Origin: a virus
Virus record (IMG/VR): IMGVR_UViG_3300020473_000073
Span: 1-35,140 of that record
Reading direction: 5' to 3' (one strand)
Length of the DNA stretch: 35,140 nucleotides
Of this stretch, positions 1-35,140 are shown piece by piece (position 1 is the first letter of the stretch; every line of letters starts with the position of its first letter). The notes under the pieces are model-generated. The model ran no database searches and had not been told where the DNA came from. It saw nothing but the letters and a program-made list of their open reading frames with translations. Made by a program: the position numbers and the translations under genes.

Positions 1-236
1 GTCGGGTCGATCCTTTCTTGTTTACCCAAACCTGGCAATTCTACATAATTTAAAGTTAAGATAAATCCACTCCAAATCACCACTCCCAACCTGACAAATG
101 TAGATAAAACTTGTAGTTGCTCTTCTTTATCATCAAATCCTTCCTTTAACTTTTGTAGGGGGTTCTTTTTATTTTCTTTTTTGCTGGCTTGGTTTTCTTC
201 TTTTTGTTTGGCATCCATAGAAAAACGAGTAAACAT
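1..236 (-). CDS. Partial membrane protein, C-terminus cut off by window edge
   Basis: A reading frame opens at ATG 236 and stays open to the window edge, giving 78 complete residues without a stop. The first 40 or so residues are very rich in Lys, Glu and Gln. Around residues 45-62 follows a hydrophobic stretch (LSTFVRLGVVIWSGFILTL) that can form one membrane helix, then a polar segment containing GLGKQERIDP. A second in-frame ATG at 218 (MDAKQ) may be the true start. No Shine-Dalgarno sequence precedes either. It is divergent from the gene at 268, with only 31 bp between the starts. A small phage membrane protein is the best description; a lysis-related role is possible but not shown. Confidence 0.65.
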   Translation of the reverse strand, partial: MFTRFSMDAKQKEENQASKKENKKNPLQKLKEGFDDKEEQLQVLSTFVRLGVVIWSGFILTLNYVELPGLGKQERIDP

Positions 237-249
237 GTCTACATTAGAC
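237..249. promoter_or_regulatory. 13-bp palindrome between divergent genes
   Basis: GTCTA-CAT-TAGAC is a perfect 5-bp inverted repeat lying in the 31-bp gap between the start codons at 236 (minus) and 268 (plus), a natural place for an operator. A degenerate copy (GTCTGCATTAGAT, 11 of 13 identical) lies at 657-669, just after the plus-strand gene pair. The binding protein is unknown. Confidence 0.35.
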
Positions 250-267
250 ACAAATGGTTAAAAAGTA

Positions 268-459
268 ATGAAATTTCTGAGCCAGAGCCAAAAGGAAACG
301 ATTTCTAAAAGTTATGGAATAAGCGTTGAATCTATAAATAAGAGAATTGAATTATGGAGTTTGATCAATGATCCAAACATATCAAAGCCTGACCTAATAG
401 AAGCTCAAAAGGAATGGATTAGGATTCAACAAGGAACATGGCCTAACGTACATGAATGA
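268..459 (+). CDS. Hypothetical protein, 63 aa
   Basis: I do not recognise this small protein. It is helical and charged, and residues 8-32 (QKETISKSYGISVESINKRI) have the spacing of a helix-turn-helix: a helix, a short Gly turn, then a helix starting SVESI. A small DNA-binding protein is therefore possible. Its last 8 bases overlap the start of the membrane protein at 452, so the two are probably co-translated, and both end before the terminator at 693-724. No strong Shine-Dalgarno sequence precedes the ATG. Confidence 0.6.
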   Translation: MKFLSQSQKETISKSYGISVESINKRIELWSLINDPNISKPDLIEAQKEWIRIQQGTWPNVHE

Positions 460-634
460 AGTAATTGCTGCTTGCATTGGTGCAGTTGTTTCAATTTTCT
501 TGTTTACTTTGTCAATTGTTGTCAATAGAAAAGACAAAGATGTAAGAGCTTTATTCAAGCGAGTAGCTTCATTGGAGCAGAGAATCTCAACGCTTGAAGG
601 ATCTGGTAGAAATAGAAACTGGCGTAATAGGTAA
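452..634 (+). CDS. Small membrane protein with coiled-coil tail, 60 aa
   Basis: Residues 4-24 (VIAACIGAVVSIFLFTLSIVV) form a clear N-terminal membrane helix. It is followed by a basic stretch (NRKDKD) and a short heptad-like segment (VRALFKRVASLEQRISTLEG) that can form a coiled coil. The start lies within the last codons of the upstream gene, which indicates translational coupling. Size and topology fit a phage holin-like or accessory lysis protein, but no lysozyme or amidase lies nearby, so the role is undecided. Confidence 0.6.
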   Translation: MNEVIAACIGAVVSIFLFTLSIVVNRKDKDVRALFKRVASLEQRISTLEGSGRNRNWRNR

Positions 635-690
635 AACTTAGCTAGTTTTTAAATGGGTCTGCATTAGATCTGCGATTAAGAGGAATGGAA

Positions 691-906
691 CTAATCCCGC
701 CTTACCCATAGCGGGATTTTTTTTAGATTAGCTTCGTAAGCTTTTGCAATCCTGTCTTCTAGTTCAAGCCTTTTGCTGATCGCATATAAACCTGTGTAAA
801 GGGCATGAAATTTGTGAGTCTTTTTTTCTCTTCCATCAAGCTTGTACCAGCGATTCATATCTTCAACTCGTTGATTATCTTCCTTAATCCATTCGGGTTT
901 ATACAT
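691..906 (-). CDS. Hypothetical protein, 71 aa
   Basis: An unrecognised helical, charged protein. The central stretch YTGLYAISKRLELEDRIAKAYEANLKK looks like a long amphipathic helix. Its last 10 residues (KKIPLWVRRD) are encoded by the stem, loop and T-run of the convergent plus-strand terminator. Its ATG shares the bases CATG with the start of the divergent gene at 905. It is the last minus-strand gene of the early region before the plus-strand pair and could be transcribed through from the recombination genes upstream. Confidence 0.6.
   Translation of the reverse strand: MYKPEWIKEDNQRVEDMNRWYKLDGREKKTHKFHALYTGLYAISKRLELEDRIAKAYEANLKKIPLWVRRD
693..724 (+). terminator. Rho-independent terminator of the 268-634 gene pair
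   Basis: AATCCCGC (693-700) and GCGGGATT (711-718) form an 8-bp stem with a 10-nt loop, followed by a T-run to 724 on the plus strand. The whole structure lies inside the last codons of the convergent gene 691-906. Confidence 0.85.
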
Positions 907-1243
907 GACAATAAATAAGTTAGTTGATTGGTTAATAGTTGAACCCTCTATGGAGCAAGAGTTAAAACTTGAACTCGAAGAGAGGGCTATTTTACTTTCT
1001 GACGATCATCAAGAGACAGCAAATTTATGTGCTTCTTTATGGAGACAGAATTGGTATAAAGATGAAGTATTAAAAAACTGTCTGGAAAAAATAGGAGAGC
1101 TAGAAGGGAAATTAGTTTACATGGAAATGCAAAAATCTAGCTCTTGTTGGCAGCGTTTACTTAGAAAGGTATTTCCTCGGAAGTCTGTGGAAAGTTCCTC
1201 GCATCCTGAGCTTGAAGCTGTGCTTCGGTCTTTTGTGGATTAA
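905..1243 (+). CDS. Hypothetical helical protein, 112 aa
   Basis: An unrecognised protein, rich in Leu and Glu, with amphipathic helices (EQELKLELEERAILL, DEVLKNCLEKIGELEGKL) and a basic Ser-rich C-terminal third. It is the only long plus-strand frame in a minus-strand block. Its start overlaps the divergent gene's start by 2 bases, and its 3' end overlaps the SSB-like gene at 1161-1532 by 83 bases. The composition looks like a real protein rather than a shadow, because the minus frame across 905-1160 is not a better gene. No clear promoter or ribosome site is visible. Confidence 0.5.
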   Translation: MTINKLVDWLIVEPSMEQELKLELEERAILLSDDHQETANLCASLWRQNWYKDEVLKNCLEKIGELEGKLVYMEMQKSSSCWQRLLRKVFPRKSVESSSHPELEAVLRSFVD

Positions 1244-1532
1244 TGTTCCCAAAGGCTCCATAAGTTCCATCTTTACCTTTTGCATTGATCCATACAACGT
1301 CAACTTCTACTTCTTCCTTTTTGCTGAAATCCCAAACTTTGCCTGTTTTGATTTTTTCGCTTGTATCACCTAAAGACATTAGATAATCACAAAAAGCAGG
1401 AATAGATTCAACTGGAATTGCCAAAGCTAATTGCTGTGGAAATTTGCCTTCTTCGTCATAGCTGTTCTCACCTGTAGACCATTTAATTGGATAAGGAAGA
1501 GCAGGTTGGAATTTGTACTCGTTTCTTGGCAT
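1161..1532 (-). CDS. SSB-like protein with acidic EEIPF tip
   Basis: This 123-aa protein has a beta-rich N-terminal part (LALAIPVESIPAFCDYL, GKVWDFSKKEEVEVDVVWINAKGKDG) and a flexible Gln/Ala/Asn tail ending in TSEEIPF. Bacterial and phage single-strand binding proteins end in an acidic tip such as DDDIPF, which recruits replication and repair proteins. Together with its position directly after the ERF annealing gene, this suggests a ssDNA-binding or accessory role in recombination. The canonical OB-fold signature cannot be confirmed by eye. No Shine-Dalgarno sequence is present. Confidence 0.65.
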   Translation of the reverse strand: MPRNEYKFQPALPYPIKWSTGENSYDEEGKFPQQLALAIPVESIPAFCDYLMSLGDTSEKIKTGKVWDFSKKEEVEVDVVWINAKGKDGTYGAFGNINPQKTEAQLQAQDARNFPQTSEEIPF

Positions 1533-1611
1533 TTTTTTGATTTAGTAAAGTGCGTGTTTTTAGTTGATTAAGAACTTGCTGTGCAGCATGTTCGGCTGCT
1601 TCTGGTGTCAT
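1483..1611 (-). CDS. Possible small protein, 42 aa
   Basis: The frame starts at ATG 1611, 4 bases after the ERF stop codon, in the right position for coupled translation. It encodes a short helical, Gln/Ala-rich peptide (MTPEAAEHAAQQVLNQLKTR...) and runs 50 bases into the next gene in another frame. The N-terminal half looks protein-like; the C-terminal part in the overlap looks arbitrary. It fills the otherwise empty 83-bp gap between ERF and the SSB-like gene. Confidence 0.4.
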   Translation of the reverse strand: MTPEAAEHAAQQVLNQLKTRTLLNQKNAKKRVQIPTCSSLSN

Positions 1612-1615
1612 TTTT

Positions 1616-2311
1616 TCAAGCTAATTGAGAGATAGCTTGCTGTAAAAATCGACCATGTGCAGCAAGTGTTATGTGTTGTGGCGAAATGTCTTTGGCTTTG
1701 ATGTCGAAATGCTGTTTAAAGTCATCTAACACCTTTTTTTTGTTTGCATCATTCAACTCACCAATTTTTCCACTGATTTCAGTTTTGGCTGCTGGAGTTA
1801 TAAATTCATTATTTTTCACTTCTGTTTTTTTAACTTGTGAATCTGGTCTGGTTGGTGTTCTGCTAATGCCTGTTTTCTTTTCTGGTTTTACTTTATCTGT
1901 TATTTCTTTTGGATCTTCTGTATTTGTATCCATATCAGGCTCAATTCCTAAAAGCATTTTTATTGCGTAGCGTCTTCCATACGTCAAACTTCCACCCCAA
2001 GTAAACATTTCTTTCTTGCCCATGTCTTGAGGTAAAAAGATTGGCAGTTCGCTTTTTATTTCTTCTCCAGATTCAACATGAATCAAACGTGTAACAATGC
2101 AAGTTTGTCCGTGGTCGTTATACGCTTGAGGTTGAATAATTATCAAACCATTAGCATGTAAAACAGGTTGAATTGCAGATAATAAATCTTCCAAAGGAAG
2201 GTAACTATATGAAAACTTTCCAAGTCCAGCCGTTTTGCTTTTTGCAATATCTGGAAGTTGTTTTTGAAAATTTAGAAGTGACTCATAGAGAGTCTTGTTT
2301 TTCTGTGCCAT
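1616..2311 (-). CDS. erf: ERF-family ssDNA annealing protein
   Basis: This 231-aa protein matches the ERF recombinase family (as in phage P22 Erf), which anneals complementary single strands in phage recombination. Visible family features are KFSYSYLPLEDLLSAIQPVL (about 32-51), the GLIIIQPQ strand, and the conserved core WGGSLTYGRRYAIKMLLGI followed by an acidic DMDTNTED stretch (about 105-133). The C-terminal third is a Lys/Thr linker plus a helical end. It has its own promoter-operator (2333-2363). The leader motif UCAACCAC lies 2 nt before the ATG with no Shine-Dalgarno sequence. With the RecB-like nuclease, RusA and the SSB-like protein it completes a recombination set. Confidence 0.9.
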   Translation of the reverse strand: MAQKNKTLYESLLNFQKQLPDIAKSKTAGLGKFSYSYLPLEDLLSAIQPVLHANGLIIIQPQAYNDHGQTCIVTRLIHVESGEEIKSELPIFLPQDMGKKEMFTWGGSLTYGRRYAIKMLLGIEPDMDTNTEDPKEITDKVKPEKKTGISRTPTRPDSQVKKTEVKNNEFITPAAKTEISGKIGELNDANKKKVLDDFKQHFDIKAKDISPQHITLAAHGRFLQQAISQLA

Positions 2312-2332
2312 GTGTGGTTGATGTGTACTATT

Positions 2333-2363
2333 TAATCTTAATAAGCTAAATACTTATTGTCAA
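2333..2363 (-). promoter_or_regulatory. Early promoter-operator for erf
   Basis: On the minus strand, TTGACA (2363-2358), a 17-bp spacer and TAAGAT form a sigma70-type promoter. The -10 half lies in an imperfect copy of the early palindrome (2333-2349, two mismatches). The -35 box overlaps the stop codon of rusA. The leader carries UCAACCAC (complement of 2314-2321) just before the erf start. Confidence 0.8.
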
Positions 2364-2818
2364 TAAGATAAAGCAAAAGGTGTTATAAAAATGTTTGCTC
2401 CCAATAGTTCGTCTTCCTTTGCATATTTTTTAATGGCTTTTAATGATACCACTAAGCTGTCATCCTTAATAACAGTTCCTCCTGCTTTCGCTGATAATCC
2501 ATCTAAAGTTGATCGACATAATTTATCAATGTCTCCTGCTTGTGAACTTGTTACAAACTCAGGTGCTTTTTGTTTTAATTTGTTTGCATTTTTTCCCGTT
2601 CCAAAATGACTTTTTGGTCTAGCAAATAAAAACACAATTTCTATTTCTACAGCTCTACCAATTACTGATCCTTCATAATGATCTATGGCAGCAGCTCGAA
2701 CATCTTGCCGCCAAGGTTTAACTTTCTTGCTGTTCTCAATCATAATTCCATGACCAATATGTCTCTTGCTTCCTTGTGGAGCTGGAAGACCTCGAACAGG
2801 AATAAAAATTTTATCCAT
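2360..2818 (-). CDS. rusA: RusA-family Holliday junction resolvase
   Basis: 152 aa, a normal length for the family. RusA is a dimeric endonuclease that resolves Holliday junctions made during recombination and replication. The N-terminal strand (IFIPVRGLPAPQGSKRH) is typical. The metal-binding acidic residues fit GDIDKLCRSTLDGL (Asp96, Asp98, Asp106) and the later KDDSLV (Asp119/120). The start overlaps the stop of the nuclease gene (TAATG), and the stop codon is part of the -35 box of the erf promoter. Confidence 0.88.
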   Translation of the reverse strand: MDKIFIPVRGLPAPQGSKRHIGHGIMIENSKKVKPWRQDVRAAAIDHYEGSVIGRAVEIEIVFLFARPKSHFGTGKNANKLKQKAPEFVTSSQAGDIDKLCRSTLDGLSAKAGGTVIKDDSLVVSLKAIKKYAKEDELLGANIFITPFALSY

Positions 2819-3495
2819 TAAAAAACTTCAACCTTTTCTTCAAAAGCTTCCCAAGCTTCTTTCCATTTCAACCGACAAGTTAAAGGATCTTGCTCTTCTC
2901 CAAAAACACATTTCCCTGGTCTTGCCCAAACTGTTCTGCAACTATCAACAACAATTCCATGATGGTTTGCAAGTGCGTCAACGTAACTTCCTAATTGAGC
3001 ATCTGTTGAATATGGTCTAGCGTTTTTATTTGATTGCGTTTTTAAATCAATTAAAACTAACTTTTGCAATGTGTGGTCATAACCCAAAAGGTCAAACTGA
3101 CCGCCTACAGACTTTTCTAAATCTGCAAGCATATATTCAACCGCCCAAGGTTCAAAGTTAGACCAATATTCATTTTCTAAAAGTGGCGTGACCCATTCTT
3201 GATAATCACCTGCGTCTGGATTCTTTTCTCCTAACATCCTTTGCTGTAAGCACCAATGAACTTTTTCTCCTCTGGGTTGCCAGATGTGCCTATATTTTTC
3301 AATATTTGCTAAAGCCTCTGGACTTTTTTGGCTTGCAATTTGTGTTGTTGAAAATGCCAACCATTCGCCTGTTGGTTCCCAGCAATATTGATGCCTCTCC
3401 TCATCTCGATACATGGGAAGAGGATCAAGTTTTAAATGACTCCAAGGTGGGTCACGGTGCAAGCTTGCGTTGTTGCTTAGTTCTTGATATTTCAT
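2818..3495 (-). CDS. PD-(D/E)XK nuclease, RecB-like exonuclease
   Basis: The 225-aa sequence shows the full RecB/Cas4-type motif series: G-x-x-x-H (GEKVH, His80), Glu120 in AVEYML, GQFDLLG (Asp135), IDLKTQ (Asp150, Lys152) and QLGSY (Gln167, Tyr171). Such nucleases resect DNA ends to give the single strands that annealing proteins such as ERF use, and the gene sits in the same block as erf. It overlaps the upstream winged-helix gene by 4 bases (ATGA) and the downstream rusA by 1. It is a lambda-Exo-like functional partner, though a Cas4-like role cannot be excluded. Confidence 0.82.
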   Translation of the reverse strand: MKYQELSNNASLHRDPPWSHLKLDPLPMYRDEERHQYCWEPTGEWLAFSTTQIASQKSPEALANIEKYRHIWQPRGEKVHWCLQQRMLGEKNPDAGDYQEWVTPLLENEYWSNFEPWAVEYMLADLEKSVGGQFDLLGYDHTLQKLVLIDLKTQSNKNARPYSTDAQLGSYVDALANHHGIVVDSCRTVWARPGKCVFGEEQDPLTCRLKWKEAWEAFEEKVEVF

Positions 3496-3803
3496 TTTTT
3501 AAAAAGATTAAATTGGTTGTTTTTGTCTGTTCTTAATTGCCATTGATGTTCCCTTTTTCCATATCGACCCATAACTTTCTTTTCTGTTTTTTCTAGGCTG
3601 CCTTCGTTTGTCAAGTCTGTTAAAGCTCTTCTAATTGAAGTAATCGGATAAGCGTCATTAAGCATTTCGCAAATAACAGAAGCACTTAATGGGTTTCCTT
3701 GATCGTGAAAACACAAAAGTATTTTCTTCTCTTGTGTTTTAGCTTTTGCATGAGATTCAGCAAGTTCTGAACCTGTTTCTTCTGTGGTGTTGTAGTAGCT
3801 CAT
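3492..3803 (-). CDS. Winged-helix protein with clamp-binding-like tail
   Basis: 103 aa. Residues 25-90 read as a winged helix: EKKILLCFHDQGNPLSASVICEML, then PITSIRRALTDLTNEGSLEK as the recognition helix, then a wing with KVMGRYGKREHQWQL. The C-terminal tail ends in QFNLFKK, close to the bacterial beta-clamp consensus QL(S/D)LF. It may therefore be a DNA-binding replication accessory protein tethered to the sliding clamp; a plain regulator is the alternative. It lies between the replication-type gene and the nuclease in one tightly packed operon. Confidence 0.65.
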   Translation of the reverse strand: MSYYNTTEETGSELAESHAKAKTQEKKILLCFHDQGNPLSASVICEMLNDAYPITSIRRALTDLTNEGSLEKTEKKVMGRYGKREHQWQLRTDKNNQFNLFKK

Positions 3804-3805
3804 TT

Positions 3806-4081
3806 TTATGCAGGAAAATCTTTTGGGTCTACAAGTTCTACTGATTCAGATGGTGGTGTTTCTTCACGTGCCAAGTTCAGAAACCTAACTCCTTCGTAGC
3901 CTCTGGGGAAGATGGCAAGGTTTGAGTTTGCATCGTCAATACATCTTTGAGCACCGGGGCTTGGTTGATCTAACTCTGCCAATGTCCATAGAGGTCTTTC
4001 AGTATTAGAAGGATTAGGCGATGTAAGACCCCTTTTAAGCAGTTTGATCGTTGATACCTTGTTGTATAGCGGTTCCATCAT
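3806..4081 (-). CDS. Hypothetical protein, 91 aa
   Basis: I do not recognise this protein. It is Pro-rich and hydrophilic, with no membrane segment. Its start overlaps the end of the replication-type gene by 4 bases (ATGA) and it is followed after 2 bases by the winged-helix gene. The position suggests a replication or recombination accessory protein, but the sequence shows no motif. Confidence 0.6.
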   Translation of the reverse strand: MMEPLYNKVSTIKLLKRGLTSPNPSNTERPLWTLAELDQPSPGAQRCIDDANSNLAIFPRGYEGVRFLNLAREETPPSESVELVDPKDFPA

Positions 4082-4659
4082 TCAAAGCCTCTAGACGCTG
4101 TGAAGACCCTCTGAGCTGGATGTCCTGTTATTGGTTCAGGATTCCATGAAGATGTTTTAGTTCTTGCAAAAGTTTCGTAATTTTTCAACGTGATGCTCTG
4201 CCACTCATTTGCAATTGCAAGAATGATTTGATCTTTTACAGCATCTTCTCCATATTTCTTTTTTATCCCTATCAAGCCTTTTTCACCCATCAACAAATTA
4301 AAAGCTGCTTCTGTTTTTTTTCCTTTCTTTGAGTGCCAGAAATCAACGATCAAGCTAGAGGCAGATTCAAGTTCAAAAGGGATTAGGTCAGCACTAAATT
4401 TAAACCTTGTTTTTTTAAAATTTTCTTTTTCCTTATTTATACTATTAGGTACTCTATTAGTATTAGATAAAATACCTCTCTCTTTTTTTGTTTCTCTCTC
4501 TCTCTCGTTCGGTATTTTAAGGGTATCACATGTGTCAACCCCTAAAAAATAGGTTTCTAGTGAATAGTTTATAAAAGCAGTCATTGACATGTAGCTCGGC
4601 TTTTTAGCTAAACAATGCTGCATCACTTTGTGTTTAATTCGTATGCTGTTTGTGGTCAT
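4078..4659 (-). CDS. Probable replication protein with RHH-like N-terminus
   Basis: I place the start at ATG 4659 (MTTNSIRIK). The frame is open to 4713, but that extension runs back into the promoter. This gives 193 aa. The N-terminal 35 residues (strand NSIRIKH, then two helices ending SMTAFINYSLETYF) look like a ribbon-helix-helix DNA-binding fold. A charged linker (about 48-80) leads to a helical C-terminal domain (FELESASSLIVDFWHSKKG ... ANEWQSITLKNYETF) of the type found in phage replication genes. It is the first gene of the replication-recombination operon. Its leader has UCAACCAC 14 nt before the ATG, and its promoter lacks the palindromic operator. Confidence 0.6.
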   Translation of the reverse strand: MTTNSIRIKHKVMQHCLAKKPSYMSMTAFINYSLETYFLGVDTCDTLKIPNERERETKKERGILSNTNRVPNSINKEKENFKKTRFKFSADLIPFELESASSLIVDFWHSKKGKKTEAAFNLLMGEKGLIGIKKKYGEDAVKDQIILAIANEWQSITLKNYETFARTKTSSWNPEPITGHPAQRVFTASRGFE

Positions 4660-4701
4660 TGTGTACTCAGTTTGTGGTTGATTTGTATAAGGAACGCACT
4701 C

Positions 4702-4729
4702 ATTATGTAGCACAGGTTTTTAATGTCAA
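4702..4729 (-). promoter_or_regulatory. Promoter of the replication operon, no palindrome
   Basis: Minus strand TTGACA (4729-4724), 16-bp spacer, CATAAT (4707-4702). Unlike the other early promoters it has no TAATCTTA-N-TAAGATTA operator, so it may be controlled differently. The leader motif UCAACCAC (complement of 4674-4681) is still present. Confidence 0.7.
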
Positions 4730-4762
4730 TAGGATTATCTGATAAGAAAGTTATTTATTTTT

Positions 4763-4790
4763 TTGAGGGGTTTGCAACAATGTGTATAAT
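4763..4790 (+). promoter_or_regulatory. Plus-strand promoter for small gene at 4823
   Basis: TTGAGG (4763-4768), 16-bp spacer and a perfect TATAAT (4785-4790). It points away from the replication-operon promoter about 35 bp to the left, so the two form a back-to-back promoter pair. Confidence 0.6.
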
Positions 4791-4822
4791 TAGCTTGACC
4801 TGAAGCTCAGAGGCATTTGCTA

Positions 4823-4978
4823 ATGACCACTAGGACACAACAAATAAAAAAAGACCTTCAATGTTATGGGGTTGACCCGTACGAAGTTGCGGCAGAAGCA
4901 ATTGATAGGGGTGATCGTTTAGCTCTTCAAGTAAAACGATTAGAAGCAATAATTAATCAGGCTTCATTCAACGCTTGA
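4823..4978 (+). CDS. Small hypothetical protein, 51 aa
   Basis: ATG 4823 is preceded by AGAGG at a 9-nt distance and by a good promoter. The product (MTTRTQQIKKDLQCYGVDPYEVAAEAIDRG...) is helical and unrecognised. It is one of very few plus-strand genes in the early block and converges with the ribbon-helix-helix gene, overlapping its end by 22 bp. The promoter arrangement around 4700-4800 makes a regulatory role plausible. Confidence 0.6.
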   Translation: MTTRTQQIKKDLQCYGVDPYEVAAEAIDRGDRLALQVKRLEAIINQASFNA

Positions 4979-5118
4979 TCAATTAAACCTCTAACAATTT
5001 CGCTATTGCTTACACCAGCAGCAACAGCTAATTGATTAACTTTGTTTTTTATTTCTGGGGTGACGCTGGTTTGTAGGATCTCGCTCCAGAGTTCAGATCC
5101 TCTTGCTTTGTTTGGCAT
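4957..5118 (-). CDS. Ribbon-helix-helix (CopG-like) regulator, 53 aa
   Basis: The sequence fits a ribbon-helix-helix protein: a strand (LQTSVTPEI), a helix (EIKNKVNQLAVAAG), a turn with VSNSEIV, and a second helix (EIVRGLIDQALNEA). Such proteins bind short palindromic operators as dimers, often repressing their own genes. AGGA lies 9 nt before the ATG, and the promoter region contains TTAAGATTAA, a half-site of the early palindrome. It is the best candidate in the window for the protein that reads the repeated early operators, but that is inference. Its 3' end overlaps the convergent gene at 4823. Confidence 0.75.
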   Translation of the reverse strand: MPNKARGSELWSEILQTSVTPEIKNKVNQLAVAAGVSNSEIVRGLIDQALNEA

Positions 5119-5149
5119 GATTAGTTCCTGTTAATCTTAATAATATAAT

Positions 5150-5182
5150 AAAAAACCTGAAAAGCTATTGCCTCTCAGGTTT
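5150..5182 (-). terminator. Terminator after gene 5192-5422
   Basis: AAACCTGA and TCAGGTTT pair on the minus strand around a 14-nt loop, followed by a T-run at the low-coordinate side. It separates the gene at 5192 from the RHH gene. Confidence 0.6.
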
Positions 5183-5191
5183 GGTTTTTGC

Positions 5192-5422
5192 TTAGTAGTT
5201 CAATCCTACTGTGTGCTTTGTGCAGCTCCAGATAAGACCTTCTTTTTTTGCGTCTGCAATAAGTTGGTTCTTTTCTTCTTCTGAGTAAGCATATTCATCC
5301 CATTTGTTAGTTGTGATGAACCAGTAGCAACTTGGATTGTCCTCCGCATGTTTTTCCTCTCTTGCTTGGATGTCAAGTTGTTCGAGGTGGCGGTTTAAAT
5401 CTGATTCAACTGGGCAAGACAT
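5192..5422 (-). CDS. Hypothetical protein, 76 aa
   Basis: An acidic, unrecognised protein with aromatic-rich middle (CYWFITTNKWDEYAYSEEE) and helices before and after. It is a single-gene unit with its own promoter-operator (5445-5475) and a terminator after it. The ATG follows directly on the leader motif UCAACCAC with no gap and no Shine-Dalgarno sequence. That makes it a good test case for whether the motif itself affects initiation. Confidence 0.7.
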   Translation of the reverse strand: MSCPVESDLNRHLEQLDIQAREEKHAEDNPSCYWFITTNKWDEYAYSEEEKNQLIADAKKEGLIWSCTKHTVGLNY

Positions 5423-5444
5423 GTGGTTGATGTTTGAACTGATT

Positions 5445-5475
5445 TAATCTTAATAACATTAGTGCATAATGTCAA
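5445..5475 (-). promoter_or_regulatory. Early promoter-operator for gene 5192-5422
   Basis: TTGACA (5475-5470), 17-bp spacer, TAAGAT on the minus strand. The palindrome copy at 5445-5461 has one mismatch. Leader motif UCAACCAC is the complement of 5423-5430. Confidence 0.85.
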
Positions 5476-5500
5476 TAAGATTAATTGATTATTACAAGGC

Positions 5501-5525
5501 AAAAAAAAAGACCCCTTTCGGGGTC
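5501..5525 (-). terminator. Terminator after gene 5533-5778
   Basis: GACCCC and GGGGTC form a 6-bp stem (5510-5515 with 5520-5525) around a 4-nt loop. A nine-base A-run at 5501-5509 is a U-run in the minus transcript. Confidence 0.85.
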
Positions 5526-5532
5526 GTGTGGT

Positions 5533-5778
5533 TTATTCAGGCTTTTGAAATCCCCAAGGGTCATCCGTGACCTTGGCAACTTTTACATCTGATGGGTGCT
5601 TTCCAGCAATTTTCTTTTCCATCAAATCAGGACGGCCACACCAGAAAAAGTCTTTTGTCTGATCGCCGTCTGAGAAGTGACGAGTAACTTGAACAGCGTG
5701 GGTGTAAATCCTTCCTGTTACCCTTTCGATGGTTTTTCCATCTTCAAAAGTTGCTGTAATGGTTCTTGTCTTAGCCAT
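5533..5778 (-). CDS. Hypothetical protein, 81 aa
   Basis: A small unrecognised basic protein with a beta-strand pattern (TRTITATFEDGKTIERVTGRIYTHAVQVTRHF) and a short Trp/Pro-containing end. It is a single-gene unit: the promoter-operator at 5804-5834 precedes it and a terminator at 5501-5525 follows. The leader motif UCAACCAC, extended to UCAACCACG, lies 9 nt before the ATG. The candidate antisense RNA at 5870-5935 lies just upstream in the same direction. Confidence 0.7.
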   Translation of the reverse strand: MAKTRTITATFEDGKTIERVTGRIYTHAVQVTRHFSDGDQTKDFFWCGRPDLMEKKIAGKHPSDVKVAKVTDDPWGFQKPE

Positions 5779-5803
5779 TTTGTAAGCGTGGTTGATTACT
5801 TTT

Positions 5804-5834
5804 TAATCTTATTAAGATTATTGGATAATGTCAA
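5804..5834 (-). promoter_or_regulatory. Early promoter-operator for gene 5533-5778
   Basis: TTGACA (5834-5829), 17-bp spacer, TAAGAT on the minus strand, with a perfect palindrome TAATCTTATTAAGATTA at 5804-5820. Leader motif UCAACCAC is the complement of 5788-5795. Confidence 0.88.
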
Positions 5835-5850
5835 TAAGATTAATTATTTG

Positions 5851-5864
5851 TTACAGATCTGTAA
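5851..5864. promoter_or_regulatory. Perfect 14-bp palindrome
   Basis: TTACAGATCTGTAA lies between the candidate antisense RNA and the promoter of gene 5533-5778. It could be an operator or a small hairpin at the 3' end of the RNA, but no U-run follows. It is unrelated to the early palindrome. Confidence 0.4.
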
Positions 5865-5869
5865 TATTA

Positions 5870-5935
5870 GGGGCTTGGTCTGACAAGTGGCAATGAAGAA
5901 CCTCAACCACGGGATTCTTCAAATCAGCAAGCCCC
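5870..5935 (-). ncRNA. Candidate antisense small RNA with GUGGUUGA loop
   Basis: On the minus strand this 66-nt segment folds into one long hairpin. The outer stem is GGGGCUUG with CAAGCCCC (8 bp), extended by CUGA with UCAG across a 2-nt bulge. An internal loop leads to GAAGAA with UUCUUC (6 bp) and CC with GG. The apical loop is exactly GUGGUUGA. This 8-mer is the complement of the leader motif UCAACCAC found 0-15 nt before the start codons of eight early genes. A promoter at 5942-5970 would start transcription at G5935, the first base of the stem. No classical U-run follows, so the 3' end is uncertain; it could also be the leader of gene 5533-5778. No coding frame is apparent. Confidence 0.6.
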
Positions 5936-5941
5936 GAATCT

Positions 5942-5970
5942 ATTCTAATTGAGATTAGAAGAATTTCCAA
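5942..5970 (-). promoter_or_regulatory. Promoter-operator of the candidate small RNA
   Basis: Minus strand TTGGAA (5970-5965), 17-bp spacer, TAGAAT (5947-5942). The first base of the hairpin, G5935, lies 7 nt after the -10 box. The -10 region overlaps the inverted repeat TTCTAAT-TGAG-ATTAGAA (5943-5960). Aligned with the early operator it matches 13 of 17 positions, so it looks like a diverged member of the same family. Confidence 0.6.
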
Positions 5971-5979
5971 TAATCCTTA

Positions 5980-6168
5980 TTAATCCCATTCTTTTATCTG
6001 TTGAATCAAATCATAATATTGGCATTTTAATTCGATATATCTGCTAAGAGCCAATTCTTTTTCAATCGGATCTTCGTCTGGTGTCTCCTTCCATTTCTTT
6101 CTGTGTTCTTCATAAGCTGCTTTTTTTAGTAAAGCGTTGAGCTTGATTTTTTTAAGATCGTTATTCAT
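5980..6168 (-). CDS. Hypothetical protein, 62 aa
   Basis: I take ATG 6168 as the start, two bases after the stop of the upstream gene (TAA-AA-ATG), instead of an upstream TTG at 6240. The product is a highly charged helical protein (MNNDLKKIKLNALLKKAAYEEHRKKW...) ending in a second helix YIELKCQYYDLIQQIKEWD. It has no recognised motif. It is the last gene before the candidate small RNA. Confidence 0.65.
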   Translation of the reverse strand: MNNDLKKIKLNALLKKAAYEEHRKKWKETPDEDPIEKELALSRYIELKCQYYDLIQQIKEWD

Positions 6169-6170
6169 TT

Positions 6171-6386
6171 TTATGGTGCAGGGATAAGCATGTGTTGGGC
6201 GTGTTCTGATGTTCTCCCGTCTTTCCATTTGACGGTGCAATAAATACAGGGAGTCCCTTTTTTATTGGATTTCTCACGTTGTGAAATGACCGTCCCGACT
6301 GCGGAGCCTATCTCTAAAAACATTCCTTTTGTGGCTCTTCTCTTGTTTACAGAATCACCTTCTTTGTATCTGGCAGTTGCTGGCAT
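6171..6386 (-). CDS. Hypothetical protein, 71 aa
   Basis: A small basic protein with a beta-barrel-like pattern: KEGDSVNKRRATKG, a strand GTVISQRE, then CIYCTVKWKDGRTSEHAQHMLIP. The KEGDxV...V...W.DG order recalls small SH3/KOW-like barrels, but I cannot assign a family. It is coupled to the gene at 5980-6168. No palindromic promoter lies upstream, only the terminator of the preceding gene, so it may be transcribed by read-through. Confidence 0.65.
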   Translation of the reverse strand: MPATARYKEGDSVNKRRATKGMFLEIGSAVGTVISQREKSNKKGTPCIYCTVKWKDGRTSEHAQHMLIPAP

Positions 6387-6403
6387 TGGTTTTATAAATA
6401 GGT

Positions 6404-6427
6404 AAAAAAAGCCCCCTTTCGGAGGCT
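6404..6427 (-). terminator. Terminator after small gene 6435-6593
   Basis: AGCC-x-CC and GG-x-GGCT form a stem with one mismatch around a 4-nt loop. The A-run at 6404-6410 is a U-run in the minus transcript. Confidence 0.75.
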
Positions 6428-6434
6428 AGATAGT

Positions 6435-6593
6435 TTAGAAAATAGCTGCTGCTGCTGCTGTGATTCCTAAAAGAATTAAAGCAGTATTCAATTTCTCTGT
6501 AAGAGTTTGAATTTTTTCTGCTTGATCGTCAATCAGTGGAAGAGCCTCGGCAAGAATTTCAGCCTTGGTGTTCTTTGCAGTGATTGTTGTCAT
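6435..6593 (-). CDS. Small membrane-anchored protein, 52 aa
   Basis: ATG 6593 is preceded by AGGAG at a good distance and by the leader motif UCAACCAC 15 nt upstream. The first 35 residues are helical (AEILAEALPLIDDQAEKIQTLTEKL). The C-terminus (NTALILLGITAAAAAIF) is hydrophobic and may be a short tail anchor, with the Ala run encoded by a GCT/GCA repeat. It lies between two terminators (6636-6657 upstream, 6404-6427 downstream) with no promoter visible, so it depends on read-through or processing. Confidence 0.7.
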   Translation of the reverse strand: MTTITAKNTKAEILAEALPLIDDQAEKIQTLTEKLNTALILLGITAAAAAIF

Positions 6594-6608
6594 TTGGAAA
6601 ACTCCTGT

Positions 6609-6616
6609 GTGGTTGA
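6609..6616 (-). promoter_or_regulatory. Leader motif UCAACCAC without a nearby promoter
   Basis: This is the only copy of the leader motif not preceded by a recognisable promoter; a terminator (6636-6657) lies just upstream. Its pairing with the candidate antisense RNA is the longest of the set, CCUCAACCAC (10 nt). It argues that the motif acts on the mRNA and is not part of the promoter. Confidence 0.65.
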
Positions 6617-6635
6617 GGCAGCTTAAAAATTTATG

Positions 6636-6657
6636 AAAAACCCCTCAAGATGAGGGG
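6636..6657 (-). terminator. Terminator after gene 6668-6946
   Basis: A perfect 7-bp stem, CCCCTCA (6641-6647) with TGAGGGG (6651-6657), 3-nt loop, and an A-run at 6636-6640 giving the U-run on the minus strand. Confidence 0.85.
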
Positions 6658-6667
6658 CTTTGTTTGC

Positions 6668-6946
6668 TTACTTGTTAACCTTTAAAGTCTTTACAAACTT
6701 TGCTGGCTTTCTGGTTGTTTCGTCATAGACCTCATAAGCTTCTGCATACCAGCCATCTTTGCAATCTGTGATGTCAAAGATGTGGACGGGGAAAAGAGCG
6801 TCTTTTTTAAATCCAAAAAGATGCTTCCAATCCCTTTTTAAAACTCTGATGGCTTTTGTTGCGATTACTTCAGGTTCGTGAGTTCCTGAGAACCAGCTTG
6901 ACCCACCTCTTACGAAGATGATGCCAAGAAGCACTTTCTTTTCCAT
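6668..6946 (-). CDS. Hypothetical protein, 92 aa
   Basis: An unrecognised protein with alternating strands and helices: VLLGIIFVRGGSSWFSG, EVIATKAIRVLKRDWKHLFGF, FPVHIFDITDC, WYAEAYEVYDE. This could be a small alpha/beta fold. It is a single-gene unit with its own promoter-operator and terminator. Its leader is the longest of the set (about 60 nt) and carries a variant motif, UCAACCGC, 13 nt before the ATG. Confidence 0.7.
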   Translation of the reverse strand: MEKKVLLGIIFVRGGSSWFSGTHEPEVIATKAIRVLKRDWKHLFGFKKDALFPVHIFDITDCKDGWYAEAYEVYDETTRKPAKFVKTLKVNK

Positions 6947-6995
6947 AAATTTTCAAGTTGCGGTTGATAGCAAACAGACGAATCTGCTTACAATT

Positions 6996-7026
6996 TAATC
7001 TTAATAAGATTAGGTGGTAATGTCAA
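6996..7026 (-). promoter_or_regulatory. Early promoter-operator for gene 6668-6946
   Basis: TTGACA (7026-7021), 17-bp spacer, TAAGAT on the minus strand, with a perfect palindrome at 6996-7012. The leader contains a small hairpin (AGCAGA with TCTG...GCT) and the motif variant UCAACCGC (complement of 6960-6967). Confidence 0.88.
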
Positions 7027-7056
7027 TAAGAATATTGTTATTGAAATAAATCTTAA

Positions 7057-7073
7057 TAATCTTAATAAGATTA
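7057..7073. promoter_or_regulatory. Operator copy without a promoter
   Basis: A perfect TAATCTTAATAAGATTA overlaps the stop codon of gene 7071-7250. No -35 box lies at the usual distance on either strand. An extra half-site (AAATCTTAA) adjoins it on the low-coordinate side. Promoter-less operators can serve as auxiliary or transcription-blocking sites. Confidence 0.7.
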
Positions 7074-7250
7074 TTCCCATCTTTTTTCATAGATCAGTTT
7101 TCCTGCTTTTACAATTTCCTTTCCTAGCTTCTCGTTGTTCCATCCTCTTTTAAATGCCAGCCCTGACCAATCTTCTGTTGTTAATGCTTTTAAAACTTTT
7201 GTATTAAAAAACTCAATTGGCATTGAATTAGGAATTTTGCTTAAATCCAT
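7071..7250 (-). CDS. Hypothetical protein, 59 aa
   Basis: ATG 7250 lies 3 bases after the stop of the NrdR-like gene. The product (MDLSKIPNSMPIEFFNTKVLKALTTEDW...) is a small helical, Lys-rich protein with three Trp residues and no recognised motif. It is the last gene of the long minus-strand operon that begins at 9546. Its stop codon is part of a perfect operator palindrome. Confidence 0.65.
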   Translation of the reverse strand: MDLSKIPNSMPIEFFNTKVLKALTTEDWSGLAFKRGWNNEKLGKEIVKAGKLIYEKRWE

Positions 7251-7253
7251 TGT

Positions 7254-7535
7254 TTAAAGATCCAAAAAAATTTGGTCAAGGGCAAATAAAATTGTTTCTC
7301 TTGATTTGTTGATTGTCTTAGAAAGTTCTTCTTTGTAGTCTAAAATCATTTCTTTTCTACATTCTGGATCAGTTATAAGATTATGCTGATGAATTTCATA
7401 AGTTGTAAATCTGTACTCACAAACAGGACAAATTCTTCTTCTTCTTATTCCACCTTTTTTGTCTGATCTTGTTTCAATAACCTTTCTAGCTTTTTCATAG
7501 TTAAAAGAACTTTTACCACATTTAGGACAATCCAT
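7254..7535 (-). CDS. NrdR-like zinc ribbon protein, 93 aa
   Basis: With the start at ATG 7535 (GAGG 9 nt upstream), the first 47 residues closely follow the zinc ribbon of the NrdR repressor: CPKC (Cys3, Cys6), ...TRSDKKGGIRRRRICPVC (Cys36, Cys39) and YRFTTYE. NrdR controls ribonucleotide reductase genes and normally continues with an ATP-cone. Here a short helical tail (MILDYKEELSKTINKSRETILFAL) follows and the ATP-cone is absent. It may bind NrdR-type boxes without nucleotide sensing, or only use the ribbon as a DNA-binding module. It lies in a tight operon, 1 base after the upstream stop. Confidence 0.75.
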   Translation of the reverse strand: MDCPKCGKSSFNYEKARKVIETRSDKKGGIRRRRICPVCEYRFTTYEIHQHNLITDPECRKEMILDYKEELSKTINKSRETILFALDQIFLDL

Positions 7536-7536
7536 T

Positions 7537-7956
7537 TTATTTGACCTCGGCGGCGACAACTCTTAAAGCGTTTAAGTACATCAAATCATTCATTGCTGCA
7601 CCTATTCGGGTTTGAAGAACACCATTAGCTTCTGCTTCAGAATAGACTTTTGCCTTCAGCTTTTCAGGTCGTTTTAAGTAACAAGGATCTTCTAAGACAA
7701 GTTTTTTCCATGCGTAAGGAAGATTGCTTCCTAATGATTGAAGGAAAGTTAATTCCTTTTCTACACGTTGAAGGCATGTTTCAATCCTTGTAATTGGATA
7801 AATTTCTAAATCCTTTGTTCTTGCAAAAGTACGTTTAGAAACACAAGCAAATAGAAGCCTTGTTAAAGCCTTATCAACATCACTTGTTTTCTTGTGTGCA
7901 GAATCAGCAAAGAAAATAGAGTTCTTGCCAATTTTTTTAAAAGCTCTTCCTGACAT
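7537..7956 (-). CDS. Hypothetical protein, 139 aa
   Basis: An unrecognised, mostly helical protein with a basic N-terminus (FKKIGKNSIFFADSAHKKTSDVDKAL). Its central region (ITRIETCLQRVEKELTFLQSLGS) looks like a long helix. No membrane segment or catalytic motif is evident. It is tightly packed: 1 base after the gene at 7958 and 1 base before the NrdR-like start. Confidence 0.65.
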   Translation of the reverse strand: MSGRAFKKIGKNSIFFADSAHKKTSDVDKALTRLLFACVSKRTFARTKDLEIYPITRIETCLQRVEKELTFLQSLGSNLPYAWKKLVLEDPCYLKRPEKLKAKVYSEAEANGVLQTRIGAAMNDLMYLNALRVVAAEVK

Positions 7957-7957
7957 T

Positions 7958-8590
7958 TTAAAAACCTTTTGTTTTTGAGTTTGTACGGGTAGGAAAAATT
8001 AATTGATTTAACTTCTTGCATTTGCCTTTCATCTTTGCCGTTTTTAATGTCTTTTCTGTGATTTCAATGGATGAACTCAGCTCTTGTTGAATCTCCAGCA
8101 GCTCCTTTTCAAAAGCACTTACTGATTTTGCTATCCCAAAAAGAATATCTTCTGAATCGCTTCTATGTAATTTGACTGACTTCAGACCCTCTTCAATTAG
8201 TTCTAGTTTTTCTTTCATGCTTGTCTTATTAAAACTGTCGTTATAAAGGTCTAAAAAATCCTCAATGCTCCAACGCTCTGGAGGTGTTTTAACTGTGAAG
8301 TCAATTGTTCCATTTGTTCGTGTATATCTTCTTACAACTCCAACTCCTCCAACTTTTTTAAATGCTTTGACTTCTTGAGGTGCATTTCTTCTTTTGTCTC
8401 CAGACATCCAAAGATGGTCAAATTTATGACCACCTTTTTGTTTGACTGCATCTTGTACACAGGTGTCTCTGTCCCAGATGCAAACATGAGGATTTGAAAG
8501 ACAAGTCCAAGTCCTGTTGTGCTTATAACCTGTCTCCCATCCACTAAAGGCAACTAATTCACCTTCAAGGTCTGCGAGCCTGATCCTCAT
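7958..8590 (-). CDS. Hypothetical protein, 210 aa
   Basis: The N-terminal 110 residues are beta-rich with several Trp, Cys and His (FSGWETGYKHNRTWTCL, HVCIWDRDTCVQD, GGHKFDHLWM). The C-terminal half is helical, with a heptad-like region (about 125-190, KEKLELIEEGLKSV ... FEKELLEIQQELSSSIEITEKTLK) that may form a coiled coil. I do not recognise the family. The start overlaps the upstream gene by 4 bases (ATGA). Confidence 0.65.
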   Translation of the reverse strand: MRIRLADLEGELVAFSGWETGYKHNRTWTCLSNPHVCIWDRDTCVQDAVKQKGGHKFDHLWMSGDKRRNAPQEVKAFKKVGGVGVVRRYTRTNGTIDFTVKTPPERWSIEDFLDLYNDSFNKTSMKEKLELIEEGLKSVKLHRSDSEDILFGIAKSVSAFEKELLEIQQELSSSIEITEKTLKTAKMKGKCKKLNQLIFPTRTNSKTKGF

Positions 8591-9093
8591 CTTTTCATCC
8601 CCTTTCTTGCTCTTTCAAATGCTCTCGCTGTGTTTTTATTTGTATTTGCCTGAACGTCAAATCCGGGCTGAGAAAAAGTTTTATAATCCACTTCATGCAG
8701 CACAAGACAGGTGCGGTTCAAGTCATACCAAACTGCATTAGGTCTTGGGTATTTACCTGTTGTGTAGTGGAAATCTTTTCTTAGACCGCCACGCATTTCG
8801 CTTGTATTCCGTAAAACTCTTAGATCTGATTCTGTTACTTTTAATTTTTTAGCTGTTTGAGCTGTTGAAGAAGTGAAATGAAAATCACCAACTTTGTAAG
8901 TTGGCACCATTGTTTCAACAATAGGATCTTTTTCTATTGTTTTTTTTGCAAACTCAACGCTTAATTTGGTAAAAAGATTTTCGTTAAATTCAAAATACTC
9001 CTCAGAGGATCGGCTTGGAGCTTTCTTGATTAACTTATTTGATTTGCCTAAAAGTTCTAAAAGCCTTAGAAGTTCGGGTTGATTAAGATTCAT
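8587..9093 (-). CDS. Hypothetical protein, 168 aa
   Basis: I choose ATG 9093 because it overlaps the stop of the small membrane gene (ATGA); an upstream TTG at 9111 is less likely. The protein is basic and unrecognised. The middle (KVGDFHFTSSTAQTAKKLKVTESDLRVLRN) has a helix-turn-helix-like pattern, and a region with YDLNRTCLVLHEVDYKTF follows. A DNA-binding role is possible but unproven. It overlaps the next gene by 4 bases. Confidence 0.65.
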   Translation of the reverse strand: MNLNQPELLRLLELLGKSNKLIKKAPSRSSEEYFEFNENLFTKLSVEFAKKTIEKDPIVETMVPTYKVGDFHFTSSTAQTAKKLKVTESDLRVLRNTSEMRGGLRKDFHYTTGKYPRPNAVWYDLNRTCLVLHEVDYKTFSQPGFDVQANTNKNTARAFERARKGMKR

Positions 9094-9221
9094 TTGTTTA
9101 AAGATTGGCAAGCAAGTTGGATTTTGTTGACCTCACAATCGTGGCGGGTCATGTTTGAAAGGGATGAACTAACACCCCAGAAAAGAACCGCCCCGAAGGC
9201 GGCAAATAGAAGAAATCTCAT
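9090..9221 (-). CDS. Small secreted or membrane protein, 43 aa
   Basis: ATG 9221 lies 4 bases after the stop of the gene at 9226, and the stop codon overlaps the next start (ATGA), which supports a real gene. The N-terminus (MRFLLFAAFGAVLFWGVSSSLS) is a signal peptide or membrane anchor, followed by a short polar tail with two Cys. Codons 7-12 contain a strong hairpin with a UUCG loop (9188-9203). The function is unknown; a superinfection or lysis accessory peptide is possible. Confidence 0.65.
   Translation of the reverse strand: MRFLLFAAFGAVLFWGVSSSLSNMTRHDCEVNKIQLACQSLNK
9188..9203 (-). other. UUCG hairpin inside small gene, possible attenuator
   Basis: On the minus strand CCGCC and GGCGG pair around UUCGG, followed by UUCUUUUC. 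It resembles a weak terminator but lies in the coding sequence of gene 9090-9221. It could lower transcription of the downstream half of the operon. Confidence 0.35.
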
Positions 9222-9225
9222 TGGT

Positions 9226-9546
9226 TTAAAGAGTGAAATAAAGTCCAGTTAAATCTTCAGCAACAGTTTTGATTTGATCGCCGTAAAGACCATTTAAGGT
9301 TTTTACTTCTGTCATTTCATAAGTTTTCTTGTTTAGCTTTAAAGCTTTAAGGTCGTAAAGGTCAGCAGCTTGGTTGTAGTTAACAATTAAATGAGTGAAC
9401 TTTTTACCTGCTTTGCCAACTTGTCTTCCAAAAACAAGGTGAACTCCGTTGTTCTTATCGTCAGTAACAATTTCTGCTCCAGTCATTGCAGCGATTTTAT
9501 TTGTGCCGCCTAACTGATTCAAAAGTGTTTGAGTTGTAGGTGTCAT
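9226..9546 (-). CDS. Conserved phage protein of unknown function, 106 aa
   Basis: The N-terminal LLNQLGGTNKIAAMTGA, the middle THLIVNYNQAADLYDLKALKL and the end LYGDQIKTVAEDLTGLYFTL follow the pattern of a widespread small phage protein family of unknown function that ends in TGLY-x-x-L. It is the first gene of a seven-gene minus-strand operon (9546 to 7071). It has its own promoter-operator, and the leader motif UCAACCAC ends 2 nt before the ATG without a Shine-Dalgarno sequence. Confidence 0.75.
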   Translation of the reverse strand: MTPTTQTLLNQLGGTNKIAAMTGAEIVTDDKNNGVHLVFGRQVGKAGKKFTHLIVNYNQAADLYDLKALKLNKKTYEMTEVKTLNGLYGDQIKTVAEDLTGLYFTL

Positions 9547-9570
9547 TTGTGGTTGATCTTGATTACTCCT

Positions 9571-9601
9571 TTATCTTAATAAGATTATCGCCTAATGTCA
9601 A
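9571..9601 (-). promoter_or_regulatory. Early promoter-operator for operon 9546-7071
   Basis: TTGACA (9601-9596), 17-bp spacer, TAAGAT on the minus strand; the palindrome copy at 9571-9587 has one mismatch. The -35 box and spacer encode the last codons of the upstream gene (VIDIRR and stop). Leader motif UCAACCAC is the complement of 9549-9556. Confidence 0.85.
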
Positions 9602-9944
9602 TAACATTATTTGGTTTTTTATATTCGTAATATTCGTCAAACAATGCTCCATCTGCATTTGCAGCTTCCAGCCATCCTTTCGGCTTTAGCTCTCCCTCTA
9701 AAGCTTTCTGTTCAACATTCTTTATTGCCTGAAGCGTATCAAGTGCTTCAACTAAAGGATTTAATTCTTTGCGAGATAAACCAGCTTTTTTAATTTCAAT
9801 ATCATTGATTGATAAAAGCAATCTTTGAATTGCTCTATAAGCAACACCAGCATCATTAATTGCGGTTGTTTCCATTGGTTCCCAATTCCCAGCAGATTCT
9901 TCTTTATACAATTTGCCTTTGATCATTCTGATTTCTTTTGGCAT
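9585..9944 (-). CDS. Hypothetical protein, 119 aa
   Basis: An unrecognised helical protein. The N-terminus (EIRMIKGKLYKEESAGNWEPM) forms strands; the centre (GVAYRAIQRLLLSINDIEIKKAGLSRKELNPLVEALDTLQAIKNVE) is helical. It ends in NVIDIRR, whose codons are also the -35 region of the next promoter. It lies downstream of a terminator (9982-10001) with no promoter visible and no Shine-Dalgarno sequence, so its expression is unclear. Confidence 0.65.
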   Translation of the reverse strand: MPKEIRMIKGKLYKEESAGNWEPMETTAINDAGVAYRAIQRLLLSINDIEIKKAGLSRKELNPLVEALDTLQAIKNVEQKALEGELKPKGWLEAANADGALFDEYYEYKKPNNVIDIRR

Positions 9945-9981
9945 GGTTCTTAAATAGGGGCGGGGTGGATGTAGGAAAAAT

Positions 9982-10001
9982 AAAAAAGCCCCGAAGGGCT
10001 T
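9982..10001 (-). terminator. Terminator after small gene 10007-10147
   Basis: AAGCCC and GGGCTT form a 6-bp stem with a UUCG tetraloop on the minus strand, followed by a U-run. Confidence 0.88.
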
Positions 10002-10006
10002 GCTAA

Positions 10007-10147
10007 TTAATCTTTGATTAATTTCTTTTCTGATTCTGCAATTGCTTTAACTGATTCTTCAACTTCTTTGATATTAAGTTGAAAAACTTCGTCTCCTGCT
10101 TTCATTGTTTCCACAATTCCTTGCAGTGCGTCAGCGAATTTGCCCAT
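10007..10147 (-). CDS. Small hypothetical protein, 46 aa
   Basis: ATG 10147 is preceded by AGGA at a good distance. The product (MGKFADALQGIVETMKAGDEVFQL...) is a short amphipathic, acidic helical protein. It is a complete single-gene unit, with the promoter-operator at 10175-10205, leader motif UCAACCAC 14 nt before the ATG, and a terminator directly after. No function is visible. Confidence 0.75.
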   Translation of the reverse strand: MGKFADALQGIVETMKAGDEVFQLNIKEVEESVKAIAESEKKLIKD

Positions 10148-10174
10148 GAATTAAGTCCTGTGTGGTTGACTTCT

Positions 10175-10205
10175 TAATCTTAATAAGATTATGTGTTTTG
10201 GTCAA
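10175..10205 (-). promoter_or_regulatory. Early promoter-operator for gene 10007-10147
   Basis: TTGACC (10205-10200), 17-bp spacer, TAAGAT on the minus strand with a perfect palindrome at 10175-10191. The leader motif UCAACCAC (complement of 10162-10169) begins close to the expected transcription start. This is the last minus-strand promoter before the late region. Confidence 0.85.
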
Positions 10206-10288
10206 TCCCCTCTTTAACCATTCTCCATGTTTTACTTGTTGTTCCCTTATCTTCTGGCAATGCTCGCAATTACATAAATAATACTGCA

Positions 10289-10317
10289 TTGGCTTGAATA
10301 GTTCCTTGCCTTACACT
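10289..10317 (+). promoter_or_regulatory. Weak candidate late promoter
   Basis: TTGGCT, 17-bp spacer, TACACT in the 150-bp gap between the divergent early and late regions. Each box matches the sigma70 consensus at 4 of 6 positions. The rest of the gap (10206-10358) shows no further structure I can interpret. Confidence 0.3.
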
Positions 10318-10358
10318 AATGGCCTATTAAACTCAAAGCATTTAAGCTTCTTTTATTT

Positions 10359-11522
10359 TTGACTTCAATACAAGATTTAAAAAGCGATCATAAAAACGCT
10401 CGTAAAAGGACAGACCGTTCTGCTTCTTTAATCAAAGAATCCTTAGAAAAATTTGGTGCAGCTCGTTCAATAGTTATAGATGAAGAAAACAGAATACTTG
10501 CTGGTAATGGAACCATTGAAGGTGCAAAAGCAGCAGGAATAAAAAACCTTCGAGTAATAGAAACAGATGGCAAAGAAATTATTGCTGTAAAAAGAACTGG
10601 ACTGACAGAAGAGGACAAAGTTGGTTTGGCTCTTGCTGATAACAGAACCTCTGACTTATCCGAATGGGATGCTGAAATGCTTAAGCAGCTTTCAGAAGAA
10701 CAAGATTTAGAACCTTGGTTTGATGAAGGTGATCTTGCTGAACTAATAGGAGAATCAGAAAAAATTGAAGGATTGACTGATCCTGATGATGTCCCAGAAG
10801 TTCCAGAAGAACCAATTACAAAGGAAGGTGATTTATATATCCTTGGGAACCATCGCCTTTTATGTGGTGATTCTTTTATTGTGAAAAACGTAGATTTTTT
10901 ATTGAATGGAACAAGGCCAGAGTTGCTTTTTACTGACCCACCTTATGAATTGCAGACAGAAGGCGGTGGAATCTTAAAAAAGAGCAATTCAATGAAAGAA
11001 ATAAGAACCAATAAAGTTGATAAATTTAATCCTCTTGATTTAATTCTTTTTGCTGAAACTAATATTTTTTTTCATAATAAACCTTTAATAAAAAAATATA
11101 TAGATTTAGCCGAAAAAAATAAAAAAAATTATGATTTATGTTTTTACAAGAAGGAAAATATTGCACCTAATTATGGAGGACACATGATGACTGATGTTGA
11201 ATATATTGCATTAATTGGGAAGCAAAATCCAAACAAAGGATTTCAAAAAGAAGATTATTCAAAAGTGTTTATAGGGAAAAAAGATTCTGAAAACAAACTA
11301 AGTTATTCTAAACCTGTTGCAATTTGTGAAAAATTTATCAAATTATATTCGATTTCTAATGTTTTAGATTTATTTGCTGGTTCAGGATCATCATTGATTG
11401 CAGCCGAAAGATTGAAAAAGGTATTTTTTGGAATGGAGAAAAACCCTGTTTTTTGCGATGTCATCGTTAAAAGGTGGGAGGATTTTACTGGCAATAAAGC
11501 AAAACATGTAATATCTAATTAA
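10359..11522 (+). CDS. ParB-like N-terminus fused to DNA methyltransferase
   Basis: 387 aa starting with TTG; no ATG occurs earlier. Residues 1-75 resemble a ParB/Srx nuclease-like domain (LKSDHKNARKRTDRSASLIKESLEKFGAARSIVIDEENRILAGNGTIEGAKAAGI, described here in parts). A linker is followed by a permuted amino-methyltransferase: the catalytic DPPY motif near residue 193 and the AdoMet-binding VLDLFAGSGSS near residue 336. The segment between (about 205-330) is much more AT- and Lys-rich than its surroundings and would hold target recognition. Such proteins often sit next to terminase genes in phages, where they may protect the genome from host restriction. The stop overlaps the next start (TAATG). 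Confidence 0.85.
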   Translation: MTSIQDLKSDHKNARKRTDRSASLIKESLEKFGAARSIVIDEENRILAGNGTIEGAKAAGIKNLRVIETDGKEIIAVKRTGLTEEDKVGLALADNRTSDLSEWDAEMLKQLSEEQDLEPWFDEGDLAELIGESEKIEGLTDPDDVPEVPEEPITKEGDLYILGNHRLLCGDSFIVKNVDFLLNGTRPELLFTDPPYELQTEGGGILKKSNSMKEIRTNKVDKFNPLDLILFAETNIFFHNKPLIKKYIDLAEKNKKNYDLCFYKKENIAPNYGGHMMTDVEYIALIGKQNPNKGFQKEDYSKVFIGKKDSENKLSYSKPVAICEKFIKLYSISNVLDLFAGSGSSLIAAERLKKVFFGMEKNPVFCDVIVKRWEDFTGNKAKHVISN

Positions 11523-11842
11523 TGGCAACAAAAGGAACCCAAGCTGAAACCATAGTTCGAGCACAAAAGTTTGCTCGGATTATTGCTAATGGTGGCAGAA
11601 GATCGGACTGTGTTCGTTTTGCGTCCGAGAACTGGGGGGTTGGAGAAAGAGCCGTAGATAAGTATTTACAGATAGCTAGGGAGCAACTGAAGGCCGATTG
11701 GGATATAGAACGCCCTCAGATGGTGGCAGATTTATTGAGCCAATGCAGCACCTTACAGATGGAAGCCAGGAGAGCTGGTCAATATCACATTGCTCTTGGT
11801 GCAATTAATACAGCAGCTAAATTAGCTTCTCTTTGCTCTTGA
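11522..11842 (+). CDS. Probable terminase small subunit
   Basis: 106 aa directly before the large terminase. The N-terminal 55 residues look like a helix-turn-helix (AQKFARIIANGGRRSDCVRFASENWGVGERAVDKYLQIA), as used by small terminases to recognise packaging sites. The rest is helical and would form the oligomerisation region. The stop overlaps the TTG start of the next gene. The call rests on position, size and HTH pattern. Confidence 0.75.
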   Translation: MATKGTQAETIVRAQKFARIIANGGRRSDCVRFASENWGVGERAVDKYLQIAREQLKADWDIERPQMVADLLSQCSTLQMEARRAGQYHIALGAINTAAKLASLCS

Positions 11843-13203
11843 ATATTCTCCAAGAATTACCAGCAGGTCATGTTTTATATCCTCAAGGTTTTACTGCGTT
11901 TGAAGTTTCGCCAGAAGAACGAATACAACAAACAGATTTAATTCGTCAGCGTATCTTTGACGGTTTATTAAATTATCAGCAGAAAATTTGTGAAGACTTA
12001 GAACATAGAATTGTTGGATTTTGTGCAGGTTATGGAGCAGGAAAAACAAGAACGCTTGCAGCGTGGACTACTTTATGTTCTCTTGATAACCCCGGTACGG
12101 TTGGGGCTGTTTTCGCTCCTACTGGGGCTTTGGTTCGTGACGTTTTGCAGCGTTCTCTTGAAGAATTTTGGGAAACAAATGAAATCAGTTATGAATATAG
12201 AGCCTCTCCTTTACCTGAATACAAATTAAATCTACCTAGTGGAGATGTTACGGTTCTTTGTCGTTCAATGGAATCTTGGCAGAGAATTATTGGAGTTAAC
12301 CTCAGTTTTATTGGCTCAGACGAGTTAGACACCACCAAAGCAGATATAGGACAAAGAGCAATTGAAAAATTCTTAGGCAGATTAAGAGCAGGTCAGCGTA
12401 GACAATTAGGTCTTTTTTCTACTCCCGAAGGTTTTGGTACGTTCTATAATTTGTTTGTCCGAGAAGGTCACAAGGAAGACCGAGCACTTTACAAAGCTCG
12501 CACCGCTGATAATCCTTACCTTCCTGATGACTTCCTACAAGCATTACTTGAAAATTATCCAGCTTCTTTAGTTAAAGCCTATACAGAAGGCGAGTTTTGC
12601 AATCTTCAAACGGGAGCCGTTTATGACCGTTTTGATAGAGCAAAGCACGTAACTGAAGAAATGCCCGACCACTCAGAAGAAATTATTAGGGTTGGTTGTG
12701 ACTTTAACGTTGGAAATTGCAACGCAGCAATTGGAGTAATCAGCAAAGGACATCTATACATTTTCGATGAGATAGGTGGGGCACATGACACAGATTCAAT
12801 GGCTGACCAATTGCGAGAAAAATTTCCGCACAGTACGATCTACGCATATCCAGACGCTTCAGGTGGAAACAGATCAACAAATGCTGCTAAGACCGACATC
12901 GAATTATTGCAGCAAAGAAGAATTATCAACTTGTCAGGTGCAAGCAATCCTTATGTCAGGGATAGAGTTGCAGCAGTTCAAGCAATGTTGCTTAATGGGA
13001 AAGAAGAAATAAGATTACACATTCATCCACGTTGCAAGAAAACAATTGAGTCTTTAGAGCTTCAGGCATATGCAGAAGATGGCACTCCAGATAAGACAAT
13101 GAATCTGGATCACATGGCTGATTCCTTAGGTTATTTAATCTGGAAGGAGTTCAATCCATTACACATGAACATAGGGCGAGGAACGGGTATTAGAATTTAT
13201 TAG
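11839..13203 (+). CDS. terL: Terminase large subunit
   Basis: 454 aa if translation starts at TTG 11839, which overlaps the stop of the small subunit (TTGA); a TTG at 11833 is the alternative. The packaging ATPase shows Walker A in GFCAGYGAGKT (about 58-70) and the Walker B-type LSFIGSDELD (about 154-163). The C-terminal RNase H-like nuclease has VGCDFNVGN (Asp near 286), YAYPDASGG and NLDHMADSLGY (Asp near 423 and 426). The protein powers DNA into the prohead through the portal and cuts the concatemer. All motor and nuclease residues look intact. Confidence 0.93.
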   Translation: MNILQELPAGHVLYPQGFTAFEVSPEERIQQTDLIRQRIFDGLLNYQQKICEDLEHRIVGFCAGYGAGKTRTLAAWTTLCSLDNPGTVGAVFAPTGALVRDVLQRSLEEFWETNEISYEYRASPLPEYKLNLPSGDVTVLCRSMESWQRIIGVNLSFIGSDELDTTKADIGQRAIEKFLGRLRAGQRRQLGLFSTPEGFGTFYNLFVREGHKEDRALYKARTADNPYLPDDFLQALLENYPASLVKAYTEGEFCNLQTGAVYDRFDRAKHVTEEMPDHSEEIIRVGCDFNVGNCNAAIGVISKGHLYIFDEIGGAHDTDSMADQLREKFPHSTIYAYPDASGGNRSTNAAKTDIELLQQRRIINLSGASNPYVRDRVAAVQAMLLNGKEEIRLHIHPRCKKTIESLELQAYAEDGTPDKTMNLDHMADSLGYLIWKEFNPLHMNIGRGTGIRIY

Positions 13204-13244
13204 CTTTTATCTATAAACTATCTACATAGTGTCGAGGCTCAATC

Positions 13245-14675
13245 GTGTATAGCGGATTCAATTATTACAACAGGGCAAAAGCAGGTAGTATTACCGATAT
13301 AAATGACCCTAATCAAGCGTGGCAAAATCAAGAGCCTCATTGGATTTTGATTGAAGATTTAATAGGTGGAACTTATGAGATGAGAAGAAGACACCGCAGG
13401 TATTTACCTCAGGAACCAAGAGAACAAGATGAAAGTTATGACAATAGATTATCTCGATCAGTTGCTCAACCTTTTTATGTCCGACTAGAAAGAATGCTTG
13501 CTGGGATGTTAACCAGAAAGCCTGTTCGTTTAAATGATGTATCTGATGTTATTAGAGAGCAGTTATTTGATGTCGATCTTCAAGGCAATGATCTAAATGT
13601 ATGGACATACGAAACAGCAAGAAAAATGATTCGTTACGGTCATGTTGGTGTTTTGGTTGATGCACCAGCAACAGGGGAAGGGGGTCGTCCTTATTGGGTT
13701 AGTTATACACCAAGAGATATTTTAGGATGGAGGACAGAAATAATAGAAGGATCACAAAAGTTAGTACAACTTAGATTACTAGAAAAAGTTATAGAGCCAG
13801 AAGGTTTATATGGTGAGCAGATCATTGAACAAGTCAGACTATTAACTCCTGGTGCTTTTGAAATTCACAGAAAGAACGAGAAGGGAGAGTTTCAATTGTT
13901 TAATGAAGGAGCAATGAGTTTATCTGAAATACCTTTTTCTGTTGCTTATGCAAATCGAGTTAATTTAATGGAATCACGTCCGCCGATGGAAGATATTGCT
14001 GAATTGAATCTTAAGGCATATCAAACACAGTCAGATCTTGATAATCAATTACATATCAGTGCTGTGCCTATGTTGGCGTTTTATGGATTCCCTCAAAGTT
14101 CAGAAGAAGTCAGTGCAGGGCCAGGTGAAGCAATTGCTTTTCCTGCTGATGGTCGTGCCGAATATATAGAAAGCAAAGGAACTAGCTATGACGCTCAATT
14201 TAAAAGATTGGATCAATTACAAAGTCAAATAAACGAATTGGGCTTAGCTGCTGTACTTGGACAAAAACTTTCAGCCGAGACAGCCGAATCAAAGAAAATA
14301 GATAGGAGTCAAGGTGACAGCACCATGATGGTAGTCGCTCAACAAATGCAAGATATGATTGATAATTGTCTTTTGTTTCACGCTCAATATTTAGGATCAA
14401 ATGAATCAGGTAGTAGTTTTGTTAACCGTGACTTCTTAGCATCTCGTTTAGATCCTCAGGAAATAGGGAGTTTGCTCCAGCTATACACAGCAGGAACAAT
14501 TTCCCATGAAACTCTCTTGAAGCAATTACATGAAGGAGAAGTACTTGGCGATGAGTTTGACATTGAGGAAGAATTAGAAGCTACACAAACTGGGGGATTA
14601 ATAGAAATGGATGCACCAGAAGAAGAAGAAGAAGAAGAAGAAGAAATTGCTACAGATGAAGTAGAAACAGATTGA
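13245..14675 (+). CDS. Portal protein
   Basis: 476 aa, GTG start. It lies between the terminase and the MuF head gene, the classic portal position. The sequence resembles the DUF4055 group of phage portal proteins: YLPQEPREQDESYDNRLSRSV near 54, then RLERMLAGMLTRKPV near 81. It ends in a run of nine Glu encoded by a GAA/GAG repeat (14615-14645). Portal dodecamers form the DNA channel at one capsid vertex. The next gene begins 3 bases downstream. Confidence 0.85.
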   Translation: MYSGFNYYNRAKAGSITDINDPNQAWQNQEPHWILIEDLIGGTYEMRRRHRRYLPQEPREQDESYDNRLSRSVAQPFYVRLERMLAGMLTRKPVRLNDVSDVIREQLFDVDLQGNDLNVWTYETARKMIRYGHVGVLVDAPATGEGGRPYWVSYTPRDILGWRTEIIEGSQKLVQLRLLEKVIEPEGLYGEQIIEQVRLLTPGAFEIHRKNEKGEFQLFNEGAMSLSEIPFSVAYANRVNLMESRPPMEDIAELNLKAYQTQSDLDNQLHISAVPMLAFYGFPQSSEEVSAGPGEAIAFPADGRAEYIESKGTSYDAQFKRLDQLQSQINELGLAAVLGQKLSAETAESKKIDRSQGDSTMMVVAQQMQDMIDNCLLFHAQYLGSNESGSSFVNRDFLASRLDPQEIGSLLQLYTAGTISHETLLKQLHEGEVLGDEFDIEEELEATQTGGLIEMDAPEEEEEEEEEIATDEVETD

Positions 14676-14678
14676 TAA

Positions 14679-16967
14679 ATGTCAACACCTGAAGCTTTTT
14701 ATAGGGAAACTATTGATTTAAACCGTTACAGCAATTCGGTTGCAGGAAAATATGCAAAAGCCTATAACGACATTATTGCTAGAGCTGCTGAAAGGCTTGT
14801 AAATATTGACTTCAGGCAACAAGGGACAACTAATGCTGTTGCACCTGAGACAAGGAAAAGATTAAGAGCAATTATCAAACAATCAAAAGATAGTTTAAAC
14901 AGATGGTCAGGTGAATCTGCTAAAGCTTTTAAAAAAGAGCTTCAAGATCTAGCAGTATTACAAACTGAGTTTATAAAAAACGAATTAAAAAAAGTTGTTG
15001 CTTCTGGAGATGTCCCTATTAATAATGTCGCTGTCAGTACTGGTTTTGGTGATGCGGTTGTAAGCACAGATCCAACAAAATTGAATTTATTTGGAAGGCC
15101 AGAAGAAGAGTTTAAAAAGTCAAAAGCAGGTAGTTTTGAATTAACAAAAAGGCGAGGTGAGTTGATAACTTTACCTAATGGAGAGACAGCCGAAAAAGCT
15201 TTTAGGGGGATAGCTGCAAAATCAAGTGAAAGGTTAGGGGGAGCTATTAGGCAAGGTGTTTTATCTGGTGAGACGAATGTGCAAATTGCACGTCGATTAA
15301 TGGGACGTTTAAACTTTAATGAATACACAAAAAAAGGAACAAGGGCATTTGCCTTAGCAGGAAATCAACCATTAAAACTTGCCAACAATCAGATTAAAAC
15401 GATTGTTAGAACCTCTGTTAATCAAGTTAGTAATGCGGCAAGTCAAAGTGTCTATGCGGCTAATAGTGATGTGGCACCAAAATATGAATATGTGGCAACG
15501 CTTGATAGTAGAACTAGCTCAGTTTGCCAGAGATTAGATGGACAGATTTTTGGATATGATCAAGGGCCAACTCCTCCACAGCATTTCAATTGCAGATCTA
15601 CAACTGTTCCTGTGATTGATTATGAAGGATTAAAGAAACGGTATCCAAAACTAGAGGCTCCATCTGAAATTACAAAGAAGGGAAAAAGCCTCAATCTAAT
15701 AACAAGGCCGAGCGAAACAGGCAGGGTTCCACAGAAGGTTTCTTATGGTGACTGGTTGCATGAACAAAGAGCTAGAGGAGCAAAGAATCAATTATTAAAA
15801 TATGAACCTGGCCCCTTACAAATTAAAACTTTAGGGCTTGAAAAAGCTAAATATTTTAATCGGTTAGCAGCAAAGAGTAATGGTACTGATGCCTTAAGAA
15901 AGATTATTAGAAGTGATGGAACAGAAATAACATTAGAGGGATTGAAAAAGAAATATGGGAAGCCTGAAGACATAAAATCGAAAGTAACAAAGAAAAAAAC
16001 AACAGCTTTAAAAGAAAAAACTGAGGCAGTAAAACCCCAGAAAAAAGTTCCTGTTGTTCCTGCTTTCGTTCCATCAAAGCCACTCAAGAAGTTAAATATT
16101 GAGGAGACAATCAAGAGTTACGAGGAATATAAAAAGCATCAAATAAAGATGTCAGAGATACGATATGGTAAAGATTATGATCATTGGACTGGAAACACTG
16201 ACGCAAGACTGGAAAGATTGAGGCAGGGGTTAGATCTTAATTCAAAGGATTGGCCCACCGACTTAGATTATATTTATTGGCGGCAAGGTTTCACAAAGAA
16301 ACCTATAAGGGTTAAAAATGTAAAAGAATTAAAAGCAAGAAAAGATCTTTATCAAGCAGCAGATGGTGAAAACTTGCTCGTCTATAGAGGTGTTAGCAAT
16401 GATAAATGGTCAGATCAATTCAAAGGTAAAGGTAAGCAAGGAGATTTATATTTTGCAGGTGAGGGCATTTATGGAAATGGTTCTTATGCTGCCTCAAGAA
16501 GTATTCACAGTACAAAGGCGACTCTTGCAAAAGGAAATCAAAACGCTTTAACACTTGCTAAAAATTATACGGAACCTTATGGGTCAAAAATTACTGATGC
16601 TCAAAAAGAAATTAGGACAACAGCTTTTGGAATTAAAAAAGGTGCAAATATAAAAACATGGAAAAAAGGTGTAAGCACAAAGAAACTAAATCCAAAAGAA
16701 CCGCACGCTTTTCCAGATTCAGAATGGTATGAAACAGAGTTTAAAAAATGGCGAGAGGATATTAAAAAACAAGCGGAAGAGTTAACAGGTTTGACGTATG
16801 ACACTACAGGCGAAGCCGCCGCCGCTTTAGGAATAGACGCTTATCAAATTCCATTGCCTCTATTAGATGATGCTAAAGAAGCAGGGCAATATATTCACTA
16901 CAATTTAGATTACTGGGTAATTCTTAATCGAAACGCTATAGTAGTAAGTGATACTGTAGGACTATGA
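14679..16967 (+). CDS. MuF head morphogenesis protein with toxin-like C-terminus
   Basis: 762 aa, much longer than a plain MuF protein. The MuF domain is marked by TLDSRTSSVCQRLDG near 275 and PTPPQHFNCRST near 300. MuF proteins enter the prohead and can be injected with DNA. A basic linker (about 425-480) follows. The C-terminal region (about 555-762) carries LLVYRGVSN near 566, GEGIYGNGSYAAS near 594 and a final strand YWVILNRNAIVVSD. YRG plus GIYGNGxY fits ADP-ribosyltransferase-like domains found at the end of polymorphic MuF toxins, but the catalytic Glu cannot be fixed by eye. An effector delivered into the host is the likely meaning; a structural extension is the alternative. The stop overlaps the next start. 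Confidence 0.8.
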   Translation: MSTPEAFYRETIDLNRYSNSVAGKYAKAYNDIIARAAERLVNIDFRQQGTTNAVAPETRKRLRAIIKQSKDSLNRWSGESAKAFKKELQDLAVLQTEFIKNELKKVVASGDVPINNVAVSTGFGDAVVSTDPTKLNLFGRPEEEFKKSKAGSFELTKRRGELITLPNGETAEKAFRGIAAKSSERLGGAIRQGVLSGETNVQIARRLMGRLNFNEYTKKGTRAFALAGNQPLKLANNQIKTIVRTSVNQVSNAASQSVYAANSDVAPKYEYVATLDSRTSSVCQRLDGQIFGYDQGPTPPQHFNCRSTTVPVIDYEGLKKRYPKLEAPSEITKKGKSLNLITRPSETGRVPQKVSYGDWLHEQRARGAKNQLLKYEPGPLQIKTLGLEKAKYFNRLAAKSNGTDALRKIIRSDGTEITLEGLKKKYGKPEDIKSKVTKKKTTALKEKTEAVKPQKKVPVVPAFVPSKPLKKLNIEETIKSYEEYKKHQIKMSEIRYGKDYDHWTGNTDARLERLRQGLDLNSKDWPTDLDYIYWRQGFTKKPIRVKNVKELKARKDLYQAADGENLLVYRGVSNDKWSDQFKGKGKQGDLYFAGEGIYGNGSYAASRSIHSTKATLAKGNQNALTLAKNYTEPYGSKITDAQKEIRTTAFGIKKGANIKTWKKGVSTKKLNPKEPHAFPDSEWYETEFKKWREDIKKQAEELTGLTYDTTGEAAAALGIDAYQIPLPLLDDAKEAGQYIHYNLDYWVILNRNAIVVSDTVGL

Positions 16968-17128
16968 ATATAGATGAACCACATACATCAAGGCGGATTG
17001 CAAAACTAATGAATAGTTTGCGGTTGTCTCTTGATGATCAGTATGAATTTATAAAACAGGCAGGAATGGCAAAGGATATGGATTCATTTATAGAAGATAT
17101 AAATAATAAAAAATTCTTCAAGGTTTAA
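16964..17128 (+). CDS. Small protein coupled to the MuF gene, 54 aa
   Basis: ATG 16964 overlaps the MuF stop codon (ATGA), so its translation is coupled to the toxin-like gene. The product (MNIDEPHTSRRIAKLMNSLRLSLDDQYEF...) is a small helical, charged protein with no known motif. Polymorphic toxins are usually followed directly by their immunity gene, so this is a candidate partner that protects the producing cell. It could equally be a minor head protein. Confidence 0.6.
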   Translation: MNIDEPHTSRRIAKLMNSLRLSLDDQYEFIKQAGMAKDMDSFIEDINNKKFFKV

Positions 17129-17149
17129 ACATGGCAAAGAAGAAAAAGA

Positions 17150-17180
17150 AGGACAAAAAAAAATAATCTTGATAAGATAA
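17150..17180 (+). promoter_or_regulatory. Early-type promoter-operator copy in the late region
   Basis: On the plus strand AGGACA (17150-17155), a 17-bp spacer, TAAGAT, and the palindrome TAATCTTGATAAGATAA (15 of 17 matches) reproduce the 31-bp spacing of the early modules exactly. It precedes the scaffold gene. The weak -35 box suggests it acts as an operator or a minor promoter for the head genes. Confidence 0.5.
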
Positions 17181-17201
17181 GCAATAACCTTGTGGGTTTC
17201 T

Positions 17202-17891
17202 ATGCCTGACAAAACAACTGCTCCTGTGGAGCAAGCTGTTGATTCTGAAAAAGAGAATCTTAAAGCTGAGATTGAAGCGATGCGTAAAAAAAACGCTGAG
17301 CTTATAGATGAATACAAAAAAGCAAAAGAAAGATCAAAAGCTATTCCTGCTGATGTTGACGTTCAAGCTTTACTTGATTTCAAAGCAAAAGCTGAACAAG
17401 ACGAATTAGAACAAAAAGGAAAATATGGTGAAGCTAAACAAGCGTTAGAGCAACAATATAGAGACAAATCATCAACAGACAAAAAACGAATAGAAGAACT
17501 TGAAGCCAAAGTTCGAGAACTTGAATTAATTTCACCTGCAAGTCAAGCATTGGCTGAAATAGTTCATGATCCTAATTTAGTTTTACAAAACTTTTTACCA
17601 AAAGATAAAATTGATATAGAAGGAGGAAAACCAGTTGTAGTTGATGGATACGAGCGTATTCCTGTAGACGAATGGGCCAAAACAAAGCTAAGGGAACAGG
17701 CTCCTTATCTGTTGAAACAACAGTCACCGCAAGGAGGTGGAGCACCTGCTGGCAGAAGTTCAGGGGGTGAGATTCCTGCTGGAACTAAAAACCCATTTGC
17801 CTCTGAAAGTTTTAACATTACAGAGCAGATGAGGCTATACAGAACAGACAAAGATTTGTATGATCGCTTGAAAAATGCAGTTAAACGCTAA
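17202..17891 (+). CDS. Capsid scaffold protein
   Basis: I use ATG 17202 (MPDKTTAP) rather than a TTG 12 bases earlier, giving 229 aa. The protein is acidic and helical with a long coiled-coil region (about 15-115, EKENLKAEIEAMRKKNAELI ... KKRIEELEAKVRELEL). A Gly/Ser/Pro-rich linker and a short helical C-terminus (ITEQMRLYRTDKDLYDRLKNAV) follow. This is the usual build of a phage scaffold, which directs capsid assembly and leaves before maturation. It lies directly before the capsid gene. Confidence 0.8.
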   Translation: MPDKTTAPVEQAVDSEKENLKAEIEAMRKKNAELIDEYKKAKERSKAIPADVDVQALLDFKAKAEQDELEQKGKYGEAKQALEQQYRDKSSTDKKRIEELEAKVRELELISPASQALAEIVHDPNLVLQNFLPKDKIDIEGGKPVVVDGYERIPVDEWAKTKLREQAPYLLKQQSPQGGGAPAGRSSGGEIPAGTKNPFASESFNITEQMRLYRTDKDLYDRLKNAVKR

Positions 17892-17970
17892 TATGGTTGC
17901 ATAAGGTAAGGTTGTGCCGAGCCGTAAGGGTTTGTGACCCACATCGTAAAACTAATTTTAGGTAATTTTC

Positions 17971-18996
17971 ATGGCAACCGTAAGGTCTGACGTGATCGTT
18001 CCTGAGGTCTTTACGCCGTACTTGATTGAGCAGACAACTCAGCGTGATGCCTTTTTGGCTAGCGGTGTGGTTCAACCAATGGCTGAGCTTAATGCGACTG
18101 AAGGTGGTGATTTCGTCAATGTTCCATTTTGGAAAGCAAATCTTTCAGGAGATTTTGAAGTACTAAGTGATAGCACTTCATTAACACCTGGCAAGATTCA
18201 AGCTGACAAGCAGATTTCTGTGATCCTTCATAGAGGTCGTGCTTGGGAAGCAAGAGACTTGGCAGCATTAGCGGCTGGATCTGATCCAATGGCTGCTATT
18301 GGTGCAAAGGTAGGTGCTTACATTGCTAATCAAAGACAGAAGGATTTGCTTTCAGCATTGTCTGGTGTATTTGGTTCAATTAATGCAAATGACAGCAACT
18401 CTGCTTTATTTGCTAACTGTATTGACTCAGAGAGTGGCGATACTCCTACAGGATTAAGTCCTAAGCATGTAGCAAAAGCTAAGTCAATCCTTGGAGATGC
18501 TGGCGACCAGCTAACTGCTGTTTGTATGCACTCAAAGGTTTATTACGATTTAGTTGAGCGTAAGCTTGTTGATTATGTCGTAGCTGGTGATACTAATGCT
18601 GGCGCAACCGCTTCTGGTGGTTCTATTGCTCCTGCTTACGGCGGCAATGGCTCGGTTCCTACATATTGCGGGCTTCGGGTTATCGTCTCTGACGATGTGG
18701 CAACAACTGGTTCTGGTGCTTCTACTGAGTATTCAACCTACTTCTTTACACCTGGATCAATTGCATCTGGTGAGCAAGCAGGTTTAACAACTGAGACAGA
18801 TAGAGACATCCTTGCCAAATCAGATGCAATGGCTGTTGATCTCCATTACACATATCATCCTGTTGGTACTAAGTGGGCTGTTACAACAACAAACCCAACT
18901 CGTGCTCAACTTGAAACCGTAGGCAACTGGTCGAAAGTCTACGAGCAAAAGAATATTGGAATCGTGAGAGCGACCAATGTTTCTGCTCAGGATTAG
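17971..18996 (+). CDS. Major capsid protein
   Basis: 341 aa. It follows the scaffold and is the most abundant-looking gene by codon choice. The N-terminus (VIVPEVFTPYLIEQTTQRDAFLASGVV) and the stretch GGDFVNVPFWKANLSGDFEVLSDS are typical of HK97-fold capsid proteins without a long N-terminal delta domain. The VILHRGRAWEARDLAALAAGSDPMAAIG segment corresponds to the spine and P domain region. A ribosome site (TTTTAGG) lies about 9 nt before the ATG. The 79-bp gap before it holds a small hairpin (GGGT with ACCC) and nothing else I can interpret. Confidence 0.9.
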   Translation: MATVRSDVIVPEVFTPYLIEQTTQRDAFLASGVVQPMAELNATEGGDFVNVPFWKANLSGDFEVLSDSTSLTPGKIQADKQISVILHRGRAWEARDLAALAAGSDPMAAIGAKVGAYIANQRQKDLLSALSGVFGSINANDSNSALFANCIDSESGDTPTGLSPKHVAKAKSILGDAGDQLTAVCMHSKVYYDLVERKLVDYVVAGDTNAGATASGGSIAPAYGGNGSVPTYCGLRVIVSDDVATTGSGASTEYSTYFFTPGSIASGEQAGLTTETDRDILAKSDAMAVDLHYTYHPVGTKWAVTTTNPTRAQLETVGNWSKVYEQKNIGIVRATNVSAQD

Positions 18997-19008
18997 AGGT
19001 AAAAACTA

Positions 19009-19374
19009 ATGCCATCTCAATTTGAAGTTACTGCTGGTAAGGCTGTTGGGCCTGCTACTGGTGGTACTGTTACTCAGGCGACTAACAAGTCAACTGCTGT
19101 CACTCTAAATACAGAGTCAGGTCAGATCACAATGAATAATGCTGCTTTGGCTGATGGAGCTGAAGTTACATTCCAAGTGAACAATGACCGTGTAGCAGCA
19201 ACAGATTGTCCTTATGCTTGCCTTGGAGCTACTGGGACTGCTGGTGCTTATAACGTTAATGTTTCGGCTGTAGCGGCTGGTTCATTTAAAGTTACTGTTG
19301 GCAATGTTTCTGGCGGCTCTTTAAGTGAAGCGGCTGTTATTAACTTTGTACTCTGGAAAGGAGCATCTAGTTGA
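19009..19374 (+). CDS. Probable capsid decoration protein
   Basis: 121 aa, rich in Ala, Thr, Gly and Val with regular beta-strand repeats (KSTAVTLNTESGQITMNNAALADGAEVTFQVNN; YNVNVSAVAAGSFKVTVGNVSGGSLSEAAVINFVL). This Ig-like small protein directly behind the capsid gene is typical of outer-surface decoration proteins that strengthen the head. The two Cys near CPYACLG are unusual for this type. The stop overlaps the next start (TGATG). Confidence 0.65.
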   Translation: MPSQFEVTAGKAVGPATGGTVTQATNKSTAVTLNTESGQITMNNAALADGAEVTFQVNNDRVAATDCPYACLGATGTAGAYNVNVSAVAAGSFKVTVGNVSGGSLSEAAVINFVLWKGASS

Positions 19375-19532
19375 TGGGAATGTTCGCATTTAGGCGAATG
19401 AAGGAAAGGGAGGCTGCCGCACAGGCGGCCTCTATTCCTATTGAAACACCTAAATCAAAACAAAAACGTAAGCGTAAACCTAAAGTTTCTACAAATGGCG
19501 ATAACAATAGTGGCGACAGTAGGAGCAGCTAA
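19374..19532 (+). CDS. Small basic protein between head genes, 52 aa
   Basis: The ATG overlaps the decoration gene's stop. The product (MGMFAFRRMKEREAAAQAASIP ...) has a short helix followed by a Lys/Arg-rich tail (KSKQKRKRKPK). Small proteins of this kind at the capsid-connector boundary are common in HK97-type phages, with unknown role. It overlaps the next gene by 38 bases in a different frame. Confidence 0.65.
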   Translation: MGMFAFRRMKEREAAAQAASIPIETPKSKQKRKRKPKVSTNGDNNSGDSRSS

Positions 19533-20055
19533 CGCAAATAGTTATCTGTCTCTAACGGACGCTCAAGCATTGATTGATGGTTTTATTCAAGATGATGATG
19601 GTGTCGCTTGGGACTCATCAACTGATGATCAAAAAAATAGAGCTTTATTTACGGCAACTCAAAGAATTGATCGTGAAAGATTTCTAGGTGCTAAAGCAAC
19701 AAATACACAGGCATTGCAATGGCCTAGAGATGGAGTAAGAAAACCTGATACTTTCACTCATACATATAGTGCTGGTTTCCCTTTTCGTTTAACCACTGAT
19801 TATTACACAACAACGGAAATCCCTGAACAGATAAAATATGCTCAGATTGTTTTAGCTGTTTATTTGAATAATAATAAAGATGGATTAGGACTTAGTGGAT
19901 TAGAAGATTTTAAAAAGATAAAACTTGGTACATTGGACGCAACTCCAAACAGTTACGGAGCTGTCGGAGCTGATAGGGTTCCACCAATGTTTGAAAGGTA
20001 CTTTACAGGCATTAGAATAAGTGGACCTGGTAATCTTGCTATTAAACGAAGCTAA
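19495..20055 (+). CDS. Head-tail connector (adaptor) protein
   Basis: I choose ATG 19495 (MAITIVATVGAANANSYLSLTDAQALID); a TTG at 19441 lies in frame but is less likely. The 186-aa protein fits the phage family called DnaT-like ssDNA-binding in databases, which really acts as the head-tail adaptor: NANSYLSL..A, WDSSTDDQKNRALFTATQRID, LQWPRDGV. It binds the portal and extends the DNA channel. Confidence 0.8.
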   Translation: MAITIVATVGAANANSYLSLTDAQALIDGFIQDDDGVAWDSSTDDQKNRALFTATQRIDRERFLGAKATNTQALQWPRDGVRKPDTFTHTYSAGFPFRLTTDYYTTTEIPEQIKYAQIVLAVYLNNNKDGLGLSGLEDFKKIKLGTLDATPNSYGAVGADRVPPMFERYFTGIRISGPGNLAIKRS

Positions 20056-20288
20056 TGGGAATGTCTTATCCTGCTGCAATTATCATCACGAACACGTCTG
20101 CTCATACAGGTCGTTTTGGTAAGATTCACGCATTAGAAGATGCTGTGATGACATTAGTTAGCCCTAATGTTACGGAGAATGGATCTACAACTGTTTCTTC
20201 AATTCCTATAAAACATGGAAGCGAAGTGGAAGGGATTTTTACAAGTATTACTTTGGCAAGTGGTACTGTTATTGCTTATAGAGTTTAA
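20055..20288 (+). CDS. Small structural protein, 77 aa
   Basis: A small beta-rich protein (AAIIITNTSAHTGRFGKIHALEDAVMTLVSPNV ... TLASGTVIAYRV) that looks like a compact virion surface or head-completion protein. Start and stop both overlap their neighbours (TAATG), so it is part of the tightly coupled connector operon. An internal ATG at 20061 is an alternative start. Confidence 0.7.
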   Translation: MGMSYPAAIIITNTSAHTGRFGKIHALEDAVMTLVSPNVTENGSTTVSSIPIKHGSEVEGIFTSITLASGTVIAYRV

Positions 20289-20644
20289 TGTCTTTAGTTT
20301 CTGGTTTAAGAAAAGTCACGTCAAAAAGTTTTAAGGCTTTTGGTGGAGATGTAACGATCAGGAAAAATACAGCAGGAACTTATAACAAAACGACAGGTAA
20401 ATTAGTTTCAAGTGCTTCAGATACAACTGTTAAGGGACTTGTCTCAGATGTAAATAATAGAGAAGTAAATTCTTTGATACAGGCAGAGGATAAAATTTGT
20501 GAGATAGCAGCAAAGGATCTTACTTACGTTCCTACTCCTAAAGATCGTGTTGTGATTAGTTCAGTTGTTTATAAAATTATTCAAGTAAAAACAGAAGAGA
20601 GAGAAAACACTCCTATAAGTTATAAATTATTCTTGAGGTCGTAA
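20288..20644 (+). CDS. Head closure (stopper) protein
   Basis: 118 aa. The pattern of strands (DVTIRKNTAGTYNKTTGKLVSSASDTTVKGLVSDV; PTPKDRVVISSVVYKIIQVKTEE) is that of phage head-closure proteins (SPP1 gp16/lambda FII type), which plug the channel after packaging and form the tail docking surface. The position between adaptor and neck protein agrees. Confidence 0.75.
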   Translation: MSLVSGLRKVTSKSFKAFGGDVTIRKNTAGTYNKTTGKLVSSASDTTVKGLVSDVNNREVNSLIQAEDKICEIAAKDLTYVPTPKDRVVISSVVYKIIQVKTEERENTPISYKLFLRS

Positions 20645-20997
20645 TGACTAGACAAATAAGATTAGATCAAATAGATGATGTAATGGCAGAGGCCGTTCAG
20701 GAGTTGGTTCGTGTTACAACTTTAGAATGGTCGGGGAGAGTTAAAAAAGCGACTCCAGTAGACACTGGGCGGTTGAGATTGGCGTGGCAAACAGATGTTT
20801 CAAAGCCCTACACAGGTACAGTTATTAATAATGTTGAGTATGCAGAGCCAGTTGCTTACGGAGAAAATCTTCCACCTTCTTGGGGCGGTGTTTACAGAAC
20901 AAGACAACAGACAGTGAAAGGATACCCGGAATTAATTGGTAAAGAATTAGAAGCTTGGACTAAAAAAGAGTATGAAAAAATCAAGAGGTCAATCTAA
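20644..20997 (+). CDS. HK97 gp10-like neck protein
   Basis: 117 aa. The central PVDTGRLRLAWQTDV and VEYAEPVAYGENLPPSW are the signature of the HK97 gp10/minor tail Z family of tail-completion proteins (VDTGxLRxS ... YAxxxExG). The ends overlap both neighbours (TAATG). It joins the finished tail to the head. Confidence 0.88.
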   Translation: MTRQIRLDQIDDVMAEAVQELVRVTTLEWSGRVKKATPVDTGRLRLAWQTDVSKPYTGTVINNVEYAEPVAYGENLPPSWGGVYRTRQQTVKGYPELIGKELEAWTKKEYEKIKRSI

Positions 20998-21419
20998 TGG
21001 CAGCAATTGATCTAAATTCAGTTAGAGCAACAATTGAATCAAGATTGTCTGATGAGTTGAAAAAGGCTCCTTCTGTTCCTGTTGTTTTTAACAATATTTC
21101 TTATGATTCAATTTCTGCCGATGACTTTGTTCAATGTCAAGTAAATTTTGGATCTAATTCTTATGTAGTTCAAGGTGGCAGTACATCATCTACAAATTCT
21201 GTTATAGGTTTAATTCTTTTGAATATTTACACTCCAGAAGGCACTGGTTCTGGTGCCAATTTGATAATAGCGAAACGGATTAGGGATTTATATAATCGTC
21301 AAATAGTTTCCGGTGTAATTTTTGATGCACCTGTTGGCCCTGAAACATTAACGGGTGCCCCTGATGGTTTTTACCAAACACAGATTAGAATAAGTTTTGA
21401 AGTCTTTGAAAGTATTTGA
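20997..21419 (+). CDS. Tail terminator protein
   Basis: 140 aa with the layout of the DUF4128/tail terminator family: an N-terminal helix (NSVRATIESRLSDEL), strands with FVQCQVNFGSN, a helix (GANLIIAKRIRDLYN) and a final strand GFYQTQIRISFEVFE. Such hexamers cap the tail tube and stop its growth. It comes just before the tail tube gene, as expected. Confidence 0.78.
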   Translation: MAAIDLNSVRATIESRLSDELKKAPSVPVVFNNISYDSISADDFVQCQVNFGSNSYVVQGGSTSSTNSVIGLILLNIYTPEGTGSGANLIIAKRIRDLYNRQIVSGVIFDAPVGPETLTGAPDGFYQTQIRISFEVFESI

Positions 21420-21421
21420 TT

Positions 21422-21565
21422 ATGGAATTTACAGAAGAGATGCTTGACGCTATTGAAGTAGTGAAAGGATCAAGAGACCCTGCTTATTGGGATCCTCGTT
21501 GTAAAAGGTATATGGAAAGAAATAAAACAGAAGTAAAAGAAGTAAAAGAGGAAGAAAAGAGTTAA
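21422..21565 (+). CDS. Small acidic protein, 47 aa
   Basis: ATG 21422 lies 2 bases after the terminator gene's stop. The product (MEFTEEMLDAIEVVKGSRDPAYWDP...) is highly charged and ends in a Lys/Glu-rich helix. I cannot assign a role. Similar tiny genes occur between tail terminator and tube genes in other phages. Confidence 0.6.
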   Translation: MEFTEEMLDAIEVVKGSRDPAYWDPRCKRYMERNKTEVKEVKEEEKS

Positions 21566-21594
21566 TATATTTGCAATAGTACTTTTTTAATAAC

Positions 21595-22014
21595 ATGGCT
21601 GCTATTAGAGGCGATATTGGCAAGGTCATGTTCCATAATGCCGCCGGCACAGAGGCTGAGGTAACAGGAACAAGATCGTGGTCTTTAAGTGTGACGAAGG
21701 ACACTTTAGAAACTACTGTTCAAGGTAAAACCTCAAAGGAATTTGTTGGTGGTCTTATATCTGGTGAAGGTTCGGCTGAATTGATTTACGACAATGCTGG
21801 AAATTCTACTTACTTGTCATTTGTTGAAGATGTTTTAACAACAGCCGATGCCGGTGATGCTTTGTTTGAATTATTTCCTGACAAAGATACAGCAGCAAAG
21901 AAACTAGCTTTTTCTGGAATTATTACGAGTGCTGAATTTGGAGCAACACTTGGAGAAACACAATTAATAAACATTTCCTTTATAACAAATGGTGCTATTA
22001 CATCAGATATTTAA
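21595..22014 (+). CDS. Major tail tube protein
   Basis: 139 aa. SWSLSVTKDTLETTVQGKTSKEFVGGLISGEGSAELIYD is typical of siphovirus tail tube subunits (phage tail tube fold, gene V-like), as is the closing GETQLINISFITNGAI. It stacks as hexamers around the tape measure protein. Its own 29-bp leader is AT-rich and may hold a weak promoter. The base composition is less AT-rich than its neighbours, as expected of an abundant protein. Confidence 0.85.
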   Translation: MAAIRGDIGKVMFHNAAGTEAEVTGTRSWSLSVTKDTLETTVQGKTSKEFVGGLISGEGSAELIYDNAGNSTYLSFVEDVLTTADAGDALFELFPDKDTAAKKLAFSGIITSAEFGATLGETQLINISFITNGAITSDI

Positions 22015-22042
22015 TAAGATTAAAAGTACCAATATTTAAAAC

Positions 22043-22399
22043 ATGGCAGCAGAAAAAAGAACGGTCAATTTAATCACTGATGCTTTCAGTGATGAAATGT
22101 CAACTCGTAGGAAATATGAGTTAAAGAATAAGGAAGGTAAAAAAATTGTTGATTTATATTTTAAACCAATAACAAGACATGATAGACAACGAGCACAATC
22201 ATTAGCAGGTTCAGAAGAGGCTTTAACTGTATCAACTCAATTGCTTTGTCAATTAGCAGAACTGGAAGACGGAAAAAAAGCTTTTGCAATGGCTGATGCT
22301 CCTAACCTGCAAAGAGAATTACCAGAAAATATTTTGAATGAGATTGAATTATTTATGATGAATATTGAACTTGATATAGATGCAGCAAAAAAAAGCTAA
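22043..22399 (+). CDS. Tail assembly chaperone, G-like
   Basis: 118 aa, helical (PITRHDRQRAQSLAGSEEALTVSTQLLCQLAEL), positioned between tube and tape measure like lambda G. It ends AAKKS just after an A8 run (22387-22394). A -1 slip on this run continues into the downstream frame and gives a G-T fusion of about 176 residues. The G and G-T forms bind the tape measure protein and recruit tube subunits. Confidence 0.85.
   Translation: MAAEKRTVNLITDAFSDEMSTRRKYELKNKEGKKIVDLYFKPITRHDRQRAQSLAGSEEALTVSTQLLCQLAELEDGKKAFAMADAPNLQRELPENILNEIELFMMNIELDIDAAKKS
22387..22394 (+). other. Slippery site for -1 programmed frameshift
   Basis: In frame 0 the codons read GCA GCA AAA AAA AGC TAA. The heptamer A-AAA-AAA lets two Lys tRNAs slip back one base, so that AAG at 22393 is read next. 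The zero-frame stop lies directly after. Confidence 0.85.
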
Positions 22400-22572
22400 A
22401 GGGGAATAATTGGCTTTATTTTGAATTTTTCCTAGCAACAGAATTAGGTCAAACAGTAAGCACTCTTAGACATTCAATGTCTGAAGAGGAACTTATTTAT
22501 TTTGCTGCTTATTACGAGATAAAAGGAGAGGAAGAAAAAAAAGCAGCGAATCGAAGCAAACGGGGTTTATAA
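22393..22572 (+). CDS. T domain of the frameshifted tail chaperone
   Basis: This -1 frame has no good start of its own and is expected only as the C-terminal part of the fusion joined to 22043-22393. Its 59 residues (KLKGNNWLYFEFFLATELGQ, then TLRHSMSEEELIYFAAYYEI) resemble T domains of other siphoviruses, which bind the tail tube protein. It ends in a Lys/Glu-rich basic tail just before the tape measure gene. Confidence 0.82.
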   Translation, partial: KLKGNNWLYFEFFLATELGQTVSTLRHSMSEEELIYFAAYYEIKGEEEKKAANRSKRGL

Positions 22573-22602
22573 GGTTAAACTAGGAAAAAAGAATTGTAAG
22601 AA

Positions 22603-24720
22603 GTGGCTCAATCGAATGTAAAACTTACGGTTGATGCAAGGGGGGCGGTAGCTGCCTTAAATAATACTTCTGTTGCTACAAATAAATTATCAGCATCAGC
22701 AAAAGGGACAACAGCATCTTTAGCAGGGACATCAGCAGCAGCAAAAGGGTTAGCAGCTTCATTGGCAGCCACTATGGGGCCGATAATTGCTTTGGGAGCA
22801 GCTTTCGCAACTGTTAATAGTGGTTTAAAAGCTTTTATGGATAGAGAGAGAGATTTAACAATACTTACTCAAGGTTTAGAAAATTTAGGTGAGGGGGCTG
22901 ATTCTTTAAGGAAATTGCAAGAAGTAGCAAATGAATTAGGGAATCAAACTTTATTTAATCAAGAAGATTTTACTAGAGGTTTTAATTTATTAACAAGTTT
23001 TAGAAATATAGGAGTTGATGCTTATGAACGAGTAGCGCAATCTGCGGCCGACATAGCCCAAGTCAATCAGGTAGATGTCAAGACTTCTTTCATGCAGTTA
23101 GCAAAAGCATTACAGGATCCTGAAAGAAACTTATCTGCTTTAAATCGGTCTGGTATTGCTTTCTCTAAGACACAAACAGAAGTTATCAAGTCTTTGATGA
23201 AGGCAAATAAAGTTGCTGAAGCCCATAATATGATTTTAAATATTGTTGATGAAAGTTATAGCAAACTAGCCCAAGCTGGTGCTAGAGGGTTTGCTGGAGA
23301 TGTCGATTCATTAGGAGAAGCTTGGCGAGATTTAGGTGAAACTTTAGGTAAAGCAGTTCTTCCTGTTTTATCTCCAGCAGTAAAAGGCATGACAACTATT
23401 ATTAATTTTCTTAATTCATCGGGTGGTCAAGCAGCGGCCATTATTGCGGGGATCACTTTAGCCTTAAAAGGTATGGCAACTATTGTTCCAATCGTGACGG
23501 CTGGAATAACTCTTTTAAAAGTTAAATTTGCTGCTGCGGCCTCTGCTGCAATAATAGCTGCTAATTCTAATGCGTTTTATGCGGCTTCAAACGCAACAGT
23601 TGGAATATCTGCTTTAAAAGCTGCTGCTGCTGTTAATACTTTAAAACTTGCATTAATAAAAACAGGAGTTGGTGCTTTAGTAGTTGCATTAGGTATTTTA
23701 GTAACTCATTTAATAGAAGCTTCAGAAGAGACAAAAAAATTAAATAATGAAGCCGAAGACTTTAATAATAATTTAAAAGGTATAGGGGATGAGGCAAAGA
23801 GAACGGCTGTTGAATTAGAAAAAGAGGCAATTGCTACTAAAAAACTTTATTTAGCACAGGTTGAGGCGAGCAAAGCGGTAGGCCATGCGGCGACAGGTAA
23901 ACAAAGATTTATAAAAGAGTTAAAAGAAGAAATTGCCTTAATGGAACAGCAGTTGAAAATAACAGAAGGAGTTCAAAATAGAGATGAAGAACTGAACAAA
24001 AACAAGAAATTCAATGATTTTGTTATTAGCAATTTAGAAGAGCAAAGAAAGCTTAGGGGTTTATTAGGAGGGCAAACAAAAGAAGATTTAAAATTGCAAG
24101 ATAAGATAAGAGAGATAAAAGAAACTTTTGAGAAAAAAGATGCACAAGAATTAATAAATCATTTAAAGAAAACTGAATCATTAAAAAATCAAGTTGATGT
24201 AATGCAACAGCAACAAATAGAAGCAGACAAGTTAAAAGAAAAGATGAAAGCCGTTGGTGATGAAATTAAAAACAATATTAGAGACAACCTAAGAGAAGCT
24301 ATTACAGGTGCTCAATCTTTTGGTGATGCAATGTCAAATGTTTTAAATAGAATTAGAGATAAGATTATTGATGCTCAATTAGATAAGATAATCGGCAATA
24401 TTTCGGGTGCTTTCTCAAAAAGCGGTGGCGGTGGTGGCTTCCTTGGTAAAATTTTTGGGGGTCTTTTTGCTGATGGTGGCAGACCACCAGTAGGAAAAGC
24501 TTCTGTTGTGGGAGAGCGTGGGCCAGAGTTATTTGTCCCTGATAGTGCTGGAACTATTGTTCCTAATGAGAAAATGGGCAGCTCGACAACAATTAATATT
24601 AACATTGACGGAACAGCAGAAGGCGGAACAGCAGACCAAAAACGATTAGGGGTGTTGATCTCTACTTCTGTCAGAAATATAATTGCACAAGAACAAAGGC
24701 CAGGGGGGACGTTAGCATAA
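22603..24720 (+). CDS. Tape measure protein
   Basis: 705 aa with GTG start. Ala-rich N-terminus, a conserved tape measure core (TLFNQEDFTRGFNLLTSFRNIG; DIAQVNQVDVKTSFMQLAKALQDPERNLSALNRSGI), hydrophobic segments around 270-310 and 340-370, then long coiled coils (about 380-560). The end has the typical Gly-rich ADGGRPPVGKASVVGERGPELFVPD region. At about 0.15 nm per residue the tail would be near 100 nm. It sets tail length and is released into the host cell at infection. Confidence 0.92.
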   Translation: MAQSNVKLTVDARGAVAALNNTSVATNKLSASAKGTTASLAGTSAAAKGLAASLAATMGPIIALGAAFATVNSGLKAFMDRERDLTILTQGLENLGEGADSLRKLQEVANELGNQTLFNQEDFTRGFNLLTSFRNIGVDAYERVAQSAADIAQVNQVDVKTSFMQLAKALQDPERNLSALNRSGIAFSKTQTEVIKSLMKANKVAEAHNMILNIVDESYSKLAQAGARGFAGDVDSLGEAWRDLGETLGKAVLPVLSPAVKGMTTIINFLNSSGGQAAAIIAGITLALKGMATIVPIVTAGITLLKVKFAAAASAAIIAANSNAFYAASNATVGISALKAAAAVNTLKLALIKTGVGALVVALGILVTHLIEASEETKKLNNEAEDFNNNLKGIGDEAKRTAVELEKEAIATKKLYLAQVEASKAVGHAATGKQRFIKELKEEIALMEQQLKITEGVQNRDEELNKNKKFNDFVISNLEEQRKLRGLLGGQTKEDLKLQDKIREIKETFEKKDAQELINHLKKTESLKNQVDVMQQQQIEADKLKEKMKAVGDEIKNNIRDNLREAITGAQSFGDAMSNVLNRIRDKIIDAQLDKIIGNISGAFSKSGGGGGFLGKIFGGLFADGGRPPVGKASVVGERGPELFVPDSAGTIVPNEKMGSSTTININIDGTAEGGTADQKRLGVLISTSVRNIIAQEQRPGGTLA

Positions 24721-25103
24721 TGGCTGAAACATTCAATGATGCGGGTTGCAACAGTGCGACGACAGGCTCTACAACACCTACCTATGGAACGGCAAAGGCA
24801 AGTAAACCTGTCAGGCGAGTTGTGAAACTAGGAGATGGGTATGAACAAAGGCAAATGATCGGGTTGCCTACTCAACTAGATCCTAAAAGTTATAATTTGA
24901 ATTTCGTCGTTGCTGAGGCTGATGCAGACAAAATAGAAGCCTTCCTTGAGGCAAGAGCAGAAGATGGAGAATATTTCAATTGGACACCACCTTCAGGAAG
25001 TGCAGGTAAATATGTTTGTGATTCATGGACGAAATCTATTCCTTACCATAACAGGGCAACAATCAGTGCAACATTTAGACAAGTATTTGATTTAGACTCT
25101 TAA
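24720..25103 (+). CDS. Minor tail protein M-like
   Basis: 127 aa matching the lambda gpM family: VVKLGDGYEQRQMIGLPTQLDPKSYNLNF, IEAFLEARAEDGEYFNWTPP and the closing ATISATFRQVFDLD. It is part of the tail tip assembled before tube growth. It overlaps both neighbours (TAATG), and the gene order TMP-M-L-K/I/J equals that of lambda. Confidence 0.88.
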   Translation: MAETFNDAGCNSATTGSTTPTYGTAKASKPVRRVVKLGDGYEQRQMIGLPTQLDPKSYNLNFVVAEADADKIEAFLEARAEDGEYFNWTPPSGSAGKYVCDSWTKSIPYHNRATISATFRQVFDLDS

Positions 25104-25963
25104 TGACTGTTCCTGTTAATGATTTATATAGTTCTAATCCAAATAGTTTGATAGAACTATATCAATTAAAGTTAGACCCTGTTTTACATACTGGAGCGTA
25201 TATTTCACCAGGTATTAAATATTTTTTCTCTGGTGTAAATAAAGAGTCAACGAAAATCATTTGGGGCGGGGTTTCTTATGATGCTTTGCCTATTGTCGTC
25301 GAAGGTATTGAATCTAAGGTTAAAGGTTCTTTGCCTAGACCAACTTTAACGATAAGCAATCTGTTTGGATTCATGACAAACATTTTGAATCAGGTTAATA
25401 ATTATATAGACCCTGACACGGGAAAAGACAACATTGGACAAGACTTAATAGAGGCTCGACTGACAAGAATTAGAACTTTGGCCAAATATATTGATGATGC
25501 TAATTTCGGCGATACTAATATGGTTAATGGTATTACTGCCACTCATTACAGTGCGGCGGGTGGAGCTGTAGAAGTAACAATGCCAGGAACTAATCCTGGT
25601 TTTAAAGAAAAAGATTATATTTATTTTGATGCTACTTCTGGGGACTCTCCCGATGGAAGGTATCAGATAACTGATCCGATAGTGCAATCTAGCAATGAGT
25701 ATGTTTTGAAGTTTATAACTCCAGGTAATGCCTTCGATCTTCAAGAGGATTGTATTATCAAGATTCAGAACCCTTACGGAGTTGCAAGTCCTACAACAAA
25801 ATTTCCTGATGATGTTTATTTCATTAATCGTAAGACAATAGAGAATTTAGAAACGGTACAGTTTGAATTACGCTCTATCTTAGATTTAACTCGTTTAAAG
25901 TTACCTAAAAGACAAGTCCTAAGAAAAGAGTTCCCTGGCGTTGGTGATTTCTTCGAGACATGA
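25103..25963 (+). CDS. Minor tail protein L-like, with insert, no Cys domain
   Basis: 286 aa. The N-terminal half (LIELYQLKLDPVLHTG; YDALPIVVEGIESKVKGSLPRPTLTISNLFGFM) follows the lambda gpL family. Between about 135 and 235 lies an inserted beta domain (THYSAAGGAVEV ... KEKDYIYFDATSGDSPDGRYQI). After it come FINRKTIENLETVQFELRSILDL and LPKRQVL. In lambda gpL a Cys-rich Fe-S region follows this point; here the protein ends after 12 more residues without a Cys. It connects tube and tail tip. Confidence 0.82.
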   Translation: MTVPVNDLYSSNPNSLIELYQLKLDPVLHTGAYISPGIKYFFSGVNKESTKIIWGGVSYDALPIVVEGIESKVKGSLPRPTLTISNLFGFMTNILNQVNNYIDPDTGKDNIGQDLIEARLTRIRTLAKYIDDANFGDTNMVNGITATHYSAAGGAVEVTMPGTNPGFKEKDYIYFDATSGDSPDGRYQITDPIVQSSNEYVLKFITPGNAFDLQEDCIIKIQNPYGVASPTTKFPDDVYFINRKTIENLETVQFELRSILDLTRLKLPKRQVLRKEFPGVGDFFET

Positions 25964-28900
25964 TTCTTTCTAGTTTCACAAAAGATGCCCTTGCTCATGG
26001 TAAGCGAGTTCTGCCTAATGAGTCTTGTGGCTTATTAGTAAGAATTGATGGTGTCGAAAAATATTGGGAATGTCAAAATATCTCAATAGAACCTCATAAA
26101 ACTTTTGTACTAAATCCGGATGACTGGATAAAAGCGGAAGAGGCTAGTGACGAAATAATTGCTGTTGTTCATTCTCACCCAGAAGGGAGTCTGGAGCCTT
26201 CGAAATCAGATGTGGAAAGTTGTGATTTCTTTCAATGGCCGTTTTATATATTCAATCCCACAGAAGAGACATGGAACTATTTGGAGCCAAAAAATTATAA
26301 GGCTAGTGTCCCTTTAAAAGAATCACAAGATGATAATCCAAAATTAAAAACAATCAGACTTTATGGAGGATTAGCAAGGGCGACAGGATGGAAAGTTTTA
26401 CATGCAGATGTTACAAATACAAAGTCAGTTTTGACATTCCTGAAAGCTAATTGGCCTGATCTGGCTTATGAAAAGATCAGCAATGCTTATCAAATTCAGA
26501 TTGGCGAAGAATATATAAATGATGAGACATTGGATTTGGAGGTAGAAGGAGATATAAGGATAGTTCCTGTGATCAGTGGTAGTTGGGGTTTTCTTGCACC
26601 ATTAATTGGAGGTATTTTTAGTGTTAAGACAGTTGTTTCTATAGCCACAGCACTTGTTGTTAATTGGGGCGTTAGCAAACTTACTGATTGGTTTTCAGGG
26701 GATCAAAAAGAACAAGAAAGAGAAATACAGGAGGAATCTAAGTCTACAGTTTTTTCGGGAATCCAAAACGTAAGCAGAGCAGGAATACCTGTTCCCATTT
26801 TATATGGTGAGGTTTACACAGGAAGTAATGTTTTAAGTGCAGGAATTGTTTCAGCTATTACTGCCGTTCCCTATCTTTTTAATAGTAAGAGGTCTACTGA
26901 TCAACTTCTAAACGATGCAAGAGAATACCAAGATCAGTATGCATGGTCGGAGGGTAAACAGGTTCTTAGATGGACAGATTACCCTGCTCAAAATTTAGAC
27001 TTAGGAACACAAGATGACCCTCAACGGTTAGATATTGTTGACCTTTTAGGAGAAGGAGAGATTGAAGGCTTTCCAAGTGCTTCTTCTTTCAACAAAACGA
27101 CGCAGACAGCTTTATATAATAAAGCAGCCTTAAAGGATATTTATCTTGATGGGGCTCCTATCTTAACAAGAGGTGCCGATGAACCTTTTGATAAAGAAAA
27201 TGATTATAATGTCAAAAATGTAGTTTTCACTGTAAGGCATGGAACAGGGGATCAGACTCCTATTCCTGAAAATGATTTAATATCAACGCCAAAAGGTTAT
27301 AACGACCAAGTTCTTAAAGAACCAGGTCAGTCGCCAACCTCTGTTACTAAATCTCTTGATAATATCAATGCTAATGAGGCAGTTGTTCAACTAAGTTTTC
27401 CTCAAGGATTGGTTTGGTTTAATCACAATGGAGGAACAGAACCAAAAGGAGTGGCGTTCCAGGTTTTAGTTGTAATGAATACGGGAGTCGTTATCAATGC
27501 CTTTCCTTCTAATGTGGCCACTGCAAATGGAATTATTTATGGACAACCTCCTCATGATGCAGCAAATAAGTTCTATCTAAATGCTAAGGGCAATATAGAA
27601 GAGAACGATTTTGGATTATATAAGGCTTTTGGAGCTCGTACCACAGGCGTTCTGTCTCTTGATTTTAGAATTGATCTAGACAGCTATAGAAATGTCAAAT
27701 ATGAAAGCAACGGAGCAGAGGTCGGAACACATGTCACTCAGATAAGAATTGAAAGGTTGAGTGACAACGACGGTTCACAGCATTTTAGTGCTTTTACTTT
27801 AAAATCTATTACTGAAGTTATTAAAAAAACTCCTAATTATTATTATTCAGCCTATGGAAAACTAACTATTAATTCAGATGATTTTAGTGGAATACCTAGA
27901 AGGATGTACCACCTAAGAGGAACAAAAATAAAGATACCGACATCTGGTCTTTCTGCTCTTCCAGCAACATATTATAAAGCAGGAACAACCCTTACAATCA
28001 ATGTTAGCAGCGGGCATGGAGTGGTGGCGGGTGATTTTGTTACTTTCAATCCAACATCAGGAATTGCTACCGCTGAGACAGAATCTCTTGTCATAAGCTC
28101 CACGGCTACTACTATAGTATTATGGTCAGCAACATCTCAGACAGTAGGGAGTAGTTCTTCTACGTTCAATTGTAATTATAAGAGGACTAATTTAAGAATT
28201 GATTCTAACAATGGCAGAGTCATCTATCCTGATGGATACGTGTTTAATGGAACACTGACGGGATCAAAACATTGGTGCTCAGATCCAGCTTGGATTTTGT
28301 ACGATTTACTCACAAATCAAAGAACAGTTCCTTCAGATTTAGCAGGACAGAGACAAGAAGGATATTACGATTACGGACTTGGTAGAGATATTGATGAAAC
28401 GATTATTAATAAATATTCTCTATTTGAAGCATCAAAATATGCCTCTGAATTAGTACATGGAGAACCTAGATTTAGCTGTAATGTTGTATTAAAACAACCA
28501 AAACAAGTTTACACCTTGATTAACGATTTATGCTCGGCAATGAGGTCAATGCCGTACTATTCTTCCGGTCAAATGCATCTTGCGATTGATCAACCTAGTA
28601 GTTCTGTTTATCTTTTTAATAGATCAAATGTCTCGGAAGAAGGCTTCACTTATTCGGGAAGTTCTATCGAAGAAAAATATACTGTTGTTAATGTCTCTTA
28701 TTTTAATGTGGACTCAAAAGAAAGAGATTATATAACAGTTGAAGCAGATCAAAGCCTAATATCTAAATACGGTTATCGTGTCCATACTATAAAAGGATTT
28801 GCTTGCAATAGCAGGGCTCAGGCTGAGAGATTAGGTCGGTGGACTCTTCATACTCAAAATCATGGAGGGGACCTGGTTAGCTTTACTTCGACTTTAGGCA

Positions 28901-29385
28901 GCGGTGTACTTGTTAAGCCAGGACAAGTGATAAGCATTGCTGACCCAATGAAGGCTGGTTACAGATTAGGCGGAAGAGTTTCAGCTAATACAGGAAATTC
29001 TACGACTGTATTTGACCTAGATTATATTGATTCTGATGTCTCTGATGAAGTGCCTAAGGCTAGAGATAGAATTTCAGTTCTGTTGCCAAGTAGTCAAACT
29101 ACAACGGGTTCTAGCGTTCCTTATGGAAGGTTAGAGACTAAAACAGTTCAATCTTATAGCAATCTTTTAACGGCAGGGGGTCGAGTTACTGTGACATCTG
29201 CCTTCTCTGAGGCTCCTATTGTTGGAAGTCCTTGGGCTCTGGTCAGAGGAGATCAAAGGCCAATTGATTACAAAGTGGTAGGAGTATCAGAGGATGATCA
29301 ATTGAACTACCTTATAACTGCTATCCGTTATGACGCTAATAAGTATGATGAAATAGATGCTGCAACAGAACAAATAGATGGCTAG
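25960..29385 (+). CDS. Fused tail tip protein K-I-J
   Basis: 1141 aa that in lambda would be three genes. Residues 1-115 form a JAB/MPN peptidase domain with a complete metal site: Glu21, then HSHPEGSLEPSKSD (His71, His73, Ser81, Asp84). The NlpC/P60 domain of lambda gpK is absent. Residues about 118-235 are the tail assembly I domain, including the hydrophobic SWGFLAPLIGGIFSVKTVVSIATALVV. From about 240 the tip attachment J domains begin (DIVDLLGEGEIEGFP; AWILYDLLTNQRTVPSDLAGQRQEGYYDYG, given in parts). A beta insert lies near 670-745. The J C-terminal FN3 part is a separate gene downstream. The start overlaps the L stop (ATGA). Confidence 0.85.
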   Translation: MILSSFTKDALAHGKRVLPNESCGLLVRIDGVEKYWECQNISIEPHKTFVLNPDDWIKAEEASDEIIAVVHSHPEGSLEPSKSDVESCDFFQWPFYIFNPTEETWNYLEPKNYKASVPLKESQDDNPKLKTIRLYGGLARATGWKVLHADVTNTKSVLTFLKANWPDLAYEKISNAYQIQIGEEYINDETLDLEVEGDIRIVPVISGSWGFLAPLIGGIFSVKTVVSIATALVVNWGVSKLTDWFSGDQKEQEREIQEESKSTVFSGIQNVSRAGIPVPILYGEVYTGSNVLSAGIVSAITAVPYLFNSKRSTDQLLNDAREYQDQYAWSEGKQVLRWTDYPAQNLDLGTQDDPQRLDIVDLLGEGEIEGFPSASSFNKTTQTALYNKAALKDIYLDGAPILTRGADEPFDKENDYNVKNVVFTVRHGTGDQTPIPENDLISTPKGYNDQVLKEPGQSPTSVTKSLDNINANEAVVQLSFPQGLVWFNHNGGTEPKGVAFQVLVVMNTGVVINAFPSNVATANGIIYGQPPHDAANKFYLNAKGNIEENDFGLYKAFGARTTGVLSLDFRIDLDSYRNVKYESNGAEVGTHVTQIRIERLSDNDGSQHFSAFTLKSITEVIKKTPNYYYSAYGKLTINSDDFSGIPRRMYHLRGTKIKIPTSGLSALPATYYKAGTTLTINVSSGHGVVAGDFVTFNPTSGIATAETESLVISSTATTIVLWSATSQTVGSSSSTFNCNYKRTNLRIDSNNGRVIYPDGYVFNGTLTGSKHWCSDPAWILYDLLTNQRTVPSDLAGQRQEGYYDYGLGRDIDETIINKYSLFEASKYASELVHGEPRFSCNVVLKQPKQVYTLINDLCSAMRSMPYYSSGQMHLAIDQPSSSVYLFNRSNVSEEGFTYSGSSIEEKYTVVNVSYFNVDSKERDYITVEADQSLISKYGYRVHTIKGFACNSRAQAERLGRWTLHTQNHGGDLVSFTSTLGSGVLVKPGQVISIADPMKAGYRLGGRVSANTGNSTTVFDLDYIDSDVSDEVPKARDRISVLLPSSQTTTGSSVPYGRLETKTVQSYSNLLTAGGRVTVTSAFSEAPIVGSPWALVRGDQRPIDYKVVGVSEDDQLNYLITAIRYDANKYDEIDAATEQIDG

Positions 29386-30847
29386 GAATTTCAGTTTTCC
29401 TCCTCCACCGACTCCAGAGGGGCTGGTTTCTACAGAGGCAATAGTTTCGGTTAATAATAGAGCTGTTCACCGATTAAGCTTTAGCTGGTCAAGTATTCCT
29501 GGTGTTAAGAGATACATCGTTGCCTATTTCTTTTTTGCAGAAGAAGAAGGTGGGCCACAAGGAGGTTTGCCACCACAGAAGATTGATAGTAGTTACACAG
29601 TCTCAGAGATAGTTGGAACAACTTTTAGTATTGACGGGCTGGATAGAGGTTTTTTAAGTCTAATAATATATTCAGTCAATTCAAATGGGTTGGCATGTGT
29701 CACACCTCTAAGGACTTCAATCAGGACACAAGGGAAGACAGCACCACCTGAAAATGTAAGTGACTTCAGGGTCGAAAGCCAGGGTATTGATTTTTTAAGA
29801 GTGAATTGGACAAAATCAACAGAGAATGATGTTTTGCATGGTGGCTTTGTAGAGATTAGATATACATCTTTAACTTCTGGTGCTACATGGGAGGGGTCTT
29901 TTGAAGTAGCAAAAATAGCAGGGAACAGTACGGAAGTTGTTTTAAATACAGAAGCAGATGGAACATTCCTTGCAAAATTTGTTGATGATGGAGGGCGTAA
30001 AAGTGCGACAGAAGCAACATCAGTATTTACTCAGCCTGTGAAAGCTTATGCAAAGAAAGAAATAGGAGCTTGGAGAGAAAATACTTATGCAAGTGATTGG
30101 GTTGGATTGACTACGACTTATTTAAGTGCTGATAGCTCAAGTAATATGAGTCTAGTGAATGGAAGCGACAAAACAGAAGGGATTAAATTAACTGATGCGA
30201 CAACAAAGACAGGAACTTATTGCTTTGCTTTAGGTTGGTATCTTGGTTATATATCAGGATATGAAACGCCGTTCACTTATTCAGTAGAAAGACATATAAA
30301 AATGACTACTTTTTATTCAACAGATACTTTTGGTAGTCGTGGTAATGTTCAGTCTATGGAAAATTTTAGTGGAGCAAAAGCACCTAATGTAAATGTTCGT
30401 TTTTTTTACAAAAAAACCTTATCTGATGCTAATAGTAAAGATAATGCAACATGGACAGACTGGACAGAATTTACAGCTACAGAAATAAGAGGAACTGGTT
30501 TTGTTTTCAAAGTAGTAGTTGAAACAACTGATCCGGCTCAAAATATAAAAATCACAGAATTAGGTGTTAATTTTTCAATGCCTTTCAGGACTTTGAGTTC
30601 TAATTCTGTTACTTATCCTGCTAATAATGCAACACATGATATAACTTACAGTATTCCTTTTTGGGATAGTGCAGGGGTTCCTAATGTTCAAGTAACTCCT
30701 TTAGATTTGGCTTCAGGAGAATATTATGTAGTGTCCAGTGCTGATGGTTTTGGGTTTACTCTTGCAGCAAAACAAGCAAACGGCAGTGCTGTAAGTGCTG
30801 ATCGTACTTTTAGTTATTCAGCAAGTGGTTATGGCTATATGGCTTAG
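29378..30847 (+). CDS. FN3-containing tail tip protein (J C-terminal part)
   Basis: 489 aa. Two fibronectin type III-like domains lie at about 10-115 (HRLSFSWSSIPGVKRYIVAYFF) and 120-220 (FRVESQGIDFLRVNWTKSTENDVLHGGFVEIRY). A beta-rich C-terminal region of the type found at the end of J-like proteins follows (YPANNATHDITYSIPFW). The gene overlaps the K-I-J gene by 8 bases. In many phages these regions form one protein; here they are split. It projects from the tail tip and may contact the host receptor. Confidence 0.75.
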   Translation: MARNFSFPPPPTPEGLVSTEAIVSVNNRAVHRLSFSWSSIPGVKRYIVAYFFFAEEEGGPQGGLPPQKIDSSYTVSEIVGTTFSIDGLDRGFLSLIIYSVNSNGLACVTPLRTSIRTQGKTAPPENVSDFRVESQGIDFLRVNWTKSTENDVLHGGFVEIRYTSLTSGATWEGSFEVAKIAGNSTEVVLNTEADGTFLAKFVDDGGRKSATEATSVFTQPVKAYAKKEIGAWRENTYASDWVGLTTTYLSADSSSNMSLVNGSDKTEGIKLTDATTKTGTYCFALGWYLGYISGYETPFTYSVERHIKMTTFYSTDTFGSRGNVQSMENFSGAKAPNVNVRFFYKKTLSDANSKDNATWTDWTEFTATEIRGTGFVFKVVVETTDPAQNIKITELGVNFSMPFRTLSSNSVTYPANNATHDITYSIPFWDSAGVPNVQVTPLDLASGEYYVVSSADGFGFTLAAKQANGSAVSADRTFSYSASGYGYMA

Positions 30848-30871
30848 AATAAAATAAAAGAATAGATTGTT

Positions 30872-32044
30872 ATGGCACAAGCAGCCGACTATGTAATTGC
30901 AGATGGAACAGGAACAGTTGTTCTTGCTGATATAAATGCCGTTTTAAGTGCAATTTCAACAAATAACGCAGGGACAGGTGATCCTGCTGTGATGTACCCA
31001 TATATGTGGTACGTGGATACAAGCAACAACCTGATCAAGATGAGGAACGCCGCAAACAATGCGTGGGTCACTATTCGTTCTACTGATGGAGTTTTAACAA
31101 TCCCAGAGGGAACTGTCGGGACGCCAGGTTTTCGATGGACAAATGACTCTAATACAGGATTCTTTCAGCCAACAGTTAGCAGCTCTTTAGTTGCGGATAA
31201 CATTGCCGTTGCAACAAATGGAACGCAAAGAGCCTTGTTTGATGCATTAGGGAATTTTTATTTAGGGGCTCCAGCTGGTGACGGCTCGACAACAATTCCT
31301 ACTGTTGGCCCTGTTGATGGCTCGACTGATGCAACAACCCCTGTCTTCTCAATTAAAGGTTCAGGAGGTAATAACAATACATCAGGTGCAATTGCCTTAA
31401 TCAATAAAGATCAATCTAGTCAAGGAGCAGAAATTTATAACTCAGGAGAGGATGGTGGATTGGTTCTTAAGAATACAAATAATGAAGGAATTTCTTTTCG
31501 TGTGGGTACTGGAACATCAGCAGCGAAAAGGGCAGCAATTACAACATCAGGTGCTTTCATTATTCCTGATGCAACAACCCCAAGTGACACAAGTGCGGGC
31601 GTCAGGCTTCAATCAACAGCGACAGGAAGTTCTATTTTCTCTGTAGGTGCTACAGCTTCAGAAACGACTTTAATTGAATTTATCAACACGAATGGAACGG
31701 TTGGAACAATAAAAGTCAGTGGATCGGCAACAAGTTTCAATACATCCTCTGATTATCGTCTGAAAGAGAACGAGGTAGAAATATCTGATGGAATAACAAG
31801 GCTTAAGCAGTTGAAACCTTATCGTTTTAATTTTAAAGCTAATGCTGGTCAAACATTAGACGGATTTTTTGCTCATGAAGTTCAGGCCATTGTCCCTGAT
31901 GCAGTTAGTGGAACAAAGGATGGGGTGGAAATGCAAGGAATAGATCAAAGTAAATTAGTCCCTTTATTAAGTGCAGCTTTAAAGGAAGCTGTTGCTAAAA
32001 TTGAAACATTAGAAACTAAAGTTGCAGCTCTTGAGGCTGGTTAA
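30872..32044 (+). CDS. Tail fibre with S74 chaperone domain
   Basis: 390 aa. N-terminal attachment region (YVIADGTGTVVLADINAVLSAI, MWYVDTSNNLIKMRN), a middle with short beta repeats, and from about 290 an intramolecular chaperone of the peptidase S74 family: SDYRLKENE, RFNFKANAGQTLDGFFAHEV, then a coiled coil (LLSAALKEAVAKIETLETKVAALE). The chaperone trimerises the fibre and then cuts itself off at the Ser before DYRLK; the Ser and Lys residues are present. Confidence 0.85.
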   Translation: MAQAADYVIADGTGTVVLADINAVLSAISTNNAGTGDPAVMYPYMWYVDTSNNLIKMRNAANNAWVTIRSTDGVLTIPEGTVGTPGFRWTNDSNTGFFQPTVSSSLVADNIAVATNGTQRALFDALGNFYLGAPAGDGSTTIPTVGPVDGSTDATTPVFSIKGSGGNNNTSGAIALINKDQSSQGAEIYNSGEDGGLVLKNTNNEGISFRVGTGTSAAKRAAITTSGAFIIPDATTPSDTSAGVRLQSTATGSSIFSVGATASETTLIEFINTNGTVGTIKVSGSATSFNTSSDYRLKENEVEISDGITRLKQLKPYRFNFKANAGQTLDGFFAHEVQAIVPDAVSGTKDGVEMQGIDQSKLVPLLSAALKEAVAKIETLETKVAALEAG

Positions 32045-32046
32045 TT

Positions 32047-32388
32047 ATGGCAATAACTCCTGATACTTATGATATGACCATCCAACGGTCTTCAGATCAT
32101 AGTCTTGATTTTGAATTGAAAGACCCAACCGGATCTGCTGTTAATTTAAGTGGCTACACGGTTCAAAGCCAGGTGTGGGATTCGTCTCGCAGCAGCAAGG
32201 CAGCAGACGTGACGATCACAGTTACAAATGCTTCAGAAGGTAAATTTACATGGAAGTTGGCAGATACTCAGACAGTTAATTTTACAGGAACAGAATATAA
32301 GTATGACATCCTTTTAACGACACCAGCAGGAGATAAACAATACTGGGTAGAGGGTACTATTTATATGAGCCAGGGCTTTACAAGATGA
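32047..32388 (+). CDS. Small beta-sandwich tail protein, 113 aa
   Basis: The sequence (YDMTIQRSSDHSLDFELKD; SGYTVQSQVWDSSRS; FTWKLADTQTVNF; YKYDILLTTPAGDKQYWVEGTIYM) has the strand pattern of small N-terminal baseplate or fibre adaptor domains (BppU-like). It sits between fibre genes and probably connects a fibre to the tail tip. The stop overlaps the next start. Confidence 0.7.
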   Translation: MAITPDTYDMTIQRSSDHSLDFELKDPTGSAVNLSGYTVQSQVWDSSRSSKAADVTITVTNASEGKFTWKLADTQTVNFTGTEYKYDILLTTPAGDKQYWVEGTIYMSQGFTR

Positions 32389-32639
32389 CAACCGTTAATG
32401 TCACTGAAGTCGTTAACACTGTTACGATCACAGATAACAATGTAACGACAACAATCAAAGTACCAGAAACGTCTGTTGTGACTGCAACAACGGCTGGTCC
32501 TCAGGGTCCACCTGGTATTTTATTGACTGACCCAAACAAGGTAGATAAAAGTATAATTTATTATGATAGTACTGCTGGCGTGTATAAGGCTGACAGCACT
32601 TGGACAACTAGTACAGTAACTTTTGGGGGCAGCTTCTAA
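32385..32639 (+). CDS. Small tail protein with collagen-like GPQGPPG
   Basis: 84 aa. A Thr/Val-rich N-terminal beta region leads to a single short collagen-like segment (GPQGPPG, about 53-59) and a beta C-terminus. Short Gly-x-y stretches often link domains in phage fibres. It overlaps both neighbours by 1-4 bases and is probably a fibre adaptor or chaperone partner. Confidence 0.65.
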   Translation: MTTVNVTEVVNTVTITDNNVTTTIKVPETSVVTATTAGPQGPPGILLTDPNKVDKSIIYYDSTAGVYKADSTWTTSTVTFGGSF

Positions 32640-34078
32640 TGGCTAACACAATTAGAATTAAAAAAAGAGCTGCCAGTGGTGACGCTGGTGCTCCATCTAC
32701 ATTAGCCCCTTCAGAGATTGCATTTAATGAAAACACTGGTGATTTAAAGCTCTATTATGGGTATGGAGATAATGGTTCAGGTGAAGCGAGTTCTATAATT
32801 GCTATTGGTGGTTCTGGTGCTTTTTGGAACAAAACAGACACAAGAACAGCGAATACAATTCTCAGTGGTCCAACTACAGGAAGTGCCGCAGCTCCGACAT
32901 TTAGGGCTCTTGTTGCTGCTGATATTCCATCAATAGCCCACACGAAAATATCTGATTTTGATACAGGGGTAAGAGTAAATAGACTGGATCAAATGGCAGC
33001 TCCTACAGCTGATGTTTCTGCTAATAGTCAAAAGATTACAAACCTTGCTGATTGTACTGCCAATAATGATGCTGCGAACAAAGGTTATGTGGATGGAGTT
33101 GCACAAGGTTTAGACATAAAAGACTCCTGTGTCGTTGTTTCCACCTCTAATTTAACGCTTGCAAATACTCAGACCGTAGATGGTGTTTCCTTATCTGCTA
33201 ATGATCGTGTTCTGGTAGCAGGGCAATCAACAGCGAGCCAAAATGGAATCTATAAAGTTGTAAGTGGTGGCAGTTGGACAAGGACAGACGACTTGGCTAC
33301 TGGAGCCGATGCAGCTGGAGTGTTTACATTTATTGAGCAAGGAACAACAAACGCTGAGAATGGGTTTGCTTGTACATCTGACAAAGGATCAGCAGTTGTA
33401 GGGACTAATAATTTAACTTTTGCTCAATTCTCAGGGGCAGGGCAGATAACAGCAGGAGACGGCCTTCAGAAATCAGGCAATACAATCTCAGCTGATCTTA
33501 AGAGCAATGGCGGTATCGTTATTGAATCAAGTGAGTTAGCTGTAAAGCTCGACGCTAGTTCTATTACTGGAACGCTTGCTGTAGGGGATGGTGGAACGGG
33601 ATCAACCTCGGCTAGTGCTGCTCGAACTGCTTTAGGACTTGAGATTGGTTCAGATGTTTTGGCTTATGACGCTGCTTTGGCTGCAATTGCAGGACTAGCT
33701 ACCACAGACGGTGGTTTTATTGTTGGAAATGGGTCTACCTTTGTTCTTGAAACTGGTTCAACCGCAAGAACTTCTTTAGGGGCTCAAACATTAGCAGCTG
33801 ATCTCACTTCATTATCTAGTTGTCAATCTGGAGGGGCTGCGGCTTTAGCTGCTTTGACTTCAACAGAAATTGAGATTCTTGATGGTGCAACCGTAACTAC
33901 TGCTGAATTAAATTTAATAGATGGTGGAACCTCTGCCACCTCAACAACTCTTGCAGCCACGGATTGTTTCCTCTGCAATGATGCGGGCACAATGAAACAG
34001 GTAGCTCTTTCAGATTTGGTCACATTTTTAGAAAATGGTTCAGTCTCAGCTTTTGATTTAGATGGTGGTACATATTAA
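32639..34078 (+). CDS. Tail fibre protein, 479 aa
   Basis: It begins MANTIRIKKRAASGD, an N-terminal module shared with the next fibre. The body contains VDGVSLSANDRVLVAGQSTASQNGIYKVV (about 179-207), TAGDGLQKSGNTIS and repeats such as LAVGDGGTGSTSASAARTAL and LTSTEIEILDGATVTTAELN. All are typical of long marine-phage fibres. No chaperone domain is visible at the end. It probably trimerises as part of the receptor-binding structure. Confidence 0.78.
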   Translation: MANTIRIKKRAASGDAGAPSTLAPSEIAFNENTGDLKLYYGYGDNGSGEASSIIAIGGSGAFWNKTDTRTANTILSGPTTGSAAAPTFRALVAADIPSIAHTKISDFDTGVRVNRLDQMAAPTADVSANSQKITNLADCTANNDAANKGYVDGVAQGLDIKDSCVVVSTSNLTLANTQTVDGVSLSANDRVLVAGQSTASQNGIYKVVSGGSWTRTDDLATGADAAGVFTFIEQGTTNAENGFACTSDKGSAVVGTNNLTFAQFSGAGQITAGDGLQKSGNTISADLKSNGGIVIESSELAVKLDASSITGTLAVGDGGTGSTSASAARTALGLEIGSDVLAYDAALAAIAGLATTDGGFIVGNGSTFVLETGSTARTSLGAQTLAADLTSLSSCQSGGAAALAALTSTEIEILDGATVTTAELNLIDGGTSATSTTLAATDCFLCNDAGTMKQVALSDLVTFLENGSVSAFDLDGGTY

Positions 34079-34105
34079 CGACAACCATCAGGAGGGCAAT
34101 TTTTA

Positions 34106-35140
34106 ATGGCTAACACAATCAGACTAAAAAGAGGAACCAGCGACCCAGGGAGTTCTGACCTCGTTTCAGGCGAATTAGCAATCAGGACTGACACAGGAAA
34201 ACTTTTCACAAAACTAGACAATGATTCCATTGTGGAGATCAGTGGGGGTGCTTATCTTCCTTTAACAGGTGGAACGTTAACTGGAGTATTAGCTGCGACT
34301 GCTGGAAGTAATTCTGCACCTGCTATTCATTTTGGTGATTCAGATTCAGGAATTTATGGCGGTACAAATACAGTTTCTTTAGCTGCTAATGGGACACAAG
34401 GATTAACACTTGATTCTTCTGCTTATGTGAATGTTCCTACGAGGTTAGGAGTAGGGATTGGTGTTCCTGTTAGGGCTTTCCATATTCACGAAGGATCTGA
34501 GGCTAGTGCATATTTGCACATGACAAACGATAGTACAGGTTCAGCTACGACTGATGGTTTTTCTTTATATGTTTCAACAGCAGGAGAAGCTTATTACCGA
34601 GCAAGAGAAGCGACAGGAAAACATATCTTCTATGTTAATTCTGATGAGGCTGCAAGAGTAGATAGTTCAGGTCGGTTGCTTGTTGGTTATTCTTCACCAA
34701 TAGGCATAGCTAATAATAGTCTGTCGAAATTGCAAACGGCTGCGACAGACAAATCAGCCAGTATTGGTATTTCTCGTTTTAGTGCTAATACAAGTCCTCC
34801 TATTTTGAATTTTGCGAAAGCAAGAGGTGAAGCTGTTGGAACAATGACAAGTGTTCAGGAACATGATGATTTAGGAGAAATAAATTTCTGTGGTTCTGAT
34901 GGAGCTGACCTTGGGAATGTAAGCTCACGTATCAGGGGAGCTGTGGATGGTACTCCAGGCACAGATAACCTTCCAGGTCGTTTGGAATTTGCTACGTCTG
35001 CTGATGGGGAAAATGTACCTACAACACGACTAACCATTGACAGTGCTGGAAACGCCACTTTTGCAGGGAATGTAGGTATAGGGACAACAACAAGTCCTAG
35101 TGAATCATTAGATGTAGAAGGAACTATTGAATGTTTAAAT
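34106..35140 (+). CDS. Partial tail fibre, truncated by window end
   Basis: ATG 34106 has a good AGGAGGG site about 10 nt upstream. The frame is open for all 345 codons to the window edge. It starts MANTIRLKRGTSDPGSS, paralogous to the N-terminus of the preceding fibre. It continues with YLPLTGGTLTGVLAATAG and a region like that of the S74 fibre (GIYGGTNTVSLAANGTQGL). An S74 or similar chaperone is likely beyond the edge. Confidence 0.8.
   Translation, partial: MANTIRLKRGTSDPGSSDLVSGELAIRTDTGKLFTKLDNDSIVEISGGAYLPLTGGTLTGVLAATAGSNSAPAIHFGDSDSGIYGGTNTVSLAANGTQGLTLDSSAYVNVPTRLGVGIGVPVRAFHIHEGSEASAYLHMTNDSTGSATTDGFSLYVSTAGEAYYRAREATGKHIFYVNSDEAARVDSSGRLLVGYSSPIGIANNSLSKLQTAATDKSASIGISRFSANTSPPILNFAKARGEAVGTMTSVQEHDDLGEINFCGSDGADLGNVSSRIRGAVDGTPGTDNLPGRLEFATSADGENVPTTRLTIDSAGNATFAGNVGIGTTTSPSESLDVEGTIECLN

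Follow-up and report, generated by a model that had tools for sequence, protein, structure and literature searches.

A candidate antisense RNA of marine picocyanobacterial siphoviruses whose hairpin loop changes together with early gene leaders

The hairpin and the early leaders

The DNA analysed here (the window) is a virus contig of 35 kb (35,140 nt) from IMG/VR. Its leftward early genes lie on the minus strand and include erf, RusA, an exonuclease and many small proteins, and its rightward genes encode the structural proteins: terminase, portal, major head, tape measure and a J-like tail fibre. The nearest cultured relatives of the portal protein are those of KBS-S-2A (75% identity) and S-H1 (73%), both phages of Synechococcus WH7803; identity to the Prochlorococcus phages MED4-117, MED4-184 and P-HS2 is 63%. 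Since these portal relatives are all cultured phages of Synechococcus or Prochlorococcus, we assign the window on sequence grounds to a siphovirus of marine picocyanobacteria. A megablast search of the early region against cultured phages returned zero matches, and the relatives used for comparison were drawn from IMG/VR. No integrase or lambda-type repressor was found among the genes scanned. One early protein (7254-7559) contains an NrdR-like zinc ribbon (Pfam PF22811, E 5e-12), and an ORF at the junction of early and late genes (10359-11522) fuses a ParB-like domain to a DNA methyltransferase. The features discussed below are collected in Table 1.

Table 1. Positions within the window of the hairpin, its predicted promoter, its leader targets and the associated operators
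Feature	Position	Strand	Remarks
Hairpin of the putative small RNA, 66 nt	5870..5935	-	outer stem GGGGCUUG/CAAGCCCC, inner stem GAAGAAUC/GGUUCUUC, seed loop GUGGUUGA
Seed loop GUGGUUGA	5903..5910	-	exact complement of seven leaders; invariant in clade A
Predicted small RNA promoter TTGGAA-17-TAGAAT	5942..5970	-	consensus match 9/12; -10 kept in all ten clade A variants
Target TCAACCAC	10162..10169	-	14 nt before start of gene 10007-10147
Target TCAACCAC	9549..9556	-	2 nt before start of gene 9226-9546
Target TCAACCGC, one G-U	6960..6967	-	13 nt before start of gene 6668-6946
Target TCAACCAC, 10-nt pairing	6609..6616	-	15 nt before start of gene 6435-6593; upstream without common operator
Target TCAACCAC, 9-nt pairing	5788..5795	-	9 nt before start of gene 5533-5778
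Target TCAACCAC	5423..5430	-	abuts start of gene 5192-5422
Target TCAACCAC	4674..4681	-	14 nt before an ATG, first recombination-operon gene (ORF 4078-4713)
Target TCAACCAC	2314..2321	-	2 nt before start of erf (1616-2311)
Early operator TAATCTTAATAAGATTA over -10	5799..5821	-	direct repeats; promoter TTGACA-17-TAAGAT
Further operator copies	2330-2349, 5442-5464, 6991-7013, 7052-7074, 9566-9588, 10170-10192		
CopG-like (ribbon-helix-helix) gene	4957..5118	-	weak PHROG and Pfam matches, under Pfam cut-off

Checked base by base, the minus-strand hairpin runs GGGGCUUGCUGAUUUGAAGAAUCCC-GUGGUUGA-GGUUCUUC...CAAGCCCC. Its fold energy is -28.3 kcal/mol (z -3.5 to -3.7 against 200 dinucleotide shuffles), and a stem of comparable quality is found at only about 0.2% of positions. 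The original prediction described the loop as exactly GUGGUUGA; the sequence is as claimed, but the minimum-energy fold contains two weak pairs inside the 8-nt loop. The promoter proposed for the RNA is present, with hexamers at 5970-5965 and 5947-5942 that would start transcription at, or adjoining, the first base of the stem. It overlaps TAATCTCAATTAGAATA, which agrees with the early operator at 13/17 positions. No canonical T-run terminator lies 3' of the hairpin in the window, and none was found in clade A, the group of relatives that share its loop. No Rfam family reached its gathering score in the window, and a tRNA explanation was likewise without support. A host origin of the hairpin was rejected, a single chance match (Cytophaga) being found in 84,980 bacterial and archaeal species genomes.

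The complement of the loop, TCAACCAC, occurs exactly eight times in the 35 kb: in seven minus-strand leaders and, on the plus strand, at the hairpin itself (5903-5910). Shuffled sequences contain it 1.14 times on average and never eight times. An eighth leader, with TCAACCGC, forms one G-U pair with the loop. The claim that eight early leaders carry the motif 0-15 nt before the start codon is thereby confirmed, with seven exact complements and one that is G-U-compatible, and the longer pairing claimed for two of them was recovered as well: 9 nt for the leader at 5788 and 10 nt for that at 6609, where CCTCAACCAC pairs with GUGGUUGAGG. The leader sites are A/C-rich and mostly unpaired and the loops are G/U-rich, so neither partner easily folds on itself. 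Most seed-bearing leaders have no Shine-Dalgarno sequence, and the sites lie about 5-15 nt downstream of the predicted transcription starts. Many of the early promoters have in common a palindromic operator, TAATCTTATTAAGATTA, over the -10; at 6991-7074 two copies lie near each other. The motif copies at 6609 and 4674 are without this operator, and the leader motif is therefore not simply part of a promoter cassette.

Loops and leaders in related phages

Clade A combines the loop GUGGUUGA with leaders carrying UCAACCAC. Most relatives that have TCAACCAC leaders and whose contig spans the site also have the hairpin. Among its ten distinct variants the loop is invariant, the 5' half nearly so and the 3' half variable, and the outer stem is retained in nine. 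In one clade A contig (L011, at about 5761) the seed hairpin is intact and the 3' half of the outer stem is an unrelated sequence, as if exchanged by recombination. In another relative (L062) the inner stem is preserved through G-U pairing that is possible only on the minus strand.

Clade B phages have terminases 85-90% identical to that of the window and the same operators, and they combine the loop GUGGUUUUU with leaders carrying AAAAACCAC. These leaders number about 5-8 per genome, on both strands in some, and either abut the ATG or precede a GGAG-type ribosome site. A hairpin outside the leaders, with loop UUAGUGGUUUUU, is present in 7/7 clade B contigs examined; it was found by listing exact seeds and had been missed by a quick fold filter. 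Most of these hairpins lie within an outer GGGG/CCCC stem, and the seed stem itself varies by genome (AAAGAAG/CTTCTTT, GGGAAG/CTTCCT or an A-run/T-run). The RNA is always downstream of a gene on the same strand, with the seed 30-97 nt past the stop codon, and in several genomes an intrinsic terminator then follows it, so the clade B RNA may be derived from a 3' UTR. There is also a second, variable helper hairpin, located before the seed hairpin in G007 (L099:10650-10758) and after it in G006 (L098) and L070. Clade C is more distant (erf 53-60% identical). Its leaders carry CAACCCC, and a hairpin with the loop GGGGUUG, oriented opposite to the early genes, is conserved in 22 loci. The stem is good on the antisense strand in all cases and missing on the other strand in several loci, because a G-U pair on one strand is an A-C mismatch on the other. 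No small RNA promoter was clear by eye in clades B and C.

Covariation had been named beforehand as the check on the antisense hypothesis, and it was met: loop and leaders differ together, as GUGGUUGA/UCAACCAC in clade A, GUGGUUUUU/AAAAACCAC in B and GGGGUUG/CAACCCC in C. Relatives that kept the leaders and lacked the hairpin, or had a non-complementary loop, would have refuted the hypothesis. The comparison did not refute it and gives it good support: the ten distinct clade A variants keep both elements, and the leaders of B and C match their own, different loops. The choice of strand gains support from the stems, which differ between genomes and yet remain paired, with G-U pairs possible on the antisense strand alone.

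For ten gene families, sites were found in more than one of the three clades, and each of these sites carries the seed of its own clade; in 29 genomes the orthologues of shared genes never carry a wrong seed. Orthologues of erf have the seed of their own clade in 9/9 cases in A, 4/6 in B and 12/14 in C, and those of gene 5192-5422 in 9/9 in A and 6/7 in B. A tally of 13 genomes gave 4-9 own-seed leaders each and, with one exception, no foreign-seed leaders. Strong pairing with the genome's own loop is predicted for 11.1% (A), 9.9% (B) and 10.2% (C) of candidate leaders, and with foreign loops for 0.4-1.9%. The mean duplex energy of six leaders per clade is -14.1, -10.9 and -15 to -17 kcal/mol, respectively, with the own loop and -4.6 to -8.8 kcal/mol with foreign loops. 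An unsupervised search for a leader word plus an antisense hairpin ranked the loop/leader pair first in genomes of each of the three clades; about 40 distant loci yielded no comparable pair. The hairpin, its strand, the leader sites and the co-change of loop and leaders are thus established as far as sequence comparison allows. The comparison supports two seed switches well and perhaps a third, not many independent events; the weight of the argument lies in the loop and several unlinked leaders changing at once in each switch.

A fourth type (D), with a GGGGUGG loop and CCACCCC leaders, is probably present in the cultured phage KBS-S-2A. The hairpin is common to KBS-S-2A, G021 and four more contigs and is about 9-14 kcal/mol more stable on the antisense strand, and CCACCCC precedes several start codons in these phages. 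In KBS-S-2A (L118, 8708-8722) it lies just 5' of the start codon of the phage sigma factor gene, and in L230 and L234 just before genes of 302-308 aa. We regard type D as no more than probable because it has fewer leaders and its pairing does not rise above the GC-rich genome background. The KBS-S-2A pair was missed by the unsupervised scan. In S-H1 (L119), ACCACCC precedes seven start codons of the minus-strand genes at 3.5-14 kb, against 0-1 in the control, and no matching antisense hairpin was found. A hairpin of S-H1 at 21544 was rejected as an antisense RNA, being the reverse complement of a leader. The unsupervised scan gave no leader/hairpin pair in MED4-117 and MED4-184.

The CopG-like gene of the window has a terminator and an operator-like site upstream and no seed. 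It was found in every clade A and B genome checked; the seed is missing in 17/17 full-length orthologues from these clades, and the operator-like site is present in most. The protein is a possible operator-binding repressor of the early promoters, for which there are no binding data.

Proposed action on the early genes

We consider it likely that the hairpin belongs to a trans-acting antisense RNA of the phage, whose loop pairs with the early leaders and blocks their translation initiation. Without expression data we can only infer that the RNA is transcribed, that it represses and does not activate, when it acts and what the CopG-like protein does. The G/U-rich apical loop would pair through a seed of 7-9 nt with an A/C-rich element 0-15 nt before the start codon, and nearly all early operons would be targeted at their first gene. 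The predicted duplex falls inside the 30S binding site and would block the initiation of early translation, including that of erf, the recombination operon and the small early proteins. Because most leaders are without a Shine-Dalgarno sequence, the A/C element may also be the main feature that recruits the ribosome. The CopG-like gene, having no seed, would still be translated, and its product could act as a repressor at the same promoters. The early genes would then be limited twice, at transcription by the CopG-like protein, which is inferred without proof, and at translation by the small RNA. Several points count against the proposal: a pairing of 7-9 nt is short, the outer stem is lost in L011, the seed hairpin of G004 is weak, clade A is without a terminator and clades B and C without a clear promoter, only two seed switches are well supported, and type D shows no pairing in excess of its background.

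The RNA could pair with the same leaders and activate or stabilize the early mRNAs instead, perhaps by protecting their 5' ends against nucleases. The pairing evidence is identical for both outcomes, and the sites sit where a shield might be expected to act, about 5-15 nt behind the predicted transcription starts. We nevertheless think activation unlikely: since the leader sites are mostly unpaired, they offer no inhibitory structure for an activator to open, and the duplex covers the initiation region, reaching the start codon at 5423.

Repression might also operate mainly between phages, with the RNA silencing a co-infecting phage that shares its seed type; the seed types would then amount to RNA immunity groups. 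The mechanism would be that of the preferred explanation, and the purpose alone would differ. Sister phages with terminases 85-90% identical do have mutually non-pairing seeds, and c4 RNA is stated to be essential for the heteroimmunity of P1 and P7 (PMC12197685). As the main purpose, however, silencing of other phages seems improbable to us, given that regulation within one infection accounts for the same sequences, that the genes scanned include no integrase or lambda-type repressor and that there are no infection data.

It is very hard to believe that the leader motif is a cis element only (for translation or ribosomal-RNA pairing, or a DNA-binding site) and that the matching hairpin arose by chance or as a DNA site copied in reverse: although an A/C-rich core immediately 5' of the ATG, common to every seed type, could act in cis, and repeated promoter-leader cassettes could spread by copying, the complement of the own seed sits in each clade, antisense, in the loop of a stem equalled at so few positions, that stem is kept by G-U pairs on the antisense strand, two motif copies (6609 and 4674) have no common operator, and one would not expect an element read by the host ribosome to differ in type from one sister phage to another. 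That the motif pairs with ribosomal RNA seems less likely, as the CAACCCC type would not fit such a role.

Known antisense RNAs and significance

The preferred explanation, translational repression in trans, has its closest phage parallel in c4 of P1/P7 (RF01695), an antisense RNA whose complementary sequences are probably in loops, which pairs around the ribosome-binding site and is type-specific in related phages (PMC12197685). The cyanophage hairpin likewise has a loop complementary to the ribosome-binding region of its targets. However, c4 is described with one mRNA target, ant, and here one seed faces 4-9 separate early leaders in trans; the window has eight such leaders and no ant among the early genes scanned. 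The c4 covariance model gave no match around the hairpin even at E up to 10.

The pairing region of GcvB, a small RNA of enteric bacteria, is G/U-rich. GcvB covers A/C-rich (ACA) elements that lie 5' of start codons and enhance translation (PMC3879156). The resemblance is that of one multi-target RNA with a G/U-rich seed acting against A/C-rich elements before many starts, a description that the cyanophage RNA meets. Homology is not indicated, as there is no Rfam match in the window, and GcvB, unlike the cyanophage RNA, is encoded by the host and targets amino-acid uptake genes. We know of no clade-to-clade seed switch in GcvB. It is suggested that the A/C target element of the phages also enhances translation, as in GcvB, on no other basis than its A/C composition and the missing Shine-Dalgarno sequence in most leaders.

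The CI RNA of satellite phage P4 is a small antisense RNA that acts on the replication genes of its own element and pairs with seqA and seqC (PMC4825925). It is therefore also an antisense RNA of a mobile element with more than one pairing site, but its two sites lie beside its own gene and pairing causes transcription termination, whereas the cyanophage sites are many unlinked leaders by start codons. In plasmid pMV158, the CopG repressor and antisense RNAII act jointly on one programme (PMC4485353). The clade A and B phages similarly carry a CopG-like gene alongside the putative antisense RNA, although operator binding is not shown for it; RNAII inhibits translation of one gene, repB, and the cyanophage RNA would act in trans on many. 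Yfr1, Yfr2 and Yfr10 of Prochlorococcus share with it the picocyanobacterial setting and a short motif able to pair with many mRNAs, which in Yfr10 occupies a loop atop a stem (PMC6778093). They differ in being host-encoded with a widely conserved motif, and the window is without an Rfam match. The RNA does not fit the cis-encoded type represented by sar and OOP: in clade A it lies on the strand of its targets, the sites are unlinked and the complementarity is 8-10 nt.

The original prediction knew of no described phage system with this layout, which is consistent with the openly licensed literature searched, most subscription journals being outside its scope; no description of a phage RNA aimed at the whole early regulon of its own phage was found there. 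The phage antisense RNAs covered in one review have one or two phage targets, or act on host genes, whereas here nearly all early operons have a site in front of their first gene. Comparison provides direct evidence that RNAs have changed in concert in two or more seed switches, and every such switch affected the loop together with several unlinked leaders. How a many-to-one specificity changes is a puzzle akin to that of repressor-operator immunity groups, and it can be tested here with short sequences. An orthogonal set of seed/leader pairs is on offer, with a probable relative in cultured KBS-S-2A (Synechococcus WH7803).

The benefit may be one of timing during a single infection, or it may come from silencing a rival phage. 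It is a tentative idea, and one that may well prove wrong, that a single loop of 7-9 nt controls the whole early regulon not only of the phage that encodes it but also of same-type phages co-infecting the cell, the seed type being an RNA immunity group. If it were true, marine siphoviruses with similar late genes would have diverged into three or four types blind to one another, through the joint switching of one loop and 4-9 leaders.
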